Positions 1 through 52,312 of a stretch of 52,312 nt of DNA are shown here, one piece after another. The position numbers were made by a program, and so were the translations under genes. The notes beneath the pieces are model-generated. The model was given only the letters and a program-made list of their open reading frames with translations. It was not told where the DNA came from and did not search any database. The DNA is from Chitinophagaceae bacterium (GTDB lineage: Bacteria; Bacteroidota; Bacteroidia; Chitinophagales; Chitinophagaceae). The stretch covers positions 1-52,312 of the forward strand of contig JAJTFQ010000018.1 of NCBI GenBank assembly GCA_021299955.1, read 5' to 3'. The stretch's first letter is position 1. Every line of letters starts with the position of its first letter.

Positions 1-2
1 GT

Positions 3-56
3 GCCTGGGTTGTTCTCCTGGTCATCCTGCTGGCTTCCAGTGGCGGAACGGCATAA
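3..56 (+). CDS. C-terminal end of an unidentified gene (partial)
   Basis: Frame 3 is open from the window edge to a TAA at 54-56 and encodes a strongly hydrophobic tail (Trp-Val-Val-Leu-Leu-Val-Ile-Leu-Leu) ending Gly-Gly-Thr-Ala, compatible with the last membrane segment of a membrane protein. A rho-independent terminator follows 22 bases later on the same strand, which supports a plus-strand gene ending here. Too little is visible to name a family. The other two frames also lack a compelling reading, so this is tentative. Confidence 0.35.
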   Translation, partial: AWVVLLVILLASSGGTA

Positions 57-77
57 TACGATCTATTCTTAGTGCTC

Positions 78-106
78 ATGCCCCGCCTTGTGCGGGGTAT
101 TTTTTT
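78..106 (+). terminator. Rho-independent terminator
   Basis: CCCCGC (81-86) pairs with GCGGGG (92-97) around a 5-nt loop. The stem extends outward by weak pairs to 78/100 and runs into a tract of seven T at 100-106. It would terminate the plus-strand gene that enters from the left edge. The converging polysaccharide gene ends at 149. Confidence 0.75.
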
Positions 107-148
107 AGCGTCCAGCGCGGAGAAAGGAGAAAAGAAGGAACGCAGAGG

Positions 149-1597
149 TCAATGGGCTGGTTTACGGCGGAGCAACAGGCCGATGCAGATGAAAAAGATC
201 GATCCGACCTTGTCGGTTTCGATGAGATCGCTGAGCATGTTCAGGATGATGATCATGGATAAAACAGCCAGTATGCCCGCCGCAATGGCGCGATCGAACG
301 GATCATCGGCAGCATGATATTGACGATGGGCGGCACTGAGCAACACATAAAGAAGCAGGCAAAAAACCAGCAGGCCCGGGATACCCTGTTCCACGAGGAT
401 CAACAGGAAATAGTTGTGTACGGTCGATCGCTCCGGATTGTCGCTCACATAGGTCTGAAAGGATCGAACCGTGAATGGCCGGTATGCGTGATAGAATGAA
501 TTCGGGCCGTAGCCATAAAGTGTATTCCCCTCCAGCATCCGTACGGCGGCGATCCATCGGTAGAAACGCTCCATCGATGAGATATCGGTCATCTTGTACG
601 TCGCCTGCATGTGCTGGCCCAGATCACTGTGCCAGATCGTGCGTTCGTAATTCGGACTATACTCAAGATAGCGATCGTCTTGCAGGAAATAGATGGCCGC
701 TCCCACCACCATGGCCACGGCCGCTGCCGCCAGCCAATGGAAGATGCGCTGCCGCAAGGCAAAGACGGCCAACACACCAATCATCGCAGCTACCCAGGCA
801 CCGCGGGAGTAAGTGAAAAACAGTGCGAAGCCGATGAACCAGCGCAGCCACCTTCGCTGTGCCGGAAATACAAACCAGGCCCCAACGGGGATCGACATCG
901 TGGTCACCAGCAGGGCTCCGTAATTCACATGATTGCGGTACAAAGGCTCCACACTCCGATTGGCGCTGTCGAAAGCAAAGCCCAGCCAGGCATGCTTGAT
1001 CAGCACGAAACAGAGCGAACAAAACATTGATATCCCCAGGATCTTCAAGGCACGCAGCACATCCCGCCGGTCGCGCAGGCAATACCAGGTGCCCAGCACA
1101 AAGGCCGTCACATACCAAAGCTTTGCCGCCAAAAACTTGAAGGAAAGCAGTACATGCTTTGACAGCAGACTGCTGAACGCAATCCAAATCAGATGGAACA
1201 ACAAGGGCAGCAGGATGACGGCATCCATCCGGCCACCCCGAAAGCGGTCGCGGTACAACAGAAAATGCAGGGCCATCAACACCGTCATGAACCACATGAG
1301 CGGTTCATCGGGAAGGTCCGTGCCCAGGGTAGCCGTCAGATCGATCTCCGCGGAGAAAGGGATCGTCGCCAGCAACAGGAAATAAATACGCCGGATATCC
1401 TGCAGCCCGATCCAGGCAACCAGGGCAACCGGACCGGCAGCGAGGAAGATCATGCTATGGGTCACAACAGCTGCCAGCGTACCAGCCATCATGGCCAGCA
1501 GGATCAGGACATTCGGCGTCAGCAGGACCGATATGTGAGCGGTGCGGTTCAACCCGTCAGGCTTTCTTGAAACCGGGAAGCAGCAACACCATGGCAA
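149..1597 (-). CDS. O-antigen ligase / Wzy-type polysaccharide polymerase
   Basis: Multi-pass membrane protein of up to 482 residues with about a dozen hydrophobic segments. The Wzy_C/O-antigen ligase region lies in the middle and includes a long periplasmic-loop type stretch and the family-like motif Tyr-Ser-Arg-Gly-Ala-Trp near residue 265. Such enzymes join or polymerise lipid-linked oligosaccharides on the periplasmic side of the inner membrane. The first codons overlap the end of the Wzz-like gene by 41 bases and encode an unusual Cys-rich stretch, so translation may begin later, for example at the TTG near 1552 just past the upstream stop. It is the last of three minus-strand surface-polysaccharide genes. 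Polymerase and ligase cannot be told apart from sequence alone. Confidence 0.8.
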   Translation of the reverse strand: MPWCCCFPVSRKPDGLNRTAHISVLLTPNVLILLAMMAGTLAAVVTHSMIFLAAGPVALVAWIGLQDIRRIYFLLLATIPFSAEIDLTATLGTDLPDEPLMWFMTVLMALHFLLYRDRFRGGRMDAVILLPLLFHLIWIAFSSLLSKHVLLSFKFLAAKLWYVTAFVLGTWYCLRDRRDVLRALKILGISMFCSLCFVLIKHAWLGFAFDSANRSVEPLYRNHVNYGALLVTTMSIPVGAWFVFPAQRRWLRWFIGFALFFTYSRGAWVAAMIGVLAVFALRQRIFHWLAAAAVAMVVGAAIYFLQDDRYLEYSPNYERTIWHSDLGQHMQATYKMTDISSMERFYRWIAAVRMLEGNTLYGYGPNSFYHAYRPFTVRSFQTYVSDNPERSTVHNYFLLILVEQGIPGLLVFCLLLYVLLSAAHRQYHAADDPFDRAIAAGILAVLSMIIILNMLSDLIETDKVGSIFFICIGLLLRRKPAH

Positions 1598-2372
1598 AGG
1601 CAGTGAACAGGCTCACCAGGAAGGTGGCCACGACATTAACCACCACCTTTGGGTTTTCCGCCTTGACCGATGGAACGGCACGCTCCAGCATCACCAGCGC
1701 AGGAGGCGGGTTCAGGAGGGCCATGCGGATATCCGTGATCGCACGCCGGTAGTAATCCAGCTGATGGGTAGGCACACCCGGCACAGGACGACTGCTATCG
1801 CCGGCGCGGACATCCCCATCCGTCAGTTGCAAGGTCGCATAGGACGACTCCAGCTTTCGCAGGGTAGTAGAATAATAATCCCGATAGAGGTCCTGATGTG
1901 CACGCTCTGTCTGGAATACCATGGCATTGGCAATGGCCGCTGCCAATACCCGGTCGCGATCCGTGACCTTCACATGCATTTCTCCGTATTCGGTCTTGAA
2001 GATGCCGCACTTGGTCCGGAAGACCCTCAACGCCTCTTCCCTGCCCTTTTCATCCGACTTCCGGATCTTGTAGTGTTTGATCAATCCGAAACTGTCCACC
2101 ATCTTCATCATCACCGGCCATGACCGGGCTGTGGCGTAGAGTCGATCCAGGTCATCACCCGAACTGAAGACCGAATAGAGTTCAGTGATCTCCTCGGCCG
2201 TAAACCTCGATTTATCACTGAACCGTGAATTGGCAGGCAGTACACTGGCTTTGGAGAGATATTGTTTCGGGATGATCAGACTGATGACCAATGCGGTCAG
2301 CGTAGGCAGGGCGACCGCCAGGAGCAGGAATCTCCGGTGTCTGATGACGATATCCTTGATGTCTTGGATCAT
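1557..2372 (-). CDS. Wzz-like polysaccharide chain-length determinant
   Basis: The 271-residue protein has the Wzz layout: a short cytoplasmic N-terminus, a membrane helix at about residues 15-34, a periplasmic domain of about 200 residues rich in charged and helical sequence, and a second membrane helix at about 245-266, followed by Gly-Phe-Lys-Lys. Proteins of this family set the chain length of O-antigen or exopolysaccharide together with a Wzy polymerase. No kinase domain is fused, so it is the co-polymerase type. It overlaps the downstream Wzy-like gene, which implies co-transcription and possibly translational coupling. Confidence 0.75.
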   Translation of the reverse strand: MIQDIKDIVIRHRRFLLLAVALPTLTALVISLIIPKQYLSKASVLPANSRFSDKSRFTAEEITELYSVFSSGDDLDRLYATARSWPVMMKMVDSFGLIKHYKIRKSDEKGREEALRVFRTKCGIFKTEYGEMHVKVTDRDRVLAAAIANAMVFQTERAHQDLYRDYYSTTLRKLESSYATLQLTDGDVRAGDSSRPVPGVPTHQLDYYRRAITDIRMALLNPPPALVMLERAVPSVKAENPKVVVNVVATFLVSLFTAFAMVLLLPGFKKA

Positions 2373-2460
2373 CTATGGTCGGGCTTTGGTGGCGGTAAAG
2401 TTAGCGCTCTGACAGATGTAAAGCCCTCCGAACAGGATCTCTTTTACACTTAATCCGGTA

Positions 2461-3933
2461 TCAGGACCGCAGCAGCCTGCGCAGATCCTTCAGGCCGAAG
2501 CCCAGTGTGGCATAGAAGAGCAGGCCGGTCAGCACCACCGATATGGCAACACTAACGGGCACGGGTACCTGATAAAACACCATCGTCCGGATGGCACCGT
2601 ATCCCATGAGTCCCACGAATCCGTAAGACATGACCTCAAAGGCCGGAAGACCGATGCCCTGATGTCGGCGCGTCATCAGGATCAGCAAGATCGCGTAGAG
2701 CGACTGCACCGCTACGGCGATCACGGCACAGGCGATCGCGCCATATTGCGGAATGAACAAGGCATTCAACACCAGACTGGTCAGTGCCATGACGGCACTG
2801 ACATATATGAATTGGCGGATATGCCCGGTAGCCGTCAGCAGCGTGCCATGGATACTCACCAGCGAGAGCCCAGGCAGGGCGAGCAGGATCACCCGCATCA
2901 GATGGATGATCGATGGATCGGATCGATGATATAAAAATTGCGTCAGCCAACCCGGAATGGCGAAGCCGATGGACGCGATCAGAATTGCGGCACACATCAG
3001 AGCACGTCGCGATACCGTAACAGCATGACCAAAGGCCCTGACGTTCGGCCAGTGCCGGGCCACGAAGGGCAGCAAAAAACCTGCTGCCAGCGTACCCATC
3101 ATACTGAAAGCATCCAGGATCCGAAATCCGGAAGCATAAAGTCCCGCCTCACGCGCCCCCTCCGGATGCAGACGATCCAGCAGGATACCATCCATCCGCA
3201 GTACGATCGTCATCAAGAAGACATTCAGCGCAAAAGGAATGCTTGAAAATATCAGCTCACGCCGGAATCCGCGGAAAGGCCGGACCTTGAAACCTGCTCC
3301 ACTTCGGAAAATGAACCAGACAGATAAACCGATGGCGATGAAGATGCCGGCGATCTGTAACGTAACAAAGCGACCAATGGTGATCCGACCAAACAGCTCA
3401 GGCCATAACAACATGGCACCAACTGTCAGGATCACGATCGATTTATCAGTCACCGATAACAGTCCTTCTGCCCGAAAACGCTGACCCGACGTAAGATGAA
3501 TCCGAAGGTAGCCGAGCAGGCTCATCGACGCATGTAATATCATGATCGAGGCCAGCAGCCGCAGATCCGAAAATCCGGCCAGCAAAGCCATCAGGGAAAC
3601 AACAACGAAGTAAATACCGGTGAGCAGCAATTTCGCGTAAAGACCATCCGAGAAGATGTCGGGGTGGTCTGACTTTTGGGCCGACATCACCCGGTTGACA
3701 TGGATGTGAATGCCCGGATCGAGCATGAAACCGAGCACCATGCAGAAGTTCAGCAGGGCGAAATAATGGCCGTAGTCACCGAAGCCCGTGATGTTCTGCA
3801 CCCCCCGGTCGATGCCGAAGATCCATACCGGCTTGACCAGTACGTTCAGCACCATCATCAGGAACATCGCACCAAGGAACTTCTTTTGCAAAGGAGTGGG
3901 TTGAAGAAAACCGCGAGAATGCCAGGTCTGCAA
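2461..3933 (-). CDS. Oligosaccharide flippase (Wzx-like, MATE/MOP superfamily)
   Basis: The 490-residue integral membrane protein has roughly 14 hydrophobic segments throughout, as in Wzx-type lipid-linked oligosaccharide flippases. The N-terminal segment Val-Lys-Pro-Val-Trp-Ile-Phe-Gly-Ile-Asp is characteristic of Bacteroidota members. It would move undecaprenyl-linked repeat units across the inner membrane for the neighbouring Wzz and Wzy proteins. The longest reading starts at a TTG (3931-3933) because an in-frame stop lies just upstream. The next ATG is at 3867, inside conserved sequence, so the TTG or another near-start codon is more likely. It lies 9 bases downstream of the Lrp gene. 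Confidence 0.8.
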   Translation of the reverse strand: MQTWHSRGFLQPTPLQKKFLGAMFLMMVLNVLVKPVWIFGIDRGVQNITGFGDYGHYFALLNFCMVLGFMLDPGIHIHVNRVMSAQKSDHPDIFSDGLYAKLLLTGIYFVVVSLMALLAGFSDLRLLASIMILHASMSLLGYLRIHLTSGQRFRAEGLLSVTDKSIVILTVGAMLLWPELFGRITIGRFVTLQIAGIFIAIGLSVWFIFRSGAGFKVRPFRGFRRELIFSSIPFALNVFLMTIVLRMDGILLDRLHPEGAREAGLYASGFRILDAFSMMGTLAAGFLLPFVARHWPNVRAFGHAVTVSRRALMCAAILIASIGFAIPGWLTQFLYHRSDPSIIHLMRVILLALPGLSLVSIHGTLLTATGHIRQFIYVSAVMALTSLVLNALFIPQYGAIACAVIAVAVQSLYAILLILMTRRHQGIGLPAFEVMSYGFVGLMGYGAIRTMVFYQVPVPVSVAISVVLTGLLFYATLGFGLKDLRRLLRS

Positions 3934-3942
3934 AACTATGCA

Positions 3943-4410
3943 TCAACCCGTGACGCGCACATTCCGGTTCAGGCTTTCCTCCAGGGAGATGAGGGTTTCG
4001 GTGCGTTCGATCCCGCGGATCTTCTGCAGCTGGTCGTGCAGCACATACCGAAGCTGGTTGATGTCGCGGGCGACGATCTCGATGAACATACTATAATTCC
4101 CGGTCGTGTAATTGATGCGCACGATCTCCGGGACTTTCCTGAGGTCCTCTGCGACCTGGTCGTAGAGTGAACTTTTTTCCAGGTAAATACCTACAAAAGC
4201 TGTGATATCGTAGCCCAGCAGCTTAAGATCGACATTGAGCTTTGTGCCCCGGACAATGCCGATCTCTTGCAGTTTTTTGATACGGACATGGATCGTGCCG
4301 CCGGAAACAAATAACTTCTTGCCCAGATCGGCATAGGATATGCCGGCATCATCCATCATTTCGTGGATGATCTGGAGGTCCAGTTTGTCAAGATTTAATT
4401 TGGCAGCCAT
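3943..4410 (-). CDS. Lrp/AsnC family transcriptional regulator
   Basis: The 155-residue protein has an N-terminal winged helix-turn-helix (about residues 5-60; recognition region Ser-Gly-Gly-Thr-Ile-His-Val-Arg-Ile-Lys-Lys-Leu) and a C-terminal RAM/AsnC ligand-binding domain (about 70-150). Length and order are standard for the family, which binds DNA as dimers or octamers and usually senses amino acids. Its upstream region carries a perfect 18-bp palindrome (4468-4485), a likely autoregulatory site, and the divergent promoter of the tRNA-like RNA. The flippase gene begins 9 bases downstream. The actual ligand and regulon cannot be read from the sequence. Confidence 0.9.
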   Translation of the reverse strand: MAAKLNLDKLDLQIIHEMMDDAGISYADLGKKLFVSGGTIHVRIKKLQEIGIVRGTKLNVDLKLLGYDITAFVGIYLEKSSLYDQVAEDLRKVPEIVRINYTTGNYSMFIEIVARDINQLRYVLHDQLQKIRGIERTETLISLEESLNRNVRVTG

Positions 4411-4467
4411 ACGCTATTCGTATTTTGAACGTTTTCTATAATGATACGCAATTTATTAAACTTTTTC

Positions 4468-4485
4468 CAATATTTACAAATATTG
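4468..4485. promoter_or_regulatory. Perfect 18-bp palindrome, candidate operator
   Basis: CAATATTT and AAATATTG are exact inverted repeats around a 2-nt centre (AC). The site lies 58 bp upstream of the Lrp/AsnC start and 12 bp upstream of the -33 element of the divergent RNA promoter. Lrp/AsnC proteins often bind AT-rich palindromes near their own gene, so autoregulation is the simplest inference. Control of the divergent RNA is possible. Confidence 0.5.
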
Positions 4486-4496
4486 TTTGAATTATT

Positions 4497-4527
4497 TTGC
4501 CTGATTAAGCCGTTTTGCCTAATTTTG
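4497..4527 (+). promoter_or_regulatory. Bacteroidota-type promoter for the tRNA-like RNA
   Basis: A TTG at 4497-4499 (within TTTTG) is followed after 20 bp by TAATTTTG at 4520-4527, an exact match to the Bacteroidota sigma-ABfr -7 element TAnnTTTG. Transcription would start near 4533-4535, about 28 nt before the 5' end of the folded tRNA-like body. That leaves a short leader of the kind removed by RNase P. Confidence 0.65.
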
Positions 4528-4561
4528 TCTTGTTGATCCGATGGATCGCGGCTCTTTACAC

Positions 4562-4755
4562 TGTGGGGTGATGAAATCTTGGCAGACATGCCCTCTTGTC
4601 TCGGGGGTGGGGGATTCCGGATAAACACTGCATAACGCCGATCCGCAGACGTGCGGACCGACTGGGGTTGACCACCAGTAGGTTGAAGGTAGCGCCTTCT
4701 ACAATCTTGTGCAGCGGCTAACGTCCCCGTGGAGGTTCGACTCCTCCCCCTACAG
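4562..4755 (+). ncRNA. tRNA-like RNA: class II (Leu-type) tRNA body with ~109-nt variable-arm insertion
   Basis: The ends form a complete tRNA fold. Acceptor TGTGGGG (4562-4568) pairs with CCCTACA (4748-4754). Then come T8, G9, a D-stem ATG/CAT (4571-4573/4587-4589) with a Leu-like D-loop containing GG, an anticodon-type stem CCCTC/GGGGG (4591-4595/4603-4607) with loop TTGTCTC, and a T-arm GGAGG-TTCGACT-CCTCC (4731-4747). Expected tertiary partners are present (T8-A14, A15-T48, G18G19 with TTC). The variable arm opens with GGGGA/TCCCC (4610-4614/4724-4728) and then holds about 109 nt with at least three hairpins: TCCGCA/TGCGGA (4642-4657), ACTGG/CCAGT (4661-4679) and GAAGG/CCTTC (4685-4699). 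Nominal anticodon GTC with T37 and G73 is abnormal for a leucine tRNA, and no CCA is encoded. It has its own promoter and terminator. It is not tmRNA: it has D and anticodon arms and lacks the expected 5' sequence. Confidence 0.6.
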
Positions 4756-4756
4756 C

Positions 4757-4790
4757 AAAAGCCCATGACGGTTGCGTCATGGGCTTTTTT
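4757..4790 (+). terminator. Strong rho-independent terminator after the tRNA-like RNA
   Basis: GCCCATGACG (4761-4770) pairs perfectly with CGTCATGGGC (4775-4784) around loop GTTG, followed by six T. A preceding AAAA extends the stem into the T tract. It begins within a few bases of the RNA 3' end and defines a transcript of about 220-250 nt. Confidence 0.9.
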
Positions 4791-4939
4791 ATTGACCGAT
4801 AGGTTAGATGGGCCGAACTGCTGATATATTATGTCAGTCCCTTAGAAAGGATGATGGGGCTGGTTACGTTTGGATTCATAATTACTGAACGAAAGAAAAC
4901 GATCCACCAATTTTAAGAGGTTTCTATTTCAGGTAAGAT

Positions 4940-5004
4940 CCATTTTTGTATAATTCTGAAATATTGGAGTAAGATTCCATTTTTGTATAATTCTACAAAA
5001 TTGG
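4940..5004. repeat. Tandem direct repeat of a palindromic element
   Basis: Two near-identical copies of a roughly 25-nt sequence beginning GTAAGAT and ending TATAATTCT occur at 4933-4957 and 4969-4994, differing by one T. Each sits in an inverted repeat bounded by CCA and TGG. The second (4977-5004) is a near-perfect palindrome with arms CCATTTTTGTA and TACAAAATTGG around TAATTC; the first (4940-4967) is degenerate. They lie immediately upstream of the ATPase remnant and look like tandem operators or an AT-rich promoter region. Confidence 0.55.
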
Positions 5005-5009
5005 AATTC

Positions 5010-5892
5010 ATGATCATACGAAGCATCATGGAAGAAGCCCGATATTCTCTGACGCAATTCAGAGCGTTATGCATCACAGGGCCGCGCCAAAGTGGTAAAA
5101 CAACAATCAGTAAAACCCTGTTCACAGGAACTGAAAGAAGCTCAACAACCGGTGGATGACCTCATGACAAACATGATCAAGGGAGGATATCCTGAAATAT
5201 GGGCGGAACAATTAAACCCGAAAAAATGGCTGGATAGCTACATTCAAACCTATATCCAAAGAGATGTCAGACAACTCAGGTACATTCAAAACCTGGCGGC
5301 CTTCAACCGTTTTGTCTACCTCTGCGCCAACCTCGCCGGGCAAATACTTAACCGGGATGAGTTATCCAGACAAGTAGGAGTGGATACCAAAACCATTCAA
5401 TCCTGGCTGGGACTCCTGGAAAACAGTTACATCCTTTTTCAGCTGCAACCGTGGTATAACAATCTAAATAAGAGGGTTGTCAAAAGTCCTAAGATATATT
5501 TCCATGACACCGGACTCCTTTGCGCGCTGTTGAGGAGTTCTTCAAAGACAGCATTAAAAAATCATCCGATGGCAGGTGCCATTTTCGAAAACTGGTGCAT
5601 TGCTGAGATCAAGAAGAACAGGTGCAACCTGGGTGACAACAACGGTCTTTACTATTTCAGAGAAAACATGGGAAACGAAGTCGATCTCATCCTTGAAAAA
5701 GATACAGGACCCCTGGCCATTGAGATCAAATCTGCAGCCAAACCCGACCGAAGCTTGTTGAGGGGACTCCAGTACTGGAAGAAATATCAACCCACATTCC
5801 AGAGTATTCTCCTGTATCAGGGAGTGAGCACGTCAACAGAAAACCCGGACATTAACTTCGTATGCTGGCAAGAGATCGATTCGATCCTATGA
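5010..5892 (+). pseudogene. Degraded AAA ATPase with DUF4143 domain
   Basis: From ATG 5010 one frame encodes a typical N-terminus with a Walker A motif (Gly-Pro-Arg-Gln-Ser-Gly-Lys-Thr-Thr at about residues 25-33) and stops at 5157-5159. A second frame, open from at least 5092, continues with the C-terminal half: the conserved Gly-Gly-Tyr-Pro-Glu segment, DUF4143, and an endonuclease-like tail (Asn-Glu-Val-Asp-Leu-Ile-Leu, then Ala-Ile-Glu-Ile-Lys). Walker A is followed almost directly by sequence that in intact relatives lies well over 100 residues further on, and Walker B is absent. I therefore infer an internal deletion plus frameshift. Intact members are about 380-400 residues and of uncertain cellular role, often mobile among genomes. 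The stretch is AT-richer than its surroundings, consistent with acquisition. Residual expression of the C-terminal part cannot be excluded. Confidence 0.75.
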
Positions 5893-5925
5893 GTCAGACA
5901 ATCGATCAAAAAAACGCATTAGCAC

Positions 5926-6957
5926 TCAACCACCCGCTTTCCGAAGCATCTCCGCCACATTCACCTCCCGACCCTTCTTCCTCAAACTCTCGTCCGCCGC
6001 CTCCATGAAGGCGAACATCTCGAGCGTCTCCTCAGCTTTCACCGGCGCTACGCCCGATTTGAAGAATTCGATGATCTTCAGCAACAAGGGATTGTAGCCA
6101 ACATGCGGCCCGACGGTCATGATGCCCGTCGACCCGTACACCGTCCCGCCATAGTCGGCCTTACCCTCGCGGATCCCGCGGAATACCCCGACCCTTCCGT
6201 CTTTCCATACGCCGGTGACGATATCCGCATCCCTGCCCTTTACGCGGGTGACGGTCTCGCAGCCTGTACCCATCAGGGTATAGAGCGTCTCCACGCCGTG
6301 GATACCGTACCAGAAAAGATCAGGATGGGTGGGTTCAACCTTCATGGGACTATACGTATCCGCACCCAGGATCTGACCGACCTTTCCGCCGGCCGCCTCC
6401 TGAACATTCGGGGTGTAACGCAGGGAAGAGGCAGAAAACACGGGCACACCCGCCCGCTGTGCCTCCGCGTAGATGGCGACGGCATCTTTCAACGAAGCCG
6501 AAACAGGCTTATCAATGAACACCGGCTTACCGGCAGCAAAGACCTTGCGCGCCTGCTCGAGGTGCAACCGCCCGTCGTTGGTCTCCAGCAACACCACATC
6601 CACCCGCGAGAGGAGCGCATCGATCGAATCAACGATCTCCACACCCATCTGCTTGACCTGCTCCGTGTAAGCAGGGATACGCTCCACACTCGATGCAATG
6701 TCGCGACTCCCATGCGGATAAGCGGCCGTCACCCGGAAACCGGCGTATTCAGGTGCCGGCTTCGCTGCATTCAGCGCCTTGGTGAAGGCAGGCGCATGCG
6801 AAGTATCCAGACCGATGATGCCTACTCGACGACCATCCACTTGAGGCATCGGTGACCGCTCAAATCCAACACCCGGAACCGTGGCCAGGAAAAGTCCTGA
6901 ACCGGCGAAAATCGACTGGTGCAGAAAACGTCTGCGGGATGTGGATAGATGACCCAT
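5926..6957 (-). CDS. Tat-exported Gfo/Idh/MocA family oxidoreductase
   Basis: The 343-residue protein starts with a twin-arginine signal (Ser-Thr-Ser-Arg-Arg-Arg-Phe-Leu, then a hydrophobic stretch to about residue 27). A Rossmann-type NAD(P)-binding domain follows (Arg-Val-Gly-Ile-Ile-Gly-Leu-Asp near residue 44), and the Glu-Lys-Pro-type catalytic motif appears as Ile-Asp-Lys-Pro near residue 150. Tat export in this family usually means the protein folds with its nicotinamide cofactor before secretion. The family oxidises or reduces sugars and inositols, or cleaves glycosides by an NAD-dependent redox route. It is the last gene of the polysaccharide locus, separated from the GH88-like gene by an intergenic hairpin. 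The substrate is unknown. Confidence 0.8.
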   Translation of the reverse strand: MGHLSTSRRRFLHQSIFAGSGLFLATVPGVGFERSPMPQVDGRRVGIIGLDTSHAPAFTKALNAAKPAPEYAGFRVTAAYPHGSRDIASSVERIPAYTEQVKQMGVEIVDSIDALLSRVDVVLLETNDGRLHLEQARKVFAAGKPVFIDKPVSASLKDAVAIYAEAQRAGVPVFSASSLRYTPNVQEAAGGKVGQILGADTYSPMKVEPTHPDLFWYGIHGVETLYTLMGTGCETVTRVKGRDADIVTGVWKDGRVGVFRGIREGKADYGGTVYGSTGIMTVGPHVGYNPLLLKIIEFFKSGVAPVKAEETLEMFAFMEAADESLRKKGREVNVAEMLRKAGG

Positions 6958-6985
6958 GTCTCAAACGGTTTTTGGATGAAAATGA

Positions 6986-7028
6986 AAGATCCCCGGGTGG
7001 TGTGTTAACACCTTCCTCCGGGGATCTT
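6986..7028 (-). terminator. Large intergenic hairpin, weak terminator or mRNA stabiliser
   Basis: AAGATCCCCGG (6986-6996) pairs perfectly with CCGGGGATCTT (7018-7028), and an inner GGTGT/ACACC stem (6999-7012) tightens the loop. On the minus strand the hairpin lies after the GH88-like gene and before the oxidoreductase. It is followed by a T-richer but interrupted tract, so termination would be partial. It may set the level of the last gene of the operon or protect the upstream mRNA. Confidence 0.5.
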
Positions 7029-7087
7029 CAAGTTAATGCAATCTGTGATTATTTCAACGCCAGGTAACGCATCATCGCCACCACAAA

Positions 7088-8245
7088 CTAATAGTCGGCA
7101 TAAGTCAACGCCACGTCCACCTCACCCTTCAACGGCAGCGCGCCCACACTCCGCTTCAGCAGGAAACCTCCGTTGGTACCGGGTTTGGCGAGATAAGTAT
7201 CGTTGGACAGGGTGGTGAGGATGTTTTCCGCCGCACCCATGTAACGCTTCTGCTCCGCACCGGATACATATCCGGCGAGTTCGATGAAGGCGGAAGCCAT
7301 GATGGATCCGGCAGAAGCATCACGCAGGGTATTGGGGATGTCCGCTGCATCGTAATCCCACCAGGGAATGCCATCCTTCGGCATCCGCGGGTGATTCAGC
7401 ATGAACGCACCCAACTTACGGGCCTGATCCAGGTAACGCACATCCTTCGTCATGCGATACATCGTCGTGTAGCCGTAGATCGCCCAGGCCTGTCCGCGCG
7501 ACCAGGCGGATGTATCATGGGCACCCTGCCAGGTCGTCTTACGCAACAGCTTACCGCCGTTGGCGAGGGAATAGTCGAGCACATGGTAAGCGGCATTATC
7601 CGGACGGAACTGGCGCTCGATCGTGGTATTGGCATGCGTCACCGCAATATCGCGAAAACGCTTGTCCCCCCCGTTGTTGCTGACGAACATCAACAGTTCG
7701 AGGTTCATCATATTGTCAACGATGACGGCGCACTTGAAGTTCTTGCTCGAATCCCAGGACTGGATCGACTGGATCGAAGGACGATAGCGCGTGGCCAGCG
7801 ACATGGCCGCCGTATCGATGGTCTTCCGAAACTCAGGACGACCGGTGATACGATAGGCATTTCCGTAAGAGCAGTACATCATGAAGCCCAGGTCGTGGTT
7901 GCCCGTGAAGTGTTTGATGGGCTCCATCTGTTTAAGCCGGGCTTCGGCGATGTTCAGGATCTCCTTATCCTTGCCATACTCATACAGATACCAAAGTGTG
8001 CCGGGGAAGAAACCACTGCACCACCACTTGGTGTCGCTGGTCTTCATGGTGCCGGTGTTGATGTCGAAATTCTGCGGCATACGGTCGGCCGGGATATTCG
8101 CATGCAACAGCTTGTACTGCGATTGCGCCAGGGTTAGGTTTTCGCGCAGCTTTGCACGGAGCTTTTCTCCGGACAACGGCTGTGCCTGGGTGATTTGCAG
8201 GACGCTGAGTCCGGCCAGGAGGAACAGGATGTGTCTTTTCATCAT
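7088..8245 (-). CDS. GH88-like unsaturated glucuronyl hydrolase, with early stop
   Basis: The 385-residue protein has a signal peptide (cleavage near Thr-Gln-Ala-Gln, residues 19-22) and an (alpha/alpha)6-barrel sequence of the GH88 family. Features seen include Trp-Trp-Cys-Ser-Gly-Phe-Phe-Pro-Gly, Asn-His-Asp-Leu-Gly-Phe (the conserved Asp near residue 118), and Trp-Ser-Arg-Gly-Gln-Ala-Trp. Family members remove the 4,5-unsaturated uronic acid that polysaccharide lyases leave at the non-reducing end, so it should act after the lyases encoded upstream. The reading frame stops at a TAG (7088-7090) after Ala-Asp-Tyr. The next codons in frame give Phe-Val-Val-Ala-Met-Met-Arg-Tyr-Leu-Ala-Leu-Lys and TAA at 7049-7051, the expected family C-terminus. 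The final 12 residues are lost by a nonsense change, or the base is a sequencing error. Function may be partly kept. Confidence 0.85.
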   Translation of the reverse strand: MMKRHILFLLAGLSVLQITQAQPLSGEKLRAKLRENLTLAQSQYKLLHANIPADRMPQNFDINTGTMKTSDTKWWCSGFFPGTLWYLYEYGKDKEILNIAEARLKQMEPIKHFTGNHDLGFMMYCSYGNAYRITGRPEFRKTIDTAAMSLATRYRPSIQSIQSWDSSKNFKCAVIVDNMMNLELLMFVSNNGGDKRFRDIAVTHANTTIERQFRPDNAAYHVLDYSLANGGKLLRKTTWQGAHDTSAWSRGQAWAIYGYTTMYRMTKDVRYLDQARKLGAFMLNHPRMPKDGIPWWDYDAADIPNTLRDASAGSIMASAFIELAGYVSGAEQKRYMGAAENILTTLSNDTYLAKPGTNGGFLLKRSVGALPLKGEVDVALTYADY

Positions 8246-8264
8246 GTGTGGGTTATAGGTGGGG

Positions 8265-10184
8265 TCAAACGGGTTTTACAGTGATCTTGTATTTACCCTT
8301 CGGAGTGGCCTTCAGGGCTTTGAGGGTAAGGCGGTACAGGGCATCGCCCCAGACACGGCTGAGTCGTACATCGTCGATCACGACCTTCTCTACCGAAGGT
8401 TCAAAGACCTTGGCATCATAATTCAATTCCACGACAGCATTACCGTTCTTCAGTCGGATCACACCCGGGCTGATCATGTCAGGCTTCACGGCACAGAGAT
8501 AGTTCAGGTGATTGGCTGCTTTGGCTTCCGAGAGTTCAAAAGCATGGCGGATATCCAGCAATCCGTCTGCCGACAGGTTGTAGTCTACCTGCCAGGTTTT
8601 CACGGCAGCCTCTGTTGGATAGGCTCCGGCGATGTCGAGTGACAGCGTGCGGCGAGCCGTATCGAAGTTCACCTGTCGGGAGCGGAAGTTGCGACCATCC
8701 TTCTGGGGTGTGGCATTGATCATCGGCAGGTTATGATAGTTACTCTGCATCGTCCAGATCGAGTAGCGCTGGCTGCTGAAGGTAAATTTGGTATAGGTGC
8801 CAACGCCCGCATCCACGAAGATGGGACTGGTTTTTACGAAATAAACGAAACTCCCCACGTCATTGTGGTTGTGGCTTTCGGCATTGTAGCCACCCTTGGC
8901 TCCGAAGAAGGCCTCGCCGGAACGCATGTAGCAGAATTCCGTCTGCGGGTACCACGACCAGGGTGCTTTGGACATCGCCGGGGTGGACTTATCAAGATCT
9001 GAATCGTACTGCAATCCTTCAAGGGCACGGAACAGATCGCGCTCCTCGATCCCGCGATGCGGGCTGCGGCGGTCGAGATAGGCCGCAAAGGACATCATCT
9101 CTGTGCTGCCGACCGCCTTTCCATATCGATGGATCACACCCGCATTGCCACCACCCTTGGCGGAGGCATCGGCGAAGTTCACTACCCATCCGTCACCGAT
9201 ATAGGAACGGGCGATGTATTCGCCCATGTTGCGGATCTTGGGTTCCTGGAAGATATCGAGGCTGCCGCCGGTGGCATAGGAAAGGATCTGCAGATAGTCG
9301 TACATCTTGCCGGCAGCATGTCCCCAATAGGAAGGGCCTTCCTCGCAGGCGCCGTCATCCTTGGTGTAGTCAATGAACTTCTCGGTGGAGGCGATTGATT
9401 TCATGACACCATCGGCACGCCGCTTGGCATTAGGTTCCATCAACAGAAAACAGGTCAGGGCATTGAAATTGCACCAGGGATTCCAGTTATTGACCATCTG
9501 GTCGGGGTTGCCGGATAGTGCCATCCACCAGAAGTCGGAACGGGCAAGATAAGGATCGAGCATGCGATCCTTAACCTCCTGGCGGATGCGTGCGGAGATA
9601 ACAGGGTTCACCTTGTCGAAGGCGCCTGACAGGAAATGATGGATCCAGGCCATCATCGAGGAAAGATCCCCTGAAGTCAGGTCGATGATCGTTTCACCGA
9701 CATCCGGGAGCGAACGCTTGGAACGCTGCACGGGCAGGTGCGCAGACAGCACCCAGGTGCTCATTTCGCAGGTATGCCAGACGCCGTTGATGATCTGGTC
9801 GAGAAAACGTCCCTTCCCTTCGGCCAATTCGGCGATGAAGAGCGCACCCAAGGCCGTGTTATTCTTCCCGAATGGTTGTTGCATGATCTCCCGGTCGCCC
9901 GTCCGCTCAAAGGCGAGGTAGTCGGTCGCCTTCACGACCTTCCATTCATAGTTCAAATACTTTTCTCCCTCCTTGATGATCTCTTCCCGGCGGGATCCCG
10001 TCAGCTTGTCCCAACCTGATCGATCAGCATAAGCGGGGTAGGTCACCCACTTGGATACAGGCAACAGCAAAGTAGCCACATCCCGTCCGGCCAGTCGCTT
10101 GGCGAGCAGCCCTTTCTGGGCGAATGCAGCAGACGCGGTGATCAGACAGAAGAATAACGCACAGATTCGGAACATTTTTTTCAT
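8265..10184 (-). CDS. Heparinase II/III family polysaccharide lyase
   Basis: The 639-residue protein has a Sec signal peptide (residues 1-22, ending Ala-Phe-Ala-Gln), an alpha-helical toroid N-terminal half (about 30-400) and a C-terminal beta-sandwich typical of heparinase II/III proteins. The hallmark Glu-Ser-His-Asn-His-Asn-Asp-Val-Gly-Ser segment lies near residue 430, and Asn-Asn-Trp-Asn-Pro-Trp-Cys-Asn near 235 is also characteristic. Such enzymes cleave uronic-acid-containing polymers by beta-elimination, leaving unsaturated ends for the GH88-type enzyme encoded 19 bp downstream. Which polymer (glycosaminoglycan, alginate or other) cannot be decided from sequence. It looks intact. Confidence 0.85.
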   Translation of the reverse strand: MKKMFRICALFFCLITASAAFAQKGLLAKRLAGRDVATLLLPVSKWVTYPAYADRSGWDKLTGSRREEIIKEGEKYLNYEWKVVKATDYLAFERTGDREIMQQPFGKNNTALGALFIAELAEGKGRFLDQIINGVWHTCEMSTWVLSAHLPVQRSKRSLPDVGETIIDLTSGDLSSMMAWIHHFLSGAFDKVNPVISARIRQEVKDRMLDPYLARSDFWWMALSGNPDQMVNNWNPWCNFNALTCFLLMEPNAKRRADGVMKSIASTEKFIDYTKDDGACEEGPSYWGHAAGKMYDYLQILSYATGGSLDIFQEPKIRNMGEYIARSYIGDGWVVNFADASAKGGGNAGVIHRYGKAVGSTEMMSFAAYLDRRSPHRGIEERDLFRALEGLQYDSDLDKSTPAMSKAPWSWYPQTEFCYMRSGEAFFGAKGGYNAESHNHNDVGSFVYFVKTSPIFVDAGVGTYTKFTFSSQRYSIWTMQSNYHNLPMINATPQKDGRNFRSRQVNFDTARRTLSLDIAGAYPTEAAVKTWQVDYNLSADGLLDIRHAFELSEAKAANHLNYLCAVKPDMISPGVIRLKNGNAVVELNYDAKVFEPSVEKVVIDDVRLSRVWGDALYRLTLKALKATPKGKYKITVKPV

Positions 10185-10213
10185 ATCGATCTTTTGGATA
10201 TCCTGAACTTACA

Positions 10214-11344
10214 TCATTTTGGCCAATACAGGAAGCTGCTGAGGCGGCCATTATGTCGGGCCGTCGTTGGCTGGATGGAGATCATGTAGTTTTTCACTTC
10301 GGGGAAAGCATAGAGCAACTCATCGAGCACATACATCGAACTGGACGGAACATAGGGCTTGTTATAATCAGACCGGGTCTTGTCGGGCGCGTATTGGGTA
10401 TTGACGAACTCCAGATGTACGTTATTGGCAGGATCGATCAGAAAAGGCCTCCAGTAATCGACCAGGTTTTGAAGAGAGACGTTGATGTTGTTCTTACGGT
10501 TCTTGAAGGTCTGCATGGCAGCCGCCCCCTCATACAGACTCTTTACCCGCAGAATTCGGGCGTAGAACAGCAGATTATATGCATGATAGGCGAAGGCGTC
10601 CCGATTGATCAGGTCTTCGGATTTGCCGCCGGCCATCAGATTTACATTAAGCAGGGTGGTATAGGCATTTCCTGCCGCAGTGAGTACGCTTTGGTCGTTC
10701 AGGATGTAACCGAAATAATACAACAGGTTCAGGCGGATCGTCTCCCAGTTATTCACGCGCGGAGGATAAGACTGATAGGCGAATGCGCGTGCGCCGATCC
10801 AGTTATCGACCTTGGTGCGGTCGGCCGAGGTCATGCGACTGCGGACGACAGAATAGGCTTCATAAAAGCCCAGGTAACTCGTTTCATTTGGTGAATGGAT
10901 CGGATTAGCGACCTTATTACCGGCGTTGACCCAGGCAAGCAGATTCGCCACGATCTTGTCGAAATAAGGCTTGGCGGCATCTGGTGTGGTACGATACGTA
11001 TATAGCCAGCGAACGGCCATGGAGCGCATGTCGCGACCCTGTGCAGAGATGTCATCGAAATTAGTACTGTTACCTTCAACGTAGGGCTGCGGAGACCGCG
11101 CCAGTGCATTGGCAGCGGGGCTCATGATGATGCTGGTGACACCACCGGCCATGTCAGTGTTACTGATGGCCGTAGATCGGATATCCTCCAGCGTGAGTGA
11201 GTCTACGATCAGGTTCACGGGAAATCGGGTATCCGTGACCGTTGGGTTGGGTGTTGGTGTCGGAGTTGGAGCCGGGGACTGTTCCTTTTTACAGGCACTG
11301 AAGATCGTAATGGATGACAGCAGCAAGATGCGAATGGATCTCAT
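10214..11344 (-). CDS. Alginate-lyase-like lipoprotein (PF05426 type)
   Basis: The preferred start at 11344 gives 376 residues with a lipoprotein signal (hydrophobic stretch to Phe-Ser-Ala-Cys, Cys18). A Pro/Thr-rich linker and an alpha-barrel catalytic domain follow. Family-like features are Val-Asn-Asn-Trp-Glu (near residue 200) and a later Asn-Arg-Asp-Ala-Phe-Ala-Tyr-His-Ala-Tyr-Asn-Leu segment matching the conserved C-terminal region of alginate lyases. It would sit in the outer membrane and cleave a uronate polymer at the cell surface or in the periplasm. A longer reading from 11413 adds 23 residues and destroys the lipoprotein signal. It follows susD, from which it is separated by a hairpin. 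Confidence 0.75.
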   Translation of the reverse strand: MRSIRILLLSSITIFSACKKEQSPAPTPTPTPNPTVTDTRFPVNLIVDSLTLEDIRSTAISNTDMAGGVTSIIMSPAANALARSPQPYVEGNSTNFDDISAQGRDMRSMAVRWLYTYRTTPDAAKPYFDKIVANLLAWVNAGNKVANPIHSPNETSYLGFYEAYSVVRSRMTSADRTKVDNWIGARAFAYQSYPPRVNNWETIRLNLLYYFGYILNDQSVLTAAGNAYTTLLNVNLMAGGKSEDLINRDAFAYHAYNLLFYARILRVKSLYEGAAAMQTFKNRKNNINVSLQNLVDYWRPFLIDPANNVHLEFVNTQYAPDKTRSDYNKPYVPSSSMYVLDELLYAFPEVKNYMISIQPTTARHNGRLSSFLYWPK

Positions 11345-11378
11345 GATCAGCGGGAAAATAAATATAAGTATATAAGAA

Positions 11379-11404
11379 GGGGGCACGCGTTGATGCATGC
11401 CCCC
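11379..11404 (-). terminator. Hairpin with U-rich tail between susD and the lyase genes
   Basis: GGGGGCA (11379-11385) pairs with TGCCCCC (11398-11404). On the minus strand the stem is followed by a T-rich run with several TTAT/TTTT stretches. It would partly end transcription after susC-susD and lower expression of the downstream enzymes, an arrangement often seen in Bacteroidota sus-like operons. Confidence 0.65.
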
Positions 11405-11420
11405 TGTCCTCATAGGAAGA

Positions 11421-13051
11421 TCAGTTGGGCCAGCCCGGGTTTTGGGTCAGATTCGGATTGATCTGTATCTCAGCCTGCGGGATGGGCCAGGTGTAGAAAT
11501 GGTCTCCACCCCAGGTGTAGTTGGCGATATTGGCACCCCAGATGCTGCGCAGACCATTAGCCCCGTCGAACTTCGTAGACTTCCAGGATTTCCAGCGGAG
11601 CTCATCGAAGTAGTTGACACCTTCGTTGATGAACTCCACGCGGCGCTCATTGCGGATGCGTTCGCGCAGATCAGCCTGTCCGGTCACGAAAGTCGGTTTG
11701 GTAGCGTCGGTGCGCTGAAGGGCGGGCATGCCGACACGGGCACGCACTTCATTGACTTTCGCGATGGCACCGGTGACATCATTGGCCTCGTTCAGAGCTT
11801 CCGCCCAGTTGAGCAGAACGTCGGCGTAGCGAATGATGGGGAAGTCGATCGGGCCAAACGCACGGTTCAGCAGTTCTGCGTTGCCTTCATAGACGAATTT
11901 GCGGTGCAGGTAGTAGAACTCCGCCTGCGTATCGGTGCGAAGGTCACCATTGGTCGCAGCTTCTGCCCGGAAGGGGAAACGACTGGTAACCGTAGCAGGC
12001 ACATTACTGAACAATCCGTTATATGTAGAATACGGAGTGATCACAGATGCAGCCAAACGAGGGTCTCGGTTTTCAAAAGCTGCCTTGATACGCGCTTCAT
12101 TACCGGTGGGCAGGTACTTTGTCATATCTGCACCCAGGTTTTGACGTGCCGTGCGTTCCGCCGTGGTCATGTTATCCCGAAGGAAATAGACCTGGCGGGC
12201 ACGGGTGTTCATGGCCTTAAAGCCGGGAATAACTTTATCCCAGTCGAATTTGCTACCATCTGTATTCTCGAACAGGTCAACACCGTTGGGGGAAACCAGG
12301 TAGGTGTTCCAGCAGGAACCGAAGGATGAACGGCCATCACCTGGGCGAAGTCGGCAGCCGCTTCCGCCCATTTGTTCATGTAGAGATACGCCTTTCCACG
12401 AAGCGCATAGGCCGTTCCCTTGGTCACACGTCCGTAATCGATGTTACCCTTCGCATACCTATTGGGCAGGTTGGTTTCATTGATGGCTTCCGTCAGATCC
12501 TTGATGACCTGATCCCATACCTGCTGCTCCGTGGAACGGGGCTTGGTCGCCTCTGTATAGGCGAACGGTTCCAGATAGATGGGGACACCCTTCCACACCT
12601 GGTTCAGTCGATAATAGAAATACGCTCGTAACAGCTTGGATTCTGCGATCAACCGGGCCTTCTTGGCATCCGGAGAAGGAGATTTTTTCGGGATGTTGGC
12701 GATGGCGTCATTGGCACGAATAACTCCTTCATAGAAATTACGCCAATTGGTGCTGAAGAGGGCATTACCGGGGGTGATGGTTCCGAGCAGCATAGCATCC
12801 GTTCCGTCGCGCTGCATGCCGGCAACGGCATATCTGTCATACTGATACAGTTCCACGCCAGAGGCGGAACCGGTGTTCTGGCCAAGACGCATCGCACTAT
12901 ATATAGCGTTTACGCCCAATACCGTCAGGTTATCGGTAGACCACATATTTTCACTGCTGAGCTGGTCGTAAGGCGTCGTGTCCAACAGGTCCTTCTTGCA
13001 GCCGCCCAGCACCAGGGAGATCAGGGAAAGGGATATGATGATTCGTTTCAT
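11421..13051 (-). pseudogene. susD: SusD/RagB-type glycan-binding lipoprotein, frameshifted
   Basis: The N-terminal part (13051 down to about 12330) has a lipoprotein signal (Leu-Gly-Gly-Cys, Cys18), the SusD N-terminal Thr-Pro-Tyr-Asp-Gln-Leu motif and TPR-like helices ending Ala-Asp-Phe-Ala-Gln-Val-Met. The C-terminal part resumes in another frame near 12325 with Trp-Asn-Thr-Tyr-Leu-Val-Ser-Pro-Asn and runs to 11421, including the typical Arg-Asn-Glu-Arg-Arg-Val-Glu-Phe and C-terminal Trp-Pro-Ile-Pro motifs. At the join, the usual Leu-Phe-x-x-x-Asn-Glu ... Glu-x-Ile-Phe segment of SusD proteins is missing, so a small deletion plus frameshift is inferred. The product would cap the SusC channel and bind oligosaccharide at the surface. 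It lies 21 bp after susC. The lesion could be real or an assembly artefact. Confidence 0.8.
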
Positions 13052-13072
13052 ATGTAAAATCTTTTTAGAAGC

Positions 13073-16000
13073 TTAGAAAGTAACATTCAGACCCACGGCA
13101 TACTGCTTCATGGTCGGATACGTGAATCCGGTACCCATTTCCGGATCCAGACCCGGGAACGGTGTGATCATGAACAAGTTTTCACCGCTGAAGAATATAC
13201 GGGCACGCTGGATGAGTGCCTTTTTCGCTAATGAAGCCGGCAGATTATAGCCCAACTGAAGATTGCGGAGCTTCACCCAGGTGGCATCGTACAACCACCA
13301 GTCGGAGGCAACGGTATTCTGACCATCAGCCACCTTGAGACGTGTGTACTTACCATTGATGTTATTCTTGGGATCGTTGGGATCTGCATCATTGAAGAAG
13401 TAGCGGTCTGCCGCCACATCGGCGCTGACATGGTTACCCCAAACCACCGATGATCCGTTGAAACCGTTCACATTCACAAATTGCAGCTGATGTCCGGCTG
13501 CACCGGAGAAAATGAAGGAGATATCGAACTGCTTCCAGCTTAGATCGCCTGACAAGCCGAAAATGAATTTGGGTAAAGCAGACGTACCGGTGAATTGACG
13601 GTCGAAAGAGTTTCCGTAATCTCCGTCTCCGTTCAGATCAGCATACAACAGATCACCATACCAGATGGCATCCCTGCGAACGGAGTTACCCGGACGCAGC
13701 CTGTAACCTGCAGCCAGCATGGCCTGAGCCCATTTCAGGTCGTCAGCCGTGCGCAGCATCCCATCCTTAGGACCGCCGCCGATATTTACGGTGCCATCGG
13801 CGTTGAAATAGGTGCCATTACCCCGATATATCTTATAGATATAATGCTCGTTGATCTGCTTGTCTTCCAGCGCACCGGAATTGTATACCGCACTCAGATT
13901 GGACTGATACACTTTGGCACCGGTAGCATCTGTAACGTAGCCCTCCACGAGCTTTCCGCGGAATTGGGTCACCTTGTTCTGGGTATAGGCAAAGTTACCG
14001 TTGATGTTGTAACGGATGCCGGCCACCGTACCGCGCGTGCCCACAGTCAGATCAAAGCCCTGATTCTGTACAGCAGCCAGGTTGACCGTCGGAGCGGAAG
14101 CCGTACCCGCCGTGATGGGAATGGTGATGGATGACAGGATACCGTTGGTATTCCGACGGAACACATCGAATTCAACATTCAGCTTATTTCCAAAAAACGA
14201 CGCATCAAAACCAATGTTCTTGATATTGGTCGCTTCCCAACGCAGATCAGGGTTGGCATATCTTCCAATGGCCAAACCGGAAGCCTGTACGTTATTGAAG
14301 GAATAAAGGTTGGTCGAATAGGTCGCCTGCCAATCGTAGTTACCGGAGGCATAGGCACCCAGTTCACCCCAGGAAGCACGAAGTTTCAGGTTGTTGATCC
14401 ATTTGACAGACTGCATGAACTTCTCGTCGGAGATCCTCCAACCGGCAGAAGCCGAAGGGAAGTAACCAAAGCGAGTAGATGGTGAGAAACGTGAAACACC
14501 ATCATAACGCAGGTTTCCTTCCAGCAGATATTTGCCTTTGAAGGCATAGTTCACGCGGCCGAAAAGCGAACGGATGGCCCAGTCATTCTCAGAACCCGTC
14601 GTATTGGTCGGATTCAGCACCGTACTCGGTACATACAGATCATAATCGATCAGGCCCTGCTTGGAGGCAGAGAGGTTATAATAGTTGTAGTAAAGCTGGT
14701 TGTATCCCACAAAGGCGGAGAGATCATGATCCCGGCCGATGGTCGTCGTATAACGCAAAACGTTATCGATCGTGATCTGATAGTTTTTATCATAACCATA
14801 GCTGGAAGAAAGGTTCGCCGGGATCTGGGGGAACGACATCTGCGTGTTGGTGGCAAAATTCCAGCGCTCTGAGGCAGCAGGGTTATTCCGGCTACGCGAT
14901 TCATTCTGACGCATCTGGTAGTTGGCGCGGGTCTCAAAGCTCAGCCCCTTGATGATGTTCAGCGTAGCGTAGAGCGTGGTATTGAATCTCGACGTTTGAT
15001 CCTTACCGAGACGGTTGTTCAGGAAGGAGAACACGTTGTTGGCCTGCTGATTTTCTTCGGAAGTCTGAGCATAGCCAAACCTTCCCTGATACTTAGGTAC
15101 GATGCCGGGCGTCGTCTGACGCAAGAAGTTGAAGGCATCGGTGACGTTGCCCATCGCATCGTTCTGGAACATCGCAAAGGTCTGCGTTCCCACCGTCAGG
15201 TATTTGTTGACACGGGATTCCAGGTTCGAACGAAACTGGAAGCGCTGGCTCCAGGTATTTTCGATGGTACCCTGGTTGTTGAGATAACCAACCGACAGCA
15301 GGTAGGTGGTCTTGTCGGAACCTCCGTTGATCGACAGGTTATGATTCTGGACCAATAACTTCGAAAAGAAGGCATCTGCCCAATCCGTATTCGGGTAAGC
15401 CAGAAAATTGGGTACACCGGATGGTGTTAATGAATTGGGGATCTTGCTGGCAGAGTCCCAGGCATTGATCGTCAGGGCGCTGTACTTCGCTGCCTGACCA
15501 AGGTTGGTATGCGCTTCGTTGGTCAGTCGCATGTGTTCGGCATAGTTGGTCACCAGCCGGGGCATATTCATGGGCGCTGTAGTGGAAAAGGTTCCCATGT
15601 AATTGACTGACAACTTATTACGTGTTCCCTTCTTCGTCGTGATCAGGATGACACCGTTACCTGCCTGAGAGCCATAGATCGAAGCCGAAGCGGCATCTTT
15701 CAGCACGGATACAGACTCTACGTCTTGCGGGTTCACTGCATCCAGCGCACCGATCACCCCGTCGATCACGATCAACGGAGCCGTGCCACTCAGGGTACCG
15801 CGACCGCGTACGATGATGCTCGCACCATCGGATCCGGGCTGGCCACTGCCCTGAGAGACAGATACACCCGACATCAAACCGGACAAGGAAGTTGAAAGGT
15901 TCGTCAACGGACGATCTTCTATGTCTTTGGCGGTGATCATGGAAACCGTTCCGGTCATGTTCACCTTCTTCTGTGTACCATAACCTACGACCACGACAGA

Positions 16001-16327
16001 CTCCATGGAGCCATCCGCCGCTTCGAGGGTGATATTCAATGTGGTCTGGCCTTTCAGAACGATCAGTTCCTTGTCCAGATATCCGATGCTGGTGACTTTC
16101 AGGCGATCACCCGTGTTGGCTGAAAGAACAAAGGTACCCTGAGCATCCGTCTGCGTGCCTGCCTTGGTCCGCAAATTCATAATGGACGCGCCGGAAATTC
16201 CGGCATTATCGCGGGCAGAAGAAATCACACCCTTGATCTGCGTCTGACCAAAACCGGTCAATGAAAGCAGAATGGCAGCAACGGCAAACAACAACCGTCT
16301 GAAATCATGTTTGGGCATAAGAAACAT
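13073..16327 (-). CDS. susC: SusC/RagA TonB-linked outer-membrane transporter
   Basis: The 1084-residue protein has a signal peptide (to about residue 28), a carboxypeptidase-regulatory-like beta domain (about 30-110), and the linker Val-Val-Val-Val-Gly-Tyr-Gly-Thr-Gln. A plug domain follows (about 120-235; Val-Leu-Lys-Asp-Ala-Ala-Ser-Ala-Ser-Ile-Tyr-Gly), then a long TonB-dependent beta-barrel ending in Asn-Val-Thr-Phe. It imports oligosaccharides through the outer membrane, driven by TonB-ExbBD, with SusD as lid. The frame is open along its whole length, unlike susD and the regulator next to it. Translation may begin at the second Met (16318). The divergent intergenic region to the hybrid sensor would contain its promoter and regulator site. 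Confidence 0.93.
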   Translation of the reverse strand: MFLMPKHDFRRLLFAVAAILLSLTGFGQTQIKGVISSARDNAGISGASIMNLRTKAGTQTDAQGTFVLSANTGDRLKVTSIGYLDKELIVLKGQTTLNITLEAADGSMESVVVVGYGTQKKVNMTGTVSMITAKDIEDRPLTNLSTSLSGLMSGVSVSQGSGQPGSDGASIIVRGRGTLSGTAPLIVIDGVIGALDAVNPQDVESVSVLKDAASASIYGSQAGNGVILITTKKGTRNKLSVNYMGTFSTTAPMNMPRLVTNYAEHMRLTNEAHTNLGQAAKYSALTINAWDSASKIPNSLTPSGVPNFLAYPNTDWADAFFSKLLVQNHNLSINGGSDKTTYLLSVGYLNNQGTIENTWSQRFQFRSNLESRVNKYLTVGTQTFAMFQNDAMGNVTDAFNFLRQTTPGIVPKYQGRFGYAQTSEENQQANNVFSFLNNRLGKDQTSRFNTTLYATLNIIKGLSFETRANYQMRQNESRSRNNPAASERWNFATNTQMSFPQIPANLSSSYGYDKNYQITIDNVLRYTTTIGRDHDLSAFVGYNQLYYNYYNLSASKQGLIDYDLYVPSTVLNPTNTTGSENDWAIRSLFGRVNYAFKGKYLLEGNLRYDGVSRFSPSTRFGYFPSASAGWRISDEKFMQSVKWINNLKLRASWGELGAYASGNYDWQATYSTNLYSFNNVQASGLAIGRYANPDLRWEATNIKNIGFDASFFGNKLNVEFDVFRRNTNGILSSITIPITAGTASAPTVNLAAVQNQGFDLTVGTRGTVAGIRYNINGNFAYTQNKVTQFRGKLVEGYVTDATGAKVYQSNLSAVYNSGALEDKQINEHYIYKIYRGNGTYFNADGTVNIGGGPKDGMLRTADDLKWAQAMLAAGYRLRPGNSVRRDAIWYGDLLYADLNGDGDYGNSFDRQFTGTSALPKFIFGLSGDLSWKQFDISFIFSGAAGHQLQFVNVNGFNGSSVVWGNHVSADVAADRYFFNDADPNDPKNNINGKYTRLKVADGQNTVASDWWLYDATWVKLRNLQLGYNLPASLAKKALIQRARIFFSGENLFMITPFPGLDPEMGTGFTYPTMKQYAVGLNVTF

Positions 16328-16675
16328 TTAAGGTTACAATTGGAGGTCAATAAGAACGTCCATCATAGACGCTCCATTGTTCAGACATCTAAAGTGCTGA
16401 ATTTTTGACGGCAAAAGGGTGGATAATTCTAAATGAATGGGGTGAAAATCCTGTCATCCCGGATTTAGCATGGATTTTTTCGTTCCTATCTATCCATATT
16501 TCGAGTACTGTTTAACGCGCAGGCTTAAAACTTAAACAGGCTGGCCACGTTACATCGGATCATTCATTAACTTCCGTCATGCGGTGACAGGCTCACCAAT
16601 GATCAGTGGTATATGGAAACAGACAGGAAAACAGGGCGTGTAAAGGTGATCCGACAATCGACGTATCGTGATCTG
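16328..16675. promoter_or_regulatory. Divergent control region between susC and the hybrid sensor
   Basis: This stretch of about 350 bp holds no gene. The clearest structure is an inverted repeat, CTGTTTAA (16508-16515) and TTAAACAG (16532-16539), separated by 16 nt. It is a candidate site for the AraC-type domain of the neighbouring regulator or for another factor. AT-rich tracts near 16390-16500 would suit a susC promoter, but I find no exact TAnnTTTG element on either strand. Confidence 0.4.
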
Positions 16676-19600
16676 ATGAGGCGGATGTTTGTCTGCTGGC
16701 TGACCGCCAGCCTCTGCATGGTCATTGGCCATGCCCATGGTCAGGAACTCCAATTTCACGGGTTAACGGTAGAGGATGGTCTGTCACAGAATTCCGTACT
16801 CAGTTTTGCGCAGGACAAACAGGGATTCATGTGGATCGGAACGGCGGCCGGCCTGAACAGGTACGATGCCCGAACCTTCAAGGTCTATCGCAGATCGGCC
16901 TCGAACGGAGCAGGGCTGTCGAATGATTATATCCTGAGCCTGCTGGTGGACCGGAATGACAGGCTCTGGGTGGGTACCGAACAGGGATTGTTCACCCATG
17001 ATCGGAAATTGGATCGGTTCATTCCGTCATTTCCGGCCAACATCAAGGCCCCTTCCTCTTCGAATTTCAGGATCCGGTCGATCCACCAGGACAGTAGGGG
17101 CAGGATCTGGGCAGGAAGTCAATTTGGGCTGTACCTGGTTTCGGACACGAATGGACAGACAGGCGCTCAGACCATCGTCCTGGATAAGAGTATTAAAGAA
17201 TTGGAGGTCTCTTCGGCTTTGATGCCGAAAAAAGAGATTTCTACCGGATAGCAGGTGCGGATGATCCGGCGCTGAAACTTCCCCATGATTATATCCGAAA
17301 ACTCAAAGCGGACGCTGCCGGCCGACTCTGGATAGGAACGCAGGAAGGACTCTGTGTTTGGTCGCCGAAAAATAACGAGTTTTCGGTTTACCGACATATA
17401 CCCGGCGACAGGTACAGCCTTTCTCAGAATTCCATTTACGATATCTGTCTGGACCGGGCGGGAAATCTTTGGACGGGCACCTATTACGGAGGGGTAAACA
17501 TCTGCTATGCCCGGAATACGCCGTTCAAGACCATTCAGGCCGGTGATGGTGAACAGGGTCTGAGCAATAATGTCATCAGCAGCATCCTTGGAAATACTGA
17601 CGGGGGGCTCTGGATCGGAACGGATGGCGGCGGCCTCAACTACAGAAGTGGAAAAACCGGGCAGTTCACCCACTATCGTTTCGATGTAAAGAAAGAAGAG
17701 TCGATCGGATCGAACCTGGTGAAAACCATTTACCGCGACCGCAAGGGCAGGCTCTGGGTAGGCACACATGCCGGTGGACTCAATCTCCTCGATTCGTCGA
17801 CCGGTCGCTTCACCCGCATACGAAAAGCCCGGCAGGCCGGTGGGATCTGCAGCAACGACATCGTGCAGATCAGACAGGACAAATCCGGTCAGTTCTGGAT
17901 CGGATCGGAGCACGACGGACTGAACCTGTATAACGAGGTCAGCCAATCCTATGTACATTTTCATCCGGATTCGACCGGCGACCAACATATCGACGGACAT
18001 GACATCCGTGCGCTGTGTATCGACAGAATGGATAATGTCTGGATCGGGACGGAAAGAGGTCTACAGGTCAAGACACCCGGGAGCCGTGGATTCAGGCAGA
18101 CGGCACGGATGTTCCCGGGTCTGGCGGACATGCCAGAGCATATCGGCATCAACGCGATCTTCGAGGACGAGCGACAACAGCTTTGGATCGGGAGTGCAGA
18201 CAAGGGTCTTTTTCGCATCCTGCCCGGCGAGAATAAGGTCGTCCGCTATTCGGAAAAGGACGGACTGCCTTCCGACGACGTGAGGGCGGTCATCACGGAT
18301 CTGAATGGCAGGGTTTGGCTGGCCACCAACCGAGGGCTCTGCTGCTTCGACCCCGCCAGAGGAGATATCCGTTCCTTTAATGTGTACGACGGCCTTCCGG
18401 GCAATGACTTCACGTCCAATGCCTTTTATCGGATGGTCGATGGCGGGATCCTGGCCGGAGGTTTGAACGGGATCGTGCATTTCAACCCAGCCGACATCCA
18501 ACGCAACGATCTCCGCAGTCACATCGCCTTCAGCGCACTGAGGATCGGAGACCGGACGATCAACCCGCAGGATGGTACAGGCATCATCGACCGCGATATA
18601 GACTTCATGGAAGAAGTCAGCATCTCCTATGATCAGAACGATTTCAGCATCGACTTCCGACTACTGAATTTTATCAAGCCGGGAAAAAACAGGTATGCCT
18701 ATCTGCTGGACGGATATGAAACGGAATGGCATCAGAGCCAGACCGGGACGGCCACCTATTCCAATCTCCCGGCCGGATCATACACCCTGAGGGTCAAGGC
18801 GGCCAACAACGACGGAATATGGGAACAAGAGGAACGCCTCCTGGCCATCCGGATCAGGCCGGCACCCTGGGCCACCTGGTGGGCATGGCTCATCTACCTG
18901 ACAGCCACTGGCCTGCTCGTGTATTTCATTATCCGATATGCCGTGATGAGGCATCGCTTCCAACAGGAGCAACTGCTCCAACAGTTCAAGCTGGACTTCT
19001 TCACCAACATCTCCCATGAGATCAGGACGCGGCTCACCCTGATCACCAGCCCGCTGGAGCGACTGGATCCGGGTGAGTTGCAAGACGACCGGGCACGAAC
19101 GATCTGGACATCTGTCCGGCACCACACGACAAAACTGACAGAACTCGTTCAGGAACTGCTGGATTTCAGAAAGGCGGAGAGCGGATATCTGCGGTTGAAG
19201 CGGGAGCCCACAGACATGGTGGCGATCTGCCAGGAGATCGGGGAAGGCTTCAGGCCGATGGCGGAATCGAAGGGACTGATCCTCGAATGTCCCAAAAACC
19301 GGACACCGATCACGGTATCCATAGACCGGACACAATTTGGGAAAGTGATATCCAACCTGTTGGCAAACGCCATCAAGTTTACCCCGGCAGGTGGTCGGGT
19401 ACACATGAAGGTGGAACGTCACAGGCAGGGGGTGGTACTCACCATCAGGGATACCGGCATCGGCATCAGTCCGGCAAACCTCGGCCGCATCTTTAATAAC
19501 TATTTCCAGGTCACCGACCACGGCACGGAAAACACCGGCTATGGCATTGGCCTGGCCCTGTCAAAAAGGATCGTCGAACTCCACGAAGGAGAGATCTCTG

Positions 19601-20565
19601 CCCAAAGCGAACGGTCTGCGGATCGAAAAGCCGGCAAGACGGGATTCACAGAATTCATGGTCACCATCCCGGCGCTCCGTGAATACTCCGGTGATCCGGA
19701 AATCTTGCCCCAGACCGCCAGCGTCATATCCGACAGCAGCGCGGAAGGAATCGAGTCGCCCGGTCCGGCGGACAAGGCACTCATATTAGTGGTGGAAGAC
19801 AATGCCGAACTGCGACAAATGCTTGAAGAATCCCTTTCACCGATCTTTGATGTGCTGGCAGCGGAAGACGGAAGTCAGGGACTGGAGATCGCCCGAAACA
19901 AGATCCCTGACCTGGTCGTTTCCGATATCATGATGCCGATGTTGGACGGACTGCAGCTCTGCGACCAGCTTAAGTCGGATCGGGAGACCAGCCACATACC
20001 CGTCATCCTACTGACAGCAAAAGCTACCCTGGACGACCGCATCAGCGGCCTGCAGCATCGGGCGGATGGCTACATCAGCAAACCCTTCAGCCTGAAATTG
20101 CTGATCACGCAGATCAACAACCTCATCGATAACAGGCGAAGACTGCAAGAGGTATTCCGGGATGACATGCTCGTGACGGAAAAAAACCCGGCAGACAGGC
20201 CCGTCAGGGATGAATTCCTCACCGAAATGTCCTCACATATCCTAAAAAACCTCGACAATGCTGAATTCAACGTGGCCTCACTTGCGAAGCACGCCACCAT
20301 GAGCCAACCGGTGCTCTATCGGAAGATCAAGGCACTGACCGGACTCTCGGTGAACGATTTCATCAAGTCGATCAGATTGCGCAGGGCAGCTGAACTCCTC
20401 TGCGACCCCGAAAGGACCGTTTATGAAGTGGCATACATGGTAGGGTTCTCGGACAGGAAATATTTCAGCCGGGAATTCAAGAAGATTTACGAGATGACCC
20501 CATCCGCCTATGCGCAACATCAAAGGAGTGAATCAGACGAAGAGCCGAGGCCTCATGAAATCTGA
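16676..20565 (+). pseudogene. Hybrid two-component system regulator (HTCS), frameshifted
   Basis: A signal peptide starts at ATG 16676. It is followed by periplasmic beta-propeller (Reg_prop) repeats of the form Leu-Trp-Ile-Gly-Thr-x-x-Gly-Leu. The frame stops at 17249-17251, while the continuing propeller is open in another frame from about 17197 (Ile-Gly-Gly-Leu-Phe-Gly-Phe-Asp). At the junction part of one repeat seems missing. The second part holds more propeller blades, a Y_Y_Y domain (near 18690), a membrane helix (about 18867-18950), HisKA with phospho-His near 19012, an HATPase domain (about 19340-19670), a receiver with phospho-Asp near 19924, and an AraC-type DNA-binding domain (about 20230-20500). 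Such proteins sense oligosaccharides and activate the adjacent sus-like operon. The H-box reads His-Glu-Ile-Arg-Thr-Arg-Leu where Pro normally replaces the last Arg. Together these suggest loss of function, unless they are sequencing errors. Confidence 0.85.
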
Positions 20566-20630
20566 GCTTATGCAGAAAACGGGTGAACAACGCGGAGGTT
20601 CTCGGGGTTATCAAAAAAATTAACCTAGCC

Positions 20631-21074
20631 ATGGACCGCAAAGAATTCTTCAAAGTCATGACCGGAGGCCTCACCACGACCTGTGTCGCATGCATGATGG
20701 CCGCATGCTCAAAGGACGGAACGACTCCTGCGAATCCTTCAGGCCCGACGCCAAATCCCACGCCCGGCAACAATGCCCTGCTGACGGTGAACCTCGCAAA
20801 CCAGATGCTCTCCGTGAATGATTTCGTAGCTGGAGGTGGGGTGATCGTCATTCGGATCGCGGCCGGAAACGCTGTTACCAGTTTCACAGCCTTCTCTTCC
20901 GTTTGTCCCCACGCAGGGAGTACCGTGGTATTTCAGCCGCAGACGCAAAATTTCAACTGCCCGGCACACAACTCCAATTTCAACATCTCCGGAGCTGTGA
21001 CCGGAGGACCCGCCGGCAGCGGACTAACGAAAAAAACGGTGGAGATCAGTGGAACAACGCTGACCGTGAAGTGA
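20631..21074 (+). CDS. Rieske [2Fe-2S] lipoprotein
   Basis: From ATG 20631 the product has about 147 residues. A short leader ends in Met-Met-Ala-Ala-Cys (lipoprotein-type cysteine), followed by a Pro/Asn/Thr-rich linker and a small Rieske fold. The cluster ligands are visible as Cys-Pro-His-Ala-Gly and Cys-Pro-Ala-His-Asn, the CxH ... CxxH pattern. It would be anchored to a membrane on the periplasmic side and carry one electron. No oxygenase catalytic domain is fused. It lies 65 bp after the hybrid sensor in the same direction and converges with the isomerase-like gene. The stop codons of both fall in a 17-bp palindrome (21069-21085). Its electron partner is unknown. An earlier ATG at 20583 is less likely. 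Confidence 0.8.
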   Translation: MDRKEFFKVMTGGLTTTCVACMMAACSKDGTTPANPSGPTPNPTPGNNALLTVNLANQMLSVNDFVAGGGVIVIRIAAGNAVTSFTAFSSVCPHAGSTVVFQPQTQNFNCPAHNSNFNISGAVTGGPAGSGLTKKTVEISGTTLTVK

Positions 21075-21079
21075 TCTGA

Positions 21080-22039
21080 TCACTTGTACGCAGCTGCCCT
21101 GGCTGTTTGCATTTCAGTGAGCAACATGGGAACCCGAACGAAAGGATCATAAGGCTTCCCCTTCTCCGGAAGTGTCTCCACCGGCACAAATCCTTTGTAA
21201 CCGGAGGCCCGGATGATCTTCATGACCCGCAGCATATCCGTTTTTTTGTCCGGACCTTCGCCGTGCAGACGCTCCTTCACCTGCCAGTTGATCGCATAAG
21301 GGGCAGTCATGGCTATCTCGGTGTATGGATCTGAGGTGGTGAAACTGCCGGTATCCACGATCAAACCTACCCCGGGGTGATTGATGGCCCTCAGCAGACG
21401 AAGGGTCTGGTCTGCGGTGGATAATGCATCCGCATGATTCTGTATACCGATCCGCACGCCTTTTGTCTGCGCATATTCCGCACATGCCCGAAAGCAGGGC
21501 GCCATCCACGTCATCACTTCTTCCCATCTGTTATCGTACCCCGGCGGCATCGGTCCTGCAAAAAGCCGGATGACCGGAGCGCCAAGCTTTGCCGCCACAT
21601 CGATCCATTGTTTGGCGAGCTGAATGCCTGCCTCCCTGACCGCCGGATCGGCAGAAGCGAAGTGATTCCGGATACCCGTGCCACTGATGGCCAGTCCACG
21701 CGCCGCCGCCCTTTGCCGAACCTTGCGGATGACATCATCGGATGGCGGGATCGGATAGCCCGGAAAATAATACCCGGTGATATCCACCGCCTCCAGGTTC
21801 TGACCGGCTGCCCAATCTATCAGATCCAACAAACCGAATACCGACCGGCCGTCTGCAGGATCTTTTTCCATCAACCTTGAGTTGAAAGAATAGGCATTCA
21901 AAGAAAACCGAACAGGCGTCCCATGCGCGATCCGGGAAGACCGCTGAGCGAGGGCACCTGTGGTAACCATGATAAATATGGCAGTTATAGCATATTTACA
22001 CAGGCTTACATGAACAGAAGTAAATATGTTCATTTTCAT
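21080..22039 (-). CDS. Exported sugar isomerase/epimerase-like TIM-barrel protein
   Basis: The 319-residue protein has an N-terminal signal peptide (hydrophobic residues about 15-30, ending Ala-Leu-Ala-Gln) and an AP-endonuclease-2/xylose-isomerase-like TIM barrel. Family features include Val-Asp-Ile-Thr-Gly-Tyr-Tyr near residue 80, Ile-Gln-Asn-His near 195, Leu-Ile-Val-Asp-Thr-Gly-Ser near 230, and Val-Pro-Val-Glu-Thr-Leu near 285. The Asp, His and Glu positions are the usual metal ligands. Family members isomerise or epimerise sugars and related compounds. Export is common among Bacteroidota paralogues next to Gfo/Idh/MocA proteins. The substrate is unknown. It converges with the Rieske gene and is preceded by a beta-barrel gene on the same strand. 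Confidence 0.75.
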   Translation of the reverse strand: MKMNIFTSVHVSLCKYAITAIFIMVTTGALAQRSSRIAHGTPVRFSLNAYSFNSRLMEKDPADGRSVFGLLDLIDWAAGQNLEAVDITGYYFPGYPIPPSDDVIRKVRQRAAARGLAISGTGIRNHFASADPAVREAGIQLAKQWIDVAAKLGAPVIRLFAGPMPPGYDNRWEEVMTWMAPCFRACAEYAQTKGVRIGIQNHADALSTADQTLRLLRAINHPGVGLIVDTGSFTTSDPYTEIAMTAPYAINWQVKERLHGEGPDKKTDMLRVMKIIRASGYKGFVPVETLPEKGKPYDPFVRVPMLLTEMQTARAAAYK

Positions 22040-22069
22040 AATATATCGGAGCTGACCTGCTTCCGGCGA

Positions 22070-22861
22070 TCAGAGTCGAATGCCAAGGCAAAGACCCCCG
22101 CGCACACCGGCCCATGGCCCGGTGAGGGACACATTCGCCCCCAGGGCGTTCACATCGATCACATTCTTCACAAAAGGAACGGCCTCCAGCACATTTGCGA
22201 TCTCGGTGCGCAGGCTGTTCTGGTCATCGGTAGAGATGGGTGAACTGTTGCGACCCGACAGGGTGCCCTTACCGGCACCAAAATGCGGACCAATGATCCA
22301 CCAGTCGAGCGCCACACGATTGGCGATCACCCACTGCGAACCCAGCATGAAGCCTCCGGTATTGGAGGTCAAACTACCCGTCAGCGTGGCTGTACGCGTA
22401 GCGCCGGCATTGTTCTGATAGTCGACACTGATATTTCCGACTTCATGCCGGGCATAACGGTAGAAGAGCGAAAAATAGAAGCCATGGCCGTATCCCTTCT
22501 TTCCGGCATAGAACCGGATCTCCGGCGTGACGGCGAAATTGCTCATACGGATCGATTCGATCTCATTGCGGGCATCGACGCTGCCAGGGGTGCCCGCGTC
22601 TTCGATGCTGTTGAGGATCCTATCCTTAAAAAGGACGGGGCCTGAAGGCATGGTCCGGAATCCGAGATTGAAGGAGGTCTTCTTCGAAAGCATCCGCTCA
22701 TAGGTCAAATTATAATTGCGGAGTGCCAGACCGGCCAAATTGGTCTTGAAGATATTCCTGCCCGGACGATCCTCCTCTTCATCCTGTGCCACGGCGGGCA
22801 TTACGAAAAACTGTGCTGCCAGGAGCAGAGAAAGGATGATGTTAACGGAGAATGCTTTCAT
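22070..22861 (-). CDS. Outer-membrane beta-barrel protein, DUF3575-like
   Basis: The 263-residue protein has a signal peptide (ending Ala-Val-Ala-Gln near residue 26), an acidic mature N-terminus and alternating beta strands. It contains the Asn-Leu-Ala-Gly-Leu-Ala-Leu-Arg-Asn-Tyr segment typical of DUF3575-like barrels and ends in Gly-Ile-Arg-Leu. It is probably an 8- to 10-strand outer-membrane barrel of unknown function. It lies 30 bp upstream of the isomerase-like gene on the same strand. Confidence 0.6.
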   Translation of the reverse strand: MKAFSVNIILSLLLAAQFFVMPAVAQDEEEDRPGRNIFKTNLAGLALRNYNLTYERMLSKKTSFNLGFRTMPSGPVLFKDRILNSIEDAGTPGSVDARNEIESIRMSNFAVTPEIRFYAGKKGYGHGFYFSLFYRYARHEVGNISVDYQNNAGATRTATLTGSLTSNTGGFMLGSQWVIANRVALDWWIIGPHFGAGKGTLSGRNSSPISTDDQNSLRTEIANVLEAVPFVKNVIDVNALGANVSLTGPWAGVRGGLCLGIRL

Positions 22862-23091
22862 GATGGTGTATTTATAAAAACGCCTGATTATTATGCAATT
22901 TCGGAAATGAACAGGGAGTTGACAGACTCTTTATTGAATTTATGGATAGATTGGCAGAAATTGATCCTATTTAGGTAGACTCAGGATAATTCAGGACGGG
23001 TATTCCCTTTATTTGTGATACTTTGACCCCTGAGCGGATCAAGGTACCAGGTCCGGAACAACCCTTAAGAACCATCATTGTCAGTGCAGCC

Positions 23092-24771
23092 ATGTCATCA
23101 CCCCATTTTGTGATCGGTGTCGATTACGGCACGGATTCCGTTCGAACGGTCATCATCAACAGCGACAATGGAACCGAGGTAGCCACCTCCGTCCATCATT
23201 ACGAACGATGGGGACGTGGATCGTATTGCGACGCAGCAGCGAACCGCTTCCGACAGCATCCACTGGATTATGTCGAAGGGCTGGAACGAACGATCCGCGA
23301 CTGCCTGGCCAAGGCGGGTCCTGAGGTAGCCGGACAGGTCAGGGCCATCGGCGTGGATACGACCGGATCCACACCCGTAGCGGTGGATGCCACAGGAACG
23401 CCGCTGGCCATGAAGGCTGAATGGGCAGAAAACCCGAATGCGATGTTTGTGCTCTGGAAGGACCACACAGCGATCCGGGAGGCTACGGAGATCAACCGCC
23501 ACGCCAAACAATTCGATACAGACTATCTTCAATTCGTCGGCGGGATCTATTCTTCGGAATGGTTCTGGGCAAAATGGCTGCAGATATTGCGTACGGATGA
23601 ATCCGTCCGGAAGGCATGCGTATCTTTCGTCGAACACTGCGACTGGATTCCCTTCCTACTGACAGGCGGTAACGATGTCAGAGCGATGAAACGCAGTGTC
23701 TGCGCTGCGGGTCACAAGGGACTCTGGGCCGCAGAATTCGGAGGATACCCGCCCAACGCATTTTTCACGACCCTCGATCCACTGCTCGACGGACGGGTGA
23801 ACAGTCTGGGACGGGACGCCTGGACATCAGATACGCCCGTCGGCAAACTCTCGCCGGAATGGGCGTCGAGGCTGGGACTGTCGGACGAGGTCGTGGTGGC
23901 TGTCGGTGCCTTCGATGCCCACATGGGCGCCGTAGGCGGCCAGATCGAACCCCGACACCTCAGTAAGGTCATGGGCACCTCCACCTGCGACATCCTCGTA
24001 GCAGGCGCACAGGAAATCGGCAACCGGACAGTCAGCGGCATCTGCGGACAGGTCAACGGCTCGGTGATCCCGGGGATGATCGGACTGGAAGCCGGACAAT
24101 CGGCCTTTGGCGATACCTACGCCTGGCTGCGCCGGCTGATCATGGACCCCGTCCTCCGCATGCTGGATGACATATCTGCCCTGGATCCTGCGATGCGAAG
24201 CATCATCAGGCATCAACTGGAAGAACAACTGATCCCCCTACTCTCCGCAGAGGCCGGATCGCTCCCGCCGGATGAGGACGACGAACTGGCTGTCGACTGG
24301 TTCAATGGCCGGCGCACCCCCGACGCCAATCAGTATCTGACGGGAAGTCTGCATGGCCTCCGCCTGGGAACGGATGCCGCGCGCGTGTTCCGGGCACTCG
24401 TAGAAGCCACCTGTTTCGGTGCAAGAAGCATCATCGACCGGTTCAGGACGGAAGGGGTCGCCATCGAAGGCCTCATCGGTTTGGGTGGTGTTGCCCGGAA
24501 ATCACCTTACATCATGCAGGTGATGAGCGATGTGACGGGCATGCCTATCCGGATCCATCGCAGCGAACAGACCTGTGCCATGGGTGCGGGGATGTTTGCC
24601 GCCACGGCAGCCGGGCTGTATCTGCGGATAGAAGATGCCATGCAGGCCATGGGCCAGGGTTTCGAGGCGATCTATCATCCGCGTGCAGATCGTGTAGCCT
24701 TTTACGAAACCAGATATCAGCAATATCTGAAAGCGGGTGCATTCACGGAATCTAATGCACCTGTTCAATAA
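23092..24771 (+). CDS. araB: Ribulokinase
   Basis: FGGY-family kinase of 559 residues from ATG 23092. The N-terminal phosphate-binding motif Asp-Tyr-Gly-Thr-Asp-Ser-Val-Arg lies at residues 9-16, Gly-Thr-Ser-Thr-Cys-Asp-Ile near 295, and the C-terminal Gly-Gly-Val-Ala-Arg-Lys-Ser near 465. Length and motifs match AraB, which phosphorylates L-ribulose to L-ribulose 5-phosphate with ATP. The ORF can be extended to 23023, but the extra residues do not resemble the family. It is the first gene of a tight operon (araD starts 21 bp later). A promoter is expected in 22862-23091, where I see no exact consensus. Confidence 0.93.
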   Translation: MSSPHFVIGVDYGTDSVRTVIINSDNGTEVATSVHHYERWGRGSYCDAAANRFRQHPLDYVEGLERTIRDCLAKAGPEVAGQVRAIGVDTTGSTPVAVDATGTPLAMKAEWAENPNAMFVLWKDHTAIREATEINRHAKQFDTDYLQFVGGIYSSEWFWAKWLQILRTDESVRKACVSFVEHCDWIPFLLTGGNDVRAMKRSVCAAGHKGLWAAEFGGYPPNAFFTTLDPLLDGRVNSLGRDAWTSDTPVGKLSPEWASRLGLSDEVVVAVGAFDAHMGAVGGQIEPRHLSKVMGTSTCDILVAGAQEIGNRTVSGICGQVNGSVIPGMIGLEAGQSAFGDTYAWLRRLIMDPVLRMLDDISALDPAMRSIIRHQLEEQLIPLLSAEAGSLPPDEDDELAVDWFNGRRTPDANQYLTGSLHGLRLGTDAARVFRALVEATCFGARSIIDRFRTEGVAIEGLIGLGGVARKSPYIMQVMSDVTGMPIRIHRSEQTCAMGAGMFAATAAGLYLRIEDAMQAMGQGFEAIYHPRADRVAFYETRYQQYLKAGAFTESNAPVQ

Positions 24772-24792
24772 AGCCCCCCGAATTCATCACCC

Positions 24793-25485
24793 ATGTACGA
24801 AGATCTCAAGGAGGAAGCCTGTCATGCCAACCTGGAACTGCCGAAACTGGGATTGGTATTGTTCACCTTTGGCAATGTAAGTGTGGCGGATCACCGCCGG
24901 GGCGTATTTGCCATCAAACCCAGCGGGGTGCCCTACGAGGCGCTCAAACCCGAGATGATCGTGATCGTAGATTTCGACGGAAAGGTGGTGGAAGGGAAAA
25001 TGCGCCCCTCATCTGATACCCTTACCCATGCCGTGCTCTTTCGTCACTGGCCCTTCATCAGCAGCATCGTACATACACATTCCACTTACGCCACAGCCTG
25101 GGCCCAGGCGCAGTGCGACATCCCGATCCTTGGCACCACCCATGCGGATCACAACACGGTGGACATCCCCTGTGCCCCGCCAATGCGCGATGAGATGATC
25201 GAAGGAGACTACGAACTTCAAACCGGCCATCAGATCCTTGACTGTTTTCAGGAACGCGGACTGGATGCCCGCGAAGTGGAGATGGTCCTGGTGGGAAACC
25301 ACGCGCCATTCACCTGGGGCAAGGATGCGCACAAGGCCGTGTACAATGCAGCCGTTTTGGAAGAGATCGCACGCATGGCCTTCATCACCCGGCAGATCTC
25401 ACCGGAAGCTCCGAGGCTGAAGGATGCCCTCATCCGAAAGCACTATGAACGCAAGCACGGCCCCAACGCCTATTACGGCAATTGA
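24793..25485 (+). CDS. araD: L-ribulose-5-phosphate 4-epimerase
   Basis: The 230-residue class II aldolase/AraD-fold protein has zinc ligands His-Thr-His (about residues 95-97) and a further His in Gly-Asn-His-Ala-Pro-Phe (about 172). The catalytic region Thr-His-Ala-Asp-His lies near 116. It converts L-ribulose 5-phosphate to D-xylulose 5-phosphate in the cytoplasm. Length is exactly that of AraD. It sits between araB and araA with gaps of about 21-23 bp, so it is co-transcribed with them. Confidence 0.93.
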
Positions 25486-25508
25486 TATCTCACTTCAAAA
25501 AAATAAAT

Positions 25509-26999
25509 ATGATCGACCTCAGGCAACGGGAAGTATGGTTTGTGACAGGCAGTCAGGATCTCTACGGAGCGGAAACACTGCGCCAGGTGGCAGAACACTC
25601 GCAAAAGATCGCTGCTTTTTTTGATGCACACACAGATATGCCGGTGCGGATCGTTTTCAAACCCACGGTCAAATCAACTGAAGAGATCTTCAACATCTGC
25701 GAGGCAGCGAATAACCAATCAGCATGCATCGGCATCGTAGCCTGGATGCATACCTTCTCTCCCGCCAAAATGTGGATCCGCGGTCTCTCGATCCTCCGAA
25801 AACCCTTATTGCACCTGCATACCCAGTTCAACCGCGACATCCCCTGGCAGCATATCGACATGGACTTCATGAACCTGAACCAGAGCGCCCACGGCGACAG
25901 GGAGTTCGGATTTATGATGACCCGCATGCGACTGAACCGCAAGGTGGTCGTCGGCCATTGGCAGGATCCATCGGTGATCCGACAGATGGCCGGCTGGACG
26001 AGGGCGGCGGCGGGCTGGCATGACTGGCAGGGTGCCCGTTTCGTCCGCTTCGGCGACAATATGCGCTTCGTAGCTGTCACGGAAGGTGATAAGGTCGAAG
26101 CCGAATTGAAGTTTGGGTACTCGGTAAATACCTACGGGGTAGGTGATCTGGTGGCCAGCATCCGGGAGGTGCCGGAAGCCGACCTGTCGGCGCTTGTCGA
26201 GGAATACCTGCAGACATACGATGTGGTTGAAAGCCTCAGGCCGGGAGGCAACCAACACGAATCCCTGCGGGTGGCCGCAGGTATCGAACTCGGCATCGAA
26301 AGATTTCTGGTCTACGGCAACTTCAAAGGGTTCACCACAACCTTCGAAGACCTGCACGGCTTGAAACAGCTCCCGGGCATTGCGGCCCAGCGACTGATGG
26401 CCAAAGGGTACGGATTCGCCGGAGAAGGCGACTGGAAGACTGCGGCGCTGGTCAGGGCGATGAAGGTCATGGGATCCGGGTTGTCCGGCGGTAACTCCTT
26501 CATGGAAGACTATACCTATCATTTCGATCCCGACAACTCGATGGTTTTGGGGGCGCATATGCTCGAGATCTGTCCGTCCATCGCTGCGGGCAGGCCGCGT
26601 TGCGAGATCCATCCCCTCGGCATCGGGGGCAAGGCAGATCCTGTCAGATTGGTATTCAATGGAAAACCCGGTGCGGCGCTGAACGCCTCTGTCGTGGACA
26701 TGGGCGATCGGTTTCGCCTGCTGGTGAACGAAGTGGAGGCGGTGACGGCACCGCATGATCTGCCCAGATTACCCGTTGCCCGGGTGCTCTGGAAACCCCT
26801 GCCGGATATGAACCGCGCCTGTGCCGCGTGGATCCTTGCAGGAGGGGCCCATCACACCTGTTACTCTGAAAATCTGAATTCAGTGCAGCTGGAAGACTTC
26901 GCCGGAATGGCCGGGATAGAATTCGTAAAGATCGACCGCGATACCGATCTTTATCACTTCCGCAATGAACTTCGCTGGAACGACAGAACCGCCCGATAG
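25509..26999 (+). CDS. araA: L-arabinose isomerase
   Basis: The product is 496 residues from ATG 25509, starting Met-Ile-Asp-Leu-Arg with the family N-terminus Trp-Phe-Val-Thr-Gly-Ser-Gln. Likely metal ligands are Glu in Ser-Phe-Met-Glu-Asp-Tyr (about residue 333), His in Gly-Ala-His-Met-Leu-Glu (about 350) and His in Gly-Ala-His-His-Thr (about 450). It isomerises L-arabinose to L-ribulose, the first step of the pathway. The reading can be extended to 25482, but this overlaps araD and adds nothing family-like. Confidence 0.95.
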
Positions 27000-27020
27000 T
27001 CAACCCCTTAAAGCATCCAT

Positions 27021-28706
27021 ATGAAAGGACTCTCCACATTGGACGTACTCGTATTCGTCCTCTATTTCATCCTCGTAGCAGGTTACGGTTATTGGATCTA
27101 CCTGAAAAAGAAAAAAGCCGTCCAGGACACGAAAGACTTCTTCCTGGCAGAAGGATCCCTGACCTGGTGGGCGATCGGCGCCTCGCTCATCGCCTCGAAC
27201 ATCTCCGCCGAGCAGTTCATCGGTATGTCAGGCGAAGGTTTCTTTGTGGGCACTGCAGTCGCCGCCTACGAATGGATCGCGGCCCTGGCACTGGTGATCA
27301 TCGCCGTCTGGTTCATGCCCATCTACCTGAAGAACCAGATCTTTACCATGCCTCAGTTCCTGACCAGGCGTTACAACGAGACGGTTTCTCTGATCATGGC
27401 CATTTTCTGGCTCTTCCTCTACGTCTTCGTCAACCTCACTTCCATCCTCTACCTCGGGGCCGTCGCGATCAACGGACTGCTGGGTGGAGACTACCTGCAT
27501 ATTGTCATGGTGGCGCTGGCCGTTTTTGCGCTGATCATCACCCTCGGCGGTATGAAGGTCATCGGCTACACCGATGTGATCCAGGTGGCCGTTCTGATCA
27601 TCGGTGGACTGGCCACCACATACATGGCGCTGATCATCGTCAGTGAGAAATTCGGTTTGGGCCGGGACGTAGTGGCGGGATTCAACACCCTGTTGCAACA
27701 AGCACCCGATCATTTCCATATGATCCTGGAAAAACCCGGACCCGATGCGCCGCAGGAACAGATCGACAAGTATATGGTGCTCCCGGGCATCGCCATGTAT
27801 TTCGCGGGACAGTGGATCGTGAACCTCAACTACTGGGGTTGCAACCAGTACATCACGCAGCGCGCATTGGGTGCAGACCTTCAAACCGCCCGAACCGGTA
27901 TCCTCTTCGCTGCCTTCCTGAAGCTGATGATGCCGGTCATTGTCATGCTGCCGGGTATCGCTGCTTACGTACTTTATAAGAATGGTCATCTGCCCCAACT
28001 CGCCGGGGGCAGCAAGGACGGCGCCTATTCCGCCATCCTGGGCTTCCTGCCGAGTGGACTGAAAGGCTTGTCGATCGCAGCCCTTACCGCCGCCATCGTG
28101 GCGTCCCTGGCCGGTAAGGTCAACAGCATCTCGACCATCTTTACCCTCGATATCTTCAAGAAGTATATGCGTCAGGATGCGGATGAACAAAAACTCGTAT
28201 TGATCGGCCGGATCGTGATCTTTATTTCCATGTTCGTGGCCGTCGTCTTCACCTGGAATGATACCCTGGGGATCGGCGGCGAGGGCGGCTTCACATTCAT
28301 CCAGAAATACACCGGCTTCATCAGTCCGGGGGTCTTCGCCGTGTTCATGCTGGGTATGTTCTGGAAACGAACCACCGGCGCCGCTGCAGTGGCGGGTGTG
28401 ATTTCCGGCTTCCTGCTCTCCATCTTCTTCAATAACTACGCACCCTCCCTGCTGGGGCACGAGACCATTCTCTATACAGCATTCCCCAATGGAAAGGGCG
28501 AATATGAGATACCGTTCCTCATCAATATGGGCTGGTCCTTCTTCTTCACCCTCGCCCTCATGGTGGGTATCAGCCTTACCGGCCCCAAGGTCAACCCGAA
28601 AGCCTTCATCTTCGAAAGTGGCATATTCCGGATGAGCAGAAGCGTACAGGTGCTTGTGGTCATTATCCTGCTGATGCTGACCGCACTTTATGTACGTTTC
28701 TGGTGA
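27021..28706 (+). CDS. Sodium/sugar symporter (SSS family), probably for L-arabinose
   Basis: The 561-residue inner-membrane protein has about 14 transmembrane segments. It shows SSS features: the first helix from residue 5, Ser-Asn-Ile-Ser-Ala-Glu-Gln-Phe-Ile-Gly near 60, and a TM8-like Ala-Ala-Leu-Thr-Ala-Ala-Ile-Val-Ala-Ser-Leu near 355. The family couples sugar uptake to the sodium gradient. Position 21 bp after araA makes L-arabinose, or an arabinose-containing substrate, the likely cargo. It ends only 6 bp from the convergent receptor gene, and no clear terminator is visible between them. Confidence 0.9.
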   Translation: MKGLSTLDVLVFVLYFILVAGYGYWIYLKKKKAVQDTKDFFLAEGSLTWWAIGASLIASNISAEQFIGMSGEGFFVGTAVAAYEWIAALALVIIAVWFMPIYLKNQIFTMPQFLTRRYNETVSLIMAIFWLFLYVFVNLTSILYLGAVAINGLLGGDYLHIVMVALAVFALIITLGGMKVIGYTDVIQVAVLIIGGLATTYMALIIVSEKFGLGRDVVAGFNTLLQQAPDHFHMILEKPGPDAPQEQIDKYMVLPGIAMYFAGQWIVNLNYWGCNQYITQRALGADLQTARTGILFAAFLKLMMPVIVMLPGIAAYVLYKNGHLPQLAGGSKDGAYSAILGFLPSGLKGLSIAALTAAIVASLAGKVNSISTIFTLDIFKKYMRQDADEQKLVLIGRIVIFISMFVAVVFTWNDTLGIGGEGGFTFIQKYTGFISPGVFAVFMLGMFWKRTTGAAAVAGVISGFLLSIFFNNYAPSLLGHETILYTAFPNGKGEYEIPFLINMGWSFFFTLALMVGISLTGPKVNPKAFIFESGIFRMSRSVQVLVVIILLMLTALYVRFW

Positions 28707-28712
28707 TACAAC

Positions 28713-31409
28713 TCAGAAACTCCACTCAATACCGAATAATATGTACCGACCGACCAGTGATGTCCGCTGGTCGGTCGTTGCATTCAGAGATACCATGCGC
28801 CTGTCAATGGTCCGGGCATTTGTGAGATTGTGACCCGTAATGCTCATGAACAGTGACCTGGTTGCCTTCCATCGCGCATAAAGATCGAAGGTCCGAAGCG
28901 GTCCTGAAGCGATGAATGCCCTGTGTGCATAGATCATCGACCCAAAACCTCGCTCTCCAAATCGTCCGTTCAGGCGGACATAGCCGGCATGCTGCCATTG
29001 GACGGCATTTGACATTCCTGCAGCCGGAGATGCCACCCGGTTGAAATACCTGTCAATAGAAAACGAGCATTCGACATTCAATGGAAAAGCAAAAGCCGTG
29101 ATCAGCCGCTGACGAATGGAAAACACGCCGAAACCATTTCGGATGGGAATATCATCCAGACGGGCGTCTCCCTCATTCCGAAGGAGCGATAGATCGGTCG
29201 TGAACTTACACCGAAGTGCAGGGAAATGCCTCGATAGACTGCCGGCAACTGACAGACTGCGCTGGCCGTCAAATGGCATGTAAGTGTTCAGTGTATAGGC
29301 CGGATTCCTGATCGGGGTCTGCCGATATGCCCCATTTGTGACATTCCAGGAAAGATGCAGCAGGCCCGTGAAGGACTTCGAAAGATCGACCCTGGATACA
29401 CTCATGTTCAGACCGGATACTGTTTCGGGCATCAACACCGAAGCGGCAAAACTGACCAGGCCGTCTGCCTGAAGTACGGGACCAGCATGAAACCATTCGT
29501 TGGCGGGCGACCATCGTTTCCGGAATGCACTAAAGCGAAGGGCCGACAGCATCGAAAATCGGTGATCCATCCCCGCACTGAATCGATACACAAGTGGATC
29601 CGGTAAGATGCGGTGCGCTGAATCCCTCACCTCGAAAGGAGCGATGCCCGCTTCTCCGTTAAGGAACCAACGGGTTTTTTGCCCGGAGACAGACTGCCAT
29701 GCGCCATGCATCACCATCGAATGTGAAAGGATGCTTTGCAAATGATTCGCAGACCGGTCGGCTGTGGAAAGGAATGATGGCATGCCTGAATTTGAGAGAA
29801 GCTGCTGTTCGCGATCCACGGATATCCTGAGTCCGCCGTTCCATCGCGCGCGCGCAGACTTATCATGAAGGGAGAGTGTTGCCTGTCCGGCCAGGCTGCG
29901 GACCACCAGGTCCTGGTGGAATGATTCCGGCACATTGACGGGCGATCCAATCACCGTGAAACGTCCGGTGAACAAATGCTGATCCTGTCTTACCTGATCT
30001 AGATCCAGCCCATAGGTAAGCCGGATCAGGGCACCGGAACGAATTTGCCATGTTTCCCGACCCCGGGATGTAAGCGTTTCACGATCCTGCCTGCTGTCCT
30101 GTGTAAGACTATCCGACAGATCACCGCTGATTTGATCTTCATACGACTGTCTGCGAATGGTTCGGGTCAGATTCATGGAAAACCCACCGGTTGCCTTCCC
30201 ACCATCATCATGGCTGAGGTCCAGGGATACAAGCATTTCCTTCGTGCCGAGAGAAAAATGATTCTGTTGTTGCAACATCCAGTCGCCGCCGCCGACCGCA
30301 TTGATACGACTTTCCAACTCCGATGACCTCCGTATCCGACTGCGACCCAGGCCCGTCAGAAGCCTGCCCGACAGACCCTTGCCACCCCTGACGGAGATGA
30401 CTTGTACGCCAGAAACATCCTCGTTTTCATGGGCATATCTCACATCCAGCGGTGGTGTCGATATCTGCATAGGCTCGAAGACAGCGTTCAGTAACCTTCG
30501 CCTCTTTATTTCGCCATTCGAAGGCTCCCCAAGCCTGTCGTCGTTCAACTGTGCCCCGGTCTGCATTCCGACCTGATTATAGTTATTGAATGTCACCCAT
30601 TTGATCTTTCGACCCGGATAGATCATGCTCAGATCCAACAGATGACGCTGAACGGCAGTAGCCGCATGGGTAGATCCGGATAACCTGTTATGATACAAAC
30701 TATCGATGGTGAGGTTAACGGCAATCTTACCGCTCTGATCCACCGATCTTATCAGTCTGTCAGATGCATAATTATCAATCACTTGCACTTTGTCCACCAG
30801 TGTTGCGTTCAAATTTTTCGACAGCAGTTTGTAGTTATTGGCCGTCAGATCTTCGCCATCGAGTAGCAGGCGTTCGATCTCCCGGCCCTGAAAAAATATC
30901 CTGCCGTCATCTGCGAGCTGAAAGCCCCGTATGTTCTTCAGGAGATCCTCCACTTTTCGGGTTTCCACTGAACGATAAGCAGCCGCCCGGAATTCTGTGG
31001 TGTCGTTGTGGATCTTGTATGGCGAAGGTGGTAACCTGATGTTGATCTCTTTCATGGTCTGACTGCGGGGTGTTAGCAACACATCTCCCATTCGCAGGCC
31101 ACTTGTCATGTCCGCGGACCTGATGATCAGACTCAGGGGCTCGTATTGCAGATGCTCCACCCGCAGGATCAAGAGGCTATCAGCGATGCCTTCTGCCTCC
31201 AGGTCGAAGTTTCCGTTGGATGTAGAAATAGCGAAGGCCAAAACCGCCCCTCCGGCGGCTTTCGTGAGCAATACGCTGGCCCCCGCCACTGACTTTCCAT
31301 CCTGCGTGACCAAACGGCCCGACCATCCCTGAGCGCTATGCTGACCATTGGATAGAATACAATACGACAGGCAGGCCAGCAAACAGAGCAGACGAAGTGG
31401 AAGCGTCAT
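28713..31409 (-). CDS. TonB-receptor-like outer-membrane beta-barrel protein
   Basis: From ATG 31409 the product has 898 residues: a signal peptide (to about residue 22, Asn-Gly-Gln), a carboxypeptidase-regulatory-like domain (about 28-120), a plug-like region (about 140-250; Glu-Asp-Leu-Leu-Lys-Asn and Leu-Leu-Asp-Gly-Glu-Asp-Leu), and a long barrel ending Gly-Ile-Glu-Trp-Ser-Phe. It belongs to the receptor-like proteins that accompany GLPGLI proteins in Bacteroidota. The start codon overlaps the stop of the GLPGLI gene as ATGA, so the two are translationally coupled. A longer reading to 31469 overlaps that gene more deeply and is disfavoured. Substrate unknown. Confidence 0.75.
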   Translation of the reverse strand: MTLPLRLLCLLACLSYCILSNGQHSAQGWSGRLVTQDGKSVAGASVLLTKAAGGAVLAFAISTSNGNFDLEAEGIADSLLILRVEHLQYEPLSLIIRSADMTSGLRMGDVLLTPRSQTMKEINIRLPPSPYKIHNDTTEFRAAAYRSVETRKVEDLLKNIRGFQLADDGRIFFQGREIERLLLDGEDLTANNYKLLSKNLNATLVDKVQVIDNYASDRLIRSVDQSGKIAVNLTIDSLYHNRLSGSTHAATAVQRHLLDLSMIYPGRKIKWVTFNNYNQVGMQTGAQLNDDRLGEPSNGEIKRRRLLNAVFEPMQISTPPLDVRYAHENEDVSGVQVISVRGGKGLSGRLLTGLGRSRIRRSSELESRINAVGGGDWMLQQQNHFSLGTKEMLVSLDLSHDDGGKATGGFSMNLTRTIRRQSYEDQISGDLSDSLTQDSRQDRETLTSRGRETWQIRSGALIRLTYGLDLDQVRQDQHLFTGRFTVIGSPVNVPESFHQDLVVRSLAGQATLSLHDKSARARWNGGLRISVDREQQLLSNSGMPSFLSTADRSANHLQSILSHSMVMHGAWQSVSGQKTRWFLNGEAGIAPFEVRDSAHRILPDPLVYRFSAGMDHRFSMLSALRFSAFRKRWSPANEWFHAGPVLQADGLVSFAASVLMPETVSGLNMSVSRVDLSKSFTGLLHLSWNVTNGAYRQTPIRNPAYTLNTYMPFDGQRSLSVAGSLSRHFPALRCKFTTDLSLLRNEGDARLDDIPIRNGFGVFSIRQRLITAFAFPLNVECSFSIDRYFNRVASPAAGMSNAVQWQHAGYVRLNGRFGERGFGSMIYAHRAFIASGPLRTFDLYARWKATRSLFMSITGHNLTNARTIDRRMVSLNATTDQRTSLVGRYILFGIEWSF

Positions 31410-32155
31410 AAGGGCAATTTTTCCCATCTCCTGATCTGGATGGAGGGCGTGGTCTGACAGGTCAGACAATCAGCACCCGGCTGGGCAGCGGCCATGCCCT
31501 TCATCCTCGCCACGAGTTTTCGCCAATAGTTCAGATATGACTGAATATCAGGATGACTTTTGTGCATAACCGGGTGCAGACGTAGGTCTGGCATGTTTTC
31601 TATGCGAATCGACTCCAGCGTGAAATGCATATCTCCCGATGCCTCCCGCAATTCCATGATCAGACCGGGCAGGCCGCCCATTTTCCAGGGTCCGTTCGGT
31701 ATAGGAATATCGGGAGCGTACCAGGCCGTATAATGCCTGCCACGGAACCATGCATCAGCCTTCCTGCACTCGAAGGAATCAATCTGTCTGACCTCTTCGT
31801 GCAAGGTCCATCGCATAGGATGCAGTGTATCTTCAAAATATCTCTCCCTGCCTGCCAGGTCCATTTCTCCAAAGATCAGTCTCGAAGCAGCGGGCTCCTT
31901 GAATACACGAAAAGAACTGTCCGACTCGATGATGACCTCGTTGACACCCTCCTCGGTCGGACCAGGCTGCATGAAAAAATGAGAAATACCATGTTGTTCG
32001 ATCAATACTGACCGATACTGCCTGAACTGCCTGTCCAGATCATGCTTCAGGTTGAAGACACCCCGGTAATTCATGATATAGGTTTTCTGGAGTTGAGCAG
32101 AAGATTTGAGGCAGAACAGACTCAGGAGCGTGTATAGTTTTAAAATGATTCTCAT
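31406..32155 (-). CDS. GLPGLI family protein
   Basis: From ATG 32155 the product is 249 residues: signal peptide (to about residue 20, Ser-Ser-Ala-Gln), then a domain containing the eponymous Gly-Leu-Pro-Gly-Leu-Ile (about residue 180), preceded by Ala-Trp-Tyr-Ala-Pro-Asp-Ile-Pro. The family is defined by this motif, is restricted to Bacteroidota, and has no established biochemical role. Members are usually next to an outer-membrane receptor-like gene, as here. The longer reading to 32197 lacks a signal-peptide start. A terminator separates it from the small upstream gene. Confidence 0.85.
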   Translation of the reverse strand: MRIILKLYTLLSLFCLKSSAQLQKTYIMNYRGVFNLKHDLDRQFRQYRSVLIEQHGISHFFMQPGPTEEGVNEVIIESDSSFRVFKEPAASRLIFGEMDLAGRERYFEDTLHPMRWTLHEEVRQIDSFECRKADAWFRGRHYTAWYAPDIPIPNGPWKMGGLPGLIMELREASGDMHFTLESIRIENMPDLRLHPVMHKSHPDIQSYLNYWRKLVARMKGMAAAQPGADCLTCQTTPSIQIRRWEKLPL

Positions 32156-32176
32156 GATGATCGTTTGATGGATGAA

Positions 32177-32209
32177 AAATGAAAAGGAGGGTGACACTCC
32201 TTTTCATTT
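32177..32209 (-). terminator. Terminator hairpin overlapping a stop codon
   Basis: AAATGAAAAGGAG (32177-32189) pairs perfectly with CTCCTTTTCATTT (32197-32209), a 13-bp stem with a 7-nt loop. On the minus strand the 3' stem arm runs into TTTTTC. The stem begins inside the TAA of the small exported protein gene (32208-32210), leaving almost no 3' untranslated RNA. It also precedes the GLPGLI start by 22 bp. Confidence 0.7.
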
Positions 32210-32516
32210 AGAACTGCATGTCCCGCTTCAATGCGGTGGTCATCGCCTTCACACAATCACGGGCAGCCCTCGTGGCTTCTTCGCAACTGGTTCTGGTCAC
32301 GGTACACGTTATGTCAAATGCGGCACCGGGCAGGCTCAACTGACCGCGCACGGCAATCGTGCAATCGGTGGGCCCGTTTTCCTCATTCAACGGTTTCGAC
32401 TTCATCTCAAATTGACTGGCTGTCTGCGGCTGCTGATCATTCGCCGCTACAGAATCCATAGCAAAAACGCCACCTGCCATAGTGGCCAGGAAAAACATCA
32501 ACATCACTTTTTTCAT
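32208..32516 (-). CDS. Small exported cysteine-containing protein of unknown function
   Basis: The 102-residue protein has a clear signal peptide (Lys-Lys, hydrophobic core, Val-Phe-Ala, cleavage near residue 19) and a mature domain of about 80 residues with four cysteines (in Thr-Asp-Cys-Thr, Ile-Thr-Cys-Thr, Thr-Ser-Cys-Glu and Arg-Asp-Cys-Val) that could form two disulfides. I do not recognise the family. It lies upstream of the GLPGLI/receptor pair on the same strand but is separated from it by a strong hairpin, so it may be transcribed on its own. Confidence 0.65.
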   Translation of the reverse strand: MKKVMLMFFLATMAGGVFAMDSVAANDQQPQTASQFEMKSKPLNEENGPTDCTIAVRGQLSLPGAAFDITCTVTRTSCEEATRAARDCVKAMTTALKRDMQF

Positions 32517-32827
32517 ACCCTACTGTTTAAATGATAACAAAAATTGGTTGCCTGAAGGTGTCACCCCCCGGACGGCTTACGGGCCATCGTGAGGTGAAGG
32601 TAGCATCGCACCCGGGCCGCCAAATGTGTAGATGACGCATAATGAGATAGAAAATCACCCTTTCGCTGATGTACTTTCACCTGAAAAAATGGATCTCGCC
32701 ATCGCTGATTTTAACGATCACGGATTCGATCAAAAGATTTAATTTTCCCATCAGATACCATCACATCCGGATCGGCATCAATATGCCGACAGCACCACGG
32801 CATTATCGGGGTGAACATCATCAAGAA
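32517..32827. other. Intergenic region with divergent promoters expected
   Basis: This region lies between the small exported protein (minus) and trmB (plus). It is open in the trmB frame (an N-terminal extension from 32669 is possible), but that sequence does not resemble TrmB. TACTTTCA near 32671 partly resembles a -7 element. I see no RNA gene or repeat here. Confidence 0.4.
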
Positions 32828-33577
32828 ATGGGACAGAAAAAATTAAAGAGGTTCGCAGAGATCGCCACATTCCCCAACGTCCTGCAATATCCAAAGGACA
32901 TGGCGGGAAAATGGCATGAGCATTTTGGTAATGATCATCCCATCACCCTGGAACTGGCCTGTGGAAAAGGAGAATACGCAGTAGGACTGGCTCGTCTGCA
33001 CCCGGAACGTAATTTCATGGGACTCGACCTGAAAGGAAATCGCATATGGGTAGGCGCACGACAAGCGCTGGAGAATGGACTGCAAAACGTGGCATTCCTG
33101 AGAACACAGATCGACAAGATCACGGACTATTTCCGTCCCGGTGAGGTCAGCGAGATCTGGATCACTTTTCCGGATCCGCAACTCAGAGCCTCAAGATCAA
33201 AGAAACGACTGACCCATCCTGCGTTTTTACGCAGATATCAACAAATTCTGGGTACCGGTGGTTATATACATCTGAAAACAGATTCACCGGACTTGTACAT
33301 TTTCACCAAGGAGGTGATACGCAGATACGGACTGGATATTTTATCTGATATCGATGATGTGCATGGCCGGGAAAATACCGAGGAGGTACTGAAGATCAGG
33401 ACACATTATGAATCTCTTGATATTTCCGGCAGCCACCGGATCTACTACCTGAGGTTCAGACTGATCGGAGAGATCCTGTCAGGGCTCGATCAGGAACTAC
33501 TCGAATGGGTCAAAAATGAACCCATCAGAGCTACGCCGCAGTGGCAAAGGCACCACGAAGAAGCGGCCGACCAATAA
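32828..33577 (+). CDS. trmB: tRNA (guanine-N7-)-methyltransferase
   Basis: The 249-residue class I methyltransferase shows SAM-binding Leu-Glu-Leu-Ala-Cys-Gly-Lys-Gly-Glu (about residues 38-46), Gly-Leu-Asp-Leu-Lys-Gly-Asn (about 62), and the TrmB signature Thr-Phe-Pro-Asp-Pro-Gln (about 117) followed by Lys-Lys-Arg-Leu. It methylates G46 in the variable loop of tRNAs. The ATG at 32828 (Met-Gly-Gln-Lys-Lys) gives the usual length, while the longer reading to 32669 adds 53 unlike residues. It begins a plus-strand group with DUF5522 and the alkyltransferase-like gene. Confidence 0.92.
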   Translation: MGQKKLKRFAEIATFPNVLQYPKDMAGKWHEHFGNDHPITLELACGKGEYAVGLARLHPERNFMGLDLKGNRIWVGARQALENGLQNVAFLRTQIDKITDYFRPGEVSEIWITFPDPQLRASRSKKRLTHPAFLRRYQQILGTGGYIHLKTDSPDLYIFTKEVIRRYGLDILSDIDDVHGRENTEEVLKIRTHYESLDISGSHRIYYLRFRLIGEILSGLDQELLEWVKNEPIRATPQWQRHHEEAADQ

Positions 33578-33588
33578 CTTCAGGACCC

Positions 33589-33828
33589 ATGAAAAAGAAA
33601 TTGATAGAAGGCGTACATTTTTACTACAACGAGATGGGATACATGGTGCTCACTGCCAGATACCATCTCGAAAACGGCGTATGCTGCGGAAATGGCTGCA
33701 TGAACTGCCCGTATGATTACAAGAAAGTGCCAGAACCCCGCAAAAGCGAACTTCTTGAAGCCCGCCTGAAACACCATGAAAGGGAAACAGAAGAGGACAA
33801 CCGCCAAAACGAATCCGCCGTCGGATGA
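33589..33828 (+). CDS. DUF5522 family protein
   Basis: The 79-residue protein has a compact cysteine motif, Cys-Cys-Gly-Asn-Gly-Cys-Met-Asn-Cys-Pro-Tyr (about residues 32-42), characteristic of DUF5522, a small protein of unknown function in Bacteroidota. The four cysteines could bind a metal or iron-sulfur cluster. It starts 11 bp after trmB and is followed within 4 bp by the alkyltransferase-like gene, so it is probably co-transcribed. Confidence 0.8.
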   Translation: MKKKLIEGVHFYYNEMGYMVLTARYHLENGVCCGNGCMNCPYDYKKVPEPRKSELLEARLKHHERETEEDNRQNESAVG

Positions 33829-33832
33829 CACC

Positions 33833-34177
33833 ATGCCCGACAAGGGCCCTCACCGTTTTTTTGATGATGTCTTCGATGTCGTAAGACTGATCCCGACCGG
33901 AAGGGTCTCCAGTTATGGTGCGATTGCCGCATACCTCGGGTCAGGCTTGTCGGCCAGAATGGTGGGTTGGGCAATGAATGCCAGCCACCGGGTAGAACCG
34001 CCGGTACCTGCCCACCGTGTCGTAAACAGGAATGGCATGCTCAGTGGACGCATGCATTTCGAAACACCCACTGCCATGGAAGAACTGCTTCAGACGGAAG
34101 GCATCCAGGTGAATGAAAATTCCGTGGTAGATTTCGCAGGAATATTTTGGGATCCTTCAAGGGAACTGGGCATCTGA
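33833..34177 (+). CDS. Alkyltransferase-like (MGMT-fold) DNA-binding protein
   Basis: The 114-residue protein corresponds to the DNA-binding domain of O6-methylguanine-DNA methyltransferase: Gly-Arg-Val-Ser-Ser-Tyr-Gly-Ala-Ile-Ala (about residues 24-33), Val-Gly-Trp-Ala-Met and the active-site region Val-Pro-Ala-His-Arg-Val-Val (about 61-67). The alkyl-acceptor cysteine of Pro-Cys-His-Arg is replaced by alanine, so it should not be a methyltransferase. Such proteins bind O6-alkylguanine lesions, flip the base and recruit nucleotide excision repair. An upstream start at 33776 overlaps DUF5522 and is less likely. Confidence 0.85.
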   Translation: MPDKGPHRFFDDVFDVVRLIPTGRVSSYGAIAAYLGSGLSARMVGWAMNASHRVEPPVPAHRVVNRNGMLSGRMHFETPTAMEELLQTEGIQVNENSVVDFAGIFWDPSRELGI

Positions 34178-34184
34178 ATGCGGA

Positions 34185-34727
34185 TCATCCGTAGTACGGA
34201 CTGATCATCAGATAAACGATCACGCCGGTAACAGATACATAAAACCAGATGGGCCAGGTAAGTCGTGCCAGCTTTCGGTGCGCTGGCCATTCTGCAATGA
34301 GTGCCCGATAACTCGTGAACAGGATGAAGGGAAGGATCACCGCTGCCAGCACGATGTGCGTGATCAGGATGAAAAAATACACCGGACGGATCATTCCAAC
34401 GCCTCCGAATTTCGTATCACCCGCCAGCAGATGATGGCAGATATATGACAACAGGAAAAGTACGGAACAGAGGATGGCAGACATCATGATGCGCTTGTGC
34501 AGTAACAATCGGCGATTCTTTACGGCCACAAGACCCGCAACCAGCAGCAGTGAAACGATCGTGTTGATCACCGCATTGATACGTGCGAAGATGTGGATAT
34601 CGAATCCGGGCTGCGCGCCGAGTTCGATGTTCTTGAGCGCCACAACGGCCACGAATACGATGGCAGATACAATACCAACCAGAATGTTGGCGAGTTTGTC
34701 ATTTTTCTTGAGCGTAGGCGTCAGCAT
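34185..34727 (-). CDS. DUF420 membrane protein, cytochrome oxidase assembly (CtaM-like)
   Basis: The 180-residue protein has about five transmembrane helices. It includes the conserved Ile-Asn-Ala-Val-Ile-Asn, His-Lys-Arg-Ile-Met-Met, Tyr-Ile-Cys-His-His and Ile-Leu-Ile-Thr-His-Ile-Val-Leu-Ala segments of DUF420. In Gram-positive bacteria this family (CtaM) is needed for assembly of heme-copper oxidase. Its position 15 bp after the SCO gene and downstream of the oxidase operon supports that role here. Confidence 0.8.
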   Translation of the reverse strand: MLTPTLKKNDKLANILVGIVSAIVFVAVVALKNIELGAQPGFDIHIFARINAVINTIVSLLLVAGLVAVKNRRLLLHKRIMMSAILCSVLFLLSYICHHLLAGDTKFGGVGMIRPVYFFILITHIVLAAVILPFILFTSYRALIAEWPAHRKLARLTWPIWFYVSVTGVIVYLMISPYYG

Positions 34728-34742
34728 GACTCTTCCTTATAT

Positions 34743-35435
34743 TTATTTTCTGAAAAGATTTCGTTTTTTGCGCTTGTCACGTTCCATATTCAACAATACC
34801 ACATCTTTAATGATGTATTCCAGGCGGGCACTATCCAATCCATTATACCAACCTCGGACCACCCGGTCCTTGTCGAGCAGAAAGAACTTATCAGTATGGA
34901 TGAAACCGGTATCCACCAAGTCCGCCTGGGCGATATTCGCCTTGAACTCCTTTAATGCGATATCATAGATCTCCTGCTTGCTACCGGTCAGCATCCACCA
35001 GGTATCATGATCGATCCTGAACCTGTCGCCATAAGCCTTCAACTTTTCCGGAGTATCCCGTATGGGATCCACCGTGAAAGTCACAAATCTGACGATCGTG
35101 TCGGTCTTGGTGAATGCCTGTTGAAGACGTCGCATGTTCCTCGTCAGAGTCGGACAGATGGATGGACAGGAAGTGAATATAAAGTTTGCAATGATGACAC
35201 GCCCCTTCCATTCATCGAGGGATACAGTTCTTCCGAACTGATTGGTGAGTGTGAAGGGTCTGATGCTATGCCATACCGTATCCTGTTTTGTCTTTCCCCC
35301 CACTTTCACCGTCCTAACCGTATCAAAGAAATACCGTTTAGGCATGACAACCGCTTCCCGGCTGTATCGGCTAACTATGAGATAGCTTCCGATCGGGAGA
35401 ATCAAGACCACCAGTATAGCGAGTACTTTCTTCAT
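34743..35435 (-). CDS. SCO1/SenC/PrrC family copper chaperone
   Basis: The 230-residue protein has one N-terminal membrane anchor (about residues 5-22) and a thioredoxin-like domain. It carries the copper-binding Cys-Pro-Ser-Ile-Cys-Pro motif (CxxxC, about residues 91-95) and a distal His in Phe-Ile-His-Thr-Asp-Lys (about 178). It delivers copper to, or reduces, the CuA site of oxidase subunit II in the periplasm. It lies just beyond the terminator of the oxidase operon and is followed by DUF420. Confidence 0.9.
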   Translation of the reverse strand: MKKVLAILVVLILPIGSYLIVSRYSREAVVMPKRYFFDTVRTVKVGGKTKQDTVWHSIRPFTLTNQFGRTVSLDEWKGRVIIANFIFTSCPSICPTLTRNMRRLQQAFTKTDTIVRFVTFTVDPIRDTPEKLKAYGDRFRIDHDTWWMLTGSKQEIYDIALKEFKANIAQADLVDTGFIHTDKFFLLDKDRVVRGWYNGLDSARLEYIIKDVVLLNMERDKRKKRNLFRK

Positions 35436-35459
35436 GTCTGTTTGCTATGGAAAGGAAAC

Positions 35460-35493
35460 AAAAAAGCATCGTCACGGTTCAGCGTGACGATGC
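35460..35493 (-). terminator. Strong terminator of the act-cox operon
   Basis: GCATCGTCACG (35466-35476) pairs perfectly with CGTGACGATGC (35483-35493) around a 6-nt loop. On the minus strand the stem is followed by six T. It lies 27 bp after the subunit IV gene and 25 bp before the SCO start, so most act-cox transcripts should end here. Confidence 0.92.
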
Positions 35494-35519
35494 AATCTCT
35501 ATGCGATGACATATGATGA

Positions 35520-35954
35520 TCAATGTTGTGCGGCCGGCGCTTCCTTTGGTACAGGCTTGGATTGATTGACTTGCTCCGTCCTTGACTTTCCATTGGTGTT
35601 GCGCAGGTTGCGCCATGATGAGCCGTCCAAAAGGAAAGCGGCAATGAACCAAACGAAGAGCAACAGTGGTACAATGATCGTCATGATCAGGTTCTTGATC
35701 TCTTCACCCAGGTGCATAAAAACTCCTACAATGTAGAAAGCTTTCAACAGGGAAAGAATAACGATAGCACCTTTAATGAATAAGACCAACGCAGAGCTAA
35801 GGGAAGGCATAAGGTACATGCCAAGGCCCAATCCTAACTCTATCAGGGTGATAACAGAAAGTATGACCGTGGTGCGTATGATCTTTTGTACTACCTCTTT
35901 TCCTCCAGGCTCGTGATGCAATGTAACTTCAGGTGAGGATTGATGATGGTCCAT
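35520..35954 (-). CDS. Cytochrome c oxidase subunit IV-like protein
   Basis: The 144-residue protein has three transmembrane helices (about residues 25-45, 50-70 and 85-105), including Leu-Lys-Ala-Phe-Tyr-Ile-Val-Gly-Val-Phe-Met-His-Leu, the hallmark of the bacterial COX4/CtaF family, and a charged His-Pro-rich tail. It is a structural subunit of the terminal oxidase. It is the last gene before the operon terminator. Confidence 0.85.
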   Translation of the reverse strand: MDHHQSSPEVTLHHEPGGKEVVQKIIRTTVILSVITLIELGLGLGMYLMPSLSSALVLFIKGAIVILSLLKAFYIVGVFMHLGEEIKNLIMTIIVPLLLFVWFIAAFLLDGSSWRNLRNTNGKSRTEQVNQSKPVPKEAPAAQH

Positions 35955-35993
35955 GATTGTAGTATGAATTCGTTAATGGATATGATGTAGGGA

Positions 35994-36743
35994 TCAGATC
36001 AGATAGAAGCAAAGGAAAACGAAAACCCAAACAAGGTCTACAAAGTGCCAGTATAAACCTGCCTTTTCGATCATCAGGTAATGACCGCGTTTTTCGAAGA
36101 CACCATTCATGGTCATGATCAGCATGATGATGTTGATCACCACACCTGAAAGCACGTGAAAACCATGGAAGCCGGTAATCCCGAAGAAGTATCCTCCAAA
36201 GGCAACCGGACCGGTCGTGCCTACATGATGGCCATCATGCATTACGCCCGGCAACTCCGGACCCCAGGGGTTCCTCGTCACGGTGGTACCGATATGCTCG
36301 ATCGCGCCATTTACCATTACAGCATGATCGCCCGTGATCAGGTGGGTCCATTCCCATGCCTGGCATGCAAGGAAAGCGATCCCGCCAACGATCGTCCAGA
36401 TCATCCATTTGATCACCCCTTTTTTGTCATTGTGATGACCTGCGTGTACCGCGAGCACCATGGTGACCGAGCTAACGATCAGGATGAAAGTCATCAGACT
36501 CACGAAGGCCAGCGGAAGATTCGCATGGCCCGCGAAGGGAAATGCATTGAACACCTTGTTGGGATCCGGCCAGAAATTCTGGCTGAATCGAATGGTTCCA
36601 TATGAGATCAGAAATGCGCCGAAGGTGAAGGCGTCACTCATGAGGAAATACCACATCATCAGCTTGCCATACTCCACGTTGAAGGGGCTTCTACCGCCAC
36701 TCCACCATTTGGTTTCCATCTCTGCTGCAGGGGCTTGTGCCAT
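35994..36743 (-). CDS. Cytochrome c oxidase subunit III (first copy)
   Basis: The 249-residue protein has about six or seven transmembrane helices and subunit III motifs: Gly-Tyr-Phe-Phe-Gly-Ile-Thr-Gly-Phe-His-Gly-Phe-His-Val near residue 190, a C-terminal Tyr-Trp-His-Phe-Val-Asp-Leu-Val-Trp-Val-Phe-Val, and Trp-Glu-Trp-Thr-His near 130. It binds subunit I and supports proton uptake. A second, shorter subunit III-like gene precedes it, a common layout in Bacteroidota. Confidence 0.88.
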   Translation of the reverse strand: MAQAPAAEMETKWWSGGRSPFNVEYGKLMMWYFLMSDAFTFGAFLISYGTIRFSQNFWPDPNKVFNAFPFAGHANLPLAFVSLMTFILIVSSVTMVLAVHAGHHNDKKGVIKWMIWTIVGGIAFLACQAWEWTHLITGDHAVMVNGAIEHIGTTVTRNPWGPELPGVMHDGHHVGTTGPVAFGGYFFGITGFHGFHVLSGVVINIIMLIMTMNGVFEKRGHYLMIEKAGLYWHFVDLVWVFVFLCFYLI

Positions 36744-36783
36744 GTCGATCGTCAGGTTTATAGGTTTGTTTTATCGGTTCTTA

Positions 36784-37359
36784 TCAACGCATCCAATTGA
36801 AGAAAAGGATGAGATATATCCAGAGTACATCAACGAAATGCCAGTAGGTAGCGATGATCTCCGCAGGTACAGTGTTATACTCCCTCCTGGATTGATTCGA
36901 GGCCTTGAAAGTAACCCATGCCAAGGCAATGATGCCTCCAAGTACGTGAAGACCATGAAGACCGGCAATCGCCAGGATGAAGGAGTACGAGGCGTTTGAA
37001 CCCGCTCCGGTCAGCCTGATATCCATGTCACGATACATGTTGAAACCCAGCACCTGCATCACCAGAAAAGCCATACCAAGCGCGAGGGTGACGTACAAGA
37101 GTTTTTTATAGGTTTCCAGATTCCGCTTTTTAAAGTGTTGCACAGCGAAATGTATGGATACACTCGACAACAGGATCGTGGCGGTTGAAATCCAGAAGAG
37201 CAAGGGAATTTCCACCATGACCCAGCCGGCCTGACTTCTCTTCACGATGTACGCACTGGTGAGACCGGCGAACATCATAATAATGCTCCCGATAGCCACC
37301 CATAGAGTGAACTTGTGTGGATGAATTTTGTCTCTTTGTACGTTCATTACTGTTGCCAT
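36784..37359 (-). CDS. Cytochrome c oxidase subunit III-like protein (second copy)
   Basis: The 191-residue protein has about five membrane helices and carries the C-terminal subunit III motifs Gly-Leu-His-Gly-Leu-His-Val-Leu-Gly-Gly and Tyr-Trp-His-Phe-Val-Asp-Val-Leu-Trp-Ile. It is shorter than the following copy. The two probably act as paired small subunits or alternative forms. It starts 19 bp after the farnesyltransferase gene. Confidence 0.85.
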   Translation of the reverse strand: MATVMNVQRDKIHPHKFTLWVAIGSIIMMFAGLTSAYIVKRSQAGWVMVEIPLLFWISTATILLSSVSIHFAVQHFKKRNLETYKKLLYVTLALGMAFLVMQVLGFNMYRDMDIRLTGAGSNASYSFILAIAGLHGLHVLGGIIALAWVTFKASNQSRREYNTVPAEIIATYWHFVDVLWIYLILFFNWMR

Positions 37360-37378
37360 TGTAATGGCATTATTTTGA

Positions 37379-38275
37379 TCAGTTACTTACCTTATCTGCG
37401 AGCAACGCCAGCAGGACGACTGGCAGATATATATAGGAACTAAACATTACACCTCTCGCCGACCCCACATCCATTTTTCTGAACAATGCCAGGCAACGCC
37501 AAAGCATATACAGATTTGCGATCAGGACGATGACCAAACTCGTCAGGCCGCTCATCCCAAAGAAATAGGGCAGCACGCCAATGGGTATCAGGATGACCGA
37601 GTACAGAACGGCCTGTATAGCCGCATACTTGGTAGGTCCTTCCGCCGAAGGCAACAATTTGAATCCGGCCTTCCCGTAATCCGCATATACAACCCATGCG
37701 ATCGCCCAGAAGTGCGGGAACTGCCATACAAACTGTAAAGCAAACAGGATCCAGCCACCAGCAGAAAATTCCTCAGATCCAGCTACCCAGCCAATCAGAC
37801 AGGGAAGTGCACCTGGGATCGCACCTACAAGTACCGCGATCGAATGAACCTTCTTCAGCGGGGTGTACACAAACCCATACATGAAGAGACTGAAGGCCGA
37901 CAATACGGCAGATGTCGCATTAAAATACGAAGCCATCAGTACAATTCCCGATACACCGGTGATCAGGGCGAATGTCCATGCCATATCCACACTCATGCGA
38001 CCGGATGCCACCGGCCTTGAGGATGTTCGTTTCATCAGGGCATCGGTGTCCTTTTCCGTCGCCTGATTGATCGCATTGGCAGAACCCGTCACGAGCATGC
38101 CCGCGGTGAAAAGTAAAAGAACTGATGTAAGATCGAATGAAATATCCGGTACCATAAGGTAACAGACGACGGAAGAGAATACAACGGTGAAACTCAATGT
38201 GAATTTCATCAGCTGACCAATGTCGCGTATGCGGCTCATCAGTCTTCGTCCTATTCCTTCTACTTCTTCACCCAT
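37379..38275 (-). CDS. ctaB: Protoheme IX farnesyltransferase
   Basis: UbiA-family membrane prenyltransferase of 298 residues and about nine helices. The first Asp-rich motif, Asn-Ala-Ile-Asn-Gln-Ala-Thr-Glu-Lys-Asp-Thr-Asp, lies at about residues 65-76 and is followed by Met-Lys-Arg-Thr-Ser-Ser-Arg-Pro. It adds farnesyl to heme b to make heme O, the precursor of heme A. It sits among the oxidase structural genes, with a hairpin between it and subunit I. Confidence 0.93.
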   Translation of the reverse strand: MGEEVEGIGRRLMSRIRDIGQLMKFTLSFTVVFSSVVCYLMVPDISFDLTSVLLLFTAGMLVTGSANAINQATEKDTDALMKRTSSRPVASGRMSVDMAWTFALITGVSGIVLMASYFNATSAVLSAFSLFMYGFVYTPLKKVHSIAVLVGAIPGALPCLIGWVAGSEEFSAGGWILFALQFVWQFPHFWAIAWVVYADYGKAGFKLLPSAEGPTKYAAIQAVLYSVILIPIGVLPYFFGMSGLTSLVIVLIANLYMLWRCLALFRKMDVGSARGVMFSSYIYLPVVLLALLADKVSN

Positions 38276-38302
38276 CTTCTGATTATCATGAAACCATAGA
38301 CA

Positions 38303-38337
38303 GGTCCGGATCAGGAAAGTAATCCAGGATCCGGACC
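38303..38337 (-). other. Intercistronic hairpin between ctaD and ctaB
   Basis: GGTCCGGATC (38303-38312) and GATCCGGACC (38328-38337) form a perfect 10-bp stem with a 15-nt loop in the 71-bp gap after ctaD. There is no T tract after it on the minus strand, so it is more likely an mRNA processing or stabilising element than a full terminator. Confidence 0.55.
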
Positions 38338-38346
38338 GCCCTATGA

Positions 38347-40167
38347 TCAGTGTTTTGACTCGCTGTCAGAAATCGGCTCGGTTTGAGCAATGAAATCCCT
38401 GCCATCCTTACCATAATCATATGCCCAGCGATGTACTTCAGGGATTTCACCCGGCCAGTTACCATGACCCGGACGAATCGGAGCAGTCCACTCAAGGGTA
38501 TTTGCGCCCCATGGGTTCTGGCTCGTCACCTTTCTTCCTTTCCAAATGGAATAGAAGAAATTGAAAATGAAGAGCAGTTGGACAACGAATACGATCATGG
38601 CCACGGTACTAATGAAGCGGTTCATCTCACCGAAATTCTTGAACGACTCCCAGTTGCTGAAGTCCGTGTAACGGCGGGGCATACCGGCCAAACCCTGGTA
38701 GTGCATCGGCCAGAAGATCAGGTAAGCTCCAACCAGTGATACCCAAAAATGGATATAAGCCAGGGTATTGTTCATGTAGCGGCCATACATTTTCGGATAC
38801 CAATGATAGACACCGGCGAACATACCGAACATGGAGGCTACACCCATTACAATGTGGAAGTGTGCCACTACGAAGTAAGTATCGTGGAGGTGTATGTCAA
38901 GCGTAGAGTTACCCAGGAAGATACCAGTCAGACCACCGGAAATGAAAAGGCTTACAAAACCGATAGCGAAAAGCATGGCCGGCGTAAACCGCAGGTTTCC
39001 TCTCCACAGGGTGGTCAGCCAATTGAACACCTTGATCGCTGATGGTACTGCGATAAGCAGGGTAAGCAGTACGAAGAAGGCTCCCAGGAATGGGTTCAGA
39101 CCGGTGACGAACATGTGGTGAGCCCATACCAGGAATGCCAGGATGGCGATCGCGAACAGTGAACCTACCATTGCCAAATAACCAAAGATGGGTTTCCTCG
39201 AGTTGACGCTCAGGATCTCAGAAACCATACCAAGTGCCGGCAACAGGATGATGTAAACCTCGGGGTGACCAAGGAACCAGAACAAGTGCTGGAAAAGGAT
39301 GGCACTACCGCCCTCATTCGGGAGGATCTCACCTTTCACAACGATCTCGGAGAGGTAGAAACTTGTACCGAGATTGCGGTCGAACAGGAGCAAGATCGCA
39401 CCTGAGAGAAGTACCGGGAAAGAAAGGACCCCAAGTACGGCGGTGAAGAAAAGTGCCCAAATCGTTAAAGGCAGACGGGTCATGGTCATTCCCTTTGTCC
39501 TCATGTTCAGGATCGTGGAAATGTAGTTCAGACCACCAAGCAGGGAGGATACGATGAACATCGCCATGGACACCAGCCAGTAGTCCATTCCGAGTTTGGA
39601 ACCCTCGGAAGCCTGGCCAAGCGCACTCAGCGGAGGATAGATCGTCCAGCCACCGGATGCGGGGCCTGTTTGTATGAACATAGAAGCGAACATGATGATA
39701 CTGGCCAGGAAGAAGAACCAGTAGCTCAGCATGTTCAACATAGGAGAGGCCATGTCACGCGCACCGATCTGCAGCGGGATCAGAAAGTTCGCGAAAGTAC
39801 CGCTCAGGCCGGCGGTCAATACAAAGAAAACCAGGATGGTACCATGCATGGTCACCAATGCATAGTAGAACTCATTGGAGATCCTGCCCCCGGCAGCCCA
39901 TTTACCAAACAGGTCTTCGAGGATAGGGAATGACATCTCCGGATAGCCAAGTTGAAGGCGGAACAATACAGAGAACAATCCACCGATCACAGCCCAGATC
40001 ATCCCTGTGATCAGGAATTGCTTGGCGATCATCTTGTGATCCTGACTGAAAACATATTTGGATATGAAGGACTCCTCGTGATGATGTTCATGATGGCCTT
40101 CATGATGCCCGTGTGCTGAAGTGGAAACTTCTGACTCGTGTCCGGTGCTAACTGTAGTGATGCTCAT
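38347..40167 (-). CDS. ctaD: Cytochrome c oxidase subunit I
   Basis: The 606-residue protein has 12 or more transmembrane helices. The heme-copper core is visible: Trp-Phe-Leu-Gly-His-Pro-Glu-Val-Tyr (about residue 300; CuB His and cross-linked Tyr), Trp-Ala-His-His-Met-Phe (about 350; CuB His pair), and Asp-Thr-Tyr-Phe-Val-Val-Ala-His-Phe-His (about 435; heme a3 and a ligands). A His-rich N-terminal tail precedes the first helix. It reduces O2 to water while pumping protons. Order with ctaC upstream and ctaB downstream is typical. Confidence 0.96.
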   Translation of the reverse strand: MSITTVSTGHESEVSTSAHGHHEGHHEHHHEESFISKYVFSQDHKMIAKQFLITGMIWAVIGGLFSVLFRLQLGYPEMSFPILEDLFGKWAAGGRISNEFYYALVTMHGTILVFFVLTAGLSGTFANFLIPLQIGARDMASPMLNMLSYWFFFLASIIMFASMFIQTGPASGGWTIYPPLSALGQASEGSKLGMDYWLVSMAMFIVSSLLGGLNYISTILNMRTKGMTMTRLPLTIWALFFTAVLGVLSFPVLLSGAILLLFDRNLGTSFYLSEIVVKGEILPNEGGSAILFQHLFWFLGHPEVYIILLPALGMVSEILSVNSRKPIFGYLAMVGSLFAIAILAFLVWAHHMFVTGLNPFLGAFFVLLTLLIAVPSAIKVFNWLTTLWRGNLRFTPAMLFAIGFVSLFISGGLTGIFLGNSTLDIHLHDTYFVVAHFHIVMGVASMFGMFAGVYHWYPKMYGRYMNNTLAYIHFWVSLVGAYLIFWPMHYQGLAGMPRRYTDFSNWESFKNFGEMNRFISTVAMIVFVVQLLFIFNFFYSIWKGRKVTSQNPWGANTLEWTAPIRPGHGNWPGEIPEVHRWAYDYGKDGRDFIAQTEPISDSESKH

Positions 40168-40209
40168 CTTCGTTCAGTTTAGGTTTGAATCCTTAAATAC
40201 TGACCTTTT

Positions 40210-41274
40210 TCAATTTTTTGCCAATGGTTTTGAGGCCTCTACATTCAGTTTTGTCTGAAGTGTGTCGGCTGAGGCTGGCGCTGCTTCCTTTTTGGCGGCG
40301 GAAACAGTCATATACTGAGGCTTCTGCTGGGCAAGCCATTTATCGTATTCTTCCTGAGTTTCAACAATGATCAGACCCTTCATAGAGTAATGTCCACTGC
40401 CACACATCTGGTCACAAGAAATTTCGTAGACAAAGTTTTTATTGCCGGTGAGCTGCTTCATTTGCTCCGTCGTATACTTAGGAGTGAACCACATCGTAGT
40501 AGGTATGCCGGGGACAGCATCCATCTTGAGACGAAAGTGCACCAATCCCACGTCATGGATGACATCCTGTGCATTGATGACAAGCTGAACAGGTTTTCCT
40601 ACCACCAGGTGCATTTCAGTGGATTCCAGATCGTCATGGCTTGCTTCATCCTCCCAATCGACACCCAGGGCATTGCCATTGGATGCGTCGGTCAGCCGAT
40701 AATTCTTGCGACCGAGTACTCCATCCTTGCCGGGGTAACGCATCATCCAGTTGAATTGCTTGCCCGTGATCTCTACGATCTGCGCGTCCTTAGGGGCGTC
40801 ACTCGTGATATTGAACCAGTAAAACAGTCCCATACCTACCAGCACGGTAAGGAAAATGGCCGGTACAACGGTCCAGATCAGCTCCAGCTTATTACTATGC
40901 GCGAAATAAAAGGCCTTGCGCTTTTCGGTGTACTGATACTTGAACGCAAACCAGAAGAGCGCGATCTGGGTAATGAAGAACACCAGGCCTGTCACGGCCA
41001 GGGTCAGCCAAAGCATGGTATCGATCTTTTCTCCATGGTCGGAAGCGGCAGGTTGTGCCAGCAAAGTCCGGTCATAGAAAACCTCGTTGCACCACCAGGC
41101 ACCAGCCAGTCCCAGCACCAGGAAGGCAATGAACAGGAAGGCATTGATCCGGTTGTTCTGCTTGAAAGTCTTATCCTCTCCCTTCAGCACGGAGACATAT
41201 TCGCTGGCTTTGGAGATCTGGAAGACCAGAATAAAGGCCAGCACCAGAATCGCCACAATGAAAAATGTCGTCAT
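40210..41274 (-). CDS. ctaC: Cytochrome c oxidase subunit II
   Basis: The 354-residue protein has four hydrophobic segments in the N-terminal half and a periplasmic cupredoxin domain. CuA ligands are visible in Val-Ile-His-Asp-Val (about residue 235) and Cys-Asp-Gln-Met-Cys-Gly-Ser-Gly-His-Tyr-Ser-Met (about 290-301). The protein ends soon after the copper site without a heme-binding CxxCH, so no cytochrome c domain is fused. Electrons must come from a separate cytochrome, probably a domain of the act complex. Confidence 0.94.
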   Translation of the reverse strand: MTTFFIVAILVLAFILVFQISKASEYVSVLKGEDKTFKQNNRINAFLFIAFLVLGLAGAWWCNEVFYDRTLLAQPAASDHGEKIDTMLWLTLAVTGLVFFITQIALFWFAFKYQYTEKRKAFYFAHSNKLELIWTVVPAIFLTVLVGMGLFYWFNITSDAPKDAQIVEITGKQFNWMMRYPGKDGVLGRKNYRLTDASNGNALGVDWEDEASHDDLESTEMHLVVGKPVQLVINAQDVIHDVGLVHFRLKMDAVPGIPTTMWFTPKYTTEQMKQLTGNKNFVYEISCDQMCGSGHYSMKGLIIVETQEEYDKWLAQQKPQYMTVSAAKKEAAPASADTLQTKLNVEASKPLAKN

Positions 41275-41321
41275 GATTGTATGTATGATAAGGTTTCTGT
41301 TTGTCTAGCTTTTGGACTTCT

Positions 41322-42542
41322 TCAGGTATGGTGAATAATGGATTCCTTAAGCAGCGGGTGATGTTTGGAAAGAAGGGGGGCCTTTTCCAGTGACCTGCCA
41401 ACAAAGAACATGATCAATCCGGCAAAGAAGGCAAGGATGCCGAATTCAAACCATCCCAGACTGTAGTGTTCTCCGAGCGTTCCAGGCATCACCATCTGGT
41501 AGAAGTCCAGCCAGTGACCAATGATGATCAGAACGGCGAGCACAGCCATGGTGGTATAGTTTCGCTTCGCACCACGACGGATCAATAACAAGAACGGGAG
41601 TACGAAGTTCATGATCAGGTTCAGGAAGAAGATGACGCGATAAGGGCCCTGCATCCTCGACTTGAAATAGATGGTCTCTTCGGGGATATTGGCGTACCAG
41701 ATCAGCATGAACTGAGAATACCAGAGATAGGTCCAGAACACGGAAAAAGCAAACATGAACTTACCCAGGTCATGAAGGTGTTCCTCACTCACATATTCGA
41801 GATAGTCCTGATTTTTGAGGTATACCACATAGATGGCGATCAGTGACATCCCTGATACGAAAGTGCTCGCGAAAGTGTACCAGCTATACATGGTCGAGAA
41901 CCAGTGGGCATCGATGCTCATCAGCCAGAACCAGGGAATGGTCGAGGCAACGGTCAAGCCGAAGAATACGGTGAATACAGACGCCCATACGCTGTTGGTC
42001 CACATATAGGACTTGGCCTCTTCTGCGCTGAAGGGTTCATCGGCGCGCTTACTCAGCTGGCGCATCTTATGACCAACCCAGGACCATACGGCCAGGGTCA
42101 GGATGGTCCATAGCAGAAAGAAAGTGGGATTCAGGAAACCGCTCTTACCCTTCAGCACGGGATCGTGTTCAACGTGTTCCTTGTCGAGCCAGTGATAAAT
42201 GTGATGCTGGTGACCGAAAATGATGCCGAGAAATACCAGCAGGGCGATCACGGAAAAAACAGGAACGAGGGTAGAGATGGCTTCAGGCACCCGGCGGAAC
42301 GCCATCTGCCAGCCACCCATGGCCAAAGTGGTAACACACACGAAGAACATACTTGCATTCACCACCAGCAGAAAGAAAGTGCTGTTCTGGAGGAGCACAG
42401 CCCAGAATCTGGTTTGCGCATGTTCATCCTTACTCATCCCAAGGAAAATGAAACCCAGCACGAGCACGAGTGCACCGATGCCCAGGAGAGCATTCGTCCA
42501 CTTTTTGTAACCTGCCGGCATTTCAAATTGTTGCTTGATCAT
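41322..42542 (-). CDS. actF: Alternative complex III subunit ActF, integral membrane
   Basis: The 406-residue membrane protein has about ten helices and is related to the NrfD-like quinone-interacting subunit ActC but shorter. Conserved features include Ser-Ile-Asp-Ala-His-Trp-Phe-Ser-Thr-Met-Tyr-Ser-Trp-Tyr and Phe-Trp-Thr-Tyr-Leu-Trp-Tyr-Ser-Gln-Phe-Met. It forms part of the membrane module of alternative complex III. It lies between ActE and oxidase subunit II, which links the two complexes genetically. Confidence 0.9.
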   Translation of the reverse strand: MIKQQFEMPAGYKKWTNALLGIGALVLVLGFIFLGMSKDEHAQTRFWAVLLQNSTFFLLVVNASMFFVCVTTLAMGGWQMAFRRVPEAISTLVPVFSVIALLVFLGIIFGHQHHIYHWLDKEHVEHDPVLKGKSGFLNPTFFLLWTILTLAVWSWVGHKMRQLSKRADEPFSAEEAKSYMWTNSVWASVFTVFFGLTVASTIPWFWLMSIDAHWFSTMYSWYTFASTFVSGMSLIAIYVVYLKNQDYLEYVSEEHLHDLGKFMFAFSVFWTYLWYSQFMLIWYANIPEETIYFKSRMQGPYRVIFFLNLIMNFVLPFLLLIRRGAKRNYTTMAVLAVLIIIGHWLDFYQMVMPGTLGEHYSLGWFEFGILAFFAGLIMFFVGRSLEKAPLLSKHHPLLKESIIHHT

Positions 42543-42586
42543 CGGGTTCTAGTTGAAAAGTTCTTATTACGTTATGCCTTCCTGCA

Positions 42587-43231
42587 CTAGGGTTTCACTG
42601 CACTGCTGTCTGCCTTGGGGGCGGAGGCTACAGCAGGCTGCAGCTTATTCTGCTTCGCTTTGATGTAGTGGATCACCATCCAGCGCTGCCTGGCATCCAG
42701 CTGAGAGGCATAACCGCCCATCAGGTTCTTTCCGTAAGTGATGGAGTAGAACATCTGTCCTTCGGGCATTTGCTCATACTTTGAGTCACCCACCAGCGTG
42801 GCAGGCTTCGAAGGATAGGGACCATCACCATCCTTCCACAGCGGGCCATTGCCATCGAGCTTCGGTCCATGGCAGATGCCGCAGTTGATCAGGTAGAGAC
42901 GCTCTGCTTCTTTCATCTGAGTTTCATCCAGCGCTGACAATGGATTGCGGGTGGCGCGGGAAGCATAATAATTGGTTGTATCACCGGTCTTGTCCATTGC
43001 CAGATGATAAACGAATGTCTCACCACGCTTCACCGTACCGGTGACCGGCTGACGGTTTGTCTGGCCATCCACGAATACAGGATTGGTGGAATAGGTCTCA
43101 TACGCGCGGCTGTAAGCCATGTCCGGCATATACGCTTTCCCGGGTTTGCGCTTTACGTCGCTGCAGCCCACGGATACGACGATCACGGCGAGCAGCAGGG
43201 TTGATATGATGGATATATTTTTCATCGTCAT
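42587..43231 (-). CDS. actE: Alternative complex III subunit ActE, monoheme cytochrome c lipoprotein
   Basis: The 214-residue protein has a lipoprotein signal (Val-Gly-Cys near residue 23) and one heme c site, Cys-Gly-Ile-Cys-His (about residues 117-121), with the following Gly-Pro typical of cytochrome c folds. The C-terminus is an Ala/Lys-rich tail. It is membrane-anchored in the periplasm and passes electrons from ActA/ActB toward the oxidase. It is separated from ActD by only 14 bp. Confidence 0.9.
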   Translation of the reverse strand: MTMKNISIISTLLLAVIVVSVGCSDVKRKPGKAYMPDMAYSRAYETYSTNPVFVDGQTNRQPVTGTVKRGETFVYHLAMDKTGDTTNYYASRATRNPLSALDETQMKEAERLYLINCGICHGPKLDGNGPLWKDGDGPYPSKPATLVGDSKYEQMPEGQMFYSITYGKNLMGGYASQLDARQRWMVIHYIKAKQNKLQPAVASAPKADSSAVKP

Positions 43232-43245
43232 TGGTTCTGTTCTGA

Positions 43246-43830
43246 TTAGGCGATGGTGGGTTCATTGTAGAGCTTCTGTTCCCGATCGTAACGTCCGATC
43301 CACCAACCATCTTCCGCCACTTGCGTGTTGATCTCCTTGGCACCCACGCTTTCGAGGTATGCACTGAGCGCCGATTCGTCCGTCTTGTCGGTACACTCAA
43401 TGACCATGACGAACAGGTCATCCGTGGCGCGGGCATGGAAGTGATGCTTCTTGATGAAAGGAGCCAGCTGGCAGATGTAACAGAAAGTCAGTACCATGCC
43501 CACGGCTGCCATGAGTACGGTCAGCTCGAAGGTGATGGGAATCCACGCCGGCAGTGCGAAATGAGGCTTACCACCGATGTTCATCGGCCAATCCTTGGTG
43601 AATACCCAGCTCATGAAGGTCACCGCAGTAGTGGTACCGGTCAGACCATAAATAAAGCCGGCCGTGTGAAGACTCGTGTCACGCAGTCCCATGGCCTTGT
43701 CCAGACCATGAACAGGAAAGGGAGTGTATATGTCGTGGATCTTATATCCGGCATGACGCACTTTGTCAACGGCCGGGAAAAGTACCTTTTCTTCATCAAA
43801 GCAGCCGACCACAAATTTCTTGAGTGCCAT
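43246..43830 (-). CDS. actD: Alternative complex III subunit ActD (DUF3341)
   Basis: The 194-residue protein has a cytoplasmic N-terminal domain beginning Lys-Lys-Phe-Val-Val-Gly-Cys-Phe-Asp and two membrane helices (about residues 55-80 and 95-120), the standard DUF3341/ActD layout. It is a structural subunit of the quinol-oxidising complex. It lies between actC and actE. Confidence 0.9.
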   Translation of the reverse strand: MALKKFVVGCFDEEKVLFPAVDKVRHAGYKIHDIYTPFPVHGLDKAMGLRDTSLHTAGFIYGLTGTTTAVTFMSWVFTKDWPMNIGGKPHFALPAWIPITFELTVLMAAVGMVLTFCYICQLAPFIKKHHFHARATDDLFVMVIECTDKTDESALSAYLESVGAKEINTQVAEDGWWIGRYDREQKLYNEPTIA

Positions 43831-43854
43831 TCCTACTATTTTTCGTTTTAATGC

Positions 43855-45336
43855 TTAGTTGTGTGCCACCTTGACGTCCGCAGCGTGATGATGGTCATCG
43901 TGATGATGAGCGTCCGCATATAATTGCTCGTCCGTCATCCGCTCGATTCCCGTCATCTCACCTTTGTAACTTTCACCGGAGGTCTTGAGTACATGCTTGA
44001 TCTCAGCGATCGCTATGACCGGGAAGTATTTAGCGAAAAGGAAGAAACAAGTGAAGAACAATCCGAAAGTACCCAGGTAGAATCCGATCTCCCAGATGCT
44101 CGGGCGATAGTAGAGCGACCACGAAGAAGGCAGATAGTCACGGTAGATCGAGGTTACAATGATCACAAATCGCTCGAACCACATACCGATATTCACCACG
44201 ATGCTCATAACGAACGTAAAGGTGATGTTTCGGCGAAGCTTTTTGAACCAGAAGAGCTGAGGAGAAATTACGTTACAAGTCATCATCAGCCAATAGCTCC
44301 ATCCGTAAGGACCGGCGATCCTGTATTTAAAGAAGTGGTCTTGTTCGTAGGGCACCATGCTATACCAGGCCATGAAGAGTTCGGTAAGGTAAGCGCAACC
44401 TACGATCGATCCGGTCAATACGATCACTTTGTTCATCACTTCGATGTGACTGAGTGTGATATATTGCTCAAGGCCCATGACCTTACGCATGACCAGCATC
44501 AGGGTCTGCACCATGGCGAAACCGGAGAAGATGGCGCCGGCCACGAAATAAGGCGGGAAGATCGTAGTATGCCAGCCAGGGATGATCGACGTAGCAAAGT
44601 CAAAGGATACGATCGTGTGCACAGAGAGTACCAGAGGTGTGGAAAGACCCGCAAGCACCAGCGAAAGGCTCTCATGACGCTGCCAGTGCTTGGTACTGCC
44701 CGTCCAGCCGAAAGCTGCCACGCCGTACATCATTTTCCTGAACTTCGTCTTGGCGCGGTCACGGATGGTCGCCATATCGGGTAACAGACCCGCATACCAG
44801 AACAACAGAGAAACGGTAAAGTAGGTAGAGATCGCGAATACGTCCCACATCAACGGCGAGTTGAAGTTCGGCCAGAGGGGACCGCGTGTGTTCGGATAAG
44901 GCAGGGTAAAGAATGCCATCCAGACGCGGCCCATGTGGAAGATCGGGAACTGACCGGCACATATTACAGCGAAGATGGTCATGGCCTCCGCTGCACGGTT
45001 CACACCCGTCCTCCAGCGCTGACGGAACAGCAGCAGGATCGCGGAAATGAGGGTACCGGCGTGACCGATACCGACCCACCATACGAAGTTGGTGATATCC
45101 CAGCCCCATCCGATGGTCCTGCCCAGGTTCCACTGGCCGATACCGTAAGTTACTTCACGATAGACCGAGAAGACACCGAACATCAGCAGCGCCACGGAGA
45201 TATAGAACCCGATGTACCAGAGTCTGGTGGGCTTCGCCTCGATTGTGTGGCAGATATCCTCCGTCACATCATGGTAGGTCTTGTGCCCATCCACCAATGG
45301 TTCCCTGACCTGGGATTCGTACTTGATCAAGCTCAT
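43855..45336 (-). CDS. actC: Alternative complex III subunit ActC (NrfD-like)
   Basis: The 493-residue polytopic membrane protein (about ten helices) belongs to the NrfD/PsrC family. The segments Trp-Gly-Trp-Asp-Ile-Thr-Asn-Phe-Val-Trp-Trp-Val-Gly-Ile-Gly-His-Ala-Gly and Ser-Val-His-Thr-Ile-Val-Ser-Phe-Asp-Phe-Ala are characteristic of ActC and line the quinol site and proton path. A His-rich cytoplasmic tail ends the protein. It oxidises menaquinol and passes electrons to ActB. Confidence 0.93.
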   Translation of the reverse strand: MSLIKYESQVREPLVDGHKTYHDVTEDICHTIEAKPTRLWYIGFYISVALLMFGVFSVYREVTYGIGQWNLGRTIGWGWDITNFVWWVGIGHAGTLISAILLLFRQRWRTGVNRAAEAMTIFAVICAGQFPIFHMGRVWMAFFTLPYPNTRGPLWPNFNSPLMWDVFAISTYFTVSLLFWYAGLLPDMATIRDRAKTKFRKMMYGVAAFGWTGSTKHWQRHESLSLVLAGLSTPLVLSVHTIVSFDFATSIIPGWHTTIFPPYFVAGAIFSGFAMVQTLMLVMRKVMGLEQYITLSHIEVMNKVIVLTGSIVGCAYLTELFMAWYSMVPYEQDHFFKYRIAGPYGWSYWLMMTCNVISPQLFWFKKLRRNITFTFVMSIVVNIGMWFERFVIIVTSIYRDYLPSSWSLYYRPSIWEIGFYLGTFGLFFTCFFLFAKYFPVIAIAEIKHVLKTSGESYKGEMTGIERMTDEQLYADAHHHDDHHHAADVKVAHN

Positions 45337-45396
45337 TTGTCAGTTATTTACAGGACGTTCTTCGCTAATTGTTTCGTCTTTCCCTTCACCTGTTTG

Positions 45397-48300
45397 TCAG
45401 TGTGCAGGCGTGGCATGTTCCCCGGGGGCTGCAGCAGCGGCTGCTTCATGGTGCGCATGGTCGGCAACACCCACATGGCGGTCTGTATTCCGGATCTTGG
45501 CCAGGTAGCTCACATTGGGCAGCACGTGGATCTGCTCCAGGGAGTAGAAGAGACGATCTTTTTGCTCCTCATTGCGGATCTTAGAGATCGGGCTCTTCTT
45601 GTCATTGACATTGCCGAATACAATGGCATTGGTCGGACAAGCTTGCTGACAGGCCGTCTTGATATCCCATTTGCCATCTGCTCCCGTTTCCAGCGGACGA
45701 TTCTCCTTCTTGGCTTTGAGTTTGCCTTCCTGCAGACGTTGCACGCAGAATGAGCACTTCTCGATCACACCGCGGTTGAAGCGACGTACCTTATAAGGAC
45801 AGTTGTTCGCGCAATAACGTGTACCGATGCAACGATTGTAGGTCATTTGGTTGAGGCCCTCGCTGCTATGGTTGGTGGCATTCACCGGACATACATTCTC
45901 GCAGGGAGCGTTGTCGCAATGCTGACAGAGCATCGGCATGAAGACAACGTTCAGGTTGTCGAGGTCATCACCACCGGAGTCGTCGCGATAAGTTGCGAAA
46001 TAACGGTCGATACGCAGCCAGTGCATTTCATGGGCACGCATCACTTCGCTCTTACCAACCACCGGTACGTTGTTTTCAGCCGTACAGGCGATGGTGCAGG
46101 CGCCGCAACCCGTGCAGCTGTTGAGATCTATGCTCATGCCCCACTTCGGTCCCGGATAGGGGAAGTCGGGGTAAAGGGTTCCTTCCACCCTATAGTCGCC
46201 CGTGTTCTTGGCATAGTCTTCGGCGAGCTTATGACGCTCGTCTGAAAGCACACCCGGCTTCTTGGAGAATTCGGTCAGAGAATATTCACGAACAACCTCT
46301 TTTCGACCTTCGTACTGGTTGTGGGTCTGGGTATAAGCGATGTCGTAGGTCTCAGAAGTCTTCTCGACCGTAACATCTGTGCGGTGATAGTCGAATGTGG
46401 TACCATTGAAACCCACCAGCGGGAAAACATTCTGTCCGATGTTGGCAGCAGCGCGACCAGTTTTTTCACTCCGGCCATATCCTACAGCGATCGCAATGAC
46501 GCCGGGGTGCATGCCGGGGACCACCAGGATCGGAAGGGACAGCTCGCGGCCGGCGGTCTTCACCTTGATGACCGGCTTGAAAGTCTCCACTTCGTAGTTG
46601 TCATCCACTGAAATGCCGAGTTCCTTGGCCATGGCAAAGGAAATGATCGCGTAGTTATCCCAGGTGGCCTTCGTGATCGGATCAGGCATTTCCTGCAACC
46701 AGGGGTTGTTGGCACTCTTGCCACTGCCCATGGACACTTTGGAATAGATGACGAGCTCAGTTTTGTCTCCTATCTTGGTGGAAGCCAGTTTAGAGGCTGC
46801 GTCCGCTACAGCAGCACCATTGTAAGCTGATGCTGAAGTTGCCTGGGGTTTCTCGATGACACCGTCCTGCAGGGCCTTATCCCATGCATCCTGACTTCCC
46901 AGGGTCTTGATCCAGTATGCTTTAACGTATTCTCCGTATTCGGTGTCATTTCCACTCCACTTCAACAGGGATGTCTGAAAAGCACGGGTTTTGAAAAGCG
47001 GAGCGATGGTAGGCTGGATGAAACTGATATAACCAGACTTAACTTCCGCATCTCCCCAGCTCTCAAGGAAATGATGGTCGGGAATGGCATACTTGCAGAG
47101 AACTGTAGTCTCATCTTCACGGTCATTGAAAGAAACCGTGACCGGCACTTTCTTCAGCCCGGATTCAAATTTCTTGGCGTCGAAATAATCGTAGGCCGGG
47201 TTGACGCCATGAATCAGGAGTGTGCCGATCTTGCCATCGTTCATGTCCTGAACGAGGTCGGCCATAGCCTTATCACTTCCTTTCCTTGTCTGCAGGGTCG
47301 AAGACCAGTCAACGGTAGTGCCGTTGGCGCCTACCAGCTCGTTGATGGCATTCACGATCACCTGAACATCGGGATTGTTGCTACCAGAGACCACCAGGGC
47401 CTTGCCATTGGCGGCCTTCAGAGCGGCCACGGTAGCAGCGATGCCTTTCTTCAGACGCTCATCCTTCAGGGCGGGAGCCTGGATGGCTCCACCCAGACCT
47501 GCCAGGAGGGCGATGGCAACTGCGCCGGTTTCGGTGGGGCGGTGGATAAAACGCTCGTCAGCATTGGCGCCCGTGAGGCTCAGGATACTTTCGAACTGGA
47601 TATGTTTGCTCATCTTGAGCTGGCCGGCGGCCACCTTGCGGCCGGCAGCGTACTGGCGGGAATATTCTACCGGATTCAGCCAGGTGCCGAGGAAGTCGGC
47701 GCCGAGGCTTACGATCACGTCTGCTTTGTCGAAAAGGTAGGAAGGAATAGCGTATTTGCCATAAGAGGCCTGATTCGCCAACAACAGACCACTGGCGGAC
47801 AGCGCATCATATTGAACGTGACGGCTTCCGGGAAATTTGGCGAGGAACCCATCGATCACCAGCTGGGTGGTTGGAGAGGTCTGTGTGGAAGTCAGCAGCA
47901 CCACCGGCTTGCCGGCGGTTGCGGCGATGGCTCCGGAAACCATCTTGTCGAAGGCTTCGAAGCTGGACGCTTCCTTGCCGTCGGCCAGCGGAAAACGAAG
48001 CCTGGCCGTATCATACAGGTCGAGGACGGAAGCCTGCACCTGAGCAGATGTACCGCCACCGGTCAGTGAGGAAAGGTCGTTGCCCTCGATCTTGATCGGG
48101 CGTCCGTCACGCACCTTGGCCACGACCGGAACGACGTTGCCATCCTGCACAAAGGTGGTGGCATAGTAGTTGGGAACACCCGGGATAATATTATCCGGCT
48201 TGTTCAAATAAGGAATGCTCTTCTTTACGGGCATTTCGCAGCTGGCGGCGGCCATGGCAGCGGCGGTGCTGAAACCGAGATACTTGAGGAAGTCACGGCG

Positions 48301-48435
48301 CGGGGTCGTGGCCTCCATCAGGCCGTTCCCGGACGCTATGGTCAGATCCTCGGAGAATTCATCTTTCAGACTTTCCTGGTAGGCTTCACTGTTCTTCAGT
48401 TCACCGAAATGCTGCCAGTACTTTTTTTGCTCCAT
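45397..48435 (-). CDS. actB: Alternative complex III subunit ActB, molybdopterin-oxidoreductase-like iron-sulfur protein
   Basis: The 1012-residue protein has a variant Tat signal well inside the N-terminus (Thr-Pro-Arg-Arg-Asp-Phe-Leu-Lys, about residues 43-50) ending near Ala-Ala-Ser-Cys. A long molybdopterin-oxidoreductase-like domain follows, which in this family lacks the cofactor. A C-terminal four-cluster ferredoxin domain (about 770-950) has Cys-Thr-Gly-Cys-Gly-Ala-Cys, Cys-Gln-His-Cys, Cys-Ile-Gly-Thr-Arg-Tyr-Cys and Cys-Gln-Gln-Ala-Cys groups. It carries electrons from the quinol site toward the hemes of ActA/ActE. It starts 66 bp downstream of actA. Confidence 0.95.
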   Translation of the reverse strand: MEQKKYWQHFGELKNSEAYQESLKDEFSEDLTIASGNGLMEATTPRRDFLKYLGFSTAAAMAAASCEMPVKKSIPYLNKPDNIIPGVPNYYATTFVQDGNVVPVVAKVRDGRPIKIEGNDLSSLTGGGTSAQVQASVLDLYDTARLRFPLADGKEASSFEAFDKMVSGAIAATAGKPVVLLTSTQTSPTTQLVIDGFLAKFPGSRHVQYDALSASGLLLANQASYGKYAIPSYLFDKADVIVSLGADFLGTWLNPVEYSRQYAAGRKVAAGQLKMSKHIQFESILSLTGANADERFIHRPTETGAVAIALLAGLGGAIQAPALKDERLKKGIAATVAALKAANGKALVVSGSNNPDVQVIVNAINELVGANGTTVDWSSTLQTRKGSDKAMADLVQDMNDGKIGTLLIHGVNPAYDYFDAKKFESGLKKVPVTVSFNDREDETTVLCKYAIPDHHFLESWGDAEVKSGYISFIQPTIAPLFKTRAFQTSLLKWSGNDTEYGEYVKAYWIKTLGSQDAWDKALQDGVIEKPQATSASAYNGAAVADAASKLASTKIGDKTELVIYSKVSMGSGKSANNPWLQEMPDPITKATWDNYAIISFAMAKELGISVDDNYEVETFKPVIKVKTAGRELSLPILVVPGMHPGVIAIAVGYGRSEKTGRAAANIGQNVFPLVGFNGTTFDYHRTDVTVEKTSETYDIAYTQTHNQYEGRKEVVREYSLTEFSKKPGVLSDERHKLAEDYAKNTGDYRVEGTLYPDFPYPGPKWGMSIDLNSCTGCGACTIACTAENNVPVVGKSEVMRAHEMHWLRIDRYFATYRDDSGGDDLDNLNVVFMPMLCQHCDNAPCENVCPVNATNHSSEGLNQMTYNRCIGTRYCANNCPYKVRRFNRGVIEKCSFCVQRLQEGKLKAKKENRPLETGADGKWDIKTACQQACPTNAIVFGNVNDKKSPISKIRNEEQKDRLFYSLEQIHVLPNVSYLAKIRNTDRHVGVADHAHHEAAAAAAPGEHATPAH

Positions 48436-48501
48436 AAATATGTTGTAAGGTTCTTGCGCGATTGGGGTTCGGTCCGGCCGATACCGGTTGGAATGTTCAG
48501 A

Positions 48502-49752
48502 TCAATAGTGACATTTCTGGCACTCAGTGCCGCCGATCTTCTCCACGGTGACACTGTCGATCTTCTTATTCTTCAGGTCTTCATGGAATTTCTCGTAAAT
48601 GCTGTAGTACTTATTGTCAGCAAACTGCACCTTGGTTTCGCGGTGGCAGTTGACGCACCAGCCCATGCTAAGGTCTGAGTGCTGATAGACCTCACCCATC
48701 TTCTGGATCTCGCCATGACAAGTCTGGCACTGGACCTTGCCGGCGCTGACGTGTTGGGAGTGGTTGAAATAGACATGGTCAGGCAGGTTGTGGATGCGGA
48801 TCCACTCAATGGGCTTGCCCTTGCCGGTGTATTGCTTGGACTCAGGATCCCAGCCGGCATACTGATATAGCTTCTGGATCTCCGCCGTACCGTCCACTTC
48901 TTTGCCGTCTTCGCGGTAGAGTTTCGGACCCTTCGCATATTCAGCAATGCCCATGTGGCAGTTCATACAAACGTTGACGGAAGGGATGTTCGCATGCTTG
49001 CTGTCCTGTGCACCACCATGGCAGTACAGACAGTTGATCTGATTGATCCCTGCATGCACCGTATGTGAATAGTAGATCGGCTGCTCGGGCTGGTAGTCTT
49101 TGGAGCGACCCAGTCCCTGGGCATTCTGGAAGGTGATGTATCCGCCGGCCATGAAGAGGATAATGGCAGACAGGGCAATGTATGCCTTGTTCCTCCAGAA
49201 GGGGACGGGCTCGGCAGTAGACTGACCTTCGCGCTCATCCGACATCTTGCGGAGATTGCTGTTCACCTGCAGCAGGATCAGGGCGATCACGCCCAGGATC
49301 AACGTCAGCAGACCAAAGAGCATGGTGCTGTCTGAACCCTCCGTCGTACCGGCGGGCTGGGCGCCTCCCGTGGCGTCAGTGTCCTTTTTGACCGGACCTG
49401 CGTTGATGTAGGCGAGGATCGCATCGATATCCCCATCCTTTAACTCGGGGAAGGCGGTCATCTGCACCTTGTTGTATTCGTTGTACACCTCTACGGCCCG
49501 GGGATACCCGGATTTCACGACCGCAGCACTGTTGCGTATCCACGCATACAGCTGGGCCTTTTCAGGCCACCTGTCCTCCACACCCTTCAGGGCAGGCCCG
49601 ACAAGTTTCTTGTCGATCGCATGACAGGATGCACACTTTTGGTTGAAAAGCTGCTTGCCATCCTGCGCCTTGTTGGCAAGTGGACTCATCAGCAGTGAAC
49701 CGAAAATCAAGAGAGACAAAATATTCCTCACAACGGATCGATGTTGCATCAT
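48502..49752 (-). CDS. actA: Alternative complex III subunit ActA, multiheme cytochrome c
   Basis: The product has 416 residues from ATG 49752 (the longer reading to 49800 lacks a signal-peptide start). Order: signal peptide, an N-terminal monoheme cytochrome domain (Cys-Ala-Ser-Cys-His near residue 40), two membrane-spanning stretches (about 160-185 and 205-225), then five CxxCH sites (Cys-Leu-Tyr-Cys-His, Cys-Met-Asn-Cys-His, Cys-Gln-Thr-Cys-His, Cys-Val-Asn-Cys-His, Cys-Gln-Lys-Cys-His). Pentaheme ActA is standard; the extra N-terminal heme domain makes six. It is the first gene of the operon and collects electrons for transfer to the oxidase. Confidence 0.93.
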   Translation of the reverse strand: MMQHRSVVRNILSLLIFGSLLMSPLANKAQDGKQLFNQKCASCHAIDKKLVGPALKGVEDRWPEKAQLYAWIRNSAAVVKSGYPRAVEVYNEYNKVQMTAFPELKDGDIDAILAYINAGPVKKDTDATGGAQPAGTTEGSDSTMLFGLLTLILGVIALILLQVNSNLRKMSDEREGQSTAEPVPFWRNKAYIALSAIILFMAGGYITFQNAQGLGRSKDYQPEQPIYYSHTVHAGINQINCLYCHGGAQDSKHANIPSVNVCMNCHMGIAEYAKGPKLYREDGKEVDGTAEIQKLYQYAGWDPESKQYTGKGKPIEWIRIHNLPDHVYFNHSQHVSAGKVQCQTCHGEIQKMGEVYQHSDLSMGWCVNCHRETKVQFADNKYYSIYEKFHEDLKNKKIDSVTVEKIGGTECQKCHY

Positions 49753-49797
49753 AACCTCAGCTGTTGTTGAAATGAAGGAGCAGTACGCTCGGCGCGG

Positions 49798-49805
49798 CAA
49801 AAATA
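49798..49805 (-). promoter_or_regulatory. Candidate -7 promoter element of the act-cox operon
   Basis: Read on the minus strand, 49805-49798 is TATTTTTG, an exact TAnnTTTG match, 45 bp before the actA start. I do not find a well-placed TTG-type -33 element about 20 bp upstream, so this is a weak candidate. Confidence 0.35.
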
Positions 49806-49984
49806 AGACGGGATTTTAACATTATATGCACATTCCATACAATTTTTTCGGCGTCAAATCCGCACCACTCCATGCTTTTTGACAGATTTGTGACGCAATA
49901 AACAATAGGGGTTCAAACCTTACGGACATGTCCTTGTTTCAGACATCAAACTTCCTTTCTCGACTATTTTATACAAATTGCAGC

Positions 49985-50323
49985 ATGTTCGGAAAACTGA
50001 AGCAAAAATGGAAGGTGCAGAGCAACACGCAGCTTAGCCTCATTCTCTGCACATTTGCCGTTACCGGTACGCTCACCGCATTCATTTCACGAAAGATCAC
50101 CGCATGGGTCGGGTTCGGTGAAGATACCTGGTGGCTCTGGCCCATACTGCTTAGAACGGCCGTGCTGATATTCGGTTATCAGTTCATTATACTCGCCGTG
50201 TCGCTCTTTTTCGGCCAATTTCGGTTTTTCTGGAACTATGAGAAGAAGATCCTGGCCTGGATGGGTATCATCCGACGTGAACCCAAGCCCAAGGTGACGG
50301 ATACCGCAGGTGCCATGCCCTGA
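49985..50323 (+). CDS. Small two-helix membrane protein (DUF6787-like)
   Basis: The 112-residue protein from ATG 49985 begins Met-Phe-Gly-Lys-Leu-Lys-Gln-Lys-Trp-Lys-Val. It has two hydrophobic helices (about residues 17-37 and 50-75), then an amphipathic region and a Lys-Pro-rich tail. The N-terminus resembles small DUF6787 proteins of Bacteroidota, of unknown function. It is divergent from the act operon and lies 53 bp before purN. An ATG at 49928 would add 19 residues. Confidence 0.65.
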   Translation: MFGKLKQKWKVQSNTQLSLILCTFAVTGTLTAFISRKITAWVGFGEDTWWLWPILLRTAVLIFGYQFIILAVSLFFGQFRFFWNYEKKILAWMGIIRREPKPKVTDTAGAMP

Positions 50324-50376
50324 ACGGATTTCGAAACCGGTCGCCTTTCTCCACAGGACCCCCTTAGCGCAATGGC

Positions 50377-50988
50377 ATGAAGAAACTGGCTGTATTTGCA
50401 TCAGGAGCAGGAAGCAACGCTCAAAAGATCATCGAAAAGTTCCGCAATCACCCGGACATGCGGGTCTCCCTGGTCGTTTGCAACAAACCCGGCGCCGGTG
50501 TAATAAACATTGCACTCATGGCAGGTCTGCAGGTGCTCATGATCGAAAGGGAGCGCTTCATGAAAGGGGATGCATACATTCCGGAACTGGCCGCAGCCGG
50601 CATCGATGCGATCATCCTGGCCGGATTTCTATGGAAAGTCCCCGACAACCTGGTCGATGCCTACCGCGGACGCATCCTGAACATACACCCTGCCCTGCTT
50701 CCCGCCCATGGTGGCAAGGGCATGTACGGCATGCATGTACATGCTTCCGTCATCGCCTCGGGCGATACCCGGAGCGGGATCACCATTCACCTGGTGGACG
50801 AACGCTATGACCATGGTGACACCATCTTTCAGGCAGAAATTACCGTTCGGCCCGGTGAAACTGCCGAATCCCTGGCAGCACGCATCCATGAACTGGAACA
50901 CCGTCACTTCCCGGTCGTCATCGAAAAATTCTTCACAGAACCAGGCGGTCCGCCGGTTGAACGACCCGCTGAATCCTTATCGTCATGA
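50377..50988 (+). CDS. purN: Phosphoribosylglycinamide formyltransferase
   Basis: The 203-residue protein has the PurN fold: Phe-Ala-Ser-Gly-Ala-Gly-Ser-Asn (about residues 6-13, phosphate binding), the catalytic Asn-Ile-His-Pro-Ala-Leu-Leu-Pro (about 105-112; Asn and His), and the catalytic Asp in Asp-His-Gly-Asp-Thr-Ile (about 147). It transfers the formyl group of 10-formyltetrahydrofolate to GAR in purine synthesis. It overlaps the next gene by 4 bp (ATGA). Confidence 0.93.
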   Translation: MKKLAVFASGAGSNAQKIIEKFRNHPDMRVSLVVCNKPGAGVINIALMAGLQVLMIERERFMKGDAYIPELAAAGIDAIILAGFLWKVPDNLVDAYRGRILNIHPALLPAHGGKGMYGMHVHASVIASGDTRSGITIHLVDERYDHGDTIFQAEITVRPGETAESLAARIHELEHRHFPVVIEKFFTEPGGPPVERPAESLSS

Positions 50989-51770
50989 AGTATGTCGTCT
51001 CCAGATATGGGTTTACCTGGCAGGTCGGAATGATCCTTGCCCTGTTACTGCCGATCTCCGTTCTCGGTCAGACAGAGATCCTGTTGCGAGGCACCGTCTA
51101 TGACTCCACCCGCATGGTCGCCATCCCGATGGTACGCGTCACGAGCACCGGAGGAAATGTCACCTACACAGACTCTGTCGGACAGTATCGGATCGTCGTC
51201 AGCTCCCGCGATTCGGTCGCTTTCTTCTACCGAAACCGCTCCACGACCCTCTTTCCGGTTCGGGACATTAAATACGTTCAAGGATTCGACGTTTCCCTGC
51301 AAATCACCGTAACCGACAGATACAAGACACTGAAGGAGGTCGTGGTCATACAGAAGACACACCGTCAGGACAGCATCGAAAACCGGGAAAAATACAGGAA
51401 GGCATTCGGATTTGAAAGAGGCTTGTCCATAACTACCGGGGGTGACATCATGGGAGGAGCCGGCCTGGATCCCAACAGCATCATCAATCTCTTTCGCTTC
51501 CGCATGCAACGCAGCATGAGGAGCCTGCAGAACCGCCTGCTGGCAGAAGAGGCAGAAAAATTCGTCAACTACCGCTTCAACAAGAACCTGGTGAAAAACC
51601 TCACCGGACTGGAGGGAATGGACCTGGATCGGTTCATGATCGTTTATCGCCCATCCTACGAATTCACGGCAGCGACCCCCGAATACCAGTTCTACCAATA
51701 CATCCTGGATGCCTCCAGGCTCTATCGGCAGGGCATCCTGCCAGGTCCCGATTTCTGGCAGTTCAAATGA
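50985..51770 (+). CDS. Exported protein with carboxypeptidase-regulatory-like domain
   Basis: The 261-residue protein has a signal peptide (hydrophobic about 14-26, ending Leu-Gly-Gln) and a beta-sandwich domain of the CarboxypepD_reg-like type (about 30-115; Leu-Arg-Gly-Thr-Val-Tyr-Asp-Ser, then Tyr-Arg-Ile-Val-Val). The C-terminal part is helical and charged (Asn-Leu-Phe-Arg-Phe and Asp-Arg-Phe-Met). Proteins of this build are common at the Bacteroidota cell surface and have no assigned activity. Its start overlaps the purN stop, so it is probably translated from the same mRNA. Confidence 0.65.
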   Translation: MKYVVSRYGFTWQVGMILALLLPISVLGQTEILLRGTVYDSTRMVAIPMVRVTSTGGNVTYTDSVGQYRIVVSSRDSVAFFYRNRSTTLFPVRDIKYVQGFDVSLQITVTDRYKTLKEVVVIQKTHRQDSIENREKYRKAFGFERGLSITTGGDIMGGAGLDPNSIINLFRFRMQRSMRSLQNRLLAEEAEKFVNYRFNKNLVKNLTGLEGMDLDRFMIVYRPSYEFTAATPEYQFYQYILDASRLYRQGILPGPDFWQFK

Positions 51771-51815
51771 GCCCGGATTGACCCCGCATTCGCTACCTTT
51801 AACAAAAGCCCGACC

Positions 51816-52312
51816 ATGCGCTCATTCCTGTTCCCGTTGATGTTCATCCTCGGCCTTATGCCTGTGTTCGGAACCCTTTCCGCACAATCCAAAAAGGATG
51901 TCCATGCCCGATCCATTCTGATCGATGCGCACAACGACTTCCCCAGTAACGGGGTCAGCAATGGACAGCTTTTCGATTCGGATCTTCGGGGCAAGACCCA
52001 CTCCGATCTCGGCCGCATGAAGGAAGGAGGTGTGGATGTCCAGATCTTCTCGATCTTCTGCGGCGGAGAACAGGTCAACCCCTACGCATGGGCGCATCGC
52101 GAGATCGACTCCGTACAGGCCTGGGTGGAACGCAACCCCGGCAGGATGACATGGGTGAAAAATAGCGACGATCTCACCGGGGCCGTGAAAAAGGGCAAAT
52201 TAGGTACCATGCTCGGTGTGGAAGGCGGACATATGATCGAGGACGACCTGGCCAAACTCGATACCCTCTTTCAACGCGGCGTCCGATATATGACGCTGAC
52301 CTGGAACAATTC
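51816..52312 (+). CDS. Membrane dipeptidase (M19 family), N-terminal part
   Basis: The frame is open from ATG 51816 to the window edge, about 165 residues. It has a signal peptide (to about residue 24, Leu-Ser-Ala-Gln) and the M19 metal-binding start Ile-Asp-Ala-His-Asn-Asp (about residues 36-41). Later come Gly-Gly-Val-Asp-Val-Gln-Ile-Phe-Ser, Gly-Val-Glu-Gly-Gly-His (metal-binding Glu, about 138) and Tyr-Met-Thr-Leu-Thr-Trp-Asn-Asn. Renal-dipeptidase-type zinc enzymes hydrolyse dipeptides outside the cytoplasm. The gene is cut by the window end. It starts 45 bp after the preceding gene. Confidence 0.88.
   Translation, partial: MRSFLFPLMFILGLMPVFGTLSAQSKKDVHARSILIDAHNDFPSNGVSNGQLFDSDLRGKTHSDLGRMKEGGVDVQIFSIFCGGEQVNPYAWAHREIDSVQAWVERNPGRMTWVKNSDDLTGAVKKGKLGTMLGVEGGHMIEDDLAKLDTLFQRGVRYMTLTWNN

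Follow-up and report, generated by a model that had tools for sequence, protein, structure and literature searches.

The window analysed here is a stretch of 52,312 nucleotides from a Chitinophagaceae bacterium (GenBank assembly GCA_021299955.1, contig JAJTFQ010000018.1). On its forward strand it carries a tRNA-like RNA with a promoter and a terminator, and a gene for an Lrp/AsnC-family regulator lies divergently upstream (Table 1). At positions 5092-5892 of the same strand we observed an open frame with a DUF4143 domain (PF13635), which looks like the C-terminal fragment of an ATPase gene, with the N-terminal part directly upstream in a different frame.

Table 1. Features of the tRNA-like RNA locus (positions in the window)
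Feature	Position	Strand	Basis
Divergent Lrp/AsnC-family regulator gene	3943-4410	-	PF01037 and HTH_AsnC-type over cut-off
TTTG, possible -33 promoter element	4496-4499	+	sequence; 20 nt spacing to the -7 element
TAATTTTG, -7 promoter element (TAnnTTTG)	4520-4527	+	sequence; fits the presumed consensus
tRNA-like RNA, first acceptor base to discriminator G73	4562-4755	+	covariance model R1, 187.5 bits, exactly these ends
Acceptor stem, 5' strand (U1 G2 U3 G4 G5 G6 G7), 7 bp	4562-4568	+	partner strand 4748-4754
D-arm, Leu-like (ATG ... GGCAGA CAT)	4571-4589	+	stem 100% paired in alignment A1
Anticodon-type arm; stem of 5 bp, 4591-4595/4603-4607	4591-4607	+	sequence
Anticodon-type loop TTGTCTC	4596-4602	+	GTC at 4598-4600, C38 at 4602
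Variable arm, 120 nt; basal stem 4609-4612/4725-4728	4609-4728	+	basal stem 100% paired, two-sided changes in 2/4 pairs (A1)
GATAAAC, recurrent internal loop of the variable arm, 5' side	4620-4626	+	alignment A1
Inner variable-arm helix, 5' strand; partner 4708-4714	4628-4634	+	two-sided changes in 6/7 pairs (A1)
GGTTGACC, loop of the second insert hairpin	4666-4673	+	motif GGGTnGACCAC
GCTAAC, internal loop, 3' side	4717-4722	+	CTAA invariant in A1
T-arm, loop TTCGACT	4731-4747	+	100% paired (A1)
Discriminator G73 and encoded C74	4755-4756	+	G73 in 115/115 host members; C next in 231/231 host copies
Intrinsic terminator, strong hairpin and T-run	about 4760-4791	+	sequence

The original prediction had described a class II tRNA chassis at this position. 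The cloverleaf is complete, with the acceptor stem, D-, anticodon and T-arms of an elongator tRNA, U8 and G9 after the acceptor stem and, by our reading of the sequence, a D-stem of three pairs (4571-4573/4587-4589), and the fold is kept in homologues by covariation. The large structured variable arm was confirmed as well, although its predicted size of about 109 nt was slightly low; the measured 120 nt exceed the size found in ordinary elongator tRNAs. The loop and the discriminator had been called wrong for a tRNA-Leu, and in fact the RNA has G73 and a GUC-type loop in place of A73 and a Leu anticodon. The body is nevertheless Leu-like, its D-arm being nearly equal to that of tRNA-Leu(tag) from the same genome. 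This genome holds a single copy of the RNA. Total member length ranges from 107 to 210 nt in hosts and from 92 to 172 nt in phages, where the forms of 92-95 nt have ordinary class II variable arms. The motif GGGTnGACCAC (n = T, C or A) is present in 103 of 252 distinct host members and 43 of 49 distinct phage members and is absent from the short-armed ones.

A promoter and a terminator of its own had also been claimed for the RNA, and the sequence supports both. TAATTTTG fits TAnnTTTG, which we take to be the Bacteroidota -7 consensus, as we take TTTG to be that of the -33 element. Of 228 host copies, 113 have TAnnTTTG at most 90 nt upstream, whereas 100 letter shuffles gave 12 on average and never more than 22. 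The RNA is followed by a strong hairpin with a T-run, and 144 of 231 host copies have a T-run of at least five no more than 60 nt away. An Lrp/AsnC-type gene was found upstream in divergent orientation at 111 of 174 host loci; 52 were without it and 11 offered too little sequence (20 of the 174 loci had supplied the model for this search).

Known RNA families did not account for the element. No Rfam family reached its gathering threshold in the window or in seven relatives, so we rejected a known ribozyme, riboswitch or tRNA-Sec; below threshold, the region gave terminator look-alikes and one tRNA-Sec match of 15.8 bits against a gathering value of 47. ARAGORN reported no tRNA in the window and called none of the copies in the host loci (sets of 18, 39 and 20). 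In the openly accessible journal literature that was searched, we found no description of this tRNA-like RNA.

Folded alone, the sequence stands out little from its shuffles (z -1.57; 11 of 200 did equally well), which is insufficient by itself; it is the covariation among homologues that convinces. A blastn search of 60 genomes, most of them congeneric, gave matches at E<=1 in 43. At E<1e-5 a hand count yielded 33 genomes including the source genome itself, and five of the 33 belong to other families of the order. Alignment A1 comprises 28 distinct sequences (left out were L016 and L022 as identical and L030 as truncated at a contig end, and from alignment A2 one false 18-bit match, L074 8381) and supports a cloverleaf with a branched variable arm. 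In A1, 98.8% of the cells are paired and 16 of 40 pairs display two-sided changes. None of 500 shuffles was as high on any of five measures, and sliding the partners left 46-57% paired. A second alignment, A3, drawn from other orders and another class, was 97.0% paired with 24 pairs showing two-sided changes, figures that lean towards the model to which this alignment was fitted; 0 of 500 shuffles matched it on four of five measures and 41 of 500 on pair types. The RNA at 4562-4755 thus belongs to a real, conserved RNA family, and the absence of a homologous fold in relatives, named beforehand as grounds for dismissal, was not what we found.

The proposed alternative pairing of AGACA in the D-arm with TGTCT in the loop is present and even represents the energy minimum of the window sequence. 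However, 113 of 300 members keep the loop with a D-arm lacking AGACA, so this pairing does not explain why the loop is conserved. An eighth acceptor pair, C-1:G73, was likewise rejected because just 109 of 231 host copies have C at -1.

The RNA occurs in Chitinophagales, Cytophagales, Sphingobacteriales and phages. Searches with R1, which was built from A1 and therefore favours A1-like relatives, matched 174 of 248 genomes of the order at E<=0.01, the weak matches being ordinary tRNA-Leu-like sequences; 144 lay at E<1e-20 when counted by hand from the table. Among 392 genomes of the phylum, 238 matched at E<=0.001 and 42 (hand count) at E<1e-20, and the phylum-wide scores listed jump from 83 down to 55.8 bits. 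A degenerate pattern retrieved at least 120 stretches from named genomes, with the whole element in 115 of 120. Among the matches listed, 80 titles were all from Bacteroidota; the titles included Chitinophaga, Pedobacter, Dyadobacter, Spirosoma, Cyclobacterium, Algoriphagus, Saprospiraceae and one Ignavibacteriales. As far as host genomes are concerned, the RNA is likely restricted to Bacteroidota. Tandem arrays reach up to five copies (L075, L091); in L075 (7001-7898, forward strand), five copies alternate between 177-nt and 119-nt forms, with the loops TTGTCTC and TGGTCTC.

The same degenerate pattern found 58 stretches on viral contigs, of which 57 score 64-124 bits with R1; the remaining one (L305), cut by a contig end, reached 45 bits and was left out. 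Other tRNAs or a tmRNA were present on 48 of the 57, the nearest being on the same strand in all 48, and within 15 nt there was a tRNA in 27 of 57 (21 distinct sequences). Eight stretches carry at least 20 other tRNAs and 12 of 57 a tmRNA. From these close tRNA neighbours and the encoded C74 of the host copies, we infer that the RNA is processed like a tRNA. ARAGORN recognised five short phage copies (92-98 nt) as tRNA-Asp(gtc). Among named phages and plasmids, DNA searches returned a single unannotated phage record (636 kb, 75% identity) and otherwise short matches or none. A conserved partner protein beside the phage copies was ruled out as the neighbours are generic phage clusters.

Some phage copies have peculiarities of their own. 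Many of their variable arms carry a self-complementary palindrome of 6-12 nt and varying sequence directly after GACCAC, as in L272, L293, L264 and L269. Palindromes of at least 10 nt are enriched (10 of 22 phage representatives; shuffles: mean 1.5, maximum 5), and they might serve the pairing of two RNA copies. As a general feature of the arm they were discarded, since 50 of 183 host members have one of at least 8 nt, compared with a mean of 41 and a maximum of 57 in shuffles. In L296, L299, L318 and L286 we noticed an extra hairpin inside the D-loop. Phage locus L310 contains, at 5575-5661 on the forward strand, a tRNA with anticodon UCA that ARAGORN calls tRNA-SeC and that possibly reads UGA.

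We then asked which tRNA signals the family preserves. Host loops were counted in 115 distinct members found by BLAST or the covariance model; loci found by the pattern were excluded because it demands GTCTC, and the phage counts, which leave out the cut copy L277, stay biased towards GTCTC for the same reason. All 115 host members have U1-A72, G2-C71, G73, U35, C36 and C38, and A at position 20a. G34 is found in 112 (the other three have C, C and U); outside the order, UUC or CUC replaces GUC in 3 of 30 members. In bacteria, the aspartate determinants are G73, G34, U35, C36 and C38 together with G1-C72 and G2-C71, while amidation of Asp to Asn depends on U1-A72 and is opposed by G1-C72 and U20a, according to the accessible part of PMC9976931. 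The RNA thus has the tRNA-Asp set except for G1-C72, and it shows what a GatCAB substrate should show, namely U1-A72 and no U20a. The ordinary tRNA-Asp of the same genome has G1-C72 and U20a.

The features needed for decoding are kept less strictly. Among the 115 host members, U33 is found in 99 (A in 7, C in 5, G in 4), and position 37 is U in 110 and a purine in 2. By comparison, U33 and purine-37 were found in 23 of 23 tRNAs from the same genome and in 458 and 459, respectively, of 462 tRNAs from phage arrays. All 48 distinct phage copies keep U33, and 46 of 48 keep U1-A72. The RNA thus lacks the combination of U33 and purine-37 that marks an elongator tRNA. It keeps the signals for AspRS and GatCAB and drops the requirements of the ribosome as well as the features that block GatCAB.

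The conserved AspRS determinants together with U1-A72 predicted that the RNA should co-occur with GatCAB, and this prediction was recorded before the gene searches. We compared 80 hand-picked genomes: 39 RNA-positive ones (37 Bacteroidia), 34 RNA-negative Bacteroidia and 7 RNA-negative genomes of other classes. As the marker of GatCAB, gatB (TIGR00133) was present in 39 of 39, 4 of 34 and 7 of 7, respectively. Within Bacteroidia the contrast is 37 of 37 versus 4 of 34 (Fisher p 4.8e-16, relatedness ignored), among Bacteroidia with GlnRS 32 of 32 versus 1 of 31 (p 3.6e-17, relatedness ignored), and in Chitinophagaceae alone 10 of 10 versus 1 of 10. Three of the four gatB-positive exceptions (G085, G320 and G350) have no GlnRS, which gives GatCAB another use there; the remaining one, G168, has gatB and GlnRS and no RNA by R1. 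GlnRS (TIGR00440) was over the cut-off in 64 of 80 genomes. It was missing from the RNA-positive G089, G141, G043, G438, G633, G544 and G552 and, on the RNA-negative side, from those three Bacteroidia and six genomes of other classes. AsnRS (TIGR00457) was over the cut-off in 77 of 80, the exceptions being G000 (76% complete), G292 and G353; among the Bacteroidia with GlnRS compared above, the incomplete G000 was the sole exception.

E. coli-type AsnB (searched with the G336 protein, E<=1e-150) showed the opposite distribution: it was found in none of the 39 RNA-positive genomes, in 18 of 34 RNA-negative Bacteroidia and in none of the 7 others (0 of 37 versus 18 of 34 within Bacteroidia; Fisher p 7.1e-8, relatedness ignored). 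AsnA (TIGR00669) was present in the RNA-positive G093, G113 and G438 (3 of 39) and the RNA-negative G285, G613 and G350, and at 3 of 34 against 3 of 37 it was rejected as a substitute in RNA-negative genomes. Neither AsnA nor E. coli-type AsnB was found in 15 of 34 RNA-negative Bacteroidia, so these two enzymes do not account for every genome without the RNA. In 68 of 80 genomes, including most RNA-positive ones, proteins passed the TIGR01536 cut-off; other synthetase-like proteins are thus common on both sides. Five RNA-positive genomes (G127, G139, G197, G461 and G520; 99-100% complete) have AsnRS and neither AsnA nor TIGR01536. Three RNA-negative genomes (G070, G237 and G263) likewise have neither AsnA nor TIGR01536.

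A looser R1 search of 40 RNA-negative genomes added one candidate, in G350 (L352, about 1500-1576, reverse strand). It measures 76 nt, with the loop CTATCTC and a short variable region, and still has U1-A72, G2-C71 and G73. Its genome has AsnA and no GlnRS; the relatives G438 (AsnA-positive) and G633 carry the loop CTCTCTC. This copy, the only one we met that resembles a relic, seems to have decayed where asparagine can be made by another route.

We also inspected 20 AspRS-like proteins (12 from RNA-positive and 8 from RNA-negative genomes), one of which was checked against solved structures. A His at one position is presumably the signature of the non-discriminating Pseudomonas AspRS. The sampled proteins have F, K or L at this position (read by eye in L358), and 19 of 20 have K at a second one. 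Given that assumed signature, this suggests that the sampled enzymes do not charge tRNA-Asn. The accessible part of PMC4206432 does not mention the signature of non-discriminating AspRS.

Taken together, the RNA is probably a tRNA-like cofactor that serves asparagine synthesis alone and does not decode. With somewhat less assurance, we favour the broader reading that it replaces asparagine synthetase in much of Bacteroidota and is hijacked or supplied by large phages. The RNA would be transcribed from its own promoter or within phage tRNA arrays and, judging by its ends, trimmed like a tRNA. Following the identity rules, AspRS would load aspartate onto it because it keeps the aspartate determinants, and GatCAB would recognise U1-A72 and amidate Asp to Asn on the RNA. 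The product would not be used for codon reading, as the loop has no purine-37 and often no U33, and the big arm may keep the RNA off the ribosome. Free asparagine would then be released, and AsnRS would charge the ordinary tRNA-Asn with it. Large phages would carry a copy beside their own tRNAs, presumably for a continued supply of asparagine.

We know of no enzyme that releases Asn from such an RNA. By a rough estimate, the ester would probably hydrolyse too slowly without a catalyst to sustain growth; the cofactor reading therefore predicts a releasing factor, perhaps one held by the variable arm. Several observations count against this reading: the bacterial aspartate determinant G1-C72 is absent from the RNA, the UUC and CUC members outside the order depart from GUC, G168 has gatB and GlnRS but no RNA by R1, three RNA-positive genomes have AsnA, most RNA-positive ones contain TIGR01536 proteins, and 15 RNA-negative Bacteroidia have neither AsnA nor E. 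coli-type AsnB.

It is possible, if unlikely, that charging and amidation proceed in the same way and a transferase hands Asp or Asn to an acceptor outside the ribosome, be it a lipid, a peptide or a protein. The loss of decoding features beside intact charging and amidation determinants would fit this equally, and the ester would be unloaded without a hydrolase. However, the anticorrelation with E. coli-type AsnB points to asparagine supply, and no transferase gene recurs among the neighbours of host or phage copies.

A sensor that signals amino-acid supply by being charged with Asp or Asn, possibly via the divergent Lrp/AsnC-type regulator, appears improbable. The frequent presence of that gene upstream speaks for it, but the gene is missing, chiefly in Saprospiraceae and some Cyclobacteriaceae, from the 52 loci with room for it, no frequent protein cluster beside the phage copies is of Lrp/AsnC type, and a sensor does not predict co-occurrence with GatCAB. 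For the regulatory tRNA mimic of the original prediction, this divergent gene was the only positive evidence. The guess of an unusual charged tRNA was the best of its three: the aspartate identity set, the tRNA-like ends and the phage arrays agree with it, while the charging itself is predicted from sequence.

We see just as little chance that the RNA decodes, as an extra tRNA-Asp or by inserting Asn at certain Asp codons. The nearly constant GUC anticodon, the phage tRNA arrays and the U33 of every distinct phage copy would suit such a role. Yet host copies rarely have purine-37 and do not always have U33, both near-universal in the control tRNAs; moreover, U1-A72 combined with GUC would place Asn at Asp codons, and the genome already contains an ordinary tRNA-Asp. 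A decayed tRNA with an inserted element, the third guess, is excluded for the family, for all that ARAGORN and Rfam do not recognise the RNA and L352 looks like a real relic, by covariation in every tested helix type, compensatory changes across families and phages, and determinants that are invariant there as no pseudogene free of selective constraint would keep them.

If the cofactor reading is true, we have here a tRNA whose purpose is metabolism and not codon reading. The size of its structured variable arm would be unprecedented, and it would have escaped notice because tRNA finders pass over it. The cofactor reading would explain why phages that bring their own tRNAs bring this RNA too. 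The reading would also answer, for much of Bacteroidota, why bacteria with AsnRS and GlnRS keep GatCAB beside a single AspRS, a puzzle raised in PMC4206432 as far as its accessible text goes.

Among known RNAs, tRNA-Leu(UAG) of the same genome shares the class II form and nearly the same D-arm; the RNA differs from it in G73 instead of A73, in its anticodon loop, in U1-A72 and in its giant arm. tmRNA is found on the same kind of phages, but the RNA has full D- and anticodon arms, no tag reading frame and no match to the Rfam tmRNA families. The Bacillus cereus tRNA-Other is also tRNA-shaped and apparently outside translation; compared by description only, and within the part of PMC3399842 available, neither aspartate/GatCAB determinants nor a giant arm are reported for it. 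tRNA-Sec and allo-tRNAs resemble the RNA in their class II chassis, long variable arm and G73, and in the Sec pathway the amino acid is changed while on the tRNA (PMC7609411, as available in part). Unlike them, the RNA has a 7+5 bp acceptor branch, a GUC-type loop, a far longer arm (120 nt) and no stop-codon decoding.

The closest parallel is the tRNA-dependent synthesis of asparagine on tRNA-Asn by a non-discriminating AspRS and GatCAB, as in Deinococcus, Thermus and Bdellovibrio. According to the accessible part of PMC4206432, 18 of 547 genera, Bacteroidetes included, have AsnRS, GlnRS and GatCAB without Asn synthetase, and tRNA-Asn is proposed as the scaffold in them. Here, too, GatCAB stands beside AsnRS and GlnRS, the scaffold has U1-A72, and part of the genomes appear to be without asparagine synthetase. 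In contrast to that pathway, the sampled AspRS proteins do not carry what we presume to be the non-discriminating signature, and the scaffold we propose is a separate, non-decoding RNA with anticodon GUC that a discriminating AspRS could charge.
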